Origin: Thermodesulfobacteriota bacterium | Lineage (GTDB): Bacteria > Desulfobacterota > Deferrisomatia > Deferrisomatales > JACRMM01 | DNA: 57,221 bases | NCBI GenBank assembly: GCA_040756475.1 | Contig: JBFLZB010000009.1 | Coordinates: forward strand, 1-57,221 | Reading direction: 5' to 3' | Shown here: positions 1 to 57,221 of the stretch, one piece after another | Position numbering within the stretch: position 1 is the stretch's first letter | Layout: each line of letters begins with the position of its first letter | Translations under genes and position numbers: made by a program | The notes under the pieces: model-generated | Seen by the model: the letters and a program-made list of their open reading frames with translations, nothing else | The model's database searches: none | What the model was told of the DNA's origin: nothing

Positions 1-722
1 GGAGATCGAAGCGTTCTCCATCCCCTCGTGGACGAAGGTCACCGGCTCGCCGGCCTCCTGGAGGGCGAGCGCGTAGACCATGGGGAGGTAGTGGTCCAGC
101 GTCGGCACCGCCAGGGACGCGCTCGGGCCCAGACTCTCGAAGGCCACCAGGTCCCGATGGTTGCCGGAGACCAGGCACTGCCTGACCCGCTCGTCGAACT
201 CCACGGCCCAGGGGTTGGGGGCGGGCGTCCATGTCCCAGTCGATGCGGGCCACAGGTTGTGGACGATGTTCCCGCTCCCCACCACGAGCACCCCCTGCTC
301 CCGCAGGGGCGCGAGCTCCCGGGCGAGGTCGTAGTGGTGTTGCACGGGCTTGGGGTGCCAGTCGTTGAAGGAGTAGTCCAGGCTCAGCTGGAAGACCGGG
401 ATTTCGGCCGCGGGGAGAGGTGCCGGAGTACCGACCAGGCCCCGTGGTCCAGGCCCCACTCCCGGTCGCACGCGATGGAGACCCGACGCACGGTCCGGGT
501 GACGCGCTCCGCCACCTCGGGGGCGCCGGGGCTCGGGTACGCGGCGGCGTAAAGCTGCGGGGGGAACCCGTAGAAGTGTGGATGGTGCGCGGCCGCTCCG
601 TGCACGAGACGAAGGTTTCGTCCGTGAGCCAGTGGGCCGAGGCCACCAGGATCGCCCGGGGCCGGGGGAGGCGCCGGCCCCAGGCCGCCAGGCTCCGGGT
701 GAAGGAGATAGATACGTCATGA
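1..722 (-). pseudogene. DODA/YgiD-type extradiol dioxygenase pseudogene, cut by the left edge
   Basis: Reading leftward on the minus strand, the pieces match the 4,5-DOPA dioxygenase (LigB-like, YgiD) family in order: LPRPRAILVASAHW, RPRTIH, FYGFPPQLYAAAYPSPG, GLDHGAWSVL, AAEIPVFQLSLDYSFNDWHP, GSGNIVHNL and DHYLPMVYAL. These pieces lie in different frames. One-base losses are needed near 562 and 415, and a compensating pair of shifts lies between about 208 and 255. The family's N-terminal GHGSPM segment, which supplies a metal-binding His, is absent: sequence upstream of the FTRSLAAWGRRL piece does not resemble it. Both the frameshifts and the missing N-terminus argue for real decay rather than only read errors. 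The C-terminal end lies outside the window. Confidence 0.8.
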
Positions 723-780
723 TTTCGAGAATGCCAGCCGAGACGCGTCCTCTGGTGCAGGTCCGGGGGCCATGGTAAGC

Positions 781-797
781 TGTCATACACATGTCAT
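781..797 (+). promoter_or_regulatory. Direct repeat, candidate antitoxin operator
   Basis: TGTCAT occurs at 781-786 and again at 792-797, an 11-bp period that puts both copies on one DNA face. The repeats end four bases before the GGAGG ribosome-binding site of the RHH antitoxin gene. RHH antitoxins usually bind short repeats with about this spacing and repress their own operon, so this is a plausible autoregulatory site. The assignment rests on position and spacing only. Confidence 0.35.
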
Positions 798-811
798 GCA
801 GGAGGCAAGCC

Positions 812-1072
812 ATGGGAGCTAGGACGATCCGTCTGGACGAACACGACGAGCAGGTGCTCGCCGCCGTCAGGGCGCGCACCGGCCTTTCGGTGTCGGAGGC
901 GTTGCGCAGGGGCCTCCTGGCACTGAGCGCCCACCTCGACGAGGATCAGGCCATCACGCCCTATGACGTGTTCCAAGAGCTCGACCCGGGTCCCGGGGGA
1001 GAGGCCCTGGCGCCGGGCCGGACTGCCAAGGAAGCGATACGGGCCGTCCTGAAGAAGAAGGCAGGGCGATGA
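812..1072 (+). CDS. RHH-type antitoxin (VapB-like)
   Basis: An 86-residue protein starting at the ATG that follows GGAGG by six bases; an in-frame ATG at 791 lacks a ribosome-binding site. Residues 4-11 (RTIRLDEH) form the likely DNA-contacting beta strand, followed by the helices of a ribbon-helix-helix fold (ALRRGLLAL). The C-terminal half is acidic, then ends in a basic tail (RAVLKKKAGR), as expected for the toxin-wrapping part. It overlaps the downstream PIN toxin by four bases (ATGA), so the pair is translationally coupled. Function is inferred from fold-like sequence and toxin linkage; the exact antitoxin subfamily is not clear. Confidence 0.75.
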   Translation: MGARTIRLDEHDEQVLAAVRARTGLSVSEALRRGLLALSAHLDEDQAITPYDVFQELDPGPGGEALAPGRTAKEAIRAVLKKKAGR

Positions 1073-1482
1073 TCCTGGTGGACACCGGCCCCATCGTGGC
1101 TCTCTTCGACAGGAGGGATCCGGACCATGCGGGCTGCGAAACCTTCCTGCGCGGCATACGAGAGCCCCTGCTCACCACCGTGCCCGTACTCACCGAGGCT
1201 TTCCACCTCCTCTCGCCCGGAGGCCGCGCCGCCGTGGCCCTTGCGGAGTTCGTGCGTCGGCGCGGCCTGCGGGTCCACTTCCTCGACGAAGCGGCCTTGG
1301 GCCGTGCCTTGGAGCTCATGGACGAGTATGCGGATCGTCCGATGGACCTCGCCGACGCGTCCCTCGTCGTTGCGGCCGAGGCCCATCGGTGCCTCACGGT
1401 GTGGACCATCGACCGGGGCGACTTCGCCGCGTACCGCGCCCGAGTTGGCAAAGGGCACAAGGCCTTCTCGGTCGTACGTTGA
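1069..1482 (+). CDS. PIN-domain toxin (VapC-like ribonuclease)
   Basis: A 137-residue PIN domain protein, the usual VapC size. The acidic residues expected to bind Mg/Mn are visible: Asp5 in ILVDTGP, Glu in VLTEAFH, Asp in MDLADASLV and Asp in TIDRGDF. VapC proteins are sequence-specific endoribonucleases acting on tRNA or rRNA, held inactive by the cognate antitoxin. It overlaps the antitoxin stop codon (ATGA). The pair sits between the dioxygenase pseudogene and the methylase remnant, the kind of decayed accessory DNA in which toxin-antitoxin modules persist. The target RNA cannot be predicted. Confidence 0.85.
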   Translation: MILVDTGPIVALFDRRDPDHAGCETFLRGIREPLLTTVPVLTEAFHLLSPGGRAAVALAEFVRRRGLRVHFLDEAALGRALELMDEYADRPMDLADASLVVAAEAHRCLTVWTIDRGDFAAYRARVGKGHKAFSVVR

Positions 1483-1509
1483 CGGCCGCTCGCGGCCCCG
1501 GAGCAACAG

Positions 1510-2955
1510 ATGCCCCTCGAACCCAAGCCGCTGTTTCGCGCCCACATCGTCGAGGCGGCCATGGCCGGTTTCCGCCTGCCGGGAGCTCACCCGTGCCTAC
1601 TACGACCGCTACGCCGCGCTTCGCCGCGAGCTTCTCGACGGACTCCTGGCGGCCAATCCGACGCTCGCGCCGCTCCTCGTGCTGCGGGCCGCTCAAACCC
1701 TGCTGGACCGCGTGCTCTTCTGCGCCTTCAGCGAGGACCGGGGGCTCCTGCCGCCCGACACCCTCAAGGCCGCCTTCGAGCACCGGGATCCCTACAACCC
1801 GCGCCCGCTGTGGGAGAACTTCCAGGGCCTCTTCCGGGCCATTGACCAGGGGAGCCGCGCGCTCCTGATCCCGGCCTACAACAGCGGCCTCTTCGCCTTC
1901 GATCCGGCGGTGGACGGCCTCACCGTCCCGGACGACCTGTGCGCGCTCTTCCGGGAGCTCGGCGAGTACGACTACGGGAGGCCCGCCGCGGCCGTGAACA
2001 AGCCGAATGCCGCCCGCCCCGTGGTGGACGTCGATCTCCTGGGCCGGCTCTTCGAGCGCTCGCTGACCGATCTGGAGGAGCTCCAGGCAGAGCTCGGCGG
2101 GACCTACCCCCCACCCCGACCCTCCCCCGCGAGGGGGAGGGGGAAGTCGCGGAGCATCCTCACCCACAACCTCTACGCCGTGGACCTGAACGAAGAGGCC
2201 ATCGAGCTCTGCCGGCTCTCCATCTGGATCAAGACCGCGAAGCATGGCCGGCCGCTCACCGCGCTCGACCACAACTTCCGGGTGGGCAACAGCCTCGTGG
2301 CCGACCCGGCCGCCGACGCACGGGCCTTCGACTGGCACGCCGCGTTTCTCGAGGTCTTCGCCGCGGGCGGTTTCGACGCCGTGGTCGGCAACCCGCCCTA
2401 CGTGCGCCAGGAGCTCCTGGGGTCCCTCAAGCCCTACCTCGCCAAGAGGTTCACCGCGTATCACGGCATGGCCGACCTCTACGTCTATTTCTACGAGCTC
2501 GGCCTGCAGATTCTGCGGCCCGGGGGGCGGCTCGCCTACGTCGTCACCAACAAGTGGCTCAAGGCCGGCTACGGCGAGCCCCTGCGCCGCCACCTCGGCG
2601 AGGCCGCCTGGGTCGAGGCGCTCGTGGACCTGGGCCACGCGAAGCAGGTGTTCGAAGACGCCGACGTGTTCCCGAGCCTTCTCGTGGCCCGCAAGCCCGA
2701 TGCCGGGCCGGAGCCCGAGGAGGTGCGGGTGGCCGTGATCCCCCACGACGAACTTGCGACCGAGGACCTCGGCGTCCAGGTGGAGGCCTGGAGCTTCCCC
2801 GTGCCCCGCCGAAGCCTCGGCGCCACGGCCTGGTCCCTGGAACCGCCCGCGGTGGCGACGCTCTTGGAGAAGATCCGGGCGGCCGGTGTGCCCCTGCGGG
2901 AGTACGCGGGCGTGAAGCCGCTCTATGGGGTCACGCGCCCTGCCTCGTGGTCGTT
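1510..2955 (+). pseudogene. Eco57I-type restriction-modification methylase remnant
   Basis: Residues decoded from about 1588 onward match the central and methylase parts of large single-chain type IIG/ISP-like enzymes: LLDRVLFCAFSEDRGLLP, HRDPYNPRPLWENFQGLF, IPAYNSGLFA, LYAVDLNEEAIELCRLSIW and the N6-adenine motif IV NPPYV at about 2392. It is broken in several ways. The ATG at 1510 starts a plausible N-terminus (MPLEPKPLFRAHIVEAAM) in a frame one base off, and the usual ~300-residue N-terminal region is missing. The stretch that should hold the YTP segment and SAM motif I (DPACGSG) is replaced by a palindromic repeat. The end is cut at GVKPLYGV where the opposite-strand toxin gene begins. 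Catalysis is not expected. Confidence 0.8.
2109..2150. repeat. GC-rich palindromic repeat inside the methylase remnant
   Basis: The arms CCTCCCCC (2121-2128) and GGGGGAGG (2133-2140) flank a 4-base loop, extending to a 9-bp stem, and sit in C-rich then G-rich flanks. Read in the methylase frame it encodes a Pro/Arg-rich stretch (PPPRPSPARGRGKS) unrelated to the enzyme. Repeats of this look are dispersed in many GC-rich bacterial genomes. Here it occupies the place of the SAM-binding motif without breaking the frame. Confidence 0.65.
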
Positions 2956-2959
2956 CCCG

Positions 2960-3379
2960 TCAGGAGGCCGGTGGGACGCACACGAAGCCCGCCGTGGCGA
3001 AGTGGGCGTCGAAGGCAAAGGCGGTCGAGATCCCTCGCTGGCGCATGAGCGCGAAGCTCACGGCGTCGGTCAGGCTGAAGTCCTGGTCGTCATAGCGCCG
3101 CAGGATCTCCTCGGCCTCTCCGTGTAGATCCGGGGTCGCATAGACGGTTTCGATCCTCGGGCTGGCGTGCAGGTGCGTTAGGAACGCGGTCGCAGGGCCG
3201 TGCCCAAGCTCCAGACGCAACAGGATGTAGCACTCGGCCACGACCAGATTCGTGGTCACGAGGCGCCGGTGGTCCTTGAGGAGTTGGGGGAGGGCGTTGG
3301 CGGCCCGGGCGTGGTGCCGGTCGTCTTCGTCGGCGAGGGCCACCCAGGCCCCCGTGTCCACGAAGAGCTCGGCCGCCAT
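2960..3379 (-). CDS. PIN-domain toxin, second toxin-antitoxin module
   Basis: A 139-residue PIN protein with the metal-binding acidic residues in place: Asp in ELFVDTGAW, Glu in VVAECYI, Asp in FSLTDAVSF and a last Asp in FAFDAHF. The LTDAVSFALM stretch is typical of the COG1848/COG2402-like VapC branch. Its ATG overlaps the antitoxin stop by one base (TGATG). The 3' end abuts the truncated methylase remnant on the other strand, so this module marks the deletion endpoint of that gene. Expected to be an endoribonuclease neutralised by the product of 3379-3618. Confidence 0.85.
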   Translation of the reverse strand: MAAELFVDTGAWVALADEDDRHHARAANALPQLLKDHRRLVTTNLVVAECYILLRLELGHGPATAFLTHLHASPRIETVYATPDLHGEAEEILRRYDDQDFSLTDAVSFALMRQRGISTAFAFDAHFATAGFVCVPPAS

Positions 3380-3618
3380 CAGCGCCGCGCGGCCCGCGCC
3401 AGGTGCCGATCGTGCTCCGTCGCGAGGTCCGACCGGCCCGAGCGGCCGAGGCCGATCACGTTCAAGGCGGGATCGTCGCCGGGCGGGATCTCGGAGAGGA
3501 CCAGGTCCACGCCGTGGCGGATGAGCTCGGCCAAGGACTTGTCCTGCCGCGCGGCCAGGGCGCGCAGGGCCTGGTCCTGGTCGGGCCGAAGGTAGATTTG
3601 GAGCGGCTTGCCGGTCAC
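3379..3618 (-). CDS. RHH-type antitoxin, second module
   Basis: A 79-residue protein starting at GTG (3618), six bases after GGAGGG. The N-terminus LQIYLRPDQDQALRALAARQ followed by SLAELIRHGVDLVL is the pattern of CopG/RHH antitoxins (strand, then two helices). The tail (DLATEHDRHLARAARR) is a likely toxin-binding helix and is common in this family. It is the first gene of a two-gene operon with the PIN toxin and is preceded by a good promoter at 3654-3682. It probably represses that promoter with the toxin as co-repressor; this is inferred from family behaviour. Confidence 0.8.
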   Translation of the reverse strand: MTGKPLQIYLRPDQDQALRALAARQDKSLAELIRHGVDLVLSEIPPGDDPALNVIGLGRSGRSDLATEHDRHLARAARR

Positions 3619-3653
3619 AGGGCTCCCTCCATCACGATTGTTGATGTAGGTCT

Positions 3654-3682
3654 TGTATACGCCGCGGCCTCTTCCGCGTCAA
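3654..3682 (-). promoter_or_regulatory. Sigma-70-type promoter of the second toxin-antitoxin operon
   Basis: On the minus strand TTGACG (3677-3682) and TATACA (3654-3659) are separated by 17 bases. Transcription would begin near 3647, about 30 bases before the GTG start. TGTA half-repeats (GATGTAGGTCTTGTATA on the plus strand) overlap the -10 element and could be the antitoxin operator. Confidence 0.55.
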
Positions 3683-3856
3683 CCCGCGGACTCCCCTCCC
3701 GGTCTGACGCGCCAACCGCGGTGGGAGCTCCGCTGAGACCTTGGCGGCGACACCTCCTGGCCGCGCGGGAGCTCCGTGGGGTAGACCCCGCCCCAGCGCC
3801 CCCTCGCCCCCCTGGCGCGACGGGGCACGCCCCGTCCCCTGGCCGCCGCGCCCTGG

Positions 3857-4621
3857 TCAGGTGTGGACTTTGGCGCTGCCCGGCTGAGCGGCTCGCGATG
3901 CCGTCTTGTTGTAGATCACGGGCATCTGCCCCTTCCACCTGCGCCAGGCGTCGTCGTCGGCAATGAGCTCGGCCATGAAGTGGGCCACGTTCACGCCGCT
4001 CGTCTTGCCGGGGTCGAAGATGGCGCTGCGGGTCGGCGACGGATGTACCTCGTACGCGGTGACCCGGTTCTCATCCGTCAAGGTGTCGGGCCGAACCACG
4101 ACCCACTCGACGGCCGTGTCCTGCGGGCCGATGCCCGTTCGCAGGTACTCCGCGGCCTCCTCGTTGTCCGCGTGGGGAGGCAGCAGCCTGCGAAGGAGCC
4201 CGACCAGGCAGGCTTCCCCGAACGAGAGGGGTTCGGGCAGGTCCCGATTCCGGTTGCCGGCCGTGTTCATGAGGACGAATTTGGTTGGCGCCTCTGCCTG
4301 GTTTGCCCGGATGGCGCGGCACAGTCGGCGGGTGGCCTCGGTGACGAGCCTTCGGGGGTGGCCGAAGATGCCCCGCCAAGTCAGGTTGTGCCCCAGGCAC
4401 GAAGCCACCGCCGAACACCCCTCGACGTGCCCCGCCAGCTCCTCGTCGCCGAGGGTCAGGGGGCTTGCCTGGATTGCGGACAGGCGGCCGTGATTCTGGA
4501 TGGGTTGGGGAAGCCCGTCGGGCGATCGCACGATCGCCTTGACGATTTCTCCACGGTGGAGCAGCTGCTCCACGAGCAGCCGTCCGGTTGCCCCGCTCGC
4601 GCCCACCACAAGGATCGCCAT
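3857..4621 (-). CDS. NAD(P)-binding SDR-like protein
   Basis: A 254-residue protein with an N-terminal Rossmann fold: ILVVGASGATGRLLVEQLL has the GxxGxxG pattern of the NmrA-like/atypical SDR (a5) group. FVLMNTAGN follows where the family has its catalytic-side strand, but no canonical YxxxK is evident, which fits NmrA-like or sensor-type members. ATG preceded by GAGGAG. It is separated from the amidohydrolase by 139 bases and may be its own unit or the last gene of that minus-strand group. Substrate is unknown. C-terminal residues (KTASRAAQPGSAKVHT) look unstructured. Confidence 0.7.
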   Translation of the reverse strand: MAILVVGASGATGRLLVEQLLHRGEIVKAIVRSPDGLPQPIQNHGRLSAIQASPLTLGDEELAGHVEGCSAVASCLGHNLTWRGIFGHPRRLVTEATRRLCRAIRANQAEAPTKFVLMNTAGNRNRDLPEPLSFGEACLVGLLRRLLPPHADNEEAAEYLRTGIGPQDTAVEWVVVRPDTLTDENRVTAYEVHPSPTRSAIFDPGKTSGVNVAHFMAELIADDDAWRRWKGQMPVIYNKTASRAAQPGSAKVHT

Positions 4622-4760
4622 CGTGCTCCTCGTCTGCGGACCGCCGCTCTCCGCGTTGAGCGGCCGGGGGTACTGATGCCCGGCCGGCGTACGCCCCCCG
4701 GGAGGTGACTACTTCACCATCCCACACCGGCCGGGACGGCCTCGGGGTTTGCGACACGGG

Positions 4761-6650
4761 TCAAAAGGCGAAGCAGTCGCAGCCCAGCCCCCAGAAATCG
4801 CCGTAGCGGGGGGCTCCGGCCCGAAGGCCGTTTGGCAGCCGGTGGGCGGCGTGCCCGCAGCCGTGGGACTGGCACGTGGTGGAGTGCCGGTGGCTGGGAA
4901 CCGGGATGCCCGCCCGGGCGGCCTTGCGGGTGTCCAGGGGCGCCCCGTAGCCCCCGTACACCTTGACGGGGGACCACTCCGGGAGCACGGGGAGCGGGGC
5001 CGGGCCGTGGTTGCGAAACTCCCCGGCGCCGTAGACGACCCTGCCGCCGACGATCGTCAGGACCGACTCGAGCCCCTTGATCCTCTCCTCCGGCACTGAG
5101 AAGTAGTCCTCGGTAAGCACGGCGAGATCCGCGAGCTGGCCCGGGGCGATGGCGCCCTTCTTGCCGCTCTCGCCGGAGAACCAGCTGCTGCCCTGGGTGT
5201 AGAGCCGCAGGGCCTCTTCCCGGCCGAGCCGGTTCGCCTCGGGGTAGAGCACGGCGCCCCCGGCGGTCTTGCCCGCGACGAGCCAGTAGAGGGAGAGCCA
5301 GGGGTTGTAGCTGGAAACCCGGGTCGCGTCGGTGCCCGCCCCCACGGGGATGCCCAGCGCGAGCATGCGGCGCACCGGGGGCGTGCGCTCCGCCGCCTTC
5401 GCCCCGTAGCGGGCGAGGAAGTACTCCCCCTGGAAGGCCATGCGGTTCTGGATGGCGATGCCGCCCCCCAGGGCCTTGACGCGCTCCAGGCTCCGGTCGG
5501 AGATGGTCTCGCAGTGGTCGAAGAACCAGCTCCCTTCCCGGAAGGGGATCTCCCGGCTCACCTCTTCAAAGACGTCGAGCATGCGGGAGATGCTCTCGTC
5601 GTAGGTGGCGTGCAGGCGAAAGGGCCAGCCGTGGGCCGCGAGCACCGAGACGACCTCCTTCAGATCCTTCTCCATGCGGGGCGACAGATCGGGGCGGGGC
5701 TCCAGGAAGTCCTCGAAGTCGGCCGCCGAGTAGACGAGCATCTCGCCCGCGCCGTTGCAGCGGTAGAAGTCGTCCCCGGCGCCGGGCGCGGTGAGCTTCA
5801 TGCAGCGCAGAAAGTCCTCCCGCTCCTCCCGGGGCTTCTGGGTGAAGATGTTGTAAGCCATGCGCACGGTGAGCTCCCCGCGCCGGTGGAGCTCCTCCAC
5901 GATGGCGTAGTCGTCGGGGTAGATCTGCGAGCCACCGCCCGCGTCCACCAGGCTCGTGAGGCCCAGGCGGTTGAGCTCGCGCAGGAAGTGGCAAGACGAG
6001 TTCCTCTGGTGCTCGGGGGGGAGCTTGGGCTGCTTGCCCACGGTGGCGTAGAGGATGCCGGCGTTGGGGCGGGCGATGAGGAGCCCCGTGGGGTTGCCGC
6101 TGGCGTCGCGCTGGATCTCGCCCCCGGGAGGGTCCGGCGTGTCCCGGGTGTAGCCGCAGGCCCGTAGCGCCGCCTTGTTCAGGAGGCCCCGGCAGTAGAG
6201 GTGGAGGAGGAAGACCGGCGTGTCGGGGGAGACCGCGTTGACCTCCTCCAGGGTGGGCATGCGCCGCTCGGCGAACTGGAACTCGCTCCACCCGCCGATG
6301 ACCCGCACCCACTGGCCCGGGGGCGTGCGCCGGGCCTGCTCCTGGAGCATGCGCAGGCCGTCGGCGAGGGAGGGCACGCCGTCCCACCGAAGCTCCAGGT
6401 TGTAGGAGAGGCCCCCGCGGATCACGTGCATGTGGGAGTCGTTGAGGCCGGGAATGACCCTGCGGCCCCCGAGGTCGATGACCCGGGTCTCGGGCCCCCG
6501 GTGGCCCAGGACCTCGGCCTCGGAGCCCACGGCCAGGAACCGGCCGTCCCGGACGGCCAGTGCCGAGGCCTCCGGGCTGCCGGGGGTGAGGGTGGCGATC
6601 TTGCCGTTGGTGAGGAGGAGTTCGGCGGTCGCAACGCGCGCGTTCGTCAT
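4761..6650 (-). CDS. Amidohydrolase family 3 protein (YtcJ-like)
   Basis: A 629-residue metal-dependent hydrolase. It opens with the small beta-sandwich strand (LLLTNGKIATLTPGSPEASA) and VIPGLNDSHMH, the HxH metal pair of the TIM barrel. Further ligands are likely in FRLHATYDES, FFDHCETI and GAGTDATR. The ending LADLAVLTEDYF...VVGGRVVY closes the sandwich. A further ~70-residue tail rich in Cys, His and Gly (TTCQSHGCGH, GLGCDCFAF) is unusual and may bind a second metal. The start overlaps the MFS stop by four bases. Family members act on amides, hydantoins or N-substituted formamides; the substrate here is not deducible. Confidence 0.85.
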   Translation of the reverse strand: MTNARVATAELLLTNGKIATLTPGSPEASALAVRDGRFLAVGSEAEVLGHRGPETRVIDLGGRRVIPGLNDSHMHVIRGGLSYNLELRWDGVPSLADGLRMLQEQARRTPPGQWVRVIGGWSEFQFAERRMPTLEEVNAVSPDTPVFLLHLYCRGLLNKAALRACGYTRDTPDPPGGEIQRDASGNPTGLLIARPNAGILYATVGKQPKLPPEHQRNSSCHFLRELNRLGLTSLVDAGGGSQIYPDDYAIVEELHRRGELTVRMAYNIFTQKPREEREDFLRCMKLTAPGAGDDFYRCNGAGEMLVYSAADFEDFLEPRPDLSPRMEKDLKEVVSVLAAHGWPFRLHATYDESISRMLDVFEEVSREIPFREGSWFFDHCETISDRSLERVKALGGGIAIQNRMAFQGEYFLARYGAKAAERTPPVRRMLALGIPVGAGTDATRVSSYNPWLSLYWLVAGKTAGGAVLYPEANRLGREEALRLYTQGSSWFSGESGKKGAIAPGQLADLAVLTEDYFSVPEERIKGLESVLTIVGGRVVYGAGEFRNHGPAPLPVLPEWSPVKVYGGYGAPLDTRKAARAGIPVPSHRHSTTCQSHGCGHAAHRLPNGLRAGAPRYGDFWGLGCDCFAF

Positions 6651-8308
6651 CTCAGGGCTCCTTTCGGCTCGGCCCCTTCCGCCCCGCGGGGGAGGGATAC
6701 GGCCAAGAAGTGCGACACGGCCGGCGGCTCGCCCCCCAGGTGGAAGGCCGCCGCCCGCTCCTGGACCGCACGGTCGGCCACGGTGACGCGCTCGTGCTGG
6801 CGCAGGTGCCCCAGCCAGGAGTCCACGAGGAAGAGCTCCACGAAGCGGGACGGGTCGGCGGCGTCCTGGACGAGGGACCAGGAGAGCGCCCCCTCCCGTC
6901 GGCGCATCCGGCGAAGCTCCGCCATGGCCCGGGCGAACTCCGCGGCCCGCTCGGGCGCTACCCGGTACTCGGTGGTCACCAGGACCGGCCCCCGCTCCCA
7001 GCCGGGCTCCCCGGCCACGGCGGGCTCGCCCCAGTGGCCCGACGGCGAGAGGTCCGGCTCCTCCTCGGCCAGGCGAAACCCGCGGGTCGCGAGGACGCCC
7101 CCAGCCAGGCCCGCGGCCGCCGCCGCCAGGGCCTCGGGGGTCCCGAACCGCGAGGCCACGGCGCCCCACAGGGCGCTCCCGGCGGCCATGCTCCCGAAGA
7201 AGACGGCCAGGTAGACCGAGAGCGCCCTCGCCCGCACCCAGTGGGGCACCGCCCGCTGGGCGGCCACGTTGAGGGACGAGAGCACGGCGATCCAGGCGGC
7301 TCCGGCCACCAGGGCCGCCCCGCAGGCGGCGGGGAAGCTGCCGGCGAGGCCGAGCGCCAGGGTGCACGCCGCGAAGACGAGGCTCGCGGCCGCCACCAGG
7401 GTATCGGCCGGGAGGCAGCCTCGCAGGCGGGGCAGGAACCCGGCGCCGCCCAGCGCCCCGAGGCCGAGCAGGGCAAGCAGGGTCCCGTAGCCGCCCGGCC
7501 CCTGCCCTAGCTCCACCCGCGCCAGGACGGGCAGCAGGGCCATGGTGGCGCTGGCAAAGAGAAAGAACCCGCCCGCCCGCACCAGCACGGCGCGAAGCGG
7601 CGGCGAGCCGCGCACGTAGCGAAGCCCCGCGCCCAGGGCCCCGACGAACCGCTCCGCGGGCAGGGGGCCTTCCCTTGGGGGCCGCCGCCACCAAGAGAGA
7701 ACGCCGAGGACGCCCACGAAGGACAGGGCATTGAGGGCGAAGGCGGGAACGGCACCGGCGGCGGCGAGCACTGCCCCGCCCAGGGCCGGCCCGATGGACC
7801 GGGAGACGTTGACGGCGGCGCTGTTCAGGGCGACGGCCGCCCCGAGCTCCTCCCGCGGAACGAGCTCGGGGGTGGTAGCCTGCCAGGCCGGGGCCGTGAG
7901 CGCCGCCGTGACGCCCAGGCTGAAGACGAACAGCAGCAGCACCGCCGGCGTCAGGGCCCCGAGGTAGGCGGCCGCGGCCAGGGCCGCCGCGGCCGCCATG
8001 GCGGCGGCCTGGACGGCCAGGAGGTAGCGCCGACGGTCCACGATGTCGGCCAGGGCGCCCGCAGGAAGGGCCAGGAGGAACATGGGCGCCGTGGTCGCCG
8101 CCTGGACGAGGGCGACCATCATCGGGTCGGGCGTAAGGGAGGTCATCACCCACGCCGCCGCCACGTCGTTCATCCAGGTGCCGACGTTGGAGACGATGGT
8201 CGCCGCCCACAGCGCCCGAAACACCGGCCGCCGCAGGGGGGACGGGCCCGACGGCCTCGAAGGGCCCGGAGGGTTCGCCGCAGCCTCGGCCCCGCCGGGG
8301 CTCGTCAT
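6647..8308 (-). CDS. MFS transporter with C-terminal ABM-like domain
   Basis: A 553-residue protein. Residues about 25-425 form about 12 hydrophobic segments of an EntS/MFS_3-type major facilitator, with RRPVFRALWAATIVSNVGTW at the first helix and the loop motif ADIVDRRR after helix 2. The last ~110 residues leave the membrane and resemble an antibiotic-biosynthesis-monooxygenase (ABM) dimeric alpha/beta-barrel: VLVTTEYRVAPERAAEFARA, RREGALSWSLVQDAADPSRF, LFLVDSWLGHLRQHERVT. It lies between the YcaC-type hydrolase (27 bases away) and the amidohydrolase (ATGA overlap), so one operon is likely. Direction of transport and substrate are unknown. Confidence 0.85.
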   Translation of the reverse strand: MTSPGGAEAAANPPGPSRPSGPSPLRRPVFRALWAATIVSNVGTWMNDVAAAWVMTSLTPDPMMVALVQAATTAPMFLLALPAGALADIVDRRRYLLAVQAAAMAAAAALAAAAYLGALTPAVLLLFVFSLGVTAALTAPAWQATTPELVPREELGAAVALNSAAVNVSRSIGPALGGAVLAAAGAVPAFALNALSFVGVLGVLSWWRRPPREGPLPAERFVGALGAGLRYVRGSPPLRAVLVRAGGFFLFASATMALLPVLARVELGQGPGGYGTLLALLGLGALGGAGFLPRLRGCLPADTLVAAASLVFAACTLALGLAGSFPAACGAALVAGAAWIAVLSSLNVAAQRAVPHWVRARALSVYLAVFFGSMAAGSALWGAVASRFGTPEALAAAAAGLAGGVLATRGFRLAEEEPDLSPSGHWGEPAVAGEPGWERGPVLVTTEYRVAPERAAEFARAMAELRRMRRREGALSWSLVQDAADPSRFVELFLVDSWLGHLRQHERVTVADRAVQERAAAFHLGGEPPAVSHFLAVSLPRGAEGAEPKGALR

Positions 8309-8335
8309 CGGCCCCCTCCGGTCCTGGCCATGGCC

Positions 8336-8983
8336 CTACCCGCCGTGGCCGCCGAACATGGTCTTGGCATAGAGCACCCCGAGCCCGTAGGCCCCCGCGT
8401 GCTCCCGCACGACCCGCAGCACGGCATCGTAGGTCTCCTGGCGCGCCCAGTCGCGCTGGAGCTCGAGCAGGAACTGCACCCAGGTCACGGGGACCGCTCC
8501 GGCCTGGACCATCCGCTGCATGGCCATCTGGTGAGCCTCGGCGGTGGTGGCCCCAGAGGCGTCCGAGACCGCGTACACCTCGTAACCCGCCTCCAGGGCC
8601 TGGAGGACGGGAAAGGTCAGGCACACCTCGGTCCACAGCGCCGCCATGACGAGCTTCTTGCGTCCGGTCTTTCGCACGGCGGCCACCACGTTGGCGTCTT
8701 CCCAGGCGTTCATGGTGGTCCGGTCGATGGGCTTCTGGTCCGGGAACACCGCCTGGAGCTCCGGGACGAGCGGCCCGCTGAAGCTCTCGGCGGCCACCGT
8801 GGTGAGGATCGTCGGCACCTGGAAGACCTTCGCCGCCTTGGCCAGCCCCAGCACGTTGTTCACCAGCGTCTGCCGGTCGTGGGACTGGACACCGAAGAAC
8901 ATCTGGGGCTGGTGATCGATGAGGATCAGCGCGCAGTTGGAGGGGTCGAGAAGACTCTGGCTCTGCTTTCTCGTGTCGGTCAT
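8336..8983 (-). CDS. Isochorismatase-superfamily hydrolase (YcaC-like)
   Basis: A 215-residue cysteine hydrolase close to E. coli YcaC in layout. The catalytic Asp is in LILIDHQPQM, a basic residue is in PIDRTTMNAWED, and the nucleophilic Cys is in LWTEVCLTFP after a cis-peptide-type WT. The ending AVPVTWVQFLLELQRDWAR also matches YcaC. ATG preceded by AAAGGAG. It is the promoter-proximal gene of a likely operon with the MFS transporter and amidohydrolase, which suggests uptake or export and stepwise hydrolysis of one small amide-like compound. YcaC's physiological substrate is itself unsettled. Confidence 0.85.
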   Translation of the reverse strand: MTDTRKQSQSLLDPSNCALILIDHQPQMFFGVQSHDRQTLVNNVLGLAKAAKVFQVPTILTTVAAESFSGPLVPELQAVFPDQKPIDRTTMNAWEDANVVAAVRKTGRKKLVMAALWTEVCLTFPVLQALEAGYEVYAVSDASGATTAEAHQMAMQRMVQAGAVPVTWVQFLLELQRDWARQETYDAVLRVVREHAGAYGLGVLYAKTMFGGHGG

Positions 8984-9169
8984 GACGTGCTCCTTTCTGC
9001 GAGCGCTTGCTCCGCCGGGGGGCCCGGGGGCCGGCCCCGGCATGGGGAAGAGCTCCACGGTATCACCCCCGAACCCCCTGTCGAGCCGGGTGGCGCCTGC
9101 ACCCCCGGTGCGCGTCGATTCCCCAACGCGCCCGGGACCTCGCCTTCTCACCGGGAGATCCTGGGCGCC

Positions 9170-9392
9170 TCAGCCCCGTCCCTTCCGGAACTGCACCGCG
9201 ATCTCGGCCACCCGCCGGCCGTAGGCCTCGGCCGTGGCCAGGTCGCCGGCGGCGGGCGCCTCGGGGGGGTTCACTTGGAAGCTCGCCGACATGGGGCCGA
9301 GAAATGACCCGACGCGGTTGGTGACCTCGGAGCCGGGGCCGGCCACCGAGGCCATGGAGTCGGGCTTGCTCGCGGCCGGAAACATCCCCGTA
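9170..9392 (-). pseudogene. C-terminal fragment of a flavodoxin-fold NAD(P)H oxidoreductase
   Basis: About 72 codons ending at a TGA (9170-9172) read SMASVAGPGSEVTNRVGSFL...EAPAAGDLATAEAYGRRVAEIA. This pattern (AGDL.TA..YGRRVAE) resembles the last helices of flavodoxin-like NAD(P)H-dependent reductases. Upstream of about 9392 the same frame no longer looks like protein and no FMN-binding region is found, so only the 3' end of the gene remains. Identification rests on a short stretch and is tentative. Confidence 0.5.
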
Positions 9393-9397
9393 CCCAC

Positions 9398-9574
9398 AAG
9401 GAAGTCCTGACCAAGAACCGGATCGCCGTGGCCCGAGACCTCATGGCCGCCGGCAAGCTCTCGGTCACCGAGGCGGCGGGAGCGGTGGGCTACGCCTCCC
9501 TCTCCCAGTTCATCAGAACGTTCCGGCAGACTACGGGCCGGCTCCCCTCGGACGTGACGCGCTTCGGCTCGTGA
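9398..9574 (+). pseudogene. C-terminal fragment of an AraC-family regulator
   Basis: The plus strand encodes KEVLTKNRIAVARDLMAAG, KLSVTEAAGAVGYASLSQF and IRTFRQTTGRLPSDV followed by a TGA at 9572-9574. This is the second half of an AraC/XylS DNA-binding domain: linker helix, second helix-turn-helix with GY..LSQFIRTFRQ, and the G.LPS end. No first helix-turn-helix or start codon precedes it, and the frame runs directly into the opposite-strand flavoprotein fragment at about 9395. It cannot be a working regulator. Confidence 0.75.
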
Positions 9575-9605
9575 GGGCGCCCCCCGCTCCCGGCCGCGAT
9601 CGCAG

Positions 9606-10382
9606 TTACAGGAGCAGTTCCCAGATCCCGTCGGGGGTCCGGCACGCCACACCCACGGAGTGGAGCTCTCCGCTGGGTTCCGCCACCGAGTGGCGAAACT
9701 CGCGGCATCGCTCCTCGCCGCCGAGGTCGCGGGTCGGCGTCACCGCGGATCGGGCGCCGGAGCGGGGATCGGTCCACGTGGAGGTCTCGCCCACGGCGTT
9801 CTCCTCGAGGGCACGGGCCACGGGAGGATGGGCGACCCCTCGCAACGCCTCACGCTCCTCCGAAACGCCCGCCGCCCAAGCGCGCTCCCTCTCGGGGTCG
9901 TACACCACTGCACCTCGCCCTTCTCCGCGGTGCACCCGCGCTCCCCCGGCCCCCCGGTAGGGATCCATCCCTCCGAGCGGACCTGGGTAGACCGGCACCG
10001 GTACGTACTGCTCGTAGATCCGCACCTGGACCGGCGACGAGCCGAAGAACTGCGGGCGACTGCCGAAGCGGAAACGCTTCACCGGAGGATGCGTGTCGGG
10101 GAACACGTTGTGCCCGCGGAAGAAGTACGGGTGGACGGGGCCTCCGGGAAACCCGTGTCCACGAAGGGCCGGGCCGGTTCCCAACGTCCCGGTCGCCGAC
10201 CCGAAGGCCAAGCTGCCCTCGAACCTCGCCGCTCCCCGAGGCTCCGGAGCTTCCTCGGCCCACCACGCCCCTTCCCTCCCGAACGCCCCGGTACGCCCTC
10301 CCCCGCGCCCTCCGGCCCCTGCCGACGCCGCCAGGGATGCGGCCAGGGCAATCGCGATAACTCTCCAAGTTTTCGTACGCAC
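9606..10382 (-). CDS. Exported protein with 17 kDa surface antigen-like C-terminus
   Basis: About 258 residues from the GTG at 10382, which follows a G-rich GGGGGTGAGG ribosome site; an in-frame GTG at 10391 is the alternative. It has a signal peptide (basic KTWR then VIAIALAASLAASAGAG). A Gly/Pro/Phe-rich middle contains PVHPYFFRGHNVFPDTH and IYEQYVPVPVYPGP. The C-terminal ~60 residues (WTDPRSG, VTP, CREFRHSV, VACRTPDGIWELL) match the conserved Cys-containing end of the Rickettsia 17 kDa antigen/Lpp0805 surface protein group. The family's glycine-zipper is not obvious. Expected in the periplasm or outer membrane; role unknown. Confidence 0.65.
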   Translation of the reverse strand: MRTKTWRVIAIALAASLAASAGAGGRGGGRTGAFGREGAWWAEEAPEPRGAARFEGSLAFGSATGTLGTGPALRGHGFPGGPVHPYFFRGHNVFPDTHPPVKRFRFGSRPQFFGSSPVQVRIYEQYVPVPVYPGPLGGMDPYRGAGGARVHRGEGRGAVVYDPERERAWAAGVSEEREALRGVAHPPVARALEENAVGETSTWTDPRSGARSAVTPTRDLGGEERCREFRHSVAEPSGELHSVGVACRTPDGIWELLL

Positions 10383-10534
10383 GTGCCTCACCCCCTTTCC
10401 CTGCGTCTGTTCGATGCTCGGCGGGGCTGGCAGGGTTCGCCCTCGGGGTGGTCCTTGAGCGCTTCCAGTTCTCCCGTCTTGGAGAGTCGTGACCGCACTT
10501 TCCGCGATTTCCGGATGGCGATCGAGAAGGGCGA

Positions 10535-10568
10535 GAGTCGATCTCGATCTCGATTCCGATTTGGTCTT
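10535..10568. repeat. Degenerate GATCTCGATTCC tract
   Basis: GTCGATCTCGATCTCGATT continues into CCGATTTGG between two minus-strand genes. Units of about six bases vary around GATCTC/GATTCC. Related tracts occur at 12345-12388 and 28763-28818. No gene function is suggested. Confidence 0.6.
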
Positions 10569-10656
10569 GGATGGGGGTCCGTGGTCAGGAACGAAGGCCC
10601 GGACAGGTATGCGCGTTGGGCGGTCGGGCGCTGCCAGACGCCCGCAGTCGGGCCCC

Positions 10657-12168
10657 TCACCCCCGGAAATCAGCCCTCTCGAGGCCGTGCTTTCCCATCT
10701 TGTAGCGCAGGAGCTGGCGGGAGAGGCCCAGGCGGCGGGCGGCCGCGGAGACGTTCCCCCGGGTCTCGGCCAGGGCCTCTTCGATGGCGGAGCGCTCCCT
10801 GGCCTCCTGCTCGCCGCGCAGGTCCGCCGGGGGCGCCCCGGTGCCTGGAAGCCGCGTGGAAGAACGCACGGGGGCGGCGGGTGCCACGGCAGATTCAGGG
10901 CCGAGGGAGGGAGAGCCGGTGCCCCCGGGGCGCCGGGCACGTACGAGATAGGGGGGCAGATCCGCCAGTTGGATGGATCTTCGCTCTCCCACCACGTTCA
11001 TCGCCCCCTCCACCACATGCTCGAGCTCCCGCACGTTGCCCGGCCAGTCGTAGGTGGAGAAGAGCCCCATCACCTCGTCGGCGATCCGCTCCACTTGCCT
11101 GCCGAGCTCGGCGTTGTGCTTTTCCAGGAAGTAGCGGGTGAGGATCGGGATGTCGGTGCGCCGCTCGCGAAGCGGCGGGATGCGCAGGAGCACCACGCCG
11201 AGCCGGTAGAAGAGGTCCAGACGCAGGCGCCCGCGCTCGATGGCGGCGTGGGGATCTTCGTTCACCGAGCTCAGCATCTTCACGTCGACCTCGCGCTCCT
11301 CCAGCGAACCCACCCGGCGGACCCGACGCTCTTGCACCACGCGCAGGAGCTTGGCCTGGAGGCCGATCGGCATCGAGTTCACCTCGTCGAGGAAGAGGCT
11401 TCCCCCGCTCGCTTTCTCCAGGAGCCCCGGCTTGTCCACCGCCCCGGTGAAGGCGCCCTTCACCGTGCCGAAGAGGATGCCCTCCAGGAGGTTCTCCGGG
11501 ATCGCCGCGCAATTGATGGCCACGTAGGGCTCGGCGCTGCGGGGTCCGTAGTTGTGGATCGCCTGGGCAAAGAGCTCCTTTCCCGTGCCCGTCTCCCCGT
11601 GGACCATCACGGGGGAGGGAGTGAGCGCCGCCATCTTGGCCGTCTTCACGCACGCCAGGAATCCAGGGGCAGTGCCCAGGAGGTGGTCGAAGGAAAACCG
11701 GGTGCCGCCGCCTGGCGCGGGGCGATCCTCGGGGCGACCCGAGCCGCAGATGGAGGTGATGGTGTTCTCCACCAGGTTGTAGTCGCGCACGAAACAGACC
11801 GCGCCCACGAGCCCCTCGCCGGTGAAGAGCGGGAAGACGCTGCACAGGCTGTTGGCGATGCGCCCCGAGCGCGTCCGGTACAAGAGGTGCCGGTTCACGA
11901 TCGCCTGCCGGGTGCGCAGGCTCTGCATGATGAGGCTGGTGTCGTCGGTGAGGTCGTACACCTCGGTGGTGCGCCGACCCAGCACCTCTGCCGGGGGGGT
12001 GCGGTCGATGCGGGCCTGGGTTTCGTTGTAGAACATGATCCGGCCCTCCGCGTCGGTGATGATGACGCCCTCGTCGAAGACGCGGAAGATGTCGAGGTAG
12101 TTGACCACCGACCGGAGGAATTTCTCCCGTGCAGCAGTCCCGGCCGATGGAGGCGCGTGCTTGGGCAT
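10657..12168 (-). CDS. PAS-containing sigma-54-dependent activator (RocR/AcoR type)
   Basis: A 503-residue regulator from the ATG at 12168. Residues about 20-130 form a PAS domain (FDEGVIITDAEGRIMFYNET). The AAA+ domain follows, with Walker A GETGTGKE, the sigma-54 contact loop GAFTGA, Walker B SLFLDEVN and arginine-finger region LFYRLGVVLLRIPPLRER. A Fis-type helix-turn-helix ends the protein (GNVSAAARRLGLSRQLLRYKM). There is no receiver domain, so a small ligand or redox signal through PAS is likely. The PAS/AAA layout resembles arginine-catabolism RocR. pruA (rocA-equivalent) lies 4.7 kb away, but the promoter seen at pruA is sigma-70-like, so that target is not supported here. Confidence 0.88.
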   Translation of the reverse strand: MPKHAPPSAGTAAREKFLRSVVNYLDIFRVFDEGVIITDAEGRIMFYNETQARIDRTPPAEVLGRRTTEVYDLTDDTSLIMQSLRTRQAIVNRHLLYRTRSGRIANSLCSVFPLFTGEGLVGAVCFVRDYNLVENTITSICGSGRPEDRPAPGGGTRFSFDHLLGTAPGFLACVKTAKMAALTPSPVMVHGETGTGKELFAQAIHNYGPRSAEPYVAINCAAIPENLLEGILFGTVKGAFTGAVDKPGLLEKASGGSLFLDEVNSMPIGLQAKLLRVVQERRVRRVGSLEEREVDVKMLSSVNEDPHAAIERGRLRLDLFYRLGVVLLRIPPLRERRTDIPILTRYFLEKHNAELGRQVERIADEVMGLFSTYDWPGNVRELEHVVEGAMNVVGERRSIQLADLPPYLVRARRPGGTGSPSLGPESAVAPAAPVRSSTRLPGTGAPPADLRGEQEARERSAIEEALAETRGNVSAAARRLGLSRQLLRYKMGKHGLERADFRG

Positions 12169-12344
12169 GGGGTCTCGCAAGACCGTCGGGCAAAGGAAGC
12201 GGTTGGCATATACCGTAGCACCCCCCCGGGGGATCGATCCACCTCGGACGGCCGGCCCGCCGCCTCGCGGGAGGAACCACGCGTCCAGTCGGGAGGCAGT
12301 CCCCGAGGGACCACATGGTGCGCTCGAGGCCTCATCCACATCGA

Positions 12345-12388
12345 AATCGGAATCGACCCCGATCGCGATTTCGATTTCGATCGGGCAA
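12345..12388. repeat. ATCGAAATCGG-type inverted tract
   Basis: ATCGAAATCGGAATCG is followed by CCCGATCGCGATTTCGATTT and then CGATCGGG; the two halves are rough reverse complements and could fold into a hairpin. It belongs with the similar tracts at 10535 and 28763. Confidence 0.6.
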
Positions 12389-12468
12389 GGCATAGGGGCG
12401 GCAGCATTCGTTATTCGCTCCAACCGCGCCCGTTTCGGCCCCTGCCGGCGTGCGCCTCTGCCCGCCCG

Positions 12469-12497
12469 TTGACGGGGATTGGGGTGGGTGTTAGAAG
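12469..12497 (+). promoter_or_regulatory. Candidate sigma-70 promoter
   Basis: TTGACG (12469-12474), 17-base spacer, TAGAAG (12492-12497). The start point would be near 12504, about 50 bases before the ATG at 12554. The -10 matches four of six consensus bases. Confidence 0.4.
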
Positions 12498-12553
12498 GGC
12501 GTCGACCCCGGCGCACCGGGGTGCCTTCGTCCGCCAAGCACGGGAGGTCCGCC

Positions 12554-13663
12554 ATGACGGTCCACACCCGCAAAGCCGCCTGTCTCGCCCTGGCCCTGGC
12601 CGCCGCGTTCCTGGCTGCCCTTCCCCGAGGGGCGTTTTCGGACTCCGGGGGGGGCGATTTCGTGGGTTCGGTGATCTTCTCGAAGGGAGCGCAGGTGGTC
12701 GCGGAGATTCCGGGAGGGGCCGTGGAACGGGAGCGGATGACGGTGGTGGGGGGCGACCTGCGGCCCAAGGCCTTTGCGGCGGTGGTTCAGCCCCTGGCGG
12801 ACGGCACGTTCGTGCTGCGCGTGATCGGCTCCGGCTCTGCGGCCGTGGGCGATCGGCTTGCCCGGGAGACGGAGCCGGAGGCAGCGGCCCGGGTCCTCCG
12901 GGAGAACCGGGTCGATGGGTATCGGGAGTTCCTGGACCTCTACCCCAAGAGCCCGTATCGGGAGCGCATCGGGCGCGAGATGTTCCGGCTGGCGATGTCG
13001 GAGGCGTTCCCGTCTCCCGAAGGCTCGGTGTTTCGGGGAAAGGTGCGCCTGATCGAGAACCTGGGCCGGGAGCTTCCCCTGCGCGGGGCCACCGTGACCC
13101 TGGACCGCTTCGTGCTGCCCCCGACGGACGCCGACGGGGGGGTTCGCCTGGAAGGCATTCCGGTGCTGGAAGAACCGGTCACGGTCCGGCTGCGCCTGCG
13201 CGATCCGCGGTTCGAGATGGCGTCGGAGGTGGAGGTGGCCCTGCCGGCCGGGACGTCCGCCCAGGTAACGGCCGACGTGCCCGTTCGGGTGGTGCCCGCC
13301 GTGCTGGCGGGAAAGGTAGTGGACGGCCGGGGCGCCCCCCTGCCCGGCGCGGAGGTGTGGACTTCGCCCTACACGACCGAGGTGCTCTCCGGCGACGACG
13401 GTACGTACCGGATCTTCCGGCGCAAGCTCCTGGCCCCCACGGAAGGCGCCGCCGCCGACGAGCCGCTCTTCGGGGGCGATTTCGAGGTCTACGCCCGCAG
13501 AAAGGGGCACGCCGTCGAGCGGGTCTGGGTCTCCGCCGAGAGCCACCGGGAGAACCCGGTGCCCCTCCTCCAGTTGCCGGCCCAAGACCCCCGCCAGGAG
13601 GACCTGCCGGACCTCGCCCTGGACCTGCGCCGTCACCTCTGGGTGAGCACGCCGCTCCGGTAA
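12554..13663 (+). CDS. Exported carboxypeptidase-regulatory-like protein
   Basis: A 369-residue protein from an ATG preceded by GGGAGGT. Its signal peptide runs TRKAACLALALAAAFLAALPRGAFS. Residues about 30-100 contain a small all-beta segment (FVGSVIFSKGAQVVAEI). A tetratricopeptide-like stretch follows (YREFLDLYPKSPYRERIGREMF). Two Ig/transthyretin-like modules come next: RELPLRGATVTLDRFVLPPTDADGGV, and VLAGKVVDGRGAPLPGAEVWTSPYTTEVLSGDDGTY, which is the carboxypeptidase regulatory-like pattern. Probably periplasmic or surface-attached. It converges on the HD-GYP gene, with 13 bases between the two stops. No enzyme motif is visible. Confidence 0.7.
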   Translation: MTVHTRKAACLALALAAAFLAALPRGAFSDSGGGDFVGSVIFSKGAQVVAEIPGGAVERERMTVVGGDLRPKAFAAVVQPLADGTFVLRVIGSGSAAVGDRLARETEPEAAARVLRENRVDGYREFLDLYPKSPYRERIGREMFRLAMSEAFPSPEGSVFRGKVRLIENLGRELPLRGATVTLDRFVLPPTDADGGVRLEGIPVLEEPVTVRLRLRDPRFEMASEVEVALPAGTSAQVTADVPVRVVPAVLAGKVVDGRGAPLPGAEVWTSPYTTEVLSGDDGTYRIFRRKLLAPTEGAAADEPLFGGDFEVYARRKGHAVERVWVSAESHRENPVPLLQLPAQDPRQEDLPDLALDLRRHLWVSTPLR

Positions 13664-13676
13664 GGAAGGGGTTGCC

Positions 13677-14945
13677 CTATGCCCGTGCCCCATCTTCTTC
13701 CACCGCTTCGATCCATCCGTTGGGCTGAACGGCGAGGTCCAGCATCTGCCCGCCGTCCACCTGCACGAGGGGGCGGAGCCGATCGGGGGCGCCGGCTTCC
13801 AGTACGACGGCGGCCCGGCCGTCCCACAGGCGCACGCGCCGGCCGGGCGCCAGGAACTCCAGGAGACCGGCAAACGCGCCCACGCAGATGGGGTGGAGGT
13901 ACCCCCTGCGCATGTCCTGGAGGAGGGCGTTGAAGGCCACCTCGGCGCTTCGAGCCGGCCGGTAGGGCCGGATGGTGCGCAGGGCGTCGTAGACGTCGGC
14001 CACCGAGACGAGCAGGCTCGCCGGGTGGCACGGCCCCGCGGCTGCCGAGGCCGGATATCCCTGCCCGTCGGCGCCCCGGTGGTGCTGGTACGCCACCACG
14101 GGCAGGAGGGGGTGCGGACTGCCGAGGCCCAGGAGCATGCGCGCCCCATCCACCGGGTGGCGGTCCATGACGAGGCGCTCCTCGGAGGTGAGGCGTCCGG
14201 GCTTGTTGAGGATCTCGGCCGGGACCTTCTCCTTGCCCAGGTCGTGGCACATGCCTGCCAGGGCCACGGCGTTGACCCCTTCTTCCGGCAGGCCCTGGGT
14301 CTCGGCCATGGCCGCCGCGAGCACGCACACGTTGAGGGCATGGGTGAAGGTGTACTGGTCGTGGGACTTGAGCTCCCGAATCGGTCGAAAGAGCTCTTCG
14401 CCCGCCGCGAGCCGTGTGGCGATGGCGCGCACCATCTCTTCGGCGCGCCGCAGGCTCACGCTCTTGCCCGCCGCGAGCCCCTGGAGGGTCTCCTCCACGC
14501 CGGGAAGGAGCGCCAGGTACCCGGCGGCCAGCTCGGCCATCTCCGGGTCGATGCCCGGGGCGTCCAGGGCCAGCACCCCCGCCCGGATGGCGCCCCCCAG
14601 GGGGAACTCCGCCCCGGTGACCAGCCGCTCCACCCACTCCTCCAGTTCCTCCGCCCCGGCCCCCGGCTCGACCTGCACCGACTCGTGGCCCCGGGCGCCC
14701 ATCTCGCGCAGGAGGGCCGCCAGGGCCGGAGGCGGCTCCGCCAGGGTGCAGTCTTCGACCACGAGGTCGTCGCCGAGCCGGGCAATGCGCACGGTGCCCC
14801 CCACCCGGGCCAGGCTCGCCGCCGCCTTCTGGGCCGCCGCTCGGATGAGCTCGTTTCCCGCCGGGTAGAGCCGGCGGGACCGGTACAGACCGGCGAGGTC
14901 CCGTAGGAACACCCCTACCTCGCTCCTCACGGACTGGCCCATCAC
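13677..14945 (-). CDS. HD-GYP domain phosphodiesterase-like protein
   Basis: A 422-residue protein. The C-terminal half is an HD-GYP domain: His202 in FTHALNV, His234-Asp235 in MCHDLGK, KPGRLTSEE, His263 in MDRHPVDG, His288-His289 and DGQGYP (293-298). This family hydrolyses cyclic di-GMP using a two- or three-metal centre. Residues 10-110 form an N-terminal module with RRLYPAGNELI that also occurs in the upstream HEAT-repeat gene. The tail (VRLWDGRAAVVLEAG, QPNGWIEAVEE) is a small beta domain seen in related HD-GYP proteins. It overlaps the upstream gene by four bases, so the two are co-translated. Confidence 0.87.
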   Translation of the reverse strand: MMGQSVRSEVGVFLRDLAGLYRSRRLYPAGNELIRAAAQKAAASLARVGGTVRIARLGDDLVVEDCTLAEPPPALAALLREMGARGHESVQVEPGAGAEELEEWVERLVTGAEFPLGGAIRAGVLALDAPGIDPEMAELAAGYLALLPGVEETLQGLAAGKSVSLRRAEEMVRAIATRLAAGEELFRPIRELKSHDQYTFTHALNVCVLAAAMAETQGLPEEGVNAVALAGMCHDLGKEKVPAEILNKPGRLTSEERLVMDRHPVDGARMLLGLGSPHPLLPVVAYQHHRGADGQGYPASAAAGPCHPASLLVSVADVYDALRTIRPYRPARSAEVAFNALLQDMRRGYLHPICVGAFAGLLEFLAPGRRVRLWDGRAAVVLEAGAPDRLRPLVQVDGGQMLDLAVQPNGWIEAVEEDGARA

Positions 14946-16759
14946 GCCACCCCCGTGCCGGCAGCCAGCACCCGCCTGGCCAGCTCCTGCTCCGCAGCCG
15001 TCCCCAAGCGGCCGCGGTCCACGTCGACCAGCGCCGCCTGGGCCGCCAGGGTGTCGAGACTCCCGAGCGCCAGCACCGCCTCCCGGCGCACCTTCGGGTG
15101 TTCATGGCCAAGAAGCGCGCGCAGCGCCGGCACCACCCGCGCCTCGCCTCGCCGCCCCAGAGCGACGGCGAGATTGCGGGTCACGTACCAGGGAGAGCTG
15201 CGCAGCCGCGCCACGATGGCAGGGGTTGCGGCGTGGGAGAACGCGCAGAGCACGTCCACCAGGAATCGCCGCACCGAGATCCGCTCCTCCGCCCCCAGGG
15301 CCCGGAGCACCGGGGCAAGGAGCGCTCCTTCGTGGCGGACCGCAAACGCCAGAAACTGGTCGCGGGTGAGGCGGTCCAGATCGCGCAGCCGGCCCGCGAC
15401 CGCCTGGAACAGGCGCTCAAGAGCCTCCGGCCGGCCGTCGAGGAACCCCGGCAGGTCGGCGTCCACCCTGGCCAGGAGCTCGAGCATCGGTCCGGGCGAG
15501 AGCTCCGCGGCGCGCGCCTCGAGGCGCGCGAGCAGCGCCCCCGCCCACCCCTGCGGGTCGTCCGCTGCGAGGCACACGAGCACCCGGTCCAGGTGCCCGG
15601 AGGGTTCCTCGTCCAGGTGGAGGATCTCTCCAGACGGCGCCTCCTCGGGGGCCCGGGCGCCGAGCTCCTCCAGGGAGGCGGCATACTCCTCTCCCAGGAA
15701 GGGGTCCTCCTTGAGCTCCAGAAGGAAGGCCTCCACCGCCCTCCAGATCTGGTTGACCAGGAGGCCCTGGCGGGCCGACCCCAGGCGGGCCCGCACCATG
15801 GGCAGGAGCTCGTCGGCCCCCGCGGGGGGGGCAAACCGGCGAAATACGTCCGCGAGCCGCCGGGTGCTTCGCCCCTCGGCCGCCGCCAGCGCTGCCAAGA
15901 GCTCCACGAGGCGCTCCCCCGCCAGGTCCCGGGTGAGGGCGGCCACCGCCGGCCCGTGCAGCCCCCCCGTCCGGTCGGCCTGACCCACCACGGCGGCCAG
16001 CTCCCGCGCCGACAGCCCGTCGCCCAGACGACCGATCTCGTCCTCCAGGGCGTCCCTGCGCGCCTCGGGCAGCACTTCCAGCACCTGGGTGAGCCGCTCG
16101 CCCAGGCGAACGAGCACCAGGGCCAGGGACACGGCTTCCTCGGGCACCAGGACCCCCCTCGAACCTGCCCCCCCCAGGGGCAGCACCGAGGTCAGGGCAT
16201 CGGCAATTTCCTCCGCCGCCACCCCTTCTTGCAGCAGCCACTCCCACCCCTCCCGGCCGCGCCCCTCCCTGGAAGCCGTGTCGTGCCCCCCCTCCCGGAA
16301 GGTGTCGTGGAGGCGGGCCAGATCCAGGAGGTCGATCCCGATGGTGGGGATGCCCCCCTCGGCGACCGCCCGCCGGAGCTCTTCTCCCTGGAGGGCGGGA
16401 TCGGCCAGCAGATCGGCGAACCGGAAGACGTGGCCGGGGGTCACCTCCCCGGCCCAGATGAGGCGCAGCACCCTGCGGGCGTGGAGGTGGGCCGCGAGCT
16501 GCCCCGCCCGGGTGTTTCGCCCCCCTGCGTAGGCGGCCCCGACCTGGATTTCACCGGGGAGGACGCCCACCTCGAGGGGTTCCGGGAGCTCCCGGTGTAC
16601 CAGGGCCAGCAGGCGCCCGGCCAGGTCCGTCAGGTACGGATGACCCGGCGGGTACACCCGCACGCCGCGCACCAGGGCCAGGAGGTCCCGGGCAAAGGCC
16701 TCGAGGGCAAGGGAGGTGTCGCGGTGGCCTCCCGGCGGGGGGTGGTTAAACGGGCGCAT
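14942..16759 (-). CDS. HEAT-repeat protein with YPPGHP N-terminal module
   Basis: A 605-residue protein from the ATG at 16759. Residues about 17-115 (ALVRGVRVYPPGHPYL, then VGVLPGEIQVG and AGEVTPGHVFRFADLLA) parallel the N-terminus of the co-transcribed HD-GYP protein. The rest is helical. Near the C-terminus clear HEAT-type repeats appear: SSPWYVTRNLAVALGRRGEA and HEHPKVRREAVLALGSLD. HEAT repeats bind other proteins, so this could be a scaffold partner for the HD-GYP protein. No signal peptide or membrane segment is seen, so it should be cytoplasmic. No catalytic motif. Confidence 0.75.
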   Translation of the reverse strand: MRPFNHPPPGGHRDTSLALEAFARDLLALVRGVRVYPPGHPYLTDLAGRLLALVHRELPEPLEVGVLPGEIQVGAAYAGGRNTRAGQLAAHLHARRVLRLIWAGEVTPGHVFRFADLLADPALQGEELRRAVAEGGIPTIGIDLLDLARLHDTFREGGHDTASREGRGREGWEWLLQEGVAAEEIADALTSVLPLGGAGSRGVLVPEEAVSLALVLVRLGERLTQVLEVLPEARRDALEDEIGRLGDGLSARELAAVVGQADRTGGLHGPAVAALTRDLAGERLVELLAALAAAEGRSTRRLADVFRRFAPPAGADELLPMVRARLGSARQGLLVNQIWRAVEAFLLELKEDPFLGEEYAASLEELGARAPEEAPSGEILHLDEEPSGHLDRVLVCLAADDPQGWAGALLARLEARAAELSPGPMLELLARVDADLPGFLDGRPEALERLFQAVAGRLRDLDRLTRDQFLAFAVRHEGALLAPVLRALGAEERISVRRFLVDVLCAFSHAATPAIVARLRSSPWYVTRNLAVALGRRGEARVVPALRALLGHEHPKVRREAVLALGSLDTLAAQAALVDVDRGRLGTAAEQELARRVLAAGTGVA

Positions 16760-16842
16760 CCCTTTGCGTATCGGCCCAATGGGCAGAGAGGATGAGGGTG
16801 GCCGTCGAGCCCGGGCCGGCTTCGCGTAGGCCCGGCACCTGC

Positions 16843-16871
16843 TTGACGTTCCGGCAAGGTGGGGCTGTACT
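16843..16871 (+). promoter_or_regulatory. pruA promoter
   Basis: TTGACG (16843-16848), exactly 17 bases, then TGTACT (16866-16871). Predicted start near 16878, about 48 bases before the pruA ATG. The predicted start coincides with the palindrome at 16877-16888. Confidence 0.5.
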
Positions 16872-16876
16872 GGGCT

Positions 16877-16888
16877 CGTCACGTGACG
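16877..16888. promoter_or_regulatory. Palindrome CGTCACGTGACG, candidate pruA operator
   Basis: A perfect 12-bp palindrome at the predicted transcription start of pruA, where a bound repressor would block initiation. The protein that would bind it is not identified in the window. Confidence 0.4.
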
Positions 16889-16925
16889 CCCGGCTTCGAC
16901 TTCCCCCGGGCGAGAGGAGCCCGCC

Positions 16926-18557
16926 ATGGCCAACAGCATCGTCAACGTGCCCGAGCCCCGAAACGAGCCTCCCCTGACCTACGCGCCGGGTTCCCCCGAG
17001 AAGGCGGCCCTCAAGGCAAAGATTGCCGAGCTGGGGGGAAGGGAGGTGGAGATCCCCCTGGCGATCGGGGGCCGCGAGGTGCGCACCGGGCGCCTGGGGG
17101 AGTGCCGGGTGCCCCACCGGCACGCCCACCGGCTGGCGGTGTTCCACGAAGGGGCAGCCCCAGAGGTCGCCGCCGCGGTGGAAGCGGCCCTGGCCGCCCG
17201 GTCCGAGTGGGCCGCAACGGCCTGGTACGAGCGGGCGGCCATCTTCCTCAAGGCCGCCGATCTCCTGGCAGGGGGGTGGCGGCAGGTCCTCAACGGTGCG
17301 ACCCTGCTCGGCCAGAGCAAGAGCCCCTTCCAGGCCGAGATCGACGCGGCCTGCGAGCTCATCGACTTCTGGCGCTTCAACGCCTACTTCATGCAGGTGA
17401 TGTTCGGCCACCAGCCCCGGTCGGCGCCGGGCATCTGGGACCGGGTGGAGCACCGGGCGCTGGAGGGGTTCGTGTTCGCCGTCACCCCCTTCAACTTCAC
17501 TTCCATCGCGGGCAACCTCCCCACGGCCCCGGCCATGCTGGGCAACGTGGTGGTGTGGAAGCCCTCCCCCAAGGCCATGTTCTCGGCCCACTACCTGATG
17601 GAGCTCCTGCGAGCGGCGGGCCTCCCCCCCGGGGTGGTCAACCTGGTCTCGGGCCCGGCCGCCGACATCGCCCAGGCCGCCCTGGCGCGCCCCGAGCTCG
17701 CCGGGGTGCACTTCACGGGGAGCACCGCGGTCTTTCGGGGCATGTGGCGCACGGTGGGCGAACACATCGGGCGCTACCGCTCCTACCCCCGGCTCGTGGG
17801 AGAGACGGGGGGCAAGGACTTCGTGTTCGCCCACCCCTCGGCGGACCCCGCCGCCCTGGTCACCGCGCTCGTGCGCGGCGCCTTCGAGTACCAGGGGCAG
17901 AAGTGCTCCGCCGCCTCCCGGGCGTACGTGCCCGAGAGCCTGTGGCCCGAGGTGCGCCGCCGCCTCCTGGACGACGTGGGGCGCATCCGGATGGGGGACG
18001 TGGCCGACTTTCGCACCTTCCTGGGGGCGCTCATCGACGCCGAGGCCTTTGCCAAGGTGAAGGGGTACGTGGAGTACGCGAAGACGGCCGATGGCCTCAC
18101 GGTGCTGGCCGGGGGCGGGTGCGACGACCGGGAGGGGTACTTCGTGGAACCCACGGTGGTGCTCTCGGCCGATCCCCGGTCCCGGCTCATGGAGGAGGAG
18201 ATCTTCGGGCCCGTGCTCACGGTGTACGTGTACCGCGACGCCGACCTGGAGGAAGCCCTCACCCTGTGCGACACCACCTCGCCCTACGCGCTCACCGGGT
18301 CGGTCTTCGCCACGGACCGCCGGGCCATCGGCCACCTCTCCCGGCGGCTGCGGGACGCGGCAGGCAACTTCTACGTGAACGACAAGCCCACCGGGGCCGT
18401 GGTGGGGCAGCAGCCCTTCGGCGGGGCCCGGGCCTCGGGCACCAACGACAAGGCAGGGAGCCTCTGGAACCTCCAGCGCTGGGTCTCCCAGCGCACCATC
18501 AAGGAGACCTTCTGCCCCCCCACCCGCTTCGAGTACCCCCACATGCGCGAGGAGTAA
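16926..18557 (+). CDS. pruA: L-glutamate gamma-semialdehyde (P5C) dehydrogenase
   Basis: A 543-residue aldehyde dehydrogenase of the ALDH4A1-like P5C dehydrogenase type, oxidising glutamate semialdehyde to glutamate with NAD+ in proline/arginine catabolism. Visible residues: NAD-site FAVTPFNFTSIAGNLP, Glu293 in VGETGGKD, nucleophile Cys327 in YQGQKCSAASR, and EEEIFGPVLTVYVY. The N-terminal NEPPLTYAPGSPEKAAL is also typical of this type, which lacks the PutA proline dehydrogenase part. ATG preceded by GAGAGGAG. It has its own promoter and palindrome, and converges on the suc-type operon that handles 2-oxoglutarate, the next carbon step after glutamate. Confidence 0.93.
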   Translation: MANSIVNVPEPRNEPPLTYAPGSPEKAALKAKIAELGGREVEIPLAIGGREVRTGRLGECRVPHRHAHRLAVFHEGAAPEVAAAVEAALAARSEWAATAWYERAAIFLKAADLLAGGWRQVLNGATLLGQSKSPFQAEIDAACELIDFWRFNAYFMQVMFGHQPRSAPGIWDRVEHRALEGFVFAVTPFNFTSIAGNLPTAPAMLGNVVVWKPSPKAMFSAHYLMELLRAAGLPPGVVNLVSGPAADIAQAALARPELAGVHFTGSTAVFRGMWRTVGEHIGRYRSYPRLVGETGGKDFVFAHPSADPAALVTALVRGAFEYQGQKCSAASRAYVPESLWPEVRRRLLDDVGRIRMGDVADFRTFLGALIDAEAFAKVKGYVEYAKTADGLTVLAGGGCDDREGYFVEPTVVLSADPRSRLMEEEIFGPVLTVYVYRDADLEEALTLCDTTSPYALTGSVFATDRRAIGHLSRRLRDAAGNFYVNDKPTGAVVGQQPFGGARASGTNDKAGSLWNLQRWVSQRTIKETFCPPTRFEYPHMREE

Positions 18558-18568
18558 GCGGCAGCCCG

Positions 18569-18602
18569 GTCTAGCGAGGCTGCGCTTCAGACCGTCGAGG
18601 CA
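18569..18602 (-). repeat. Copy 1 of the GCCTCGxxGGTC...GCAGCCTCGCTAGA repeat
   Basis: Read on the minus strand this is GCCTCGACGGTCTGAAGCGC followed by AGCCTCGCTAGA. It closely matches 40646-40678 on the plus strand. It lies just after the pruA stop and directly adjoins the inverted-repeat element at 18604. Confidence 0.65.
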
Positions 18603-18603
18603 T

Positions 18604-18758
18604 GGGCGGGCCGGGGGCCTCCCCTGCGGCGGCGCAGGATCCCGTGAGCTCTCGGATGGTCCGTGGCATTCCAGCAAGGCAGGGGAAGGGCATTGCGCGC
18701 CCGCTGGGGCGTCGCCAAAGCCGCCTGCCCCGCCTCCGGGGAGGCCCCCGGCCCGCCC
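18604..18758. repeat. 155-nt element with 21-bp perfect inverted ends
   Basis: The left end (18604-18624, GGGCGGGCCGGGGG then CCTCCCC) is the exact reverse complement of the right end (18738-18758). About 113 bases of non-coding sequence lie between. It fills most of the 304-base convergent gap between pruA and the D-glutamate cyclase fusion gene. No target duplication or transposase is visible. A similar architecture occurs at 44147-44304. It could be a miniature inverted-repeat element or a bidirectional terminator. Confidence 0.6.
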
Positions 18759-18861
18759 CCCGAACCTTGCGCGGCAACCGGTGGATCAAGCGAAGCGGAC
18801 CCACCATTTCTCGGGCGCGAAACTTGACGCATTGTTCCAGATTCCCGGTCCTCAAGGATTT

Positions 18862-20622
18862 CTAGCCCGCACCGCCTCGCAGAACCTCGGCCGGGAGGCC
18901 GCTGAGGCGGGCGGCGAGGAGGGCGCCCAGCAGATTCTCGGGAAAGGGCTCCTCGAACCGGCCCAGGTCCTCCTCCTCCCCGTCCACGGCCAGGCGCACC
19001 CGCCCCCGGCGGAGCCACGCGCCCTGCTCCACCGGGCCCCGGGCCGAGACGAAGAAGGTCCGGCCCGCGTGCTTTCGGGCCAGGGGGCGCAGGCGCGGGT
19101 CGTCGGCGTTGAGGATGAGCGCGTCGTCGGGCCGGTGGTTCATGAAGATCCGGCTCTTGATCCGCACGTACTCGGCCAGGGTCCGGTGGCGGTCCAGGTG
19201 GGCCTCGGCCAGGTTGAGCATGACGGCCACCCGGGGGCGAAAGCGCACCACGCTCTCCAACTGGAAGCTCGAGACCGCGAGCACGAAGGTCGGCGGCTCC
19301 CCGCCCGGACTTCCCCGGTCGGCCGCGAGCACAAGGGTCGCGAGCGGCGTCCCCCGGTTTCCCCCCACCGCCACGGCTCGCCCCCCCTGTCGAAAGAGAG
19401 CGCCGATCCGCTCCGCGGTGGTGCGCTTTCCCACGGTTCCGGTCACGGCGACGATGGGGTTCGTGCACAGGGCCGACGCCATCTCCAGGGCGCTCATCAC
19501 GGGGATGCCCCGGGCGTGGAGCGCCCCGCGGATGGCCGCGCCGGTGGGGACGCCGGGGCTCACCACCACCAGGTCGCAGGGTTCCAGGAACCCGATCGTG
19601 TGCCCCCCGGCCTCCAGGTCGTCGGCCGGCAGGCCAATCTCGGGTACGTGCGCCGCCGCGTCCGAGGCCCGCACCCGATGGCCCCGGCTCCGCAGGAGGG
19701 CGGCCGCCGCGCGCCCGGTCTCCCCCAACCCCAGCACGCCCACGGTGAGTGGCCCCCCCCGCTCGAAGGGCGGCGGGGCCACATGGCTTCGCAGCTCTTC
19801 GAGCACCCGCAGGGACTCGGCCGCCGGCAGGCCGTCCACGGTGGGCTCGCGGCGCCCGGTGACCCCGTCCACGGCGCCGCCGACCTCCACCACCTTTTCG
19901 AGGTCGGCAGTCAGCTTGCCGCCCGCGGGCAGGAGATCGCGTCCTTCCAGCACCGAGAGGGCTCCCACCAGGCCCAGGGCCCCCCAGTTGGAGACCCCCG
20001 CCACGATGCAGTAGTCCGTGGGGACGACGGTGGCGACGAGCCGGCCGTGGCAGACGGCGGTGCGGGCCGCGGTGAACACGCGGCCCATGCCGACCTCGTT
20101 GCCGCCGTCGCCGATGCCGAGGGTGGTGAGGCCCCGGCGGCCCCCCTCCAGGAAGAGCTCGTCCAGGGGTGCCGTGGTCTCGGAGACGTCGGCGCCCCGC
20201 ATGTTGCGGTAGCGCCCGTCGGCGCCCCGGCCCAGGCGCTCCACGGCGACCAGGTGGGTGGGCCGGCGCTCGTCCAGATAATGGGCGCAGGCGGCCGCCA
20301 CCTCGGCCGGGCTCCCGTCCAGGACCCGGGGCTCCTCTCCCAGGGCATGGAAGAGGGGTGCGTTGCGCGCGTCGGTGACGAGGTCCACCGGAATGCCCAG
20401 CGCCCGGAGCGCTTCCGCCAGGGCGTGGGCCCCGGGGGGGCCGTCGGTCTCGCCGGCGCCGGCCCCGGTTACGAAGAACCCGCTCACGATGGCCGCCCGC
20501 CGGGCCAGCCGCAGGGACTGGGCCGCGAGTCGGAGCTGGTCGGCGATGGCCAGGCCGAACACGTTTCGCCCGCCGGGATCGCGGGCGATGAGGTTTTCCA
20601 TGGAGGCGATGCGCGGATTCAT
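18862..20622 (-). CDS. D-glutamate cyclase / MurD-like fusion protein
   Basis: A 586-residue protein with two modules. Residues about 5-285 are a D-glutamate cyclase domain (DUF4392, the C-terminal part of human DGLUCY): GAGETDGPPGAHALAEAL, VDLVTD, LVAVERLGRGADGRYRNMRG, LGIGDGGNEVGMG and VAGVSNWGALGL. It would convert D-glutamate to 5-oxo-D-proline. Residues 292-385 match the MurD N-terminal Rossmann domain (VGVLGLGETGRAAAALL, VVVSPGVP), and 386-560 the Mur central ATPase: P-loop GTVGKRTT, AVSSFQLES, EAHLDRH, Lys489 in EYVRIKSRIF, LNADD. The protein stops at the start of Mur domain 3 (ENLLGALLAARL), so the glutamate-binding domain is missing. The ATG overlaps the lpd stop (ATGA). Confidence 0.85.
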   Translation of the reverse strand: MNPRIASMENLIARDPGGRNVFGLAIADQLRLAAQSLRLARRAAIVSGFFVTGAGAGETDGPPGAHALAEALRALGIPVDLVTDARNAPLFHALGEEPRVLDGSPAEVAAACAHYLDERRPTHLVAVERLGRGADGRYRNMRGADVSETTAPLDELFLEGGRRGLTTLGIGDGGNEVGMGRVFTAARTAVCHGRLVATVVPTDYCIVAGVSNWGALGLVGALSVLEGRDLLPAGGKLTADLEKVVEVGGAVDGVTGRREPTVDGLPAAESLRVLEELRSHVAPPPFERGGPLTVGVLGLGETGRAAAALLRSRGHRVRASDAAAHVPEIGLPADDLEAGGHTIGFLEPCDLVVVSPGVPTGAAIRGALHARGIPVMSALEMASALCTNPIVAVTGTVGKRTTAERIGALFRQGGRAVAVGGNRGTPLATLVLAADRGSPGGEPPTFVLAVSSFQLESVVRFRPRVAVMLNLAEAHLDRHRTLAEYVRIKSRIFMNHRPDDALILNADDPRLRPLARKHAGRTFFVSARGPVEQGAWLRRGRVRLAVDGEEEDLGRFEEPFPENLLGALLAARLSGLPAEVLRGGAG

Positions 20623-22037
20623 CCGTCTCCCGCGCACCGCGCCGCGACGCCGGCTGCTTCCATGAGGGCCTCGCCGAAGGTGGGGTGGGCGTGGACGGTG
20701 CGGGCCAGGGCCTGGGCGCTCGCGCCCAGCTCCACGGCCAGCACGGCCTCGGCCAGGAGGTCCGAGGCCCGGGGCCCGACGATGTGGACCCCCAGCAGGC
20801 GGCCGCTGGCCTGGTGGGCCAGCACCTTGACGAACCCCTCCGCCTCCCCCGCGCACCGGGCTCGCCCGTTGCCCCCGAAGGGGTAGACCCCCGAGCAGTA
20901 GGCAACTCCCCGGGCCTTCACCTGCTCCTCGGTCAGCCCCACGCTCGCCACCTCGGGGTGGGTGTAGATGACCGAGGGAACGGCGTCGTAGCTCACCTCT
21001 CCCGGGAGCCCCGCGAGCCCCTCCACCGCGGCGATCCCCTCGGCCGAAGCCTTGTGGGCCAGCATGGGCCCGTCCACCAGGTCGCCCACCGCGTACACCG
21101 TGGGCACGCTCGTGCGATAGGCCGCGTCCACCCGCACCCGCCCCGTCTTGTCGTCCACCCGCACCCCCGCCTCCTCGAGCCCGAGGCCCCGGGTCAAGGG
21201 CCGGCGCCCCACCGCCACCAGGAGCCGGTCGAAAAAAAAGCTCTCCTGCTTCCCCTCTTCCCCCTCCACCACGGCCTTCACGCCCCGCGCCGAGGCCTTG
21301 GCCTCCACCACCCGGGTCTTCACCCGAAAGGAAAGGCCCTGCTTCTTCAGGCTCCGCTCCAGGGCCCGGCCCACCTGGCCGTCCGCCGTGGAGGCGATCC
21401 GGGGCAGGGCCTCGATCACCGTCACCTCCGACCCCAGGCGCGCCCATACCGAGCCGAGTTCCAGCCCGATGTACCCGCCCCCCACGATCCCCAGCCGCTT
21501 GGGCACCGCGTCGAAGGCCAGGGCCTCGGTGGAGGTGACGATGCGCTTGCCGTCGGCCGGGAAGGCCCGGACGTCCACCGGCTCGCTCCCCGTAGCCAGG
21601 AGGACGGCCTTGGCTTCCAGGGTCGCTGCCCCCTTGCTCCTGCCCTTCCCCCCCGCCGACTCCACCGCCACCCCATTGGGTCCCGCGAGGCGCGCGTTTC
21701 CCCGCACGATCTCCACCCCGGCGCGCTCCAGGAGGGTCTGCACGGCGCCCGTGAGGTCGGCCACCACCCGGTCCTTGCGCGCCAGCATGGTCTTGAGGTC
21801 CAGGCGGACCTTGCCCACCCCGACCCCGTGCTCCGCCAGCCGCTCTCCGGCCGCGGCGTAGAGCTCGCTCGAGTCGAGCAGCGCCTTGCTCGGGATGCAC
21901 CCCACCCGCAGGCAGACCCCGCCAAGGCGCTCCTCCCGCTCCACGCAGGCCACTTTCATCCCGAGCTGCGCCGCCCGGGCCGCCGCCACATAGCCCCCCG
22001 GGCCCGCGCCGATCACCACCAGGTCGAAGCCGGCCAT
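20619..22037 (-). CDS. lpdA: Dihydrolipoyl dehydrogenase (E3)
   Basis: A 472-residue flavoprotein that reoxidises the lipoyl groups of 2-oxoacid dehydrogenase complexes with NAD+. Features: FAD-binding VVIGAGPGGYVAAARAAQLG; redox-active Cys42 and Cys47 in GGVCLRVGCIPSKALL (the usual GGTCLNVGC has Val and Arg here); NAD-binding LGIVGGGYIGLELG; AVGDLVDGPMLAHKA; and the catalytic His-Glu pair in HAHPTFGEAL. Lies one base after sucB and overlaps the cyclase-MurD fusion gene. The dedicated position points to service of the 2-oxoglutarate dehydrogenase complex, though E3 is often shared. Confidence 0.95.
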   Translation of the reverse strand: MAGFDLVVIGAGPGGYVAAARAAQLGMKVACVEREERLGGVCLRVGCIPSKALLDSSELYAAAGERLAEHGVGVGKVRLDLKTMLARKDRVVADLTGAVQTLLERAGVEIVRGNARLAGPNGVAVESAGGKGRSKGAATLEAKAVLLATGSEPVDVRAFPADGKRIVTSTEALAFDAVPKRLGIVGGGYIGLELGSVWARLGSEVTVIEALPRIASTADGQVGRALERSLKKQGLSFRVKTRVVEAKASARGVKAVVEGEEGKQESFFFDRLLVAVGRRPLTRGLGLEEAGVRVDDKTGRVRVDAAYRTSVPTVYAVGDLVDGPMLAHKASAEGIAAVEGLAGLPGEVSYDAVPSVIYTHPEVASVGLTEEQVKARGVAYCSGVYPFGGNGRARCAGEAEGFVKVLAHQASGRLLGVHIVGPRASDLLAEAVLAVELGASAQALARTVHAHPTFGEALMEAAGVAARCAGDG

Positions 22038-22038
22038 C

Positions 22039-23373
22039 TCACACCTCCAGCCAGAGCCGCTCGGGCTCCTCCACCAGGTCCTTGATCCGCACCAGGAACT
22101 GCACGGCGTCCCGGCCGTCCACGAGCCGGTGGTCGTAGGTGAGCGCCACGTACATCATGGGGCGCACGATCACCTGGCCGTCGCGCACCACCGGGCGCGG
22201 CTCCACCTTGTGGAGGCCGAGAATCGCGCTCTGGGGAGGGTTGAGGATGGGGGTGGAGAGGAGCGAACCGAAGACTCCCCCGTTGGTGATGGAAAAGGTG
22301 CCCCCCTCCAGGTCGGAGAGCTCGAGCTTGTTTTCGCGCACCTTGTCGGCGAACCCAGCGATGGCCCGCTCGATGGCGGGGGCGCCCATGGCCTGCGCGT
22401 GCCGGAGCACGGGCACCACCAGTCCCCGCTCGGCCCCGATGGCGATGCCCATGTGGACGAAGTCGTGATAGACGACCTCGTCGCCCTCGATGAAGGCGTT
22501 GAGCGCCGGGAAGGCGTGCAGCGCCCGCACGGCAGCGAGCACGAAGAACGACGTGATCCCAAGCCCCACCCCGTGCTGGGCCAGAAAGGCCCCCTTGTGC
22601 CGCTTGCGGAGCTCCATCACCGCCCCCATGTCCACCTCGTTGAAGGTGGTGAGCATGGCGGTGTCGCGCTTGGCCTCCAGGAGCCGCTCCGCGATGCGCC
22701 GGCGGATGGGGCTCAGGGGCTTGCGGGTGACCCCTTCGGGGCCCTCGGCAGCGGCGGGCTTTGGCGTTTCCGGTGCCTTCTTCGCGGGGGTCTTTTGGGC
22801 AGGCTCGGCCTGCCCCGAGGGCTCCGGCGCGGCCCGTTTCGCGGGCGGAGCGTCGGGAGCCTTGCCCGCGTGCTCCTCGATATAGAGGCGCACATCTCCC
22901 CGGGTGAGCCGCCCCTCCGGCCCCGTGGCGGGGATCTTGGCGGCATCGAGCCCGTGCTCTTCCACGAGCCGCCGCACCGACGGGGCCAGGGCCTCTGGCT
23001 TCGGGGGCGCCTCCGCCCGGGGAGGCGCAGGCTCTGCGGCGGCGGCGGGCCTGTCGGACGCGTCAGACCTGTCAGACCTGTCAGACCTGTCGGACTGGTC
23101 GGACTTGTCGGACGTGTCGGTCCGACCGGCGCCCCCGCCCTCCGACACGATCTTGCCCACCACGTCGCCGACCGCCACGGTCTGGCCCGCCTTCACCAGG
23201 ATGCGCAAGGTCCCGGAGGCTTCCGCCGGGACCTCCAGGGTGATCTTGTCGGTCTCCAGGAGGAAGACGGGCTCGTCCACCTTCACCGCCGCGCCGTCGG
23301 CGGCGAACCACTCGGCCAGGAGGGCCTCCCGTACCGACTCCCCCACCTCGGGTACCCGAACCTCGGTCTCCAT
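22039..23373 (-). CDS. sucB: 2-oxoglutarate dehydrogenase E2 (dihydrolipoyl succinyltransferase)
   Basis: A 444-residue E2. Lipoyl domain 1-77 has the lipoylated Lys43 in ETDKITLEV. A linker contains a Ser-Asp repeat (residues 88-108). The E3/E1-binding domain reads APSVRRLVEEHGLD...ATGPEGRLTRGDV. A second Ala/Pro/Lys-rich linker leads to the catalytic domain from about residue 215 (RKPLSPIRRRIAERLLEAK), ending in DHRLVDGRDAVQFL with the active-site His. The DK in the lipoyl motif and the DxD-like NEVDMG fit succinyltransferase over acetyltransferase. It transfers succinyl to CoA in the TCA cycle. Operon position after sucA (91 bases) and before lpd supports the call. Confidence 0.94.
   Translation of the reverse strand: METEVRVPEVGESVREALLAEWFAADGAAVKVDEPVFLLETDKITLEVPAEASGTLRILVKAGQTVAVGDVVGKIVSEGGGAGRTDTSDKSDQSDRSDRSDRSDASDRPAAAAEPAPPRAEAPPKPEALAPSVRRLVEEHGLDAAKIPATGPEGRLTRGDVRLYIEEHAGKAPDAPPAKRAAPEPSGQAEPAQKTPAKKAPETPKPAAAEGPEGVTRKPLSPIRRRIAERLLEAKRDTAMLTTFNEVDMGAVMELRKRHKGAFLAQHGVGLGITSFFVLAAVRALHAFPALNAFIEGDEVVYHDFVHMGIAIGAERGLVVPVLRHAQAMGAPAIERAIAGFADKVRENKLELSDLEGGTFSITNGGVFGSLLSTPILNPPQSAILGLHKVEPRPVVRDGQVIVRPMMYVALTYDHRLVDGRDAVQFLVRIKDLVEEPERLWLEV
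23051..23122. repeat. 9-nt tandem repeat in the sucB linker
   Basis: About eight 9-base units of the form CTGTCAGAC/CTGTCGGAC run without interruption, with only first-position and A/G variation. Reversed, they encode repeated Ser-Asp-Arg/Lys/Gln triplets in the linker between the lipoyl and E1/E3-binding domains. The unit length keeps the frame whatever the copy number. Confidence 0.85.
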
Positions 23374-23464
23374 CGCGCGCTCCTCCTCGGGTCTGCAGAA
23401 ACAGCCAGGGGGCGCCCCCTTCCCACCCCAAATCCAGCCAGGGTGCGGGAGGCGCCCATACTCT

Positions 23465-26191
23465 TCAGCCTTCTCCCAACGCCTCTCGCACCAAGGCTTC
23501 CTGTTCCTGTCGATGCAGGAAGGAAAAACCCGTGGCCGGGCTCGCCGCCGCGGGGCGCCCCACGTAGCCCACCTCTGCACCGCCCTTCGCGCCCCTAGCG
23601 CCCGGGGCCCGCAGCCGGGGCGCCACGAAGGCCCAGGCCCCCATGTTGGCCGGCTCCTCCTGCACCCAGCGCCACTCTTTAACGCCGCGCAGGGGCGCCA
23701 GGGCCTCTTCCAGGGCCGCCTCCGGGAAGGGGGCGAGCTGCTCCAGGCGCACCAGGGCCACGCCCTTGATCCCGGCCTTCTTCCGGGCGGCCAGGAGGTC
23801 ATAGTAGATCTTGCCGGTGCACAGGAGCACCCGGCGGGGTTTGCCCCTGACCGGCTGCGGGTCCGGCAGCACCGTGCGGAACCGGCCCTCGGCCAGCTCC
23901 GTCAGGGGGGAAACCGCTTCGGGGTGGCGCAGGAGGCTCTTGGGGGTCAGGACCACCAGGGGCTTGCGCCAGGGAGCTTTGGCCTGCCGCCGCAGGAGGT
24001 GGAAGTACTGAGCGGGGGTCGTGGGCTGGCACACCTGGAGGTTGTCCTCGGCGAAGAGCTGGAGGAACCGCTCGGGCCGGGCCGTGGAGTGGTCGGGCCC
24101 CTGCCCCTCGTAGCCGTGGGGCAGGAGCAGCACGAGCCCGTTGGGCCTTTGCCACTTGGCCTCGGCGCTCGCCACGAACTGGTCGACGATCACCTGGGCC
24201 CCGTTGGCGAAGTCGCCGTACTGGGCTTCCCAGAGCACCAGGGTACGGGGCGCCACCGCCGCGTACCCGTACTCGAACCCCACTACGGCCGCCTCGGAAA
24301 GCGGGCTGTCGAACACCTGGAACCGCGCCTGTCCCCGCTTCACGTGGTCGAGCGGCACCCAGGGCTCGCCGCTGGCGGTGTCGAACCACACGCAGTGGCG
24401 CTGGCTGAAGGTGCCCCGCCGGCTGTCCTCCCCGCTCAGACGCACCGGAACGCCTTCCGACAAGAGGCCCCCGAAGGCCAGGGCCTCGGCCCCGGCCCAG
24501 TCCAGCCCCGTCCCCCCCTCCCCCGACTGTGCCGCTTCCACTCTGCGCTCCAGGATCTTCCGCAGCTTGGGATGGAGCGAGAAGCCGTCGGGCACCCGGG
24601 CGAGGGCCCGGTGGAGGTCCTGCAGCTCCCCCTCCGGGACGCCCGTGTCCGGTCCGGGCTCCTCCGGCCGGCCTCCCAGGCCCTCCCACCCGTCCCAGGG
24701 CTCCGGGGGCGACCAGACGCAGGGCTGGGAGCGCGCCGCCTGGTACGCCTCCTCCAGGGCGGCGTCCACCTCGCGGTTGAGCTCCTCCAGGAGGGCGGCG
24801 CCTTCTGCCTCCGGCGCCGCTTCTCGCGCGTAGAGCTCGTGCACCGGGGGGCGGTCGCGAATCCGCTCGTAGAGCAGCGGCTGGGTGAAGTAAGGCTCGT
24901 CTCCCTCGTTGTGGCCGTGGCGCCGGTAGCACACCAGGTCCACCACCGCGTCCTTGCCGAACTCCAGGCGGTACGCCAGCGCGAGCCGCGTGGCGAAGAG
25001 CACCGCCTCCGGGTTCTCCCCGTGGACGTGGAAGATCGGCACCATGAGCATCTTGGCCAGGTCGGTGGCGTAGCGGGTGGACCGGGCGTTCTCGGGCACC
25101 GTGGTGTACCCGATCTGGTTGTTGAGCACGATGTGGAGCGTGCCCCCCGTGGCATACCCGGGCAGGCGCGAGAGATTCAGGGTCTCGGCCACGATGCCCT
25201 GCCCCGGGAAGGCCGCGTCGCCGTGGATGAGGAGCGGGAGGACGGCCCGGGGCCCGCCCTCCCCCCGCCGGTCCTGAAGAGCCCGGGCCATGCCCTCCAC
25301 CACCGGGTTCACCGCCTCCAGGTGGCTCGGGTTCTCGGGGAGTACCACCCGCACGGGCCCCGCCCCGGTCTCGAGGCGGCCCGCGTAGCCGCTGTGATAC
25401 TTCACATCGCCCCCCCCCGGCAGCTCCTCCGGGTCGTAGGTCGCCTCGAACTGGCAGAAGACCTCCTCGTAGCTCTTCCCGAGCAGGTTCACGTGCACGT
25501 TGAGGCGCCCCCGGTGGGCCATCCCGAGCACCACTTCCTCGACTCCCTGCTCGGCGGCCGACCGGAGCAGGTCTCGGAGCTGGGGGATCAGGACCTCTGC
25601 TCCTTCCAGGGAGAACCGGGTCTGCCCCAGGTATCGTTTGTGGAGGAAGGCTTCGAACCGGGCAGCCCGGACGAGCCACCGCAGCACCTCCCGGCGCCGG
25701 TCGGGCCCCAGGGCGAGCCGGTTGCGCACGGGCTCCATGCGGTCTTGCAGCCAGCGGCGCTCGTCCGGGTCTTGCAGGTGCTGGTACTCCACCCCCACCG
25801 CCCGGCAGTAGGTCTCCCGCAGGGCGTCGACCACGGTGCCCAGGGGGACCGCCTCCCCGCCGAGCTCCGGGGCCCAGACCGGCTTCTCCAGGTCTTCCGG
25901 CCCGAGCCCGAAGCCTTCCAGATCCAGGAGGGGATGGGAGGTGGGGCAGACGCTGAGGGGATCGAGGCAGGCCAGCAGGTGCCCCAGCTCCCGGTACCGG
26001 GCGATCAGGGCGTCCGCCTTGGCCTGGAGTTCGGCCCCGGCGGCCGCCCCCTCGCCCGGCAGGCGTCGGGAGCCGAGCTCGAACCCCTCGAAAAACGCTC
26101 GCCACTCGGCGGAGACCCCCTCGGGGTCCGCCCGCCAGCGGGCGTACTGATCGTCGATGTACTGGGCGTTCCCGACCGCGGAAACACGCAT
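23465..26191 (-). CDS. sucA: 2-oxoglutarate dehydrogenase E1
   Basis: A 908-residue thiamine-diphosphate enzyme, decarboxylating 2-oxoglutarate and succinylating E2. It shows the N-terminal SucA tail (NAQYIDDQYARWRADPEGVSAEWRAFFEG), the active-site core GMAHRGRLNVHVNLLGK, HSGYAG, HGDAAFPGQGIVAETLNL, NNQIGYTT, HVHGENPEAVLFAT, YRRHGHNEGDEP, and the pyrimidine-domain RGTFSQRHCVWFD and YEYGYA-like FEYGYAAVAP. Length is near the usual 900-930. First gene of sucA-sucB-lpd-cyclase/MurD. It is divergent from the Lon-family gene; I found no convincing sigma-70 promoter for it in the 159-base gap. Confidence 0.95.
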   Translation of the reverse strand: MRVSAVGNAQYIDDQYARWRADPEGVSAEWRAFFEGFELGSRRLPGEGAAAGAELQAKADALIARYRELGHLLACLDPLSVCPTSHPLLDLEGFGLGPEDLEKPVWAPELGGEAVPLGTVVDALRETYCRAVGVEYQHLQDPDERRWLQDRMEPVRNRLALGPDRRREVLRWLVRAARFEAFLHKRYLGQTRFSLEGAEVLIPQLRDLLRSAAEQGVEEVVLGMAHRGRLNVHVNLLGKSYEEVFCQFEATYDPEELPGGGDVKYHSGYAGRLETGAGPVRVVLPENPSHLEAVNPVVEGMARALQDRRGEGGPRAVLPLLIHGDAAFPGQGIVAETLNLSRLPGYATGGTLHIVLNNQIGYTTVPENARSTRYATDLAKMLMVPIFHVHGENPEAVLFATRLALAYRLEFGKDAVVDLVCYRRHGHNEGDEPYFTQPLLYERIRDRPPVHELYAREAAPEAEGAALLEELNREVDAALEEAYQAARSQPCVWSPPEPWDGWEGLGGRPEEPGPDTGVPEGELQDLHRALARVPDGFSLHPKLRKILERRVEAAQSGEGGTGLDWAGAEALAFGGLLSEGVPVRLSGEDSRRGTFSQRHCVWFDTASGEPWVPLDHVKRGQARFQVFDSPLSEAAVVGFEYGYAAVAPRTLVLWEAQYGDFANGAQVIVDQFVASAEAKWQRPNGLVLLLPHGYEGQGPDHSTARPERFLQLFAEDNLQVCQPTTPAQYFHLLRRQAKAPWRKPLVVLTPKSLLRHPEAVSPLTELAEGRFRTVLPDPQPVRGKPRRVLLCTGKIYYDLLAARKKAGIKGVALVRLEQLAPFPEAALEEALAPLRGVKEWRWVQEEPANMGAWAFVAPRLRAPGARGAKGGAEVGYVGRPAAASPATGFSFLHRQEQEALVREALGEG

Positions 26192-26284
26192 GGGGGCTCC
26201 TCCGCAGCGATGGATGGGGCCGGCTCAGGGTAGCGGGCCGAACCGGGAAAGCAAGGGCGCCGGAAGTCCTGGGAGCCGAGCGGT

Positions 26285-26312
26285 TTGAAACGGGACCCCA
26301 GGTGGTTACAAT
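26285..26312 (+). promoter_or_regulatory. Promoter of the Lon-family protease gene
   Basis: TTGAAA (26285-26290), 16-base spacer, TACAAT (26307-26312), each five of six to consensus. Start near 26319, leaving a short 5' leader that contains GGAGGAG before the ATG at 26351. No HrcA (CIRCE) inverted repeat is visible. Confidence 0.6.
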
Positions 26313-26350
26313 GGCGCTTCTTTGTTCCCTCTCTTGCGGAGGAGGCCCGG

Positions 26351-28750
26351 ATGACCCCCCCCTTGGAACCCCTGAGGCTTCGCCGGCGGGTGGACCCCGC
26401 CGCATTCCCCTTCGAGACCACCGCCGACATCGAGCCCATGCGCAAGCCCCTGGGGCAGGGGCGGGTTCTGCGGGCCCTGGACTTCGGCATCGGGGTCGAG
26501 AGTCAGGGTTACAACATCTTCGTTCTCGGGCAGCCCGGGGCCGGCAAGCGCACCACGGTGCTCGACCTGCTCCAGGAGGCCGCCGCCCACCGCCCCGTGC
26601 CCGAGGACTGGGCGTGCGTCTTCAACTTCCAGGACGAGGAGCGCCCCCTGGCCCTGTCGCTGCCGGCCGGGAGCGCCGAGGGTCTGCGCCAGGACATGGA
26701 GGCCCTGGTAAAGAGCCTGCTCGCCGAGATTCCCAAGGCGTTCTCGGGGGACGGCTACGAAAAGGAGAAGGCGGCAGCCGTCAAGGCCGCCCAGGAGGAG
26801 AAGACCCAGGTCTTCCGGGAGCTCGAAACCGTGGCCAACGCCCACGGGTTCCTGGTGCAGCGAAGCGCCGAAGGACTCGCACTCATCTACACCCACGAGG
26901 GCTCCCCCGTGAGCCAGGAAGACTTCGAGAAGCTCCCCGAGGCGGAGCAGGAAGCCGTGCGCAAGGCCCGCGAGGTGCTCCAGTCGAAGCTTCGGGAGAC
27001 CATCGAGGCGGTCAAGGCCATCGAGCACCGGGCCAAGGAGACGGTGAAGGACTTGGAGCGCCGGATCGCCCTGGCCGCGGTGGGCCACGAGATCGAGGCG
27101 CTGGTGCGGAAGTACGCGGCGCTCGCCCGGGTGGTGGAGTACCTCAAGGCCGTGGAAAAAGACGTCATCGACAACCTGGACGAGTTTCGCTCCGGCGGCC
27201 AGGAAGGCCCCACCCTGCCCTTTCCCTTTCGGGCGGCCCTCACCGAGAACCGCACCAAGCGCTATCAGGTGAACGTGCTCGTGAACAACAAGGGGCTGGA
27301 GGCCTCCCCGGTGGTGCACGAGTCGAACCCCACCTACCACAACCTCATCGGGCGCATCGAGCACCACGTGCAGCTCGGGGCCTTCACCACCGACTTCACC
27401 CTGGTCAAGGCGGGCGCCTTCCACCGGGCCAACGGGGGCTACCTGGTGCTCGACGCCCGGGACGTGCTCGTCAACCCCTTCGCCTACGATGCGTTGAAGC
27501 GGGTGCTCAAGGAGCGGGAGATCCGCATCGAGGAGATCGGCGAGCAGTTCCGCCTCATCTCCACCACCACACTCAAACCCGAGCCCATCCCCGCGCGGCT
27601 CAAGGTGGTGCTCCTGGGCACGCCCTGGATCTACTACCTGCTCCACCACTACGACGAGGACTTCGCCCAGCTCTTCAAGGTCAAGGGCGAGTTCTCCGAC
27701 GACATGCCCCTTACCGACGAGAACCGGGAGAGCTACGCCTTCCTGGTGGCCCACCACTGCACCGAAGAGGGGCTCCTGCCCTTCCATCGGGATGCGGTGG
27801 CCGGGGTGGTGGAGGAGGGCCTGCGCTTCGCCGAGCACCAGGAGCGCCTCGCCAGCCACCACCAGGAGCTGGTGGACCTGGTGCGCGAGGCCCACCACTG
27901 GGCACGGGCCGCCGGGGCGCCGGTGGTGGGCGCCGAGCACGTGGCGCGGGCCGTGTCGGAGAAGATCGGGCGCAACAACTATCTGGAAGAGATCATCGGC
28001 CGCCTCATCGAGGAGGGCACCATCGTCATCGAGGCCGAGGGCGAGGCCGTGGGCCAGGTGAACGGGCTCTCGGTGTACGACCTGGGGGACTACGCCTTCG
28101 GCAAGCCCTCCCGCGTCACGGCCAAGGTCTTCCTGGGCAAGGAGGGGGTGGTCAACATCGAGCGCGAAAGCGAGCTCGGGGGCCGCATCCACAACAAGGG
28201 CATGCTCATCCTCCAGGGCTACTTCGGCTCCCGCTACGCCCGGCGTTTCCCCATCGCGTTCGCCGCGACCCTATGTTTCGAGCAGTCCTACGGCGGGGTG
28301 GAGGGCGACAGCGCCTCCACGGCCGAGCTGCTGGCCCTGATCTCGGCCCTGGGCGAGGTCCCCCTGCGCCAGGACCTGGCCATCACGGGATCGGTGGACC
28401 AGCGGGGCAGCATACAGGCCATCGGGGGCGTGAACCTCAAGATCGAGGGCTTCTACAAGACCTGCGTGGTCAAGGGCCTCACCGGCACCCAAGGGGTCGT
28501 CATCCCCCGGGCCAACCTGAAGAACCTCATGCTCGACTCCGAGGTGGTGGCGGCGGTGGAGGCGGGCCGATTCCACGTGTACGCCGTCGCCACCGTGGAC
28601 GAGGCGCTGGAGCTCTTCACGAGGCTGCCGGCGGGAGCCGAGGACGCCTACGGCAACTACCCCGAAGGCAGCGTCAACGCCAAGGTGATGCGCCGCCTCG
28701 AGCGCCTGGCGGAGCTGTGGAAGAAGCTCCACGCGGGGGAGACCGCGTAG
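26351..28750 (+). CDS. Lon-family ATP-dependent protease (AAA_32/LonB-like)
   Basis: A 799-residue protease of the Lon-related group lacking the LonA N-terminal substrate domain. The start is set by GCGGAGGAGG just upstream. N-terminal ATPase part: GQPGAGKRTTVLDLL (Walker A) with a long charged helical insertion (residues about 120-260). The AAA core continues with HRANGGYLVLDARDVLVNPFA and LVVLLGTPWIYYLLHHYDEDFAQLFKVKGEF, then a C-terminal Lon protease domain. The catalytic Ser is in GVEGDSASTAELLAL (near residue 654) and the Lys in GGVNLKIEGFY (near residue 697). It degrades damaged or regulatory proteins in the cytoplasm; targets unknown. Single gene with its own promoter. Confidence 0.92.
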   Translation: MTPPLEPLRLRRRVDPAAFPFETTADIEPMRKPLGQGRVLRALDFGIGVESQGYNIFVLGQPGAGKRTTVLDLLQEAAAHRPVPEDWACVFNFQDEERPLALSLPAGSAEGLRQDMEALVKSLLAEIPKAFSGDGYEKEKAAAVKAAQEEKTQVFRELETVANAHGFLVQRSAEGLALIYTHEGSPVSQEDFEKLPEAEQEAVRKAREVLQSKLRETIEAVKAIEHRAKETVKDLERRIALAAVGHEIEALVRKYAALARVVEYLKAVEKDVIDNLDEFRSGGQEGPTLPFPFRAALTENRTKRYQVNVLVNNKGLEASPVVHESNPTYHNLIGRIEHHVQLGAFTTDFTLVKAGAFHRANGGYLVLDARDVLVNPFAYDALKRVLKEREIRIEEIGEQFRLISTTTLKPEPIPARLKVVLLGTPWIYYLLHHYDEDFAQLFKVKGEFSDDMPLTDENRESYAFLVAHHCTEEGLLPFHRDAVAGVVEEGLRFAEHQERLASHHQELVDLVREAHHWARAAGAPVVGAEHVARAVSEKIGRNNYLEEIIGRLIEEGTIVIEAEGEAVGQVNGLSVYDLGDYAFGKPSRVTAKVFLGKEGVVNIERESELGGRIHNKGMLILQGYFGSRYARRFPIAFAATLCFEQSYGGVEGDSASTAELLALISALGEVPLRQDLAITGSVDQRGSIQAIGGVNLKIEGFYKTCVVKGLTGTQGVVIPRANLKNLMLDSEVVAAVEAGRFHVYAVATVDEALELFTRLPAGAEDAYGNYPEGSVNAKVMRRLERLAELWKKLHAGETA

Positions 28751-28762
28751 CCGGGCCCCATG

Positions 28763-28818
28763 GAAATCGGTATCGGGATCGGTTCGATAGCGATACCGAT
28801 AGCGATACCGATCCCGAA
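28763..28818. repeat. GATACCGATAGC-type tract
   Basis: GAAATCGGTATCGGGATCGG leads into TTCGATAGCGATACCGATAG and CGATACCGATCCCG: six-base units around GATACC/GATAGC, with the first part complementary to the last. Lies in the convergent gap between the Lon-family gene and the feo operon and could form a hairpin. Confidence 0.65.
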
Positions 28819-28848
28819 CGGGTGCAGGGGGTCGGGGAAGGGTTCTCC

Positions 28849-29016
28849 CTACTGTCGGCACTTTCCGCAGGCCGAGCACCCGGCGCAGGCGTCGAGCTCC
28901 TGCCGGCAGCGGGGGCAGATGCGCCAGCCCGGCTGCTCCAGGGGGCAGCGGCAGGAGGGGCAGGCCCGGGGAGACGACGTGGGGCTGGGAACCGGTTTCC
29001 GGAAGGGATTTCGCAT
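28849..29016 (-). CDS. Small Cys-rich zinc-ribbon protein downstream of feoB
   Basis: A 55-residue protein starting 14 bases after the feoB stop, in the same operon. After a Pro/Ser-rich start it has a zinc-ribbon-like block (CPSCRCPL, then CPRCRQEL), followed by CAGCSACGKC. Ten Cys in 38 residues suggest binding of zinc, iron or an Fe-S cluster. Small proteins often accompany FeoB (FeoC, or FeoB-associated Cys-rich proteins), but this one lacks FeoC's winged helix and the membrane segment of the Cys-rich group. It is therefore not assigned to either. Coding status is inferred from position and Cys spacing. Confidence 0.6.
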   Translation of the reverse strand: MRNPFRKPVPSPTSSPRACPSCRCPLEQPGWRICPRCRQELDACAGCSACGKCRQ

Positions 29017-29030
29017 GGAAGCCCCCGTCC

Positions 29031-30875
29031 TCAGAGGACGGCCTGGGCCACAAGGCCGCCCACGCCGAAGGCCAGGGCGCAGGCCCCGAGCCAGATGGTG
29101 GCCGCCTCGCGCACGCCCCGCTCCTTGAAGAGGATCATGAGGCTCGCGATGCACGGCACGAAAAGCGTGATCGTGACCAGGCTTACCACGGTCTGCCAGG
29201 GGCTCAGGGAGAGGTCGGTCAGGCCCGCGGCACCGAAGTCGCGCCGTACCATCCCCATCACGAAGGCCGTGGCGGCCTCCCGGGGAAGCTTGAGCCACCC
29301 CTCGGTCAGGGGCGCCAGGGCTCGCTGCCAGGCCCCCAGCCCCCCGCTCACTTGCAGCAGTGAAACCCCGAGGGCGCCTACCACGAACCAGACGTAGGCC
29401 TCCTTCATGAAAAAGAAGGTGCGCACGAAGATCTTGCGCGCCACGTTGCCCGGCCGAGGCCAGCGCATGGGGGGCAGGTCGATCAGGAGCGGCGTGCTCT
29501 TGCCGGGGATCACCCGGTGGAGCACCGTTCCCACGGCGACCAGGCAGGCGAAGATGACCAGGGCGTACACCGCGGTGTACCTGGCCCCCACCGCGGCCAG
29601 CATGCCGACGATGACCCCCAGCTGGGCCGAGCAGGGGATCACGAAGTTCAGGATCGTGGTGGCGATGGTGCGCTCCCGCTGGGAGCCGAGGATGCGGGTG
29701 GTAATGGTACCGAGCTGGACGCACCCGAACCCCAGGATCACCGGGATCACGGCGCGGCCGTTGAGCCCCAGGGAGTTCATGAGCCGGTCCAGCAGCGTGG
29801 CCAGGCGGGGCAGGTATCCCGAGTCCTCCAGGAGGGAGAGCGCCGTATAGAACCCCATAACCAGGGGCAGCAGAAGCCCCAGCAGGTAGGTCACCGTCAT
29901 GGTGAGGACGCCGAACTCGCCCACCAGGATCTGTCCCAAAACCGTGGCTTCGGGCACCCACCGCCCCACCACCTCCCGGATCCACGGCTCGTAGTACCCC
30001 TGGAGGAGGGTCTCTTCGGTGAGTCCCACCACCTCCCCCGCGATCCACACCCCGATGAGCTCGTAGCAGCCCCACAGGACCAGGAACAGGATGGGGACCC
30101 CCGTGAGGGGCTCCAGGCACAGGCGCCCCAGGACGTCCCGCACCCGCGCCGAGCCCTCGGGCCGCACCACCACCCGCTCTACCAGGTCGTTGACCCGCTG
30201 CCGGCGCAGGAGATAGACGCGCTCCCGCTCCCCCAGGGGGGCGACCCCGTGGCGCTGGGCCACGACGGCGTCTCCCTCGAGCACGAGGAGCGCTTCCGGG
30301 CGCGAGTCCACCCGATCCAGGAGCCGGAGCACCTGGGCCTCCACCTCCGGATGGGCGCGGCCCGGCACCGCCCGTTCCAGGGCCTCGTAGGCCTCCCGGA
30401 GGCCCCGGCCCTTCACGGCCGCCGCGGGGATCACCGGCACCCCGAGCTCCTCCGAGAGGCGCGCCGCGTCGACCACGATGCCCGCGGCCTCCGCCTCGTC
30501 GCAGAAGTTCAGGGCCACCACGGTGGGCAACCCCATGTCGATCACCTGCAGGGTGAGGAAGAGGTCGCGCTCCAGGTGGGTCGCGTCTACGATGTTCACC
30601 ACCACGTCGGCGCCCAGGATCACGTCCCGGGCCACCCGCTCCTCGTCATTGAAGGACCCCACCCCGTAGACGCCCGGGGTGTCGAACAGGGCGTCCTCCC
30701 CGACCCTTCCCCGGTGCACCTCCACCGTGGTGCCGGGAAAGTTGGAGACCTCCACGTACATGCCGCTCCACGCGCCGAAGAATACGGACTTGCCCACGTT
30801 GGGATTGCCGACGAGCACGATCTTCCGCCGCCCCGCCGCCTCTTCGAGGATCGGGGCACAGGCACCGTGGTTCAC
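29031..30875 (-). CDS. feoB: Ferrous iron transporter B
   Basis: A 614-residue Fe(II) permease starting at a GTG that overlaps the feoA stop (GTGA). N-terminal GTPase: G1 GNPNVGKS (residues 23-30), G2-region NFPGTTVEV, G3 DTPGVYG and G4-like NFCDEAE, where the canonical NxxD holds as NFCD. After a helical guanine-nucleotide-dissociation-like region come the Gate motifs with essential Cys: GFGCVQLGTITTRILGSQRERTI and NFVIPCSAQLG. About eight to ten membrane helices follow. Shorter than E. coli FeoB (773) but complete in motifs. Cytoplasmic membrane, Fe2+ import under low-oxygen conditions. Confidence 0.94.
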   Translation of the reverse strand: MNHGACAPILEEAAGRRKIVLVGNPNVGKSVFFGAWSGMYVEVSNFPGTTVEVHRGRVGEDALFDTPGVYGVGSFNDEERVARDVILGADVVVNIVDATHLERDLFLTLQVIDMGLPTVVALNFCDEAEAAGIVVDAARLSEELGVPVIPAAAVKGRGLREAYEALERAVPGRAHPEVEAQVLRLLDRVDSRPEALLVLEGDAVVAQRHGVAPLGERERVYLLRRQRVNDLVERVVVRPEGSARVRDVLGRLCLEPLTGVPILFLVLWGCYELIGVWIAGEVVGLTEETLLQGYYEPWIREVVGRWVPEATVLGQILVGEFGVLTMTVTYLLGLLLPLVMGFYTALSLLEDSGYLPRLATLLDRLMNSLGLNGRAVIPVILGFGCVQLGTITTRILGSQRERTIATTILNFVIPCSAQLGVIVGMLAAVGARYTAVYALVIFACLVAVGTVLHRVIPGKSTPLLIDLPPMRWPRPGNVARKIFVRTFFFMKEAYVWFVVGALGVSLLQVSGGLGAWQRALAPLTEGWLKLPREAATAFVMGMVRRDFGAAGLTDLSLSPWQTVVSLVTITLFVPCIASLMILFKERGVREAATIWLGACALAFGVGGLVAQAVL

Positions 30876-31102
30876 GCCCTGCTCCCCTCTCCCTCGACCT
30901 GTATGGCCCGAGCGAGCTGCCGCCCCACCGCGATCTCCTGCCCCCCGTAGCGCAGCACCAGGGGGCCGAAGGGCAGCTTGGCCTGGCAGCACACCCGGCA
31001 GCCGTCGGCGATGCCGAAGCGCAGGAGCTGAACCCGAAGGTCGGCGTCCGGGATGGCCGTCACCCGGGCCCACTCGCCCCGCCGCATATCGCTCAGACAC
31101 AT
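30872..31102 (-). CDS. feoA: FeoA family protein
   Basis: A 76-residue SH3-like FeoA, from the ATG preceded by AGGAG at eight bases. LSDMRRGEWARVTAIPDADLRVQLLRFGIADGCRV is the typical N-terminal half (usually L..l..G....i......l...Lg..G...G), and the end PLVLRYGGQEIAVGRQLARAI matches the strand with G..iAl....A. FeoA is thought to regulate FeoB GTPase activity at the membrane. Translationally coupled to feoB. A second in-frame ATG at 31087 is possible but lacks a ribosome site. Confidence 0.88.
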   Translation of the reverse strand: MCLSDMRRGEWARVTAIPDADLRVQLLRFGIADGCRVCCQAKLPFGPLVLRYGGQEIAVGRQLARAIQVEGEGSRA

Positions 31103-31133
31103 GTCCTGGCTCCTCTTGTTGAGAACGAATGTC

Positions 31134-31162
31134 AGGATAATGAGTCGGAGCGCCGGGGTCAA
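31134..31162 (-). promoter_or_regulatory. feoA promoter with possible Fur half-sites
   Basis: On the minus strand TTGACC (31157-31162), 17 bases, TATCCT (31134-31139). Overlapping the -10 is TCATTATCCTGACA, which contains the ATTATC half of a Fur box. About 30 bases upstream is TGAAAAT-CGC-TCTCA, a partial dyad resembling a Fur box. Iron repression is the expected control for feo genes; the boxes are imperfect and need testing. Confidence 0.45.
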
Positions 31163-31323
31163 CAACAAACTGAGAGCGATTTTCAAGAAAGCGCCGGCTG
31201 GCACGAGGCTCGGCTTGACCTCGATCAAGGCCGGCGCCCCACGGGAGGCGTATCTTCCCCCCAGACGACACCACACAGTACACAGGGCACGGAGCCCAAA
31301 GCACAGGCACAAGGGAGGCCGCC

Positions 31324-32112
31324 ATGAAGCGCCAGATCATCCGCATCGACGAAGACAAGTGCACAGGCTGCGGCCTGTGCGTCCCCAACTGCGCCGAGGG
31401 CAGCCTGGAGATCCGCAACGGAAAGGCTGTGCTCGTCAAAGAGGCCCTGTGCGACGGCCTGGGGGCCTGCCTGGGCCACTGTCCGGAGGGGGCCCTCATC
31501 ATCGAGGAGCGCGACGCCGAGGCCTTCGACGAACACCTGGTCGAGCAACGGCTGGAGGCACTGGGACGTCCCCCGCTCCACGCGCCCCAGCCGGCGGCGA
31601 AACCGCCCGTGGCGGGGGGCTGCCCCTCCGCCCGGCCCCTGAGCCTCGGCGGCGGGTGCCCGTCGGCCCAGGCGGCCACCCTGGGCGCGCGCCGGCCCGC
31701 GGCCGCCCCCGGCGGGGCGCAAATCGCTGCGCCAACGCCCTCGGAGCTCTCCCACTGGCCCGTGCAGCTGGGGCTCCTGCCTCCGACGGCGCCCTTCTTC
31801 CGCGGGGCCGAGCTCCTGCTCACCGCCGACTGCGTGCCGTTTGCCTACCCGGACTTCCACCAGAACCTGCTGCGGGGCAAGGCAGTCGCGGTGGCATGCC
31901 CCAAGCTCGACAACGCCGGAGCCCACTTCCAGAAGCTGATCCAGATCTTCCGGCAGGGAGGGCTCGCCGGGGTCACGGTGGTGCGCATGGAGGTGCCCTG
32001 CTGCGGGGGGCTGAGCGCCATGGCCGCGGAAGCCCTCAAGGAGAGCGGCGCGAACATCCCCTACCGGGAGGTGGTGATCGGACGGGACGGCACGGTGGTG
32101 GGTGACGGGTGA
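31324..32112 (+). CDS. 4Fe-4S ferredoxin-domain protein
   Basis: A 262-residue protein, ATG preceded by GGGAGG. Residues 1-65 hold two [4Fe-4S] ligand sets: CTGCGLCVPNC and CDGLGACLGHCP. A Pro/Ala/Gly-rich linker contains two copies of GGCPSA (around 101 and 116). A C-terminal domain follows with further Cys: LLTADCVPFAYPDF, AVACPKLDN and VPCCGGL, found in a ferredoxin family common in anaerobes. It may act in electron transfer or redox sensing. Divergent from feoAB across 220 bases. The stop codon lies inside a GTGACGGG tandem repeat, so the true C-terminus depends on repeat phase. Confidence 0.8.
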   Translation: MKRQIIRIDEDKCTGCGLCVPNCAEGSLEIRNGKAVLVKEALCDGLGACLGHCPEGALIIEERDAEAFDEHLVEQRLEALGRPPLHAPQPAAKPPVAGGCPSARPLSLGGGCPSAQAATLGARRPAAAPGGAQIAAPTPSELSHWPVQLGLLPPTAPFFRGAELLLTADCVPFAYPDFHQNLLRGKAVAVACPKLDNAGAHFQKLIQIFRQGGLAGVTVVRMEVPCCGGLSAMAAEALKESGANIPYREVVIGRDGTVVGDG

Positions 32113-32305
32113 CGGGTGACGGGTGACGGGGGAGACGTGAGACGTGAAATGTGAAACGTGAGACGTGACGGGCGCGGAGTGCCGAGTGACGCGTGAAGCG
32201 TGAGGCGGGCGTCGATCCTACTCCAACGAGCAACGGACAACGACCAACGGGCAACCTGCAACGCGCAACCCGCAACGGACCACGGACAACGGACAACGGA
32301 CAACT
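32103..32305. repeat. GTGACGGG and CAACGG degenerate repeat tract
   Basis: Four copies of the 8-mer GTGACGGG come first. They are followed by GACGTGAGACGTGAAATGTG-like units, and from about 32222 by CAACGG/CAACCC units (CAACGGACAACGACCAACGG and similar). The tract fills the gap between the ferredoxin gene and tsaB. The last part, ACCACGGACAAC with CAACCCGCAAC, is complementary to a tract at 57150-57177. Confidence 0.75.
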
Positions 32306-32306
32306 A

Positions 32307-33011
32307 CTATTTCCCTTGCGGCTGCCTTGCTTCTTCCGCCTCGCTGCGGCGAAGGTAGAGGGGAGCCAGGGTGGCGGGAACCCCGGCGCGGCCCTCGCGC
32401 AGGGCCTCCTCTCCCAGGAGGGCCACCTGCCCCGGGGTCACGTGCCATCGGGAGGGGGGAGCGCAGGAGAGGGCCTCTCCCAGGGCCTCCTCGAACACGG
32501 CCCGGTAGGGGCCGAGACCGGATCCCAGGGCCAGGACGGGTCCTCCCGCGGCGGCGGCCCGCGCCCGCCCGGCGAGCTCGGCCGGAGACCACGCGGCCGG
32601 GTGGACCGCCACCGCCCCGTCGCGGCCCCGATACGCGGCCCCGTAGACCTGTCGCTTGCGGGCGTCCAGAAGGGGAACGATGAGGCCGGGGAAGGGCATG
32701 GCGCCCCGCGCCAGGGCCTCCAGGGTGGAGACCCCCGCCAGCGGTCGACCCAGGGCGAAGGCGATCCCCTTGGCCGTCGCCAGGCCTACCCGGAGCCCGG
32801 TAAAGGACCCGGGGCCTATGGTGACCGCCACCGCCTCCAGCTCCCGGCGCTCCACCCCCGCGCCGGCCAGGGCTTCGTCCACCAGCGCGAAGAGCCGCTC
32901 CGAGTGGCGGTAGGCCGAGACCTCCACGAACTCCGCCACGAGCTGCCCGTCCACGAGCAGCGCCACTCCGGCGGTGGCGTCGGCGGTGTCGATGGCCAGA
33001 AGGGCGCCCAC
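32307..33011 (-). CDS. tsaB: tRNA t6A biosynthesis protein TsaB
   Basis: A 234-residue ASKHA-fold protein, partner of TsaD and TsaE in making threonylcarbamoyladenosine at position 37 of ANN-decoding tRNAs. Family motifs: LLAIDTADATAGVALL, SAYRHSERLFALVDEAL, VAVTIGPGSFTGLRVGLATAKGIAFAL and VPLLDARKRQVYGAAYR. It lies seven bases after rseP and is the last gene of the rpsB-to-rseP run. TsaB lacks catalytic metal residues of TsaD and acts as a scaffold. Confidence 0.9.
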   Translation of the reverse strand: MGALLAIDTADATAGVALLVDGQLVAEFVEVSAYRHSERLFALVDEALAGAGVERRELEAVAVTIGPGSFTGLRVGLATAKGIAFALGRPLAGVSTLEALARGAMPFPGLIVPLLDARKRQVYGAAYRGRDGAVAVHPAAWSPAELAGRARAAAAGGPVLALGSGLGPYRAVFEEALGEALSCAPPSRWHVTPGQVALLGEEALREGRAGVPATLAPLYLRRSEAEEARQPQGK

Positions 33012-33018
33012 GCCGCCC

Positions 33019-34089
33019 TCAGCCGGTCACGAGCCGAGCCACATCGTTGTAGATCACGTACGCCATGAGCATGAGGAGGATCATGAGGCCCACCTGCTGG
33101 GCCACCTCCCGGTTGCGGATGCTCACCGGGCGCCCCCGCAGGGCCTCGATGCCGAAGAAGAGCACGTGGCCGCCGTCGAGGATGGGGATGGGCAGGAGGT
33201 TCAGGACCGCCAGGTTCACCGAGAGGACCGCCACCAGGAAGAGGAAGCTCAGGAGCCCCGCCCGGGCCGTCTCCCCGGCCATCTGGGCAATGGCGATGGG
33301 CCCCCCCAGGTTGCGGGGGCTCACCCGCCCCACCACCATCTTCCCCAGCACCTCCACGGTAAGCCAGGTCCAGCGGCCGGTCTCCCGCAGGCCCACCCAG
33401 GGCGCTTCCCAGAGGGATGACCGGCGGATCTCCACCTCCCCGGCGGGGCCGATCCCGATCATGGGCCGCTCCACCACCTCTCCCAGGAGGTTGCGCGAGG
33501 TGCGCCGGGCGGGGGCGACGGGCACGGAGAGGGCCTCTCCCTCCCGGTCCAGCACGAGGACGATCTCCCTTCCTTCGGAGCCCGCGATGGCCTCGGCCAT
33601 CTCCTCCCAGGACCCCACCGCCGTACCGTCCACGGCCACCACCCGGTCGCCCGAGCGCACCCCTGCCGCAGCCGCCGGCATGTCGGGCGTGACCTCTCCG
33701 ACGACGGCCTGCAGGATCGGAGTCCCCAGGAGCCCCAGGAGGGCGAAGACCACCACCGCCAGCGCGAAGTTCATGAAGGGGCCTGCCGCCACCGTGGCCA
33801 AACGGTGGGACACGGGCCGGGCGCTGAAGCTGACCCGGGTCTCCTCGGGGGGCAGCTCCTCGTCGGGGTCCTCACCATAGAGCTTGACGTAGCCGCCCAG
33901 GGGAATGGCCGAGATCACGTACTCCGTCTCCCCCCGTTTGGTCCCCAGAAGGGTGGGACCGAATCCCAGGGAGAACTTGAGCACCCGGATCCCCAGCCGC
34001 TTGGCCACGAGGAAGTGTCCCAGCTCGTGGACGAAGATCAGGATGCCCAGGAGGACGAGAAACGGGATGGTAAAGTGGAAAAAAGACAT
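33019..34089 (-). CDS. rseP: RIP site-2 zinc metalloprotease RseP
   Basis: A 356-residue intramembrane protease. HELGH (residues 21-25) in the first membrane helix carries the zinc ligands; the third ligand is in LLPIPILDGGHV near the C-terminus. One PDZ domain lies between (MPAAAAGVRSGDRVVAVDGTAV), against two in E. coli RseP, which is common in this length class. Members cleave anti-sigma factors and signal-peptide remnants within the inner membrane. The start codon overlaps the dxr stop by one base (TGATG). Confidence 0.93.
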   Translation of the reverse strand: MSFFHFTIPFLVLLGILIFVHELGHFLVAKRLGIRVLKFSLGFGPTLLGTKRGETEYVISAIPLGGYVKLYGEDPDEELPPEETRVSFSARPVSHRLATVAAGPFMNFALAVVVFALLGLLGTPILQAVVGEVTPDMPAAAAGVRSGDRVVAVDGTAVGSWEEMAEAIAGSEGREIVLVLDREGEALSVPVAPARRTSRNLLGEVVERPMIGIGPAGEVEIRRSSLWEAPWVGLRETGRWTWLTVEVLGKMVVGRVSPRNLGGPIAIAQMAGETARAGLLSFLFLVAVLSVNLAVLNLLPIPILDGGHVLFFGIEALRGRPVSIRNREVAQQVGLMILLMLMAYVIYNDVARLVTG

Positions 34090-35270
34090 CAGGTTGCGCT
34101 CCTCGCGCCCCTCTCGGCGATCCAGGCCCGCACGAAACTGCGGGCCCAGCGGTCCACCTCCAGGGCGGTGTGGACCGAGTCGAGGGGGCGGGGTGAGTGG
34201 GCCTGGAGGGCCGCGTCGACCGCCGCGGGGATTCCAGGAAAGGAAAGGCGGTCCCCCAGGAACGCCTCTACCGCGGCTTCGTTGGCCCCGGAGAGGACCG
34301 CCGGCGCCGTGCCCCCGGCCCGCAGGGCGCCGTAGGCGAGGTCCAGGCACGGAAAGGCCTCCCGGTCGGGGGGCTCGAAGGTCAGGGGACCGGCCTGCCA
34401 CAGGTCGAGGGTCAGGTCGGGCAGGGGCAGGCGCGCCGGGTAGTGGAGCGCGTAGGCGATGGGCCCCCGCATATCGGCCACCCCGAGCTGGGCCAAGAGC
34501 GAGCCGTCGATGAACTCCACCAGGGAGTGGACCACGCTCTGGGGGTGGAGGGTCACGTCGATCCGGTCCGCCGGCACCCCGAAGAGCCAGTGGGCCTCGA
34601 TGACCTCCAGGCCCTTGTTCATCAGGGTCGCCGAGTCTACCGTGATCTTCGGCCCCATGGCCCACCGGGGGTGGGCCAGGGCCTCCTGGACGCCCACCCG
34701 GGCGAGGCTGCCCGCGCTGCGCCCGCGGAAGGGGCCGCCGGACGCCGTCAGGATGAGCCGGCGCACCTCCGCGGCATCTCGCCCCTCCAGGGCCTGGAAC
34801 AGGGCCGAGTGCTCGCTGTCCACCGGCAGGAGGCGGGCGCCGCTGCGGCTCGCCGCCTCCATCACCAACTCGCCCGCCGCGACCAGGGTCTCCTTGTTGG
34901 CCACGGCCACGTCCTTGCCCTCGAGCAAGGCCGCGTAGGTCGGGACGAGGCCCGCCGCCCCCACGATGGCGGAGACCACCAGGTCCACCTCGGGAGCCGC
35001 GACGGCCCGCACCAGGCCCTCGGTGCCCCAAACCACCTCCGCGCGGCTCTCCAGGAGGCCGGCCAGCCGGCGGGCGTCCGCTTCGGTGGGCACCGACACG
35101 AGCGCCGCCCCCGTCTGGGCCACCTGCCGGGCGAGGCGCTCGGGGCGGCTGCTCCCCGCCGCCAGGGAGTGCACCCGGAAGCGGTCCGGAAACCGGCCCA
35201 CCACGTCCAGGGTGCTCTCGCCGATGGAACCGGTGGAGCCCAGGAGGGCCAGTCCCTTCACGTCACCCAC
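34089..35270 (-). CDS. dxr: 1-deoxy-D-xylulose 5-phosphate reductoisomerase
   Basis: A 393-residue NADPH enzyme, second step of the MEP isoprenoid pathway (DXP to MEP). NADPH motif LLGSTGSIGESTLDVV; metal and substrate residues in VANKETLVAAGE, LPVDSEHSALFQAL, LTASGGPFRG; flexible loop HPRWAMGPKITVDSATLMNKGLE; and VLSGANEAAVEAFL. Presence of dxr shows the host uses the MEP route, and the neighbour uppS draws on its products. It overlaps cdsA by eight bases. Confidence 0.96.
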   Translation of the reverse strand: MGDVKGLALLGSTGSIGESTLDVVGRFPDRFRVHSLAAGSSRPERLARQVAQTGAALVSVPTEADARRLAGLLESRAEVVWGTEGLVRAVAAPEVDLVVSAIVGAAGLVPTYAALLEGKDVAVANKETLVAAGELVMEAASRSGARLLPVDSEHSALFQALEGRDAAEVRRLILTASGGPFRGRSAGSLARVGVQEALAHPRWAMGPKITVDSATLMNKGLEVIEAHWLFGVPADRIDVTLHPQSVVHSLVEFIDGSLLAQLGVADMRGPIAYALHYPARLPLPDLTLDLWQAGPLTFEPPDREAFPCLDLAYGALRAGGTAPAVLSGANEAAVEAFLGDRLSFPGIPAAVDAALQAHSPRPLDSVHTALEVDRWARSFVRAWIAERGARSAT

Positions 35271-36051
35271 CCAGGCCCAGGATCGCGGCGTAGAGCGGCA
35301 GGGTGGGGAGGAAGCCGTCCACCCGGTCGAGCACCCCCCCGTGGCCGGGGAAAAGCGCCCCCGAGTCCTTGACCCCGGCGCACCGCTTGAGCAGGGACTC
35401 CAGGAGATCGCCGGTCTGGGCGACCAGGTTCAGGACAGCGCCCCAGAGGAGCCCCGTGCCCAGGGAGTGGGGCACCGGCAGCAGGACCGAGAAGACCCCT
35501 GCCACCGCCACCGCGGCCACGAAGCCGCCCGCCGAACCCTCCAGGGTCTTCTTGGGGCTCACCGCGGGCGCCAGCGCCGTCGCCCCCAGGGCCCGGCCGG
35601 TGTAGTAGGCGGCGGTATCCCCCGCCCAGACCACGCCGAGAAGAAAGAGCACCGGCGCGATGCCGTAGCGACGCACCCAGATCGCGTGTCCCAGGAACAG
35701 GGCCACCAGGAGCCACGCCCCCGCCGCTGCCCCCCAACGGCGCAGGGTGTCGGGCCCCGGCCCCGGCCCGAAGGCCCAAGCCCCCAGGTACACGAGCACT
35801 CCCAGGGCCAGGAGCGCCCCCGGCACGGCACCCGACCGGGAGAGGAAGGAGAGCGCGATCACCCCGCCCCACCCGGCCACGAAGAGCTCCTCCAGGGCGT
35901 TGGCATCGGGGCAGGCGAGCCGCCGTGCCTCCCACGCCCCGACGCCGGCCACGAGCGCCACGAGCACGCCGAACACCGCCACTCCCCCCAGGAGGAGCAC
36001 GGCGAGAAACACGGGTCCGAGAACCAGGGCCGTCTTCACGCGGTCGCTCAC
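35263..36051 (-). CDS. cdsA: Phosphatidate cytidylyltransferase
   Basis: A 262-residue integral membrane protein with about seven to eight hydrophobic segments. The family signature appears near the C-terminus: KKTLEGSAGGF, then TGDLLESLLKRCAGVKDSGALFPGHGGVLDRVDGF, which holds the Mg-binding Asp residues. It makes CDP-diacylglycerol from phosphatidate and CTP for phospholipid synthesis. Overlaps uppS by four bases and dxr by eight, so it is translated as part of the run. Confidence 0.94.
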   Translation of the reverse strand: MSDRVKTALVLGPVFLAVLLLGGVAVFGVLVALVAGVGAWEARRLACPDANALEELFVAGWGGVIALSFLSRSGAVPGALLALGVLVYLGAWAFGPGPGPDTLRRWGAAAGAWLLVALFLGHAIWVRRYGIAPVLFLLGVVWAGDTAAYYTGRALGATALAPAVSPKKTLEGSAGGFVAAVAVAGVFSVLLPVPHSLGTGLLWGAVLNLVAQTGDLLESLLKRCAGVKDSGALFPGHGGVLDRVDGFLPTLPLYAAILGLGG

Positions 36052-36788
36052 GGGTCACCTCCGAGCACTTGTTCGGCGGTCAGGCCGAAGCGCCGCTCCC
36101 GCCGGGCGAAGTCCGCCAGGGCATCTCGAAACGCATCCTCCCGGAAGTCCGGCCACAGGGCGGCGGTGACGTAGATCTCCGTGTAGGCGATCTGCCAGAG
36201 GAGGAAGTTCGAGACCCGCACCTCGCCGCTGGTCCGGATGAGGAGATCGGGGTCGGGCACGTCGGGGGCATAGAGGCACCGCCGAAAGCCCGCTTCGTCG
36301 AGGGTTGCGGGATCGGCGCCCTGCGCCAGGAGCTTGCGGATCGCGGAGAGAATTTCGTCGCGCCCGCCGTAGGAGAGCGCCAGGATGAGATCCAGGTCGG
36401 CGCACGCCCGGGTCTCTTCCTCGGCCCGGCGCACCGCGGCCAGGCTCCGGGGGGGCAGCCGATCCAGTTCTCCGATGGCCCGCAGGCGCACGCCCTGCCG
36501 CTTGAGGGCGGGCACCTCCGCCGCCAGGAAGTAGCGCAGCAGGCCCATGATGGCCTGCACCTCCCGCGCCGGCCGGCCCCAGTTCTCCGACGAGAAGGCA
36601 TACAGGGTGAGGTAGCGCACCCCGTACTCCCGGGCGGCGCGCACCACGGCGCGCACCGACTCGATACCCGCCCGGTGCCCCCGGTTGCGGTGCCAGCCGC
36701 GCTCCCGCGCCCAGCGGCCGTTGCCGTCCATGATGACGGCCACGTGCCGGGGCACCGCGGGCGACGGGAGTTCCGAAAGTTGGGTCAT
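36048..36788 (-). CDS. uppS: Undecaprenyl (isoprenyl) diphosphate synthase
   Basis: A 246-residue cis-prenyltransferase from the ATG at 36788. HVAVIMDGNGRWARERG holds the catalytic Asp; further motifs are GHRAGIESVR, LTLYAFSSENWGRP and LIRTSGEVRVSNFLLWQIAYTEIY. It condenses isopentenyl diphosphate onto farnesyl diphosphate to make the undecaprenyl carrier for peptidoglycan. A GTG at 36815 in frame would add nine residues, but its GAGG is too close to serve as a ribosome site; the ATG also has only a weak site (CGGAG 14 bases up). Confidence 0.94.
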   Translation of the reverse strand: MTQLSELPSPAVPRHVAVIMDGNGRWARERGWHRNRGHRAGIESVRAVVRAAREYGVRYLTLYAFSSENWGRPAREVQAIMGLLRYFLAAEVPALKRQGVRLRAIGELDRLPPRSLAAVRRAEEETRACADLDLILALSYGGRDEILSAIRKLLAQGADPATLDEAGFRRCLYAPDVPDPDLLIRTSGEVRVSNFLLWQIAYTEIYVTAALWPDFREDAFRDALADFARRERRFGLTAEQVLGGDP

Positions 36789-36811
36789 TTCGGGGGCCGA
36801 TCTCCGAGGGC

Positions 36812-37378
36812 TCACACCTCGAGGATCTCGGCCTCTTTCTTCTTCAGGAGCTCGTCCGCCTTCTGAACATACTGGTCCGTGACCTTCTGGACCTCGTCCT
36901 TGGCACGCCGGGCAGCGTCTTCGGGCAGCGAGTCCTCCCTTTGCAGGGCGTCGAGCTGGGCATTGGCGTCGCGCCGCACGCCCCGCACCGCCACCTTGGC
37001 CTCCTCCGTCATCCCCTTGGCGACCTTCACGAGCTCCTTGCGCCGCTCCTCGGTGAGCTTGGGGATGGGAATCCGCACCAGGTTCCCGTCGTTGTTGGGA
37101 TTCAGATCCATCTGGGACTGGAGGATCGCCCTCTCGATGGCAGGGATCATGGACTTGTCCCAGGGCTGGATCGCGATCAGCCGGGGCTCGGGAATCGAGA
37201 GGCTGCCCACCTGATTGAGGGGCGTGGGCGTGCCGTAGTAGTCCACCCGGATGCCGTCGAGCAGGCTCAAGCTGGCCCTGCCGGTGCGCACCCGGGCGAA
37301 GTTGCGCTGGAGGGCCTCCAGGGCCTTCTCCATGCTGGACTTGGATTCCTTCAGGACCGCATCGGGACCGCCGGCCAT
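36812..37378 (-). CDS. frr: Ribosome recycling factor
   Basis: A 188-residue protein with the full RRF pattern: ESKSSMEKALEALQRNFARVRTGRASLSLLDGI, VDYYGTPTPLNQVGSLSIPEPR, NNDGNLVRIPIPKLTEERRKELVK and VQKVTDQYVQKADELLKKKEAEIL. It splits post-termination ribosomes with EF-G. Lies four bases after pyrH, the usual order. Confidence 0.96.
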   Translation of the reverse strand: MAGGPDAVLKESKSSMEKALEALQRNFARVRTGRASLSLLDGIRVDYYGTPTPLNQVGSLSIPEPRLIAIQPWDKSMIPAIERAILQSQMDLNPNNDGNLVRIPIPKLTEERRKELVKVAKGMTEEAKVAVRGVRRDANAQLDALQREDSLPEDAARRAKDEVQKVTDQYVQKADELLKKKEAEILEV

Positions 37379-37382
37379 CGCA

Positions 37383-38765
<1,383 letters not shown>

Positions 38766-38796
38766 TCACATCCTCGCGAAAAGAGCTGTCAGGATA

Positions 38797-38844
38797 CAGA
38801 AAACGGGGCCGAGCCCTCCGCACGGCACGGCGGCAGGGCTCGGC
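38797..38844 (-). terminator. Attenuator-like hairpin between rpsB and tsf
   Basis: On the minus strand GCCGAGCCCT pairs perfectly with AGGGCTCGGC across a 17-base loop, then CCCGTTTTCTG follows. This looks like a partial intrinsic terminator. A leaky terminator at this spot, lowering EF-Ts relative to S2, is known in E. coli, so the same arrangement is plausible here. Confidence 0.55.
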
Positions 38845-38922
38845 GGAGTCTGCTCGTGGGGGCCGCCCCTGCACCCGCGTGCGGGAGGCGCAGTCGCCCC
38901 GGCTCCCCACCCCGCTGGCCGG

Positions 38923-39708
38923 CTACGCGTCCTCCTGCACCTCGTAGGTCTCCGTCGCGCCGGCCTCGCCCCCCTCCACGGGAGGCACATACTCTTCGCC
39001 CGCTTCCTGGGCGAAGAACTCCTGCTGCCGGCCCTTGCCTTCGAGCACGGCGTCGGCCACCTTGGACGTGAAGAGCTTGATGGAGCGAATGGCGTCGTCG
39101 TTGCCGGGGATCGGGTAGTCGATCAACTCCGGATCGCAGTTGGTATCGGCAACGGCCACGATGGGGATGCCCAGGCGGTTGGCCTCGCGCACCGCGATGT
39201 CCTCCCGGGCCGGGTCCACGATGAAGACGACCTTGGGCAGGTTCTTCAGGTCCTTGATGCCGCCCAGGGCGCGCTCCGCCTTGGCCTTTTCGCGCTGGAT
39301 CTTGAGCCCTTCCTTCTTGGGCAGCAGATCCACGGTGCCGTCGCTCAGGATCCGTTCCATCTCCCGGTAGCGCTCGATGCTGCGCTTGATGGTCTGGAAG
39401 TTCGTGAGCGTGCCCCCCAGCCAGCGGTGGTTCACGAAGTACTCCCCGCAGCGCAGCGCCTCTTCCTGGATGATATCGGCCGCCTGGCGCTTGGTGCCCA
39501 CGAAGAGCACTCGCCCGCCCTTGGAGACGGCATCGCGCACCACTTCGTAGGCGCTTCGAAAGAGCTTTACCGTCTGGGACAGGTCCACGATGTGGATCCC
39601 GTTGCGCTCCGTGAAGATGTAGCGCTTCATCTTCGGGTTCCACCGGTGGGTCTGGTGGCCGAAGTGGACTCCAGCCTCCAGCATTTCTCGCATCGTCGCT
39701 GCTGCCAT
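38923..39708 (-). CDS. rpsB: 30S ribosomal protein S2
   Basis: A 261-residue S2. [95 protein letters not shown] and the ending [21 protein letters not shown] are complete. The ATG at 39708 follows GGAGGA at six bases; an in-frame ATG at 39750 lacks such a site. The acidic tail ([24 protein letters not shown]) is typical. First gene of the translation/envelope block. Confidence 0.96.
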
Positions 39709-39912
39709 GGACTTCCTCCGCGTGTGGTTTTGTGCCTCCGCCCCCTTCACCCCGCCTTCCTACGCCGGGACCACCCCAGCGCACCACCGGCAGTCGGGGG
39801 GCGTGCGAAATGCCAAGCGCGCATAGGTAGCACAGACCCCGCCGGACGTTCAAGGCAAAACCCCGGCCGCGGGGGCCGTCCCTTGGAATCGCCACGGAGC
39901 GTGCGGCCTGGC

Positions 39913-39959
39913 GCAAGGGCTCCCGGACCCCGACTTGCCACCCAGGTGGTGGATCGTGG
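39913..39959. repeat. Half copy of the repeat core seen at 44282-44327
   Basis: GGCGCAAGGGCTCCCGGACC continues as CCGACTTGCCACCCAGGTGG and TGGATCG. The core at 44282 matches with about seven changes and one base less. Only one arm of the inverted repeat is present here. Confidence 0.55.
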
Positions 39960-39972
39960 CACATTGGAACCC

Positions 39973-40001
39973 TTGTCAAGGGCCGGCAATCCGGGTAGAG
40001 T
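39973..40001 (+). promoter_or_regulatory. Candidate promoter of the HU gene
   Basis: TTGTCA (39973-39978), 17-base spacer, TAGAGT (39996-40001). Start near 40008, 50 bases before the ATG, which follows AGGAGG. Confidence 0.45.
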
Positions 40002-40057
40002 TCGCCGCGTCATTCGGGAGAGGCGTCTTCTCCATACCACCTACCAGGAGGATGTCC

Positions 40058-40330
40058 ATGAATAAGGCGGAGCTCATCCAGGAGATCGCGACCAAGGCAG
40101 GCGTCAAGGTCAAGGAAGCCGAAGACCTTCTGGACGCGTTGATTTCGGCCACAGAGGCCACCCTGGCCAAGGGGGACAAGGTCGCCATCACGGGCTTCGG
40201 CACGTTTGCGGTGTCCCACCGCAAGGCCCGCAAGGGGCGCAACCCCCAGACCGGCAAGGAGATCAAGATCCCCGCCAGCAAGACGCCCCGCTTTACCGCC
40301 GGCAAGGCGTTGAAGGACTCCCTGAAGTAG
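40058..40330 (+). CDS. hup: HU family DNA-binding protein
   Basis: A 90-residue histone-like protein: MNKAELIQEIATKAGVKVKEAEDLLDAL, VAITGFGTFAVSHRKARKGRNPQTGKEIKI and FTAGKALKDSLK are the full HU pattern, including the GRNPQTG beta-arm with its DNA-intercalating Pro. It binds and bends DNA without sequence preference. Single gene with AGGAGG ribosome site, a promoter upstream and a strong terminator downstream. Confidence 0.95.
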   Translation: MNKAELIQEIATKAGVKVKEAEDLLDALISATEATLAKGDKVAITGFGTFAVSHRKARKGRNPQTGKEIKIPASKTPRFTAGKALKDSLK

Positions 40331-40355
40331 CGTCTCCCCGATCCGCGCATGTGAA

Positions 40356-40392
40356 GAGGGCGGCCCGCCGGGGCCGCCCTCGTTTCGTTTCG
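40356..40392 (+). terminator. Intrinsic terminator of the HU gene
   Basis: GAGGGCGGCCC pairs with GGGCCGCCCTC (11 bp, loop GCCG), followed by GTTTCGTTTCG. Placed 25 bases after the HU stop. Confidence 0.8.
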
Positions 40393-40534
40393 TGCCCCGG
40401 GATAATCCCGCAGGGAGACCCTGAGGGCCGGAAATCCGGAACCATGCGCCGGCGTCTTCCCCGGCCCTGGTGTATCCGCTTCGCTTGACCCACCCTACGA
40501 CCGGGATGGAGGCAGCCCCCCACAGGCAATACTT

Positions 40535-40616
40535 GAACCACCAAGACACAAAGACACGAAAAATGCACACTGATCTTTTCCGGCATCTCCTTTGTGTCTT
40601 CGTGCCTTCGTGGTTC
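40535..40616. repeat. Inverted repeat of the 'CACCAAGACACAAAGACACGAA' type
   Basis: The left arm (40535-40560) begins GAACCACCAAGACACAAAGA and the right arm (40591-40616) ends GCCTTCGTGGTTC; they pair with three mismatches around a 30-base centre. Arms of this kind (CCAC-AAGACAC-AAGACACGAA) recur as dispersed elements in many unrelated bacterial genomes, which suggests a mobile or miniature inverted-repeat element. No transposase is nearby. Confidence 0.65.
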
Positions 40617-40645
40617 GAGGGTTTCGTGCCCTCCGGCGCGCCCAG

Positions 40646-40678
40646 GCCTCGATGGTCCGAGGCGCAGCCTCGCTAGAG
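40646..40678 (+). repeat. Copy 2 of the GCCTCGxxGGTC...GCAGCCTCGCTAGA repeat
   Basis: GCCTCGATGGTCCGAGGCGC followed by AGCCTCGCTAGAG, near-identical to the minus strand of 18569-18602. Its CTAGAG end includes the stop codon of the opposite-strand PpiC-type gene. Confidence 0.65.
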
Positions 40679-41749
40679 GTGCGGGGCCACCACGTCGATC
40701 CGTGCCTCGGCCTTGAGCTCGTCCAGCCGGCGCTGCACGGCCTGATCCAGGGCTTGGGAGGACAGAAAGCCTTCGATCTGCTCCCGAACGTCGTCGAGGC
40801 TCTGCTTCGAAGCCTCCTTGCGCTCGGCGAGCCGGATCACGTGGTAGCCGAACCGGGTCTCCACCACCCCGCTCACCTGCCCGGGCTGAAGGGCAAACGC
40901 CGCCTCCGAGAACGGCGCCACCATCTGCTCGCGGGTGAAGAAGCCCAGGTCGCCCCCGTCGTCCTTCGAACCCGGATCCTCGGAAAACTCGGCGGCCAAT
41001 GCGGCGAAGTCCTCGCCCGCGGCACACCGCACCTGGATTTCCCCGGCCTTCTTCCGCGCCGCTTCCTTCTCTTCGGGAGCCGCGTCCGGGGCAGACCGGA
41101 TCAAGATGTGACTGCAGCGCACCTGCTCTGCGGTGGCGAACTTGTCTTCGTTCTCCTTGTAGAAGGCCGCGATGGCCTCCTCCCCCACCGAGACCTTGGG
41201 CGCGATCTCGGCCTCCACGAAGCGGCGCACCGAGGTCTGCCGGCCAATGAGGTCCTTGAGGTCGGCTTCCGTGAGCTGGTCCGATTCCAGGGCCTGCTGG
41301 AACACCTCGGGGCTGGGAAAACGCGCCCGGATGGCATCGAACTCGGCGTTCACCTGCTCGGCCAGGTCCTCCACCGGCACCTTGCGGCTCTCCTGGTACA
41401 GGAGCTCCCGATCGACCAACTGCTCCAGCACGTCGGCCTTCATCTGCTCGTTGGGCTCGGCGACCCGGCCGTGCATGCCGCCGCTCATCTGGGCGAAGTT
41501 GCGCATGTACGCCTTGAGCGCCCGATCGTACTCCGCCCGGGTCACGGGCTGGCCGTTCACCACCGCCACCGGGGCGCCGGGCCCGATCGTCCCGGCCTTC
41601 GGGGACTCCGAAACGACTGCCGGGGCGGGGGCTTGTGCCGTCGGCGGGGCAGCAGTCTTCTCGGTCTTGTCCTGGGCACAGGCGGAAGCCGCCAGCGCAA
41701 ATGCCGCCACCGCGGCCAGGGCCGCGGTCCTCGTCCACATCGCGTGCAT
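40673..41749 (-). CDS. PpiC/SurA-type peptidyl-prolyl isomerase
   Basis: A 358-residue exported chaperone. Signal peptide WTRTAALAAVAAFALAASACA; the ASAC has no Leu at -3, so lipidation is uncertain. Ala/Pro linker, then a SurA-N-like helical region (VAVVNGQPVTRAEYDRALKAY, LEQLVDRELLYQE). One parvulin domain follows: VRCSHILIRSAPDAAPEEKEAA, DLGFFTREQMVAPFSEAAF, ETRFGYHVIRLAER. It assists folding of outer-membrane proteins in the periplasm. The TAG stop is supplied by the adjoining repeat. A promoter was not identified. Confidence 0.85.
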   Translation of the reverse strand: MHAMWTRTAALAAVAAFALAASACAQDKTEKTAAPPTAQAPAPAVVSESPKAGTIGPGAPVAVVNGQPVTRAEYDRALKAYMRNFAQMSGGMHGRVAEPNEQMKADVLEQLVDRELLYQESRKVPVEDLAEQVNAEFDAIRARFPSPEVFQQALESDQLTEADLKDLIGRQTSVRRFVEAEIAPKVSVGEEAIAAFYKENEDKFATAEQVRCSHILIRSAPDAAPEEKEAARKKAGEIQVRCAAGEDFAALAAEFSEDPGSKDDGGDLGFFTREQMVAPFSEAAFALQPGQVSGVVETRFGYHVIRLAERKEASKQSLDDVREQIEGFLSSQALDQAVQRRLDELKAEARIDVVAPHL

Positions 41750-42062
41750 GGGAAGTGCTCCTGGGGTTCGGGTGGGGGAAGGCGCAAGGGTAGCAGGACC
41801 GGCCGGCCGGGTGCAACGGGTAGCTCGCCCTGGGTAGCGCCACATTGCGGCGCGCATCGCCCCGCAGGGGCCTTCTTTCCCGGAAAGTCCCGTGCTTCTT
41901 GGAAGCGCCAGCGACACCTCTCCACCTTTTCTTGAGGGGGTCTCAAGTATTTTTTGGACATTCCGATCAGGAAATGGAACGGACGCGCGGCGCAAGAACG
42001 ATCCCCACCATGGGGGAGAGCTTCGCCGGTCCCCATCGCGGGGGGGAAAGGAGTCTCTCCCC
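41750..42062. other. Divergent region upstream of the chemoreceptor
   Basis: This 313-base gap separates the PpiC-type gene from the chemoreceptor gene. It holds the sigma-28 promoter at 41943-41969 and a CTTGAG/CTCAAG hairpin at 41931-41947 that partly overlaps it. Nothing else is recognised. Confidence 0.6.
41943..41969 (+). promoter_or_regulatory. Sigma-28 (FliA) promoter of the chemoreceptor gene
   Basis: TCAAGTAT (41943-41950), exactly 11 bases, TCCGATCA (41962-41969). Against the FliA consensus TAAAGTTT-N11-GCCGATAA this is six of eight at each element with the correct spacing. Chemoreceptor genes are standard FliA targets. The leader to the ATG at 42063 is about 87 bases. Confidence 0.65.
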
Positions 42063-44078
42063 ATGGCGTCGCAACGAGCCCCCACGAAGGTCGCCACCAA
42101 GTTCGCCCTGATCCTCGGCGGAACCGTCCTCGTCTTCTTCCTGGCATTCGCGGCCTTCATCGCCCGCAAGGTGAGCACCGAGGCCGAGGACCGCGCCCGG
42201 GCGGAGCTGACCAACCAGGTCGCCATCCTTCTCGGGATGGTGGAGGTCTACGACCGCAGCCTCCGCAACGAGGTCGAGCGGCTCATGGGCGTCCTCCAGG
42301 CGAGCTTTCCCCAGCCCTTCACCATCGAGCCCGGCTCCCGCGTGGCCCTGGGGGACCTCCAGGTTCCGGTCTTGCTGCACGCAGCAGGGGCGGTCAACCT
42401 GGACTTCCGTGAGGTCGACCGCTTCACCGCCATGGCGGGAGCGGTCGCCACCGTCTTCGTGAAGACCGCAGACGACTTCGCTCGGATCAGCACGAGCTTG
42501 AAGAAGCAAGACGGCTCCCGGGCCGTGGGCACGCTCCTGGGAAAGGCGCACCCGGCGTACGAGGGCCTGATGCGGGGCGAACCCTACACCGGCAAGGCTC
42601 GCCTGTTCGGGCGCGACTACATGACCCGCTACGCGCCGTTCCTCGGGCCGGACAAGAAGGTCATCGGGGTCTTGTTCCTGGGTCTCGACTTCACCGAAGG
42701 CCTCGCGGCGCTCCAGGACCGGCTGCGCACCCTGCGCTTCGGAATCACGGGTAACGCCTACGTCCTCGACGCAAGCAACGGGTCCGGCAGGGGCTCGTTC
42801 CTGGTCCACCCCTCCCAGGAGGGCAAGGCCTTTTCGGCCTGGGCCGAGGCCGGCGCCGGAGAGCAGTTGCTGGCAGCCCCGAGCGGCACCGCGTCCTACG
42901 CCTGCGCCGACGGAACCCGGCGGATCGACGCCTTCCAGGCATACCCACCCTGGGGATGGGTGCTGGGGTGCGGCGCCGAGCAAGCCGAGCTCACCGCCGG
43001 GGCGCGGGGCGTGCGCAACGCGGTCGGTGCCGCGGGAGTCGGGGTGATGGCGGTGTTGACGGTCCTGCTCCACCTGGCGTCGCGGCGGTGGATCGGCACG
43101 CCGCTGAGCGCGGCGCTCGCGTTCGCCACCGGGCTCGCCGCCGGAAACCTCAAGGATCGCCTTCCGGTTCGAAGCCGGGACGAGCTGGGGCAACTCGCCG
43201 AGGCCTTGAACGGGATGGCCGAGACGCTGCGTCACACCATCGGCCAACTGGGCAACGCGAGCGCCGAGCTCGCGTCGATGTCCGTAGAGCTCTCGGCCAG
43301 CACGGCCCAGATCGCCAGCAGCAACGAGGAGGTCTCCGCCCAGTCCCACGTCTTCGCCACCGCCGTGGAAGAGATGAGCGTCACGGTCGACTCGACGGCC
43401 GACAACACCCGCCGGGTCAGCGAGGCCGCCGCCGATGCCCGCCGGGTTGCCCTGGAGGGCTCGGGGGTGATCTCCCAGGCGGTGGAAGCCCTGGGCTCCA
43501 TCGCCGGCGAGGTGAGCCAGGCGGCGGAAACGGTCCTGGCCCTGGGCACCGAGTCCGAGCGGGTGGGAGCCGTGGTGGAGGTCATCGAGGACATCGCCGA
43601 CCAGACCAATCTTCTGGCCCTCAACGCCGCCATCGAAGCTGCCCGGGCCGGAGAGCACGGCCGCGGCTTCGCCGTGGTGGCGGACGAGGTGCGAAAGCTC
43701 GCGGAGAAGACCATGCGGGCCACCCAGGAGATCTCGAAGACGGTGGGCTCGGCGCAAGCCCGAAGCCGGGGCGCGGCGGAGGCGATGGCCCGCACCCAGG
43801 AGATCGCCCGCCGAGGGACCGAGCTGGGGGCCAAGGCCGGACAAGCCGTGGCAGCCATCGAGGACCGGGTCGTCCAGGCGTCGGACCAGACCGAGCAGAT
43901 CGCCTCGGCCGCTACCCAACTGAGCACGACGATCCGCAGCCTGGCCGGAAACACGGATCAGGTGTCCCAGGGCGTGTCGCAAAACAGCGGCGCGGTCGCC
44001 GAGATCGCCCGCACCGCGGACGCCGTGGCCCGAAAGGCGGAAGACCTCCAGGCGCTGACCACGCGCTTCCGGGTCTGA
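42063..44078 (+). CDS. Methyl-accepting chemotaxis protein with periplasmic Cache sensor
   Basis: A 671-residue receptor. TM1 at about 14-36 ([21 protein letters not shown]), periplasmic Cache-type domain to about 315 ([58 protein letters not shown]), TM2 at about 318-340, HAMP, then the long coiled-coil signalling domain. The CheW/CheA-contact hairpin [20 protein letters not shown] is intact. The sensor contains the [15 protein letters not shown] pattern of the Cache3/Cache2 fusion group. Ligand is unknown. Expressed from a sigma-28 promoter, so coordinated with flagella. Confidence 0.92.
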
Positions 44079-44408
44079 CCCCGGGTGGTGGGCGTTCGCA
44101 CCGAGAGAGCGTCGGGCTGACCCAGAATCCACCGCGACCCAAGGGGGCGGGGCCCGGGAGCCCTGGAGCGCAGCCCCGTGCCGCCTCGACCGGCCCGCGG
44201 CAGCCCGGCGAAATCGGTGCGGCTCGGCGCGCCGTCTCCCTTGGTGACGCTCCTTCCGAACGTCGCGGATTGCGGGGCGGAGCGCAGGGGCTCCCGGGCC
44301 CCGCTCGCCACTCAGGTGGTGGTTCGGGCCGACCGTCGGGCGTGGACCGGCCCCGAACCGGGGTGCTACTGTGAGGGGCCCACTCCCCTACGACTGTCTT
44401 CCGAGCAC
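44079..44408. other. Intergenic region dominated by an inverted-repeat element
   Basis: This 330-base gap holds the 44147-44304 element, followed by an imperfect hairpin (GGTTCGGG-CC at 44321-44330 with GGCCCCGAACC at 44349-44359). I see no good promoter and no small gene. The methyltransferase ATG at 44409 has only a weak ribosome site. Confidence 0.5.
44147..44304. repeat. 158-nt element with 17-bp perfect inverted ends
   Basis: GCGGGGCCCGGGAGCCC (44147-44163) is the exact reverse complement of 44288-44304. About 124 bases lie between. The right side with its flank (44282-44327) shares a core with 39913-39959. Size and design parallel the element at 18604-18758. Confidence 0.55.
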
Positions 44409-45743
44409 ATGGCCACGAACCCACGCCTTCGCACCGTAACCCTCCAGATCTCTGCCCTGGCCGACGGGGGGATGGCCCTCGGCCACCTGGAGGGGAAGGT
44501 GGTGTTCGTGCCCCTGGGGGCCCCCGGGGATCGGGTGGAGGCGGCCATCGTCCGGGAAAAGCCCCGTTACGCACAGGCCCGCCTGCTGCGGGTCCTCGAG
44601 CCGTCGCCCGACCGGCGCGAGCCCCCTTGCCCCCACTTCGGGGTTTGCGGCGGGTGCCAGTGGCAGCACGTCTCTTACGGCGCGCAACTCGCGGGCAAGG
44701 CCGAGAGCTTCCGGGGTTTCCTCGAATCGCGTCTCGGCAGCCTCGCCCCCGGCCTCTTTCGCCCTGCCCTGGCCGCCCCGAGGCAGTGGGGCTACCGGAA
44801 CCGCGCCGGCCTCAAGGTGCGTGCGGCCGGCGGGCGGGTGCTCCTGGGCTATTTCGCCCGGGGAACCCACCGGCTCGTCCCCATCGCGCGATGCCCGATC
44901 CTGGAGCCCTCGCTGCAAGCGTTCCTGCCGAAACTGGGAGACTTCCTCCAGGGCTTCCCACCGGCCCGGGGGGCGCTGCCCCAGGTGGACCTCCAGGTCG
45001 ACGGAAAGGGGGGGCTCTGGACGATCTTCCACCTGCTGCGGGAACCCACCGGGAAGGAGCGGGAAGACCTGGGGAGATTTGCGGCGGCGGCGGGGGCGAC
45101 GGGGGCCTGCCTCCAACTGGGGCGCAAGCACACCCTGGAGCCCCTGGGGTCCGAGGCGGAACAGCGCCGGATGCCCTTCCCCCTGCGCGCAGGGGGGCGG
45201 GACCTCGCCCTGGGCGTCTCGACCGGGGGCTTCGCCCAGGCAAACACCGCCGTGAACCAGGCGCTGGTGGACGAGGTGGTCTCACTGGGGGGTCTCTACG
45301 GGGGCCGGGACGCCCTCGACCTTTACTGCGGCGCCGGGAACTTCACCCTGCCCCTGGCACTCGCGGCCCGCTCGGTCGTCGGCATCGAGGGGTATCCGCC
45401 CGCCGCGAAGGACGCTGCGGCCAACGCCGCGGCCAACGGCTTGGGCAACGTGCGCGTCTTCCCCTCCGGAGCCGACGAGGGGCTGCGGAGGCTGGCGGCC
45501 GAAGGGTTTCGTCCCGAGTTCGCCCTCCTCGATCCGCCCCGAGAGGGAGCGCTCGAGGCTATCCCCCTTCTGGCGGATCTGGCCCCCGCCCACATCCTCT
45601 ATGTCTCTTGTGCCCCGCCTACCCTTGCGCGGGACCTGGGGCTCCTGCGCGCCCGGGGCTACCGGCCCGAGTGGATCGTGCCCGCCGACATGTTCCCCCA
45701 GACGAGCCACCTGGAATCGGCCACGCTGCTGCGGCGCGGATGA
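44409..45743 (+). CDS. rlmD: Fe-S 23S rRNA (uracil-5) methyltransferase, RlmD/TrmA family
   Basis: A 444-residue SAM enzyme making m5U in RNA. TRAM RNA-binding domain at 8-65 (TVTLQISALADGGMALGHLEGKVVFV). Fe-S ligands are Cys74, Cys80, Cys83 (PCPHFGVCGGCQWQH) and Cys162 (ARCPIL), the RlmC/RlmD pattern. The MTase domain has FAQANTAVNQAL, SAM motif DLYCGAGNFTLPLALA, LLDPPREGA and catalytic Cys in LYVSCAPPTLARDL. RlmD modifies U1939 of 23S rRNA in E. coli; RlmC-like or broader RlmCD specificity cannot be excluded, so the symbol is by family. Confidence 0.87.
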   Translation: MATNPRLRTVTLQISALADGGMALGHLEGKVVFVPLGAPGDRVEAAIVREKPRYAQARLLRVLEPSPDRREPPCPHFGVCGGCQWQHVSYGAQLAGKAESFRGFLESRLGSLAPGLFRPALAAPRQWGYRNRAGLKVRAAGGRVLLGYFARGTHRLVPIARCPILEPSLQAFLPKLGDFLQGFPPARGALPQVDLQVDGKGGLWTIFHLLREPTGKEREDLGRFAAAAGATGACLQLGRKHTLEPLGSEAEQRRMPFPLRAGGRDLALGVSTGGFAQANTAVNQALVDEVVSLGGLYGGRDALDLYCGAGNFTLPLALAARSVVGIEGYPPAAKDAAANAAANGLGNVRVFPSGADEGLRRLAAEGFRPEFALLDPPREGALEAIPLLADLAPAHILYVSCAPPTLARDLGLLRARGYRPEWIVPADMFPQTSHLESATLLRRG

Positions 45744-45772
45744 TCGGTGCCAGGAGGAGGGTCGGAGGCCTT

Positions 45773-45801
45773 TTGACAGGCCCCGGCGGGGTGCGTACTA
45801 T
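45773..45801 (+). promoter_or_regulatory. Strong sigma-70 promoter of the orphan response regulator
   Basis: TTGACA (45773-45778), 17-base spacer, TACTAT (45796-45801). A perfect -35 and five-of-six -10. Start near 45808, 35 bases before the ATG. Confidence 0.7.
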
Positions 45802-45842
45802 GGCGCACTCCCATCCACCCGGCCGGAGGCGGCAGCACACCC

Positions 45843-47219
45843 ATGCCCAGAGAAAAGGTCCTGATCGTCGACGACGAGTATCTGATCCGCTGGTCCTTGA
45901 GCGAGAACCTCAAGGAGGAGGGGCTCAAGTGCCTCACCGCCGAGACAGGGGAACAGGCCGTCGAGCTCTTCCGGTCCGAGCTGCCCGACGTGGTGATCCT
46001 CGACATCAAGCTCCCGGGAATCAGCGGCATCGAGGTGCTCGAGCGCATCAAGGAGGTGGAGCGCGACGTACCGGTCATCATGGTCACGGCCACGAGCCAG
46101 GTGGACGTGGCGGTAAAGGCCATGAAGCTCGGGGCCTACGACTACATCAGCAAGCCCTTCGATCTGACCGAGATCCGCACCAAGGTCCGCAACGCCCTGG
46201 AGAAGACCCAGCTCCAGCGCGAGGTCCACTACTTCCGCTCCCGCCAGGCCGAGAGCCACGGCTTCGACCGCATCATCGGCACCTGCCCCAAGATGCGCGA
46301 AGTCGTGGACATGGCCCGGCGCATCGCCCAGTCCGCCTCCACCACGGTGCTCCTCATGGGCGACAGCGGCACGGGCAAGGATCTCCTCGCCCAGGCCATC
46401 CACTACGAGAGCGCCCGGCGCGACCGCCCCTTCATGCCCATCAACTGCACGGCGCTGCCCGAGGAGCTCCTGGAGAGCGAGCTCATGGGCCACGAGAAGG
46501 GCGCCTTCACCGACGCCAAGAAGACCAAGAAGGGGCTCTTCGAGCTGGCGGACGGCGGCACGATCTTCCTGGACGAGATCGGGGACATGAAGATCGGGCT
46601 CCAGTCGAAGATCCTGCGCTTCCTGGAGGACCGCACCTTCAAGAGAGTGGGGGGAAAAGAGGACATCGAGGTGGACGTGCGGATCATCGCCGCCACCAAC
46701 CGGGATCTGGAGGCCGCCATCGAGGACCGGTCCTTCCGGGAGGACCTCTACTACCGGCTGAGCGTCATCCCCATCACCCTGCCTCCCCTGCGGGAGCGCC
46801 GGGAAGACATCCTGCCCCTGGCCCGCCACTTCCTCGAGGGCTTCAACCGGGACTTCAAGACCTCGTTTCGGGGCCTGACCACGGACGCGGAGCACCTCCT
46901 CCTGCGCTACGACTGGCCGGGAAACATCCGGGAGCTCCGCAACGTGTTGGAGCGGGCCGTGATCCTCTCCTCGGGGGAAACCATCGACGTGGAGAGCCTG
47001 CCCTGGAAGATCAAGGGCGAACGCAAGCGGGAAGCCAAGGCCGGGGAGCCCGGGGTGGTGGTCCTGCCCGACACGGGCCTCGACATCGACGACGTGGAGC
47101 GGGAGCTCATCGTCCAGGCCCTGGCCAAGACCGACCAGAACCAGACCCGGGCCGCGCGGCTCCTGGGCCTCACCCGCGACGCCCTGCGCTACCGCATGAA
47201 GAAGTACGACCTGCTGTGA
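45843..47219 (+). CDS. Sigma-54-dependent response regulator with GAFTDA loop
   Basis: A 458-residue NtrC-type regulator. Receiver domain with phospho-acceptor Asp54 (VVILDIKLPGISG), VTATSQVDVAVKAMKLGAYDYISKPF. The AAA+ domain has Walker A GDSGTGKD, Walker B GGTIFLDEIGD and REDLYYRLSVIPITLPPLRERR. The Fis helix-turn-helix is QTRAARLLGLTRDALRYRMKKY. The sigma-54 contact loop reads GAFTDAKKTKKG in place of GAFTGA. No histidine kinase adjoins it, so it is an orphan. It lies upstream of the AEC transporter and aguAB; I see no -24/-12 site in the 95-base gap before them. Confidence 0.9.
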   Translation: MPREKVLIVDDEYLIRWSLSENLKEEGLKCLTAETGEQAVELFRSELPDVVILDIKLPGISGIEVLERIKEVERDVPVIMVTATSQVDVAVKAMKLGAYDYISKPFDLTEIRTKVRNALEKTQLQREVHYFRSRQAESHGFDRIIGTCPKMREVVDMARRIAQSASTTVLLMGDSGTGKDLLAQAIHYESARRDRPFMPINCTALPEELLESELMGHEKGAFTDAKKTKKGLFELADGGTIFLDEIGDMKIGLQSKILRFLEDRTFKRVGGKEDIEVDVRIIAATNRDLEAAIEDRSFREDLYYRLSVIPITLPPLRERREDILPLARHFLEGFNRDFKTSFRGLTTDAEHLLLRYDWPGNIRELRNVLERAVILSSGETIDVESLPWKIKGERKREAKAGEPGVVVLPDTGLDIDDVERELIVQALAKTDQNQTRAARLLGLTRDALRYRMKKYDLL

Positions 47220-47248
47220 GCCCACGCCTCGGACACCCGTGTATCCGC

Positions 47249-47288
47249 GGGGCGCCGCGCCCCGGGGGGCGTCCGTTCGGCGCCCCCC
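47249..47288 (+). terminator. Two tandem GC hairpins after the response regulator
   Basis: GGGGCG/CGCCCC (47249-47263, loop CCG) is followed by GGGGGGCG/CGCCCCCC (47264-47288, loop of nine). Neither has a T-run, so they may slow rather than end transcription between the regulator gene and the transporter gene, or stabilise mRNA ends. Confidence 0.35.
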
Positions 47289-47314
47289 GGAGGTCTTCGG
47301 GGGAGCGGTCCTGA

Positions 47315-48226
47315 ATGGAGCCGCTCCTCCGGGTCCTGCCCGTCTTCGCGGTCATCCTGCTCGGTCTCGCGGGAAAGCGGCTCGGCCTGCTCCCCGACAG
47401 CTTCCAGGACCCGGCCAACCGGCTGGCCTACTACCTGGCGGTGCCGGCGCTGATCTTCCTCACCGTGGCCGCCGCCCCCTTCCGCGAGGTGTTTCGGCCC
47501 GACTGGATTGGAGCAGCCCTGGCGGCCACTATCCTGTGCTGGCTCGCGGCGCTGGCCCTGTCCCGGGCGCTCGGCCTCGCCCCCGGGAGCCGCGCCACCT
47601 TCGCCCAGGCCTCGATCCACTCGAACCTGGGCTACATCGGACTCGCCATCGCCTACTACGGGCTGGGGGACCGGGGGCTCCAGGTGGCCGGCGTCTTCGC
47701 GGCGTTCTTCATGCTGCTCAACAACGCCCTGTCGGTGGTGGCCCTGAGCCGGTACGGGCGGTCTGCACCGGGGCCGGCGGCGCTCGCGGGCCGGGTGGTC
47801 TTCCAACCGGTAATCCTGGCGAGCCTCGCGGGCCTGGCCTGGAGCTGGTTTCGCCTGCCCCTGCCGGGGCTCGCGGCCGAGACCCTGCGCATCCTGGGGA
47901 GCATGGGGCTTCCCCTGGCGCTGCTCCTCATCGGCGCCGGCCTGAGCCTGGACACCCTGCGCCACCCCTTGCCCGTGGGCGCGGCGGTCCTCCTGAAGAA
48001 CCTGGCGCTGCCCGCCCTGGGGGCCCTCTTTCTCACCCTGGCGGGGGCCCGGGGCCTGGAACGCGCCGCTGCGGTGGTACTGCTGGGCTCCCCCTCCGCC
48101 ACCCTCACCCTGGTCATGGCCCGGGAGATGGGGGGCGACGCGGGACTCGGTGCCGCGGCGGTCACCGCCAGCACGCTGGCGAGCGCCGCCACCCTCACCC
48201 TGTGCCTCGCGCTGGCCGGAGCGTGA
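47315..48226 (+). CDS. AEC family transporter (auxin efflux carrier type)
   Basis: A 303-residue membrane protein with about ten helices in two five-helix halves: VLPVFAVILLGLAGKRLGLLP opens the first half, and LAGRVVFQPVILASLAGLAWSW and GLPLALLLIGAGLSLDTL are hallmark segments of the AEC/BASS-like fold. FAQASIHSNLGYIGLAIAYY is the conserved crossover region (usually R.S.fqnt.fiG.p). Substrate is unknown. 25 bases before aguA and same strand, so likely one operon; export or uptake of a polyamine-pathway acid or amine is a guess. Confidence 0.85.
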   Translation: MEPLLRVLPVFAVILLGLAGKRLGLLPDSFQDPANRLAYYLAVPALIFLTVAAAPFREVFRPDWIGAALAATILCWLAALALSRALGLAPGSRATFAQASIHSNLGYIGLAIAYYGLGDRGLQVAGVFAAFFMLLNNALSVVALSRYGRSAPGPAALAGRVVFQPVILASLAGLAWSWFRLPLPGLAAETLRILGSMGLPLALLLIGAGLSLDTLRHPLPVGAAVLLKNLALPALGALFLTLAGARGLERAAAVVLLGSPSATLTLVMAREMGGDAGLGAAAVTASTLASAATLTLCLALAGA

Positions 48227-48251
48227 CCGAGGCGGCCTGGAGGGACGATCC

Positions 48252-49283
48252 GTGACCACCGCCCGCAGGCTTCCGGCCGAGTGGGAACCCCAGGACGGCG
48301 TCCTGCTCGCCTGGCCCCACGCGGCTACCGACTGGGCGCCCGTGCTCCCCCGGGTGGAGCCGGTCTTCGCGGAGCTCGCGGCGCGCATCGCCGAGGCCGG
48401 GATCGTCCTGGTGGCGGCGGCGGACCCCGCCCGCGCCGAGCGCGCCCTGGCCCACGCCCGGGTACCCCGGGACCGGGTGCGCCTCTACCCGGTGCCCACC
48501 AACGACACCTGGGCCCGGGACTTCGGGCCGCTCACGGTGGAGGAGGACGGGCGCCCCCGGCTCCTGGACTTCGGGTTCAACGGGTGGGGCCTCAAGTTCG
48601 CCGCGGACCGGGACAACCGGGTCACCCGGCGGCTCCACGAGCTCGGGGCCTTCGGCGCCACGCCCCTGGAGACCGTGGGGCTGGTGCTCGAGGGCGGGAG
48701 CATCGAGAGCGATGGCGCCGGGACGATCCTCACCACCCGGGAGTGCCTGCTCGGCCCCAATCGCAACCCGCACCTGGACCGGGCCGGGGTGGAGACCGCC
48801 CTGGGGCGCCACCTGGGGGCCGAGCGGGTGCTCTGGCTCGAGCACGGCCGCCTGGAGGGAGACGATACCGACGCCCACGTGGACACCCTGGTGCGCCTTG
48901 CGCCGGACGATACCCTGCTCTACGTGGCCTGCGACGATCCGGCGGACGGCCACTTCGCCGCCCTGGAGGCCCTGGCGGACGAGGTCCGCGCCCTGCGCAC
49001 CCGCCGGGGCAGGCCCTACCGGCTCGTTCCCCTGCCCTGGCCCCGGCCTTGCTACGACGGGGAGGGGCACCGGCTGCCGGCCACCTACGCCAACTATCTG
49101 GCGATCGACGGCGCCGTTCTGGTCCCCACCTACGGAGACCCGAAGGACGCCGAGGCCCTGGATGCCGTGGCGGAGGGGTTTCCCGGCCGCCGCGTCATCG
49201 GCGTCGACTGCGCCCCCCTCATCCTCCAGCACGGGTCGCTGCACTGCGTGACGATGCAGCTGCCCCGGGGAGTGCTCCCGTGA
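48252..49283 (+). CDS. aguA: Agmatine deiminase
   Basis: A 343-residue guanidino-group modifying enzyme that hydrolyses agmatine to N-carbamoylputrescine and ammonia. GTG start after GGAGGGA. The N-terminal RLPAEWEPQDGVLLAWPH, NDTWARDFGPL, VLEGGSIESDGAGTILTT, DDTDAHVDTLVR, LPATYANYLAIDGAVLVPTY and the nucleophile in HGSLHCVTMQLP are all the family's pattern. It overlaps aguB (GTGA). With aguB it completes the two-step agmatine-to-putrescine route; the arginine decarboxylase is not in this window. Confidence 0.92.
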   Translation: MTTARRLPAEWEPQDGVLLAWPHAATDWAPVLPRVEPVFAELAARIAEAGIVLVAAADPARAERALAHARVPRDRVRLYPVPTNDTWARDFGPLTVEEDGRPRLLDFGFNGWGLKFAADRDNRVTRRLHELGAFGATPLETVGLVLEGGSIESDGAGTILTTRECLLGPNRNPHLDRAGVETALGRHLGAERVLWLEHGRLEGDDTDAHVDTLVRLAPDDTLLYVACDDPADGHFAALEALADEVRALRTRRGRPYRLVPLPWPRPCYDGEGHRLPATYANYLAIDGAVLVPTYGDPKDAEALDAVAEGFPGRRVIGVDCAPLILQHGSLHCVTMQLPRGVLP

Positions 49284-50185
49284 CCCAAACTGTCCCACCC
49301 TCCCCTCCCCTGTCCGTGGGCCTCGTCCAGCAGCGGTGCGGCGCAACCCGCGAGGAGAACCTGCGGCACTCCGAAGACGGCATCCGCGCCGCCGCGGGCC
49401 ACGGCGCCCGGCTGGTGGTGCTTCCCGAACTCCACGCCGGCCCGTATCTGTGCCAGACGGAGGACGTGGCGCGCTTCGACGAGGCGGAGCCCGTCCCGGG
49501 CCCCACGACGGCGCGCCTGGGGGCCCTGGCCCGGGAGCTCGGGGTGGTGTTGGTGGCCTCGCTGTTCGAGCGGCGGGCTCCGGGCCTGTACCACAATACC
49601 GCCGCGGTGCTGGAGGCCGACGGGTCCCTGGCGGGGACCTATCGGAAGATGCACATCCCCGACGATCCCGGCTACTACGAAAAGTTCTACTTCACTCCCG
49701 GAGATCAGGGATTCTCGCCGGTGCAGACCTCGGTGGGAACCCTGGGGGTGCTGGTCTGCTGGGACCAGTGGTACCCCGAGGCCGCGCGCCTCATGGCGCT
49801 GGCCGGAGCCCAGCTCCTCGTCTACCCCACGGCCATCGGCTGGGACCCTCGCGATGCCGACGACGAGCGGGCCCGCCAGCGCGACGCCTGGATCACCATC
49901 CAACGCAGCCACGCCGTCGCCAACGGGGTCCCGGTGGTCGCCGCCAACCGGGTGGGCTTCGAGGCGAGTCCGGCAAACCGGGATGAGGGCATCCTCTTCT
50001 GGGGCTCGAGCTTTGCCGCCGGGTGCCAGGGAGAGTTCCTGGGGCTGGCGGGCTGCGACGACCAGGAGGTCCTGGTGACGGAGCTCGACCTCTCCCGCAC
50101 CGACGCGGTGCGCCGCATCTGGCCCTTCCTCCGGGACCGGAGGATCGACGCCTACGCAGATCTCCTGCGGCGGTATCGGGACTGA
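49280..50185 (+). CDS. aguB: N-carbamoylputrescine amidohydrolase
   Basis: A 301-residue nitrilase-superfamily enzyme releasing putrescine, CO2 and ammonia from N-carbamoylputrescine. Catalytic triad: Glu in VVLPELHAGPYLCQ, Lys in YRKMHIPDDPGYYEKFYFTPGD and Cys in VLVCWDQWYPEAARLMALAGA. The YYEKFYFTPGD and QRSHAVANGVPVVAANR segments are specific to AguB rather than general nitrilases. GTG start in a GTGA overlap with the aguA stop. Confidence 0.93.
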   Translation: MTQTVPPSPPLSVGLVQQRCGATREENLRHSEDGIRAAAGHGARLVVLPELHAGPYLCQTEDVARFDEAEPVPGPTTARLGALARELGVVLVASLFERRAPGLYHNTAAVLEADGSLAGTYRKMHIPDDPGYYEKFYFTPGDQGFSPVQTSVGTLGVLVCWDQWYPEAARLMALAGAQLLVYPTAIGWDPRDADDERARQRDAWITIQRSHAVANGVPVVAANRVGFEASPANRDEGILFWGSSFAAGCQGEFLGLAGCDDQEVLVTELDLSRTDAVRRIWPFLRDRRIDAYADLLRRYRD

Positions 50186-50238
50186 CGAGAAGGGAGGCCC
50201 CCGGCCCGCCCACCGGGGCGGCCTGAGACGAAGCTTCT

Positions 50239-52038
50239 CTAGCCCTCGGCCATGTCAGCGGGGCGCATACCTACCCGGAGCGCCCCCCAGTGCCTGCCGC
50301 CAACCCGGATCGGCAGGGAGAGGTCGTTCATGACCTCGCCGGTGTCGCGCGCGTAGGTCTGGAGCAGGAGCGAGGTCTCGTTGCGCGCCGCGCGGATGCC
50401 GGTCGGGTCGTCGAACTTCCTCCGGTCCCGGCTGTTCACCAGGTCGACCTGCCGGTCTCCCGTGACGGCGTGCGAGTACTTGCCGTTGTGGGTCGGGGCG
50501 TAGCCGTTGCGGTCCACGCACAGGGCGAAGGCGGCGCCCCGGATGTCGGCGAGCGCCTCGTCGTAGAGGGGTTGGAGCTCCCGCTGAAAGACGGGGGCGA
50601 ACGCGGTGGCGTACTTGGGGGGATCGGTGCCGGGGACGGGCGCGTAGCGCTGGTCGAAGACGTCCACACCGCGACTCCAGAGCTCCTCGATCTTCGCCTG
50701 CATCCGGTCGCGGTGGCTCCGAGCCTTGCTGATCCCCTCCTCGAACGCGCCCCGGCCGACCCGAAACTGGGATACGAGCGACTGGAGCTCCTCCGTGACG
50801 CGGTTGAGGGACCGGGAAGACGTGCCGCACGCCTCCATGCGTCCGGCCACCTCCCTGCTCAACGTCCCGATGCGGGTCACGTTCTGGTGGGCCTGGAGGT
50901 TGGTGGCCGCCAGTTGTTCCATGGCCGTGGCCACCTGCGCCAGACGCGCGCTGGAGGCCTCCACGTCGCCCACCATGGCCTCGAACTCCCGGGCCGACTT
51001 CTCGACCACCTGTCGGGTCCGCCCCGACTCCGAGCTGATGGTGACCGTATCCTGGAGCACCTCCGCCGCCTGGGTCGCCATATTCTGGATGTTGCGCGAT
51101 ATGTCACCCGCCGCCGATTTGACCTTGTCGGCCAGCTTGCGCACCTCCTCGGCCACCACCGCGAAGCCGCGCCCCGCCTCGCCGGCCCGTGCGGCCTCGA
51201 TGGCCGCGTTCAGGGCGAGGAGGTTCGTCTGGTCCGAGATGTCCGCGATCAAGCTCACGATCGCGCCGGTCTCGTGGGACGTGGCGTTGAGATGCTCCAC
51301 CGCGGCCCGGAACGTGGAAAGCCTCTCGGTCACCGTGCCCAGGTCCTGAGAGGCCGCCTGGAGCTCTCGGAAGGAGCTGCGCACCGTCTCGAGGGTGCGG
51401 ACCGTGGCATCCGCCATGTGCTGGAGCCGGGTGGAGGAATCCTCGATGGCCTTGGTGGACTCATGGCTGCCCTGCACGATCGTCTCGGCCAGGTGGTCCT
51501 GTTCCCCCACCTTCCCCGCGGAGTCCGCCACGCGCCGGCCCACCTGGGCCGACTCGACGGCGATCGTCATCCCCATGGTGCGTATTTCCGAGATCAAGCT
51601 CCGAAGCTGTTCGGCAAACGCGTTGTAGGCGGAGGCCAGGGTCCCGATCTCGTCGCAGGTGATCACGGGAATGCTGGCGGACAGATCGCCGCCGCCCCTG
51701 GCCAGCTCCTGCAAGTGTGCGATGCTCACCCGGATCGGCCTCACGATGAGGAAGCGAAGAAAGAAGAAGGCAAACGTCGCCGCGGCGAGGGAGACGGCGT
51801 AGATCGCGAGGGTGAGGAGCAGGTACCCGTCGAGAAAGGACTGCACCTGGGAGACGGCCTCCGCGTCCACCCCCCGGCAAAGCAGCAGGGCAGGCACGCC
51901 CTCGCGGCACCGATAGAAGACGAGCACGCACGCCCCCTGAAGGAGGACGAGGAAGAAGAGGTTTCCCGCGAGCTTTCGGCTCAGGGTCTGGAAGAAGCGG
52001 CTCTCGACGGCGTCGTACATCTTCTTGAGCAGCTGCAT
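50239..52038 (-). CDS. Methyl-accepting chemotaxis protein with C-terminal sensor domain
   Basis: A 599-residue receptor of unusual order. Two membrane helices near the N-terminus (about 25-47 and 72-96) enclose only a short loop with three Cys ([22 protein letters not shown]). A HAMP domain and signalling domain follow, with [24 protein letters not shown] intact. After about residue 440 comes a cytoplasmic Cache/PAS-like domain: [73 protein letters not shown] and HWGALRVG. Sensing is therefore probably intracellular. A weak sigma-28 -10 (GCCGATGA, minus strand 52093-52100) lies upstream without a good -35. Confidence 0.9.
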
Positions 52039-52168
52039 GTGGCGGGGTCCCCTGGATGGCGAAGGATGGGCGGTGGTCGGGGCACTTCCTCCTCATCGGC
52101 AGGAAGCGGTTGGTCCATAAGCCCGATCGGGAATACACCCTGCGCTGTGACCCCCGGCAGCCGGCTTC

Positions 52169-52198
52169 TTGACCGGGGAACGCCGTGCTTGCTAGCCT
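52169..52198 (+). promoter_or_regulatory. Possible promoter of the histidine kinase gene
   Basis: TTGACC (52169-52174), 18-base spacer, TAGCCT (52193-52198). Good -35, poor -10. Confidence 0.3.
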
Positions 52199-52268
52199 CC
52201 CTGCGGCAAACGGCAGTTGAGACGACGCCCCGCGGCCCCGCCGCGACGAACCCATCCCCGGAGCTGCC

Positions 52269-54116
52269 GTGAAGCGCATGCTCTCCCCCAGCCCCTCGGC
52301 GCTCTTCGCGGTGGTGGTCCTGGCGGCTCTCCTCCTCATGGGGTGGCTCCTGTGGGCCACCGCGGCCCTGCGCAGCGAGGCCCGGGAGCGCTTCTTCGAG
52401 CAGTACAACCGCCAGCAGCTCATCCTCGCCCAGCAGGCGGCCCGAACCATCGAAGAGGTCTTCGCCACCTTCCGCAGCAACCTGGGTCTGGTGGCGGGGC
52501 TCTTCGACGGCGGCGAGGTGGACCGGGACACCGCCGCCCGGGCGGCCGGCAGCCTCGCCCGCATCTACCAGAGCCTGCGCGGCACGCCGCTCATCGACCT
52601 GGTGGTGTTCGACCGGGAGGGGACCGTGGTGGCCATCGAGCCCCCGGACGAGTACACGCTCGGCCGCAACTACGCCTGGCGGGAGTACTTCGCCTGGGCC
52701 CGCGACCGCGGCCGCCCCGGCGAGATGCACCTCTCCCCCTTCATGCGCATGGAAGGCGGGCAGCACCGGGGGCAGAAGGCCCTGATCGTGGCCGAGGGCA
52801 TCTACGGGGCCGACGGGTCGTTCCAGGGGGCAACGACCTTCACCCTGAGCTTCGACGAACTGGCTCGCCAGCACGTGCTCTCCCTGCGCATCGGGCAAGA
52901 CGGCTACGCGTGGCTCGTGGACAGCCAGGGGGAGACGGTGCTGGTGGATCCCAGGGGGGCCGTGGGCGGCCAGGGTTTCGACGAGGCCTTTCTCCCCCGC
53001 TGGCCCAAGCTCCACGCCCTCCTCTCCTCCACCCGGGACGGCCGGCCCGGGATGGACTGGTACGATTTCGTGGACCCCGCGGACCCTGGGGCCGAGGTCC
53101 GAAAGCTCGTGGGCTACGCTCCGGTGCGGCTGGAGGAGCGCCTGTGGACCCTGGGGGTGTGCACCCCGGTCCGGGAGGTGGAGGCGCTCCTGTCGTCGCT
53201 CCTTCGGCGCCAGGAGCTCCTGGCCGCCGGCGCCGTGGCCGCGGTGCTCGCGGGCGCCGTGCTCCTGAGCGGGCTCCTCCTCACCTGGAACCGGTCGCTC
53301 TCCCGGGAGGTGGCTTCCCGCACCCGGGACCTCACGGAGGCCCGCACCCGCCTGGAAGTGACCTTCGACGAGCTCCTGGCCGCGCGAAAGCTCGGCGCGG
53401 TGGGAAACCTGGCCCTGGGGCTCGCCCACGAGATCCGAAACCCCCTGTCCTCGATCCGGATGAACGTCCAGATGATCCGCAAGAAGGTGCCGGGAGAGGC
53501 CTCGTTGCAGGAGCACTTCGGGATCGTGGAAGCCGAGATCCTGCGGCTCAACCGGCTCCTCAACGACCTCATGGGGCTCGCCCGCCCCCGGGCTCTGCGC
53601 CTGGAGGCGGTGGACCTGGGGCCCCTGGCGGAGAAGGTGCTCGCCCTCGCCCAGGGGCGCCTGGAGGCGGGGGGGGTGCGGGTGGAGCGCAGGCTCGAGG
53701 GCGCGGGAGCACCCGTGGTCTGCGACCCGGAGCAGATCGAGCAGGTCCTGTGGAACCTGGTCCTCAACGCCGTGGAGGCCATGGAGCGAAACGTGGGCCG
53801 CCGGGTGCTCACGGTGGCCGTGCGGCGCTCCGGGGGCTGGGCCGCCCTCTCGGTGACGGACACCGGGCCGGGAATCCCCGAAGCCGACCGGAGCAAGCTC
53901 TTCGATCCCTTCTTCTCGACCAAGGCCGGGGGCGGGGGCCTGGGGCTCTCCATCGTGGAGAGCATCGTGCTCCACCACGGGGGCCACGTGGCGGTGGAGA
54001 GCGCGCCCGGCGCCGGCGCGACCTTCACCCTCACCCTTCCCGCCGAGGGGCGGGACTTCGACGCAGAGCCCGTGAAAGAAACGTCGCGAGCAGACCGGAG
54101 TGCGAGGCGCGCGTGA
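52269..54116 (+). CDS. Cache-domain sensor histidine kinase (NtrB/DctB type)
   Basis: A 615-residue membrane kinase from a GTG with GGAG eight bases upstream; ATG at 52278 is the alternative. TM1 at about 11-33, periplasmic double-Cache-like domain to about 315 (IDLVVFDREGTVVAIEPP, LGRNYAWREYFAWARDRG, GTTFTLSF-like GATTFTLSFDEL, GQDGYAWLVDSQGETVLVDP), TM2 at about 318-340, a short coiled coil, HisKA with the phospho-His in LALGLAHEIRNPLSSIRMNVQ (near residue 385), and HATPase with NLVLNAVEAM, DTGPGIPE, GGGGLGLSIV. No HAMP is evident. Paired with the regulator 103 bases downstream. Double-Cache kinases often sense amino acids or dicarboxylates. Confidence 0.92.
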   Translation: MKRMLSPSPSALFAVVVLAALLLMGWLLWATAALRSEARERFFEQYNRQQLILAQQAARTIEEVFATFRSNLGLVAGLFDGGEVDRDTAARAAGSLARIYQSLRGTPLIDLVVFDREGTVVAIEPPDEYTLGRNYAWREYFAWARDRGRPGEMHLSPFMRMEGGQHRGQKALIVAEGIYGADGSFQGATTFTLSFDELARQHVLSLRIGQDGYAWLVDSQGETVLVDPRGAVGGQGFDEAFLPRWPKLHALLSSTRDGRPGMDWYDFVDPADPGAEVRKLVGYAPVRLEERLWTLGVCTPVREVEALLSSLLRRQELLAAGAVAAVLAGAVLLSGLLLTWNRSLSREVASRTRDLTEARTRLEVTFDELLAARKLGAVGNLALGLAHEIRNPLSSIRMNVQMIRKKVPGEASLQEHFGIVEAEILRLNRLLNDLMGLARPRALRLEAVDLGPLAEKVLALAQGRLEAGGVRVERRLEGAGAPVVCDPEQIEQVLWNLVLNAVEAMERNVGRRVLTVAVRRSGGWAALSVTDTGPGIPEADRSKLFDPFFSTKAGGGGLGLSIVESIVLHHGGHVAVESAPGAGATFTLTLPAEGRDFDAEPVKETSRADRSARRA

Positions 54117-54131
54117 GCGAGCGACGAGACA

Positions 54132-54144
54132 TATCTCTGAGATA
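54132..54144. promoter_or_regulatory. Short palindrome between kinase and regulator genes
   Basis: TATCTC-T-GAGATA is a perfect 6-bp dyad around one base, in the 103-base gap between the kinase stop and the regulator start. It may be an operator or a small mRNA hairpin. Confidence 0.25.
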
Positions 54145-54219
54145 GGCGAGGAGCGAGGGAATGCGCAACGAAACAATCCGGTCGCGCAGCAGATGGTTTC
54201 GCGAGCTCGGAGCGACTCG

Positions 54220-55566
54220 ATGAAGACCGTACTGGTGGTCGACGACGACCAGGCCATCCGCCGCACCCTGGAGCTCCACCTGCGGGAGGAGGGGTTCGCC
54301 GTGGAGACGGCCGCCGACGGCGAGGAGGGGGTGCGAAAGGCGCTGCGGCCCGAGACGAGCCTGGTGCTCCTGGATCTGCGCCTCCCGAAGCTGCCGGGCT
54401 TCGACGTGCTCCAGCGGCTGCGCCGGGAGCGACCGGCCCTGCCGGTGGTGGTGGTCACGGCCTACGACGACATGCAGACCGCCATCGAGGCCATCCGCCA
54501 CGGCGCCGTGGACCACCTGGGCAAGCCCCTGGACCTGGAGGAGCTCGACGAGGTCATCCGCCGAGCCCTGGAGGTGACCGGGCTCGCCCAGACCGGCTTC
54601 GCCTTCTGCGAGACCCCCGACGCGGAGTACCGCGACCACGCCATCGTCGGGCGCAGCCGGGCGATGAAGCGGGTGTACAAGGCGATCGGCGCCGTGGCGG
54701 ACTCCAAGACCACCGTGCTCCTCCAGGGGGAGAGCGGCACGGGCAAGGAGCTCGTGGCCCGGGCCATCCACTTCAACAGCCCGTTTGCCGCCCGGCCCTT
54801 CGTGGCGGTGGCGTGCTCGGCGCTGGCCCCGTCGGTGCTCGAGAGCGAGCTCTTCGGCCACGAGCGCGGCGCCTTTACCGGGGCCTATGCGGCCAAGCCG
54901 GGCAAGTTCGAGCTCGCCCAGGGAGGAACGCTCTTCCTCGACGAGATCTCCGAGGTCTCCCCCGACATCCAGGTCAAGCTCCTGCGCTTCCTCCAGGAAC
55001 GGGAGTTCGAGCGGGTCGGCGGTATCGAGACAATTCGGTCCGACGTGCGGGTGGTGGCCGCCACCAACCGGGACCTCTCCGCCCTGGTCTCGGAGGGGCG
55101 CTTCCGGCAGGACCTCTACTACCGCCTGCGGGTGGTGGCCATCGAGCTCCCGCCCCTGCGAGAGCGCCGGGAGGACCTGCCGCTCCTCGTGAAGTTCTTC
55201 CTGGAGAAGATCGGCCGCGAGGTGGGCAAGATCGTGGACGTGGTCCCCGAGGAGGCCATGCGCCGCCTGGCGGGGCACCCATGGCCCGGCAACGTGCGCG
55301 AGCTCGAAAACGCCCTGCGCCGTGCCATCCTCCTCTCCCCGGGGGGCGTGCTGGTGCCCGAGACCCTCCAGCTCGACGACTCCCTCGAGGCCAACCGCCT
55401 GCCGCTGCTGGTCAAGACCCTCCAGGAGGTGGAGAAGGAGCACATCGAGAACGTGCTGCGCTTCACCGGCTACGAGAAGAAGCGCGCCGCCCAGATCCTC
55501 GACATCTCCCGCCCCACCCTGGACAAGCGCATCCGCGACTACGGCATCCGCCTGCGACCGGCCTGA
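54220..55566 (+). CDS. Sigma-54-dependent response regulator (NtrC/DctD type)
   Basis: A 448-residue regulator from the ATG with CGGAG upstream. Receiver domain: phospho-acceptor Asp52 (LVLLDLRLPKLPG), VVTAYDDMQTAIEAIRHGAVDHLGKPLD. AAA+ domain: Walker A GESGTGKE, complete GAFTGA loop, Walker B GTLFLDEISE, RQDLYYRLRVVAIELPPLRERR. The Fis helix-turn-helix is YEKKRAAQILDISRPTLDKRIRDYGI. Partner of the upstream kinase. The next gene has a -24/-12 promoter and upstream direct repeats, making it the probable target. Confidence 0.93.
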   Translation: MKTVLVVDDDQAIRRTLELHLREEGFAVETAADGEEGVRKALRPETSLVLLDLRLPKLPGFDVLQRLRRERPALPVVVVTAYDDMQTAIEAIRHGAVDHLGKPLDLEELDEVIRRALEVTGLAQTGFAFCETPDAEYRDHAIVGRSRAMKRVYKAIGAVADSKTTVLLQGESGTGKELVARAIHFNSPFAARPFVAVACSALAPSVLESELFGHERGAFTGAYAAKPGKFELAQGGTLFLDEISEVSPDIQVKLLRFLQEREFERVGGIETIRSDVRVVAATNRDLSALVSEGRFRQDLYYRLRVVAIELPPLRERREDLPLLVKFFLEKIGREVGKIVDVVPEEAMRRLAGHPWPGNVRELENALRRAILLSPGGVLVPETLQLDDSLEANRLPLLVKTLQEVEKEHIENVLRFTGYEKKRAAQILDISRPTLDKRIRDYGIRLRPA

Positions 55567-55683
55567 GCCCCCGCCGGTTCTCCCACGGCGCGGCGCCGGG
55601 GAACCGATCGCCCCCGGGCCCGCCCCCCAAGGGCCGGCGGCCGAGACCGCTTCCACCAGGCCCCCTCGGCCTGCCGGGCACCC

Positions 55684-55714
55684 TTCTTTACACGCACCCT
55701 CGTTTCTTTACACG
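55684..55714 (+). promoter_or_regulatory. Paired direct repeats, candidate enhancer site
   Basis: TTCTTTACACG occurs at 55684-55694 and 55704-55714, 20 bp apart start to start (about two helical turns). They lie about 107-137 bp upstream of the sigma-54 promoter, the usual distance for NtrC-family binding sites. They are AT-richer than their surroundings. Confidence 0.45.
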
Positions 55715-55820
55715 GCCGCCTACCATGAATAGAACGCTCTTTGAAACAATCCCGGCACAAATCCTTTGCGGACGGGCATTACCATCGAATCTGAAGGGGA
55801 CTCTCCACCTTCCGCGGGCT

Positions 55821-55836
55821 TGGCCCCTCCCTTGCA
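55821..55836 (+). promoter_or_regulatory. Sigma-54 (-24/-12) promoter of the binding-protein gene
   Basis: TGGCCCCTCCCTTGCA fits TGGCACGRNNNTTGCW with the invariant GG (55822-55823) and GC (55834-55835) exactly ten bases apart and the TTGCA end complete. The start point is expected near 55847. It is 254 bases past the sigma-54 regulator gene. Confidence 0.65.
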
Positions 55837-55883
55837 TACCGTCGTTTGCTCACGAGCCACCCCCCTCGCAAAGGAGACCGAGC

Positions 55884-57146
55884 ATGAACAAGCTGCGCAC
55901 CGCCTCCCTGGGTCTGGCGGTTTCGGCCGCCATCGCCTGTGCCGCCGGCCCCGCCGCCGCGGCAGAGCCCATCAAGCTCGGGGCACCTCTCGCTACCGCC
56001 TTCCTCTACGGTTGGGCTGCCGAACGGGGCATCCGGCTGGCCGTGGACGAGATCAACGCCGCGGGCGGCGTGAAGGTAGGGGGGGAGACGCGGCCGATGT
56101 CGGTGGAGGTCATCGACACCCGCGACCTGGAGCCCGGCGTCCCCGTCGACGACGCCATCAAGGCGGTAGAGCGCCTCATCCTCCAGCGCAAGGTGGACTT
56201 CCTCGTGGGCGGCCCCGTGCGCTCCGAGGCGGCGCTCGCGGTGCTCGACCTCCTGAGCCAGCACAAGAAGGTCTCCATCGTCTCCACCGGGGTGCTCTCT
56301 CCCGCCTACCACAAAGCGGTGGAGAAGGACTACGAGAAGTACAAGTACGCCTTCCGCATCTCGAGCGAGATCGTGACCCTGGCCCAGGACCTGCTCCAGG
56401 TGTTCGACAAGCTGCGCGCCGACCACAAGCTCGAGCGGGTCTTCATCATGGTGCAGGACGTGGCCCACGCCCGCGGCGCCGGGTCCCTGGTGGAGAAGCT
56501 CCTCAAGGAGAAGGGCTTCCAGGTGGTGGGGCACGAGATCTACCCCACGGGGAACACGGACTTCGCCCCGGGGCTTTTGAAGTCGCGCAAAGAGAACGCA
56601 CAGGTCCTCTTCATCTGGATGGACATGCCCGAGAGCGCCATCCTCATGAAGCAGTGGAAGAGCTTCCGCCTCACGAGCCTTCCCCTGGGCTTCATGTCGG
56701 CGGGCGAGCAGCCGGGCTTCTGGAAGGCCTCCGACGGCAACGCCGAGTACGCGGTGGTCAACCTGGTCAACGGCGGCAACGCCCCGGCCCAGATCACCCC
56801 CTGGACCATGAAGTTCGCCCAGGCCTACGAGAAGCGCTGGGGTCTGGAGCCCGAGGGCTACGGCGCGAGCTCCAGCTACATGGCAGTCTACGCCCTCAAG
56901 GACGCCATCGAGCGGGCCGGCACCCTTGCCCCCGACGCCGTCGTGAAGGCCCTGGAGGAGATCGACCTCATGGGCGTCTATGGCCGCATCCGGTTCGACC
57001 CCAAGACCCACCAGGTGATCCCCTCCACCGACCCCAAGGAGGGCGCCGTGGGGTCCTTCGTCCAGTGGCAGGACGGCAAGCGGGTGGTCTTCTGGCCCGA
57101 GGCCGGCGCGGTGGGGCAGCTCCAGCTGCCGCCGTGGATGAAGTAA
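55884..57146 (+). CDS. Branched-chain amino acid-type ABC substrate-binding protein
   Basis: A 420-residue periplasmic protein, ATG after AAGGAGA. Signal peptide KLRTASLGLAVSAAIACAAGPAAAA. The mature part is a LivJ/LivK-type (type I) binding fold: PIKLGAPLATAFLYGWAAERGIRLAVDEINAAGGV, VDFLVGGPVRSEAALAVLDLL, GFQVVGHEIYPTGNTDFAPGLL and GRIRFDPKTHQ. Ligands of this family include amino acids, amides, urea and aromatic acids; specificity is not readable. Permease and ATPase genes may follow beyond the window, unless the hairpin at 57189 ends the transcript. Probably activated by the sigma-54 regulator upstream. Confidence 0.9.
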   Translation: MNKLRTASLGLAVSAAIACAAGPAAAAEPIKLGAPLATAFLYGWAAERGIRLAVDEINAAGGVKVGGETRPMSVEVIDTRDLEPGVPVDDAIKAVERLILQRKVDFLVGGPVRSEAALAVLDLLSQHKKVSIVSTGVLSPAYHKAVEKDYEKYKYAFRISSEIVTLAQDLLQVFDKLRADHKLERVFIMVQDVAHARGAGSLVEKLLKEKGFQVVGHEIYPTGNTDFAPGLLKSRKENAQVLFIWMDMPESAILMKQWKSFRLTSLPLGFMSAGEQPGFWKASDGNAEYAVVNLVNGGNAPAQITPWTMKFAQAYEKRWGLEPEGYGASSSYMAVYALKDAIERAGTLAPDAVVKALEEIDLMGVYGRIRFDPKTHQVIPSTDPKEGAVGSFVQWQDGKRVVFWPEAGAVGQLQLPPWMK

Positions 57147-57149
57147 GGC

Positions 57150-57177
57150 GGTTGCGGGTTGCCCGTGGTCCGTTGCC
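57150..57177. repeat. GTTGC/CGGGTTGCCC tract
   Basis: GGTTGCGGGTTGCCCGTGGT continues as CCGTTGCCCGTTGG. It is the reverse-complement type of the CAACGG/CAACCC tract at 32222-32305. Confidence 0.55.
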
Positions 57178-57188
57178 CGTTGGAGTTG

Positions 57189-57221
57189 GGGGACCGGCGA
57201 GCTGAAGGCTCTCCGGTCCCC
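57189..57221 (+). terminator. Strong hairpin at the right edge
   Basis: GGGGACCGG (57189-57197) pairs with CCGGTCCCC (57213-57221), with an inner GAGC/GCTC stem around TGAAG. It lies 43 bases after the binding-protein stop. Whether a T-run follows is outside the window. Confidence 0.5.

Follow-up and report, generated by a model that had tools for sequence, protein, structure and literature searches.

Adjacent HEAT-repeat and HD-GYP proteins of Desulfobacterota share an N-terminal module and may form a two-part c-di-GMP phosphodiesterase

A two-gene unit encoding a HEAT-repeat protein and an HD-GYP protein

The DNA analyzed here (57,221 nucleotides; referred to as the window) covers positions 1 to 57,221 of contig JBFLZB010000009.1 from a Thermodesulfobacteriota bacterium (GenBank assembly GCA_040756475.1). 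A two-gene unit lies on its minus strand, where the original prediction had placed it. The first gene (14942..16759) encodes a HEAT-repeat protein of 605 amino acids (aa) (P0002), which has relatives in the window's order, and the second (13677..14945) encodes an HD-GYP protein of 422 aa (P0001). The unit is flanked on both sides by plus-strand open reading frames (ORFs), at 12479-13663 (carboxypeptidase-regulatory-like) and 16926-18557. At the junction, which reads GTGATG, the stop codon of the HEAT gene and a GTG start of the HD-GYP gene overlap in GTGA (14942..14945, minus strand), and an ATG follows at 14942. The 4-base overlap originally predicted is thus obtained with the HD-GYP start at GTG 14945 and shrinks to 1 base with the ATG start. 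No membrane segment is obvious in the two proteins, for which hydropathy over 19 residues peaks at 1.40 and 1.68.

The HD-GYP domain of P0001 (13908..14378, minus strand) was recognized by the Pfam model HD_5 (PF13487; E 2.4e-22; 79.9 bits against a curated cut-off of 27.2), to which the window's genome has 12 matches in total. P0001 contains H202, H234, D235, K238, H263, H288, H289, GYP at 296-298, and D317. All 49 rows compared, the window's P0001 among them, agree at these 11 catalytic and GYP positions, among which we count, residue by residue, the metal ligands typical of HD-GYP enzymes; P0001 thus probably acts as a phosphodiesterase on c-di-GMP or a related molecule. Known HD-GYP input domains include REC, GAF, PAS, and DUF3391; residues 1 to 185 of P0001 matched no Pfam or NCBIfam family above the cut-off, and so no known input domain. 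Compared by sequence, the HD-GYP c-di-GMP phosphodiesterases represented by PDB entries 4mcw, 4r8z, and 5z7c have the HD-GYP domain and the checked catalytic positions in common with P0001, as well as an N-terminal region ahead of the domain. P0001 differs from them in that neither Pfam nor NCBIfam offers a credible match to its N-terminal module and in that a HEAT partner bears a relative of this module; the six PDB matches to P0001 span only residues from 180 on.

P0002 carries HEAT_2 repeats at residues 513 to 579 (15023..15223, minus strand; PF13646; E 3.8e-12; 46.8 bits against a curated cut-off of 27.7), and its N-terminus matched no Pfam or NCBIfam family above the cut-off. It resembles the HEAT-repeat scaffold proteins (PF13646) in its C-terminal repeats and differs from them in its N-terminal module, which it has in common with the enzyme encoded by the adjacent gene.

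The two N-termini are homologous

Both landmarks on which a shared module had been proposed are present, namely, RRLYPAGN in the HD-GYP protein and RVYPPGHP in the HEAT protein. The HD-type YP-x-GN module forms the N-terminus of P0001 (14583..14942, minus strand; module profile E 5.2e-29), where the homologous stretch may extend to about 14550, and the HEAT-type YP-x-GH module forms that of P0002 (16322..16717, minus strand; E 7.4e-29); both are also supported by hhalign. After the YP landmark, EPGAGAEELEEWVERL of the HD-GYP protein aligns with GEVTPGHVFRFADLL of the HEAT protein. BLASTP of P0001 against P0002 matched only 19 residues (E 0.016), and the pairwise comparison alone is therefore undecisive; the decision came from profiles, compared at the level of both the order and the phylum. 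A two-row MAFFT alignment of the window's modules was misaligned and was discarded.

For the order-level comparison, relatives were gathered separately for each protein. Of 12 genomes searched in the order, 9 matched the P0001 N-terminus and all 12 matched P0002, the weaker P0002 matches falling mainly in the HEAT repeats. Ten HD-GYP and 10 HEAT N-termini from these separate searches, trimmed around YP, were matched by hhalign with a probability of 96.4% (E 1e-9, hhalign E-values here and below referring to single comparisons) over 103 collinear columns, with a score of 58.6 against at most 21.6 for 200 column shuffles and 21.6 for the reversed profile. Untrimmed 130-column segments agreed (96.4 and 96.1), and segments of this width off the module reached at most 6.9, except for one half-overlapping segment at 66.9. 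In these small sets, the YP block carries much of the score: the probability fell to 63.4% (score, 31.8) when the block was masked and to 2.5% (score, 17.2) for the part after YP alone. The modules of a second class of HD-GYP proteins (B type) bridge the HD and HEAT types at 97.9% and 97.6% at this level. Residues 15 to 102 of P0002 also matched the N-terminus of a B-type HD-GYP protein from another genome (G010:C17:36238, L060; E 4.6e-4), and this match and the order-level hhalign result are independent of the hypothesis.

Across the phylum, hhalign of 49 HD and 49 HEAT modules gave a probability of 99.7% (E 2.4e-26; 144 columns), with a score of 155.2 against at most 17.0 for 200 column shuffles. 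The match is independent of the YP block at this scale, as it persisted with YP masked (99.2%; E 2.2e-19) and for the part after YP (99.0%; E 3.5e-18). A hidden Markov model (HMM) built from HD modules only recovered 62 of 63 HEAT frames, one built from HEAT modules only recovered 59 of 60 HD frames (three genes are counted twice in these tallies), and neither matched any of 2,569 reversed frames. Each also matched two other forward frames. Three different frames are involved in all: L062 and L177, which resemble additional or truncated members, and a piece of a fusion-type protein that adjoins L148. Since the search that supplied the phylum-wide modules and the frames scored by the one-sided HMMs used a profile built from both kinds, these two results are not independent of the hypothesis. 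With single-kind profiles from the order alone, the HEAT profile found 45 of 60 HD frames and the HD profile 26 of 63 HEAT frames.

Judged by these profile comparisons, the first ~125 to 145 residues of P0001 and P0002 are homologous. The alignments suggest a layout of helix, YP-x-GH-P turn, helix, two strands, helix, strand, helix, and strand; single-sequence AlphaFold2 models of each window module alone (pLDDT, 46.5 and 44.1) were too poor to rely on.

The module lacks a family model and is frequent in the phylum

The module had been called apparently undescribed, and no credible Pfam, NCBIfam, or PDB match to it was found. Searches with 22 and 60 module copies against Pfam and NCBIfam returned weak single-member matches only (best E, 0.0039 and 0.0078, respectively). 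The best PDB match, to the designed protein Octarellin V.1 (E 6.3e-5; 44 positions), contained no stretch that passed alone and was judged compositional, and the other 11 PDB matches had E-values of at least 0.21. Within the open-licence part of PMC, nothing among the papers listed was recognized as describing the module or the HEAT and HD-GYP pair, three YP peptide strings were absent from the literature searched, and the papers matching HD-GYP together with HEAT repeat in this part carried neither term in their titles or abstracts.

At an E-value threshold of 1e-5, the module was matched in 156 of the 395 genomes sampled from the window's phylum and in 104 of the 246 genera; a domain so distributed without a Pfam or NCBIfam model represents an annotation gap. 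It was found in 0 of 199 genomes of one other phylum (reached via an Oscillospiraceae contig), the phylum genomes above and the four copies in the window's genome serving as the positives for the search. Those four copies are strong (E 5e-29 to 8e-18; next match, 0.036) and constitute exactly two HEAT and HD-GYP pairs, on contigs C9 and C172. The second pair (L058; G000:C172:2000-9755) is paralogous to that of the window and belongs to another subtype. Among the matches to P0001 listed from a plasmid collection (15 of 519 records), all started only at residue 124 or 129, and P0002 had no match in that collection. One single-protein scan of viral contigs gave no match, and a scan of a genome-contig collection yielded one distant HD-GYP protein only. 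All module copies examined lie in HEAT, HD-GYP, or GGDEF-AAA-HEAT proteins, with one more cut off at a contig end.

HEAT and HD-GYP genes are paired in a fixed order

We identified 58 gene pairs (48 from 60 fetched loci, 8 from a follow-up, 1 at L182, and that of the window), and the HEAT gene precedes the HD-GYP gene in all 58. At the 60 fetched loci, 48 of the 50 frames that combine HD with the module are preceded by a same-strand module frame; the two others run into a contig end (L061) or stand alone (L119). A HEAT match lies in the same frame for 46 of the 48 upstream module frames, HEAT_2 in the upstream frame of L120 is exactly at the Pfam cut-off, and at L121 the gene is broken, with the HEAT repeats falling in its following frame. 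The distance from the HEAT stop codon to the HD-GYP module match is at most 90 nucleotides (nt) in 45 of the 48 pairs, and this conserved tight gene order supports the coupled translation that had been proposed for the window.

The counts depend in part on how loci were chosen. The first 20 loci outside the order (19 pairs and 1 solo HD gene) favor pairs because 17 of them were picked at two adjacent listed matches, and the next 20, of which 18 were picked at single matches, gave 16 pairs, 2 fusions, and 2 solo HEAT genes. Among 150 listed matches in the phylum, 124 have a second match 0.3 to 3 kb away on the same strand, a count that takes in partners known from other module searches and four cases of tandem modules within one protein. 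Of the remaining 26 matches, 7 were in pairs already seen, 16 were fetched, and 3 were left out. With G031 added, this follow-up of 17 usable, mostly unpaired-looking loci yielded 8 pairs, 1 fusion, 5 solo HEAT genes, 2 solo HD genes, and 1 locus cut at a contig end. Three sets of genes were fetched twice (L144/L174, L145/L175, and L119/L176). Solo HEAT genes with no HD-GYP gene nearby are those of L062/L181, L165, L166, L167, L144/L174, and L145/L175; the solo HD-GYP genes with a module and no adjoining HEAT gene (L164 and L119/L176; genomes G268 and G306) come from the same genus.

Ten other neighboring ORFs scanned around the pairs vary. In 17 of the 48 pairs (L115:1293-1877, plus strand; L117:978-1646, plus strand; L058:6203-6922, minus strand; and 14 more loci), a convergent HEAT-repeat ORF follows the HD-GYP gene at a distance of at most 500 nt. 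Its open frame is 188 to 242 aa long in 15 of the 17 cases and 525 and 529 aa long in the other two, and the HEAT_2 match in L115 has an E-value of 1.6e-29. The convergent protein is a possible third component; the window encodes no HEAT protein besides P0002.

Tandem modules occur in single proteins

Frames with the arrangement GGDEF-AAA_16-module-module-HEAT were found at three loci in three genomes of three families (L143:1042-5334, minus strand; L148:1053-5420, minus strand; L162:2078-6481, plus strand; 1,431, 1,456, and 1,468 aa). Beside the L148 fusion, in G142, lies a second frame with two modules (L180:5899-10212, minus strand; 1,438 aa). What the three GGDEF-AAA_16-HEAT proteins have in common with the window's pair is the module, here present twice in tandem, along with HEAT repeats and a domain for cyclic dinucleotides; they differ from it in that a synthase-type GGDEF domain replaces HD-GYP and everything is in one chain. 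This combination in a single chain is the best hint that the modules work in twos, would also be expected of a system concerned with c-di-GMP, and favors a HEAT-phosphodiesterase complex that would be held together by hetero-paired modules, with the HEAT solenoid taking the input.

HEAT and HD-GYP genes duplicate together

When 102 modules were placed in one tree, the 49 HEAT-type rows all came to lie to the same side of a branch whose support (92/80; recovered in 91% of 200 bootstrap trees) is only moderate. Two changes, not one, must be assumed for the HD-type rows, and the placement of several long branches is uncertain. The two types differ at many positions, in keeping with an early divergence, and the four tandem-fusion modules cluster together (100/99). 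The same clusters of loci appear among the HD rows and the HEAT rows. In each of the two sets, 11 loci belong to the window's type and 9 to a long-HEAT type, and several other clusters recur likewise. The HEAT and HD-GYP pair thus duplicates as a unit. Tree distances of the HD and HEAT modules are correlated (rho, 0.73; 49 loci; at most 0.22 in 1,000 label permutations), in part through shared species history. The comparison within genomes is less affected by that history: five genomes with two or three pairs were compared, and in every one HD distances fit a HEAT partner of their own clade better than one of the other clade. Three of these five genomes contrast the same two clades, the difference in G229 is weak (0.56 versus 0.44), and same-clade paralogs are indistinguishable in this comparison (L049 and L052 have equal scores).

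A candidate phosphodiesterase-scaffold device

As a kind, the system would remain a regulated c-di-GMP phosphodiesterase. We favor, with a probability of roughly 0.6, the reading that the two genes encode halves of one dedicated cytosolic c-di-GMP phosphodiesterase-scaffold device joined through paired modules. P0001, with its catalytic residues intact, would hydrolyze c-di-GMP or a related cyclic dinucleotide, and P0002 would be its dedicated partner, serving as a scaffold or input subunit. One ancestral YP-x-GH domain would have given rise to the HEAT-type and HD-type modules, which may join the proteins by pseudo-symmetric module-module pairing. Coupled translation, with HEAT first, would yield matched amounts, and binding of a ligand or target to the HEAT solenoid could switch or localize the phosphodiesterase activity through the paired modules. 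Assembly of P0001 with P0002 is predicted to be more likely because the pairs co-duplicate and tandem modules occur in single proteins. More tentatively, and with doubt prevailing for the statement as a whole, an ancestral input module may have become two dedicated, non-interchangeable halves that pair a HEAT scaffold with a phosphodiesterase, forming a widespread and previously undescribed bipartite c-di-GMP system that is present in several insulated copies in some cells and in tandem form in the GGDEF-AAA-HEAT proteins.

The module might instead be a homotypic dimerization or ligand-binding domain, with each protein pairing with its own kind or both binding one small molecule, and with the two proteins sharing a pathway and not touching through it. 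HD-GYP enzymes often act as dimers, the two module types diverged early, and solo members of both kinds occur, all of which would suit such a domain; fixed-order adjacency, tight spacing, unit-wise duplication, and tandem modules nevertheless fit hetero-pairing more simply, and we regard a homotypic or ligand-binding module as unlikely, if still a serious competitor. It is improbable that the two proteins are only co-recruited by a module that binds some shared third partner or cell structure, for instance the short convergent HEAT protein or a complex in the membrane. The convergent ORF accompanies some of the pairs, as this explanation would expect, but none turned up at the remaining 31 pairs, where some of the fetched stretches run out, or in the window, and the other scanned neighbors vary. 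That nothing more than operon inheritance or neutral linkage lies behind the adjacency would agree with genes that overlap or nearly do so and are hence co-inherited; it is very hard to reconcile with a pair kept across many families and in several paralogous types (some in one genome) while the scanned outer neighbors differ, and re-pairing between paralogous clades is not apparent in the module tree. Least credible is a short YP motif arising by chance or composition in unrelated alpha/beta N-termini, to which the short BLASTP match and the low order-level values without YP would conform, but against which stand the phylum-wide masked comparisons and the cross-recovery by one-sided HMMs.

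To our knowledge, the signal or partner of many HD-GYP enzymes is not known. For the phosphodiesterase-scaffold pair proposed here, the partner gene is identified by the genome itself, and the common module offers a defined interface to mutate. Genomes with several pairs, such as the two in that of the window, provide a natural test of specificity in c-di-GMP signaling.

Two further observations concern genes upstream of the HD-GYP loci. In three genomes (L115, L117, and L125), an AMP-binding, acyl-coenzyme A-synthetase-like gene has the same orientation as the pair and lies upstream of it. At L176, the solo HD-GYP gene is preceded on the same strand by a frame of 832 aa for a flavin/iron-sulfur oxidoreductase.
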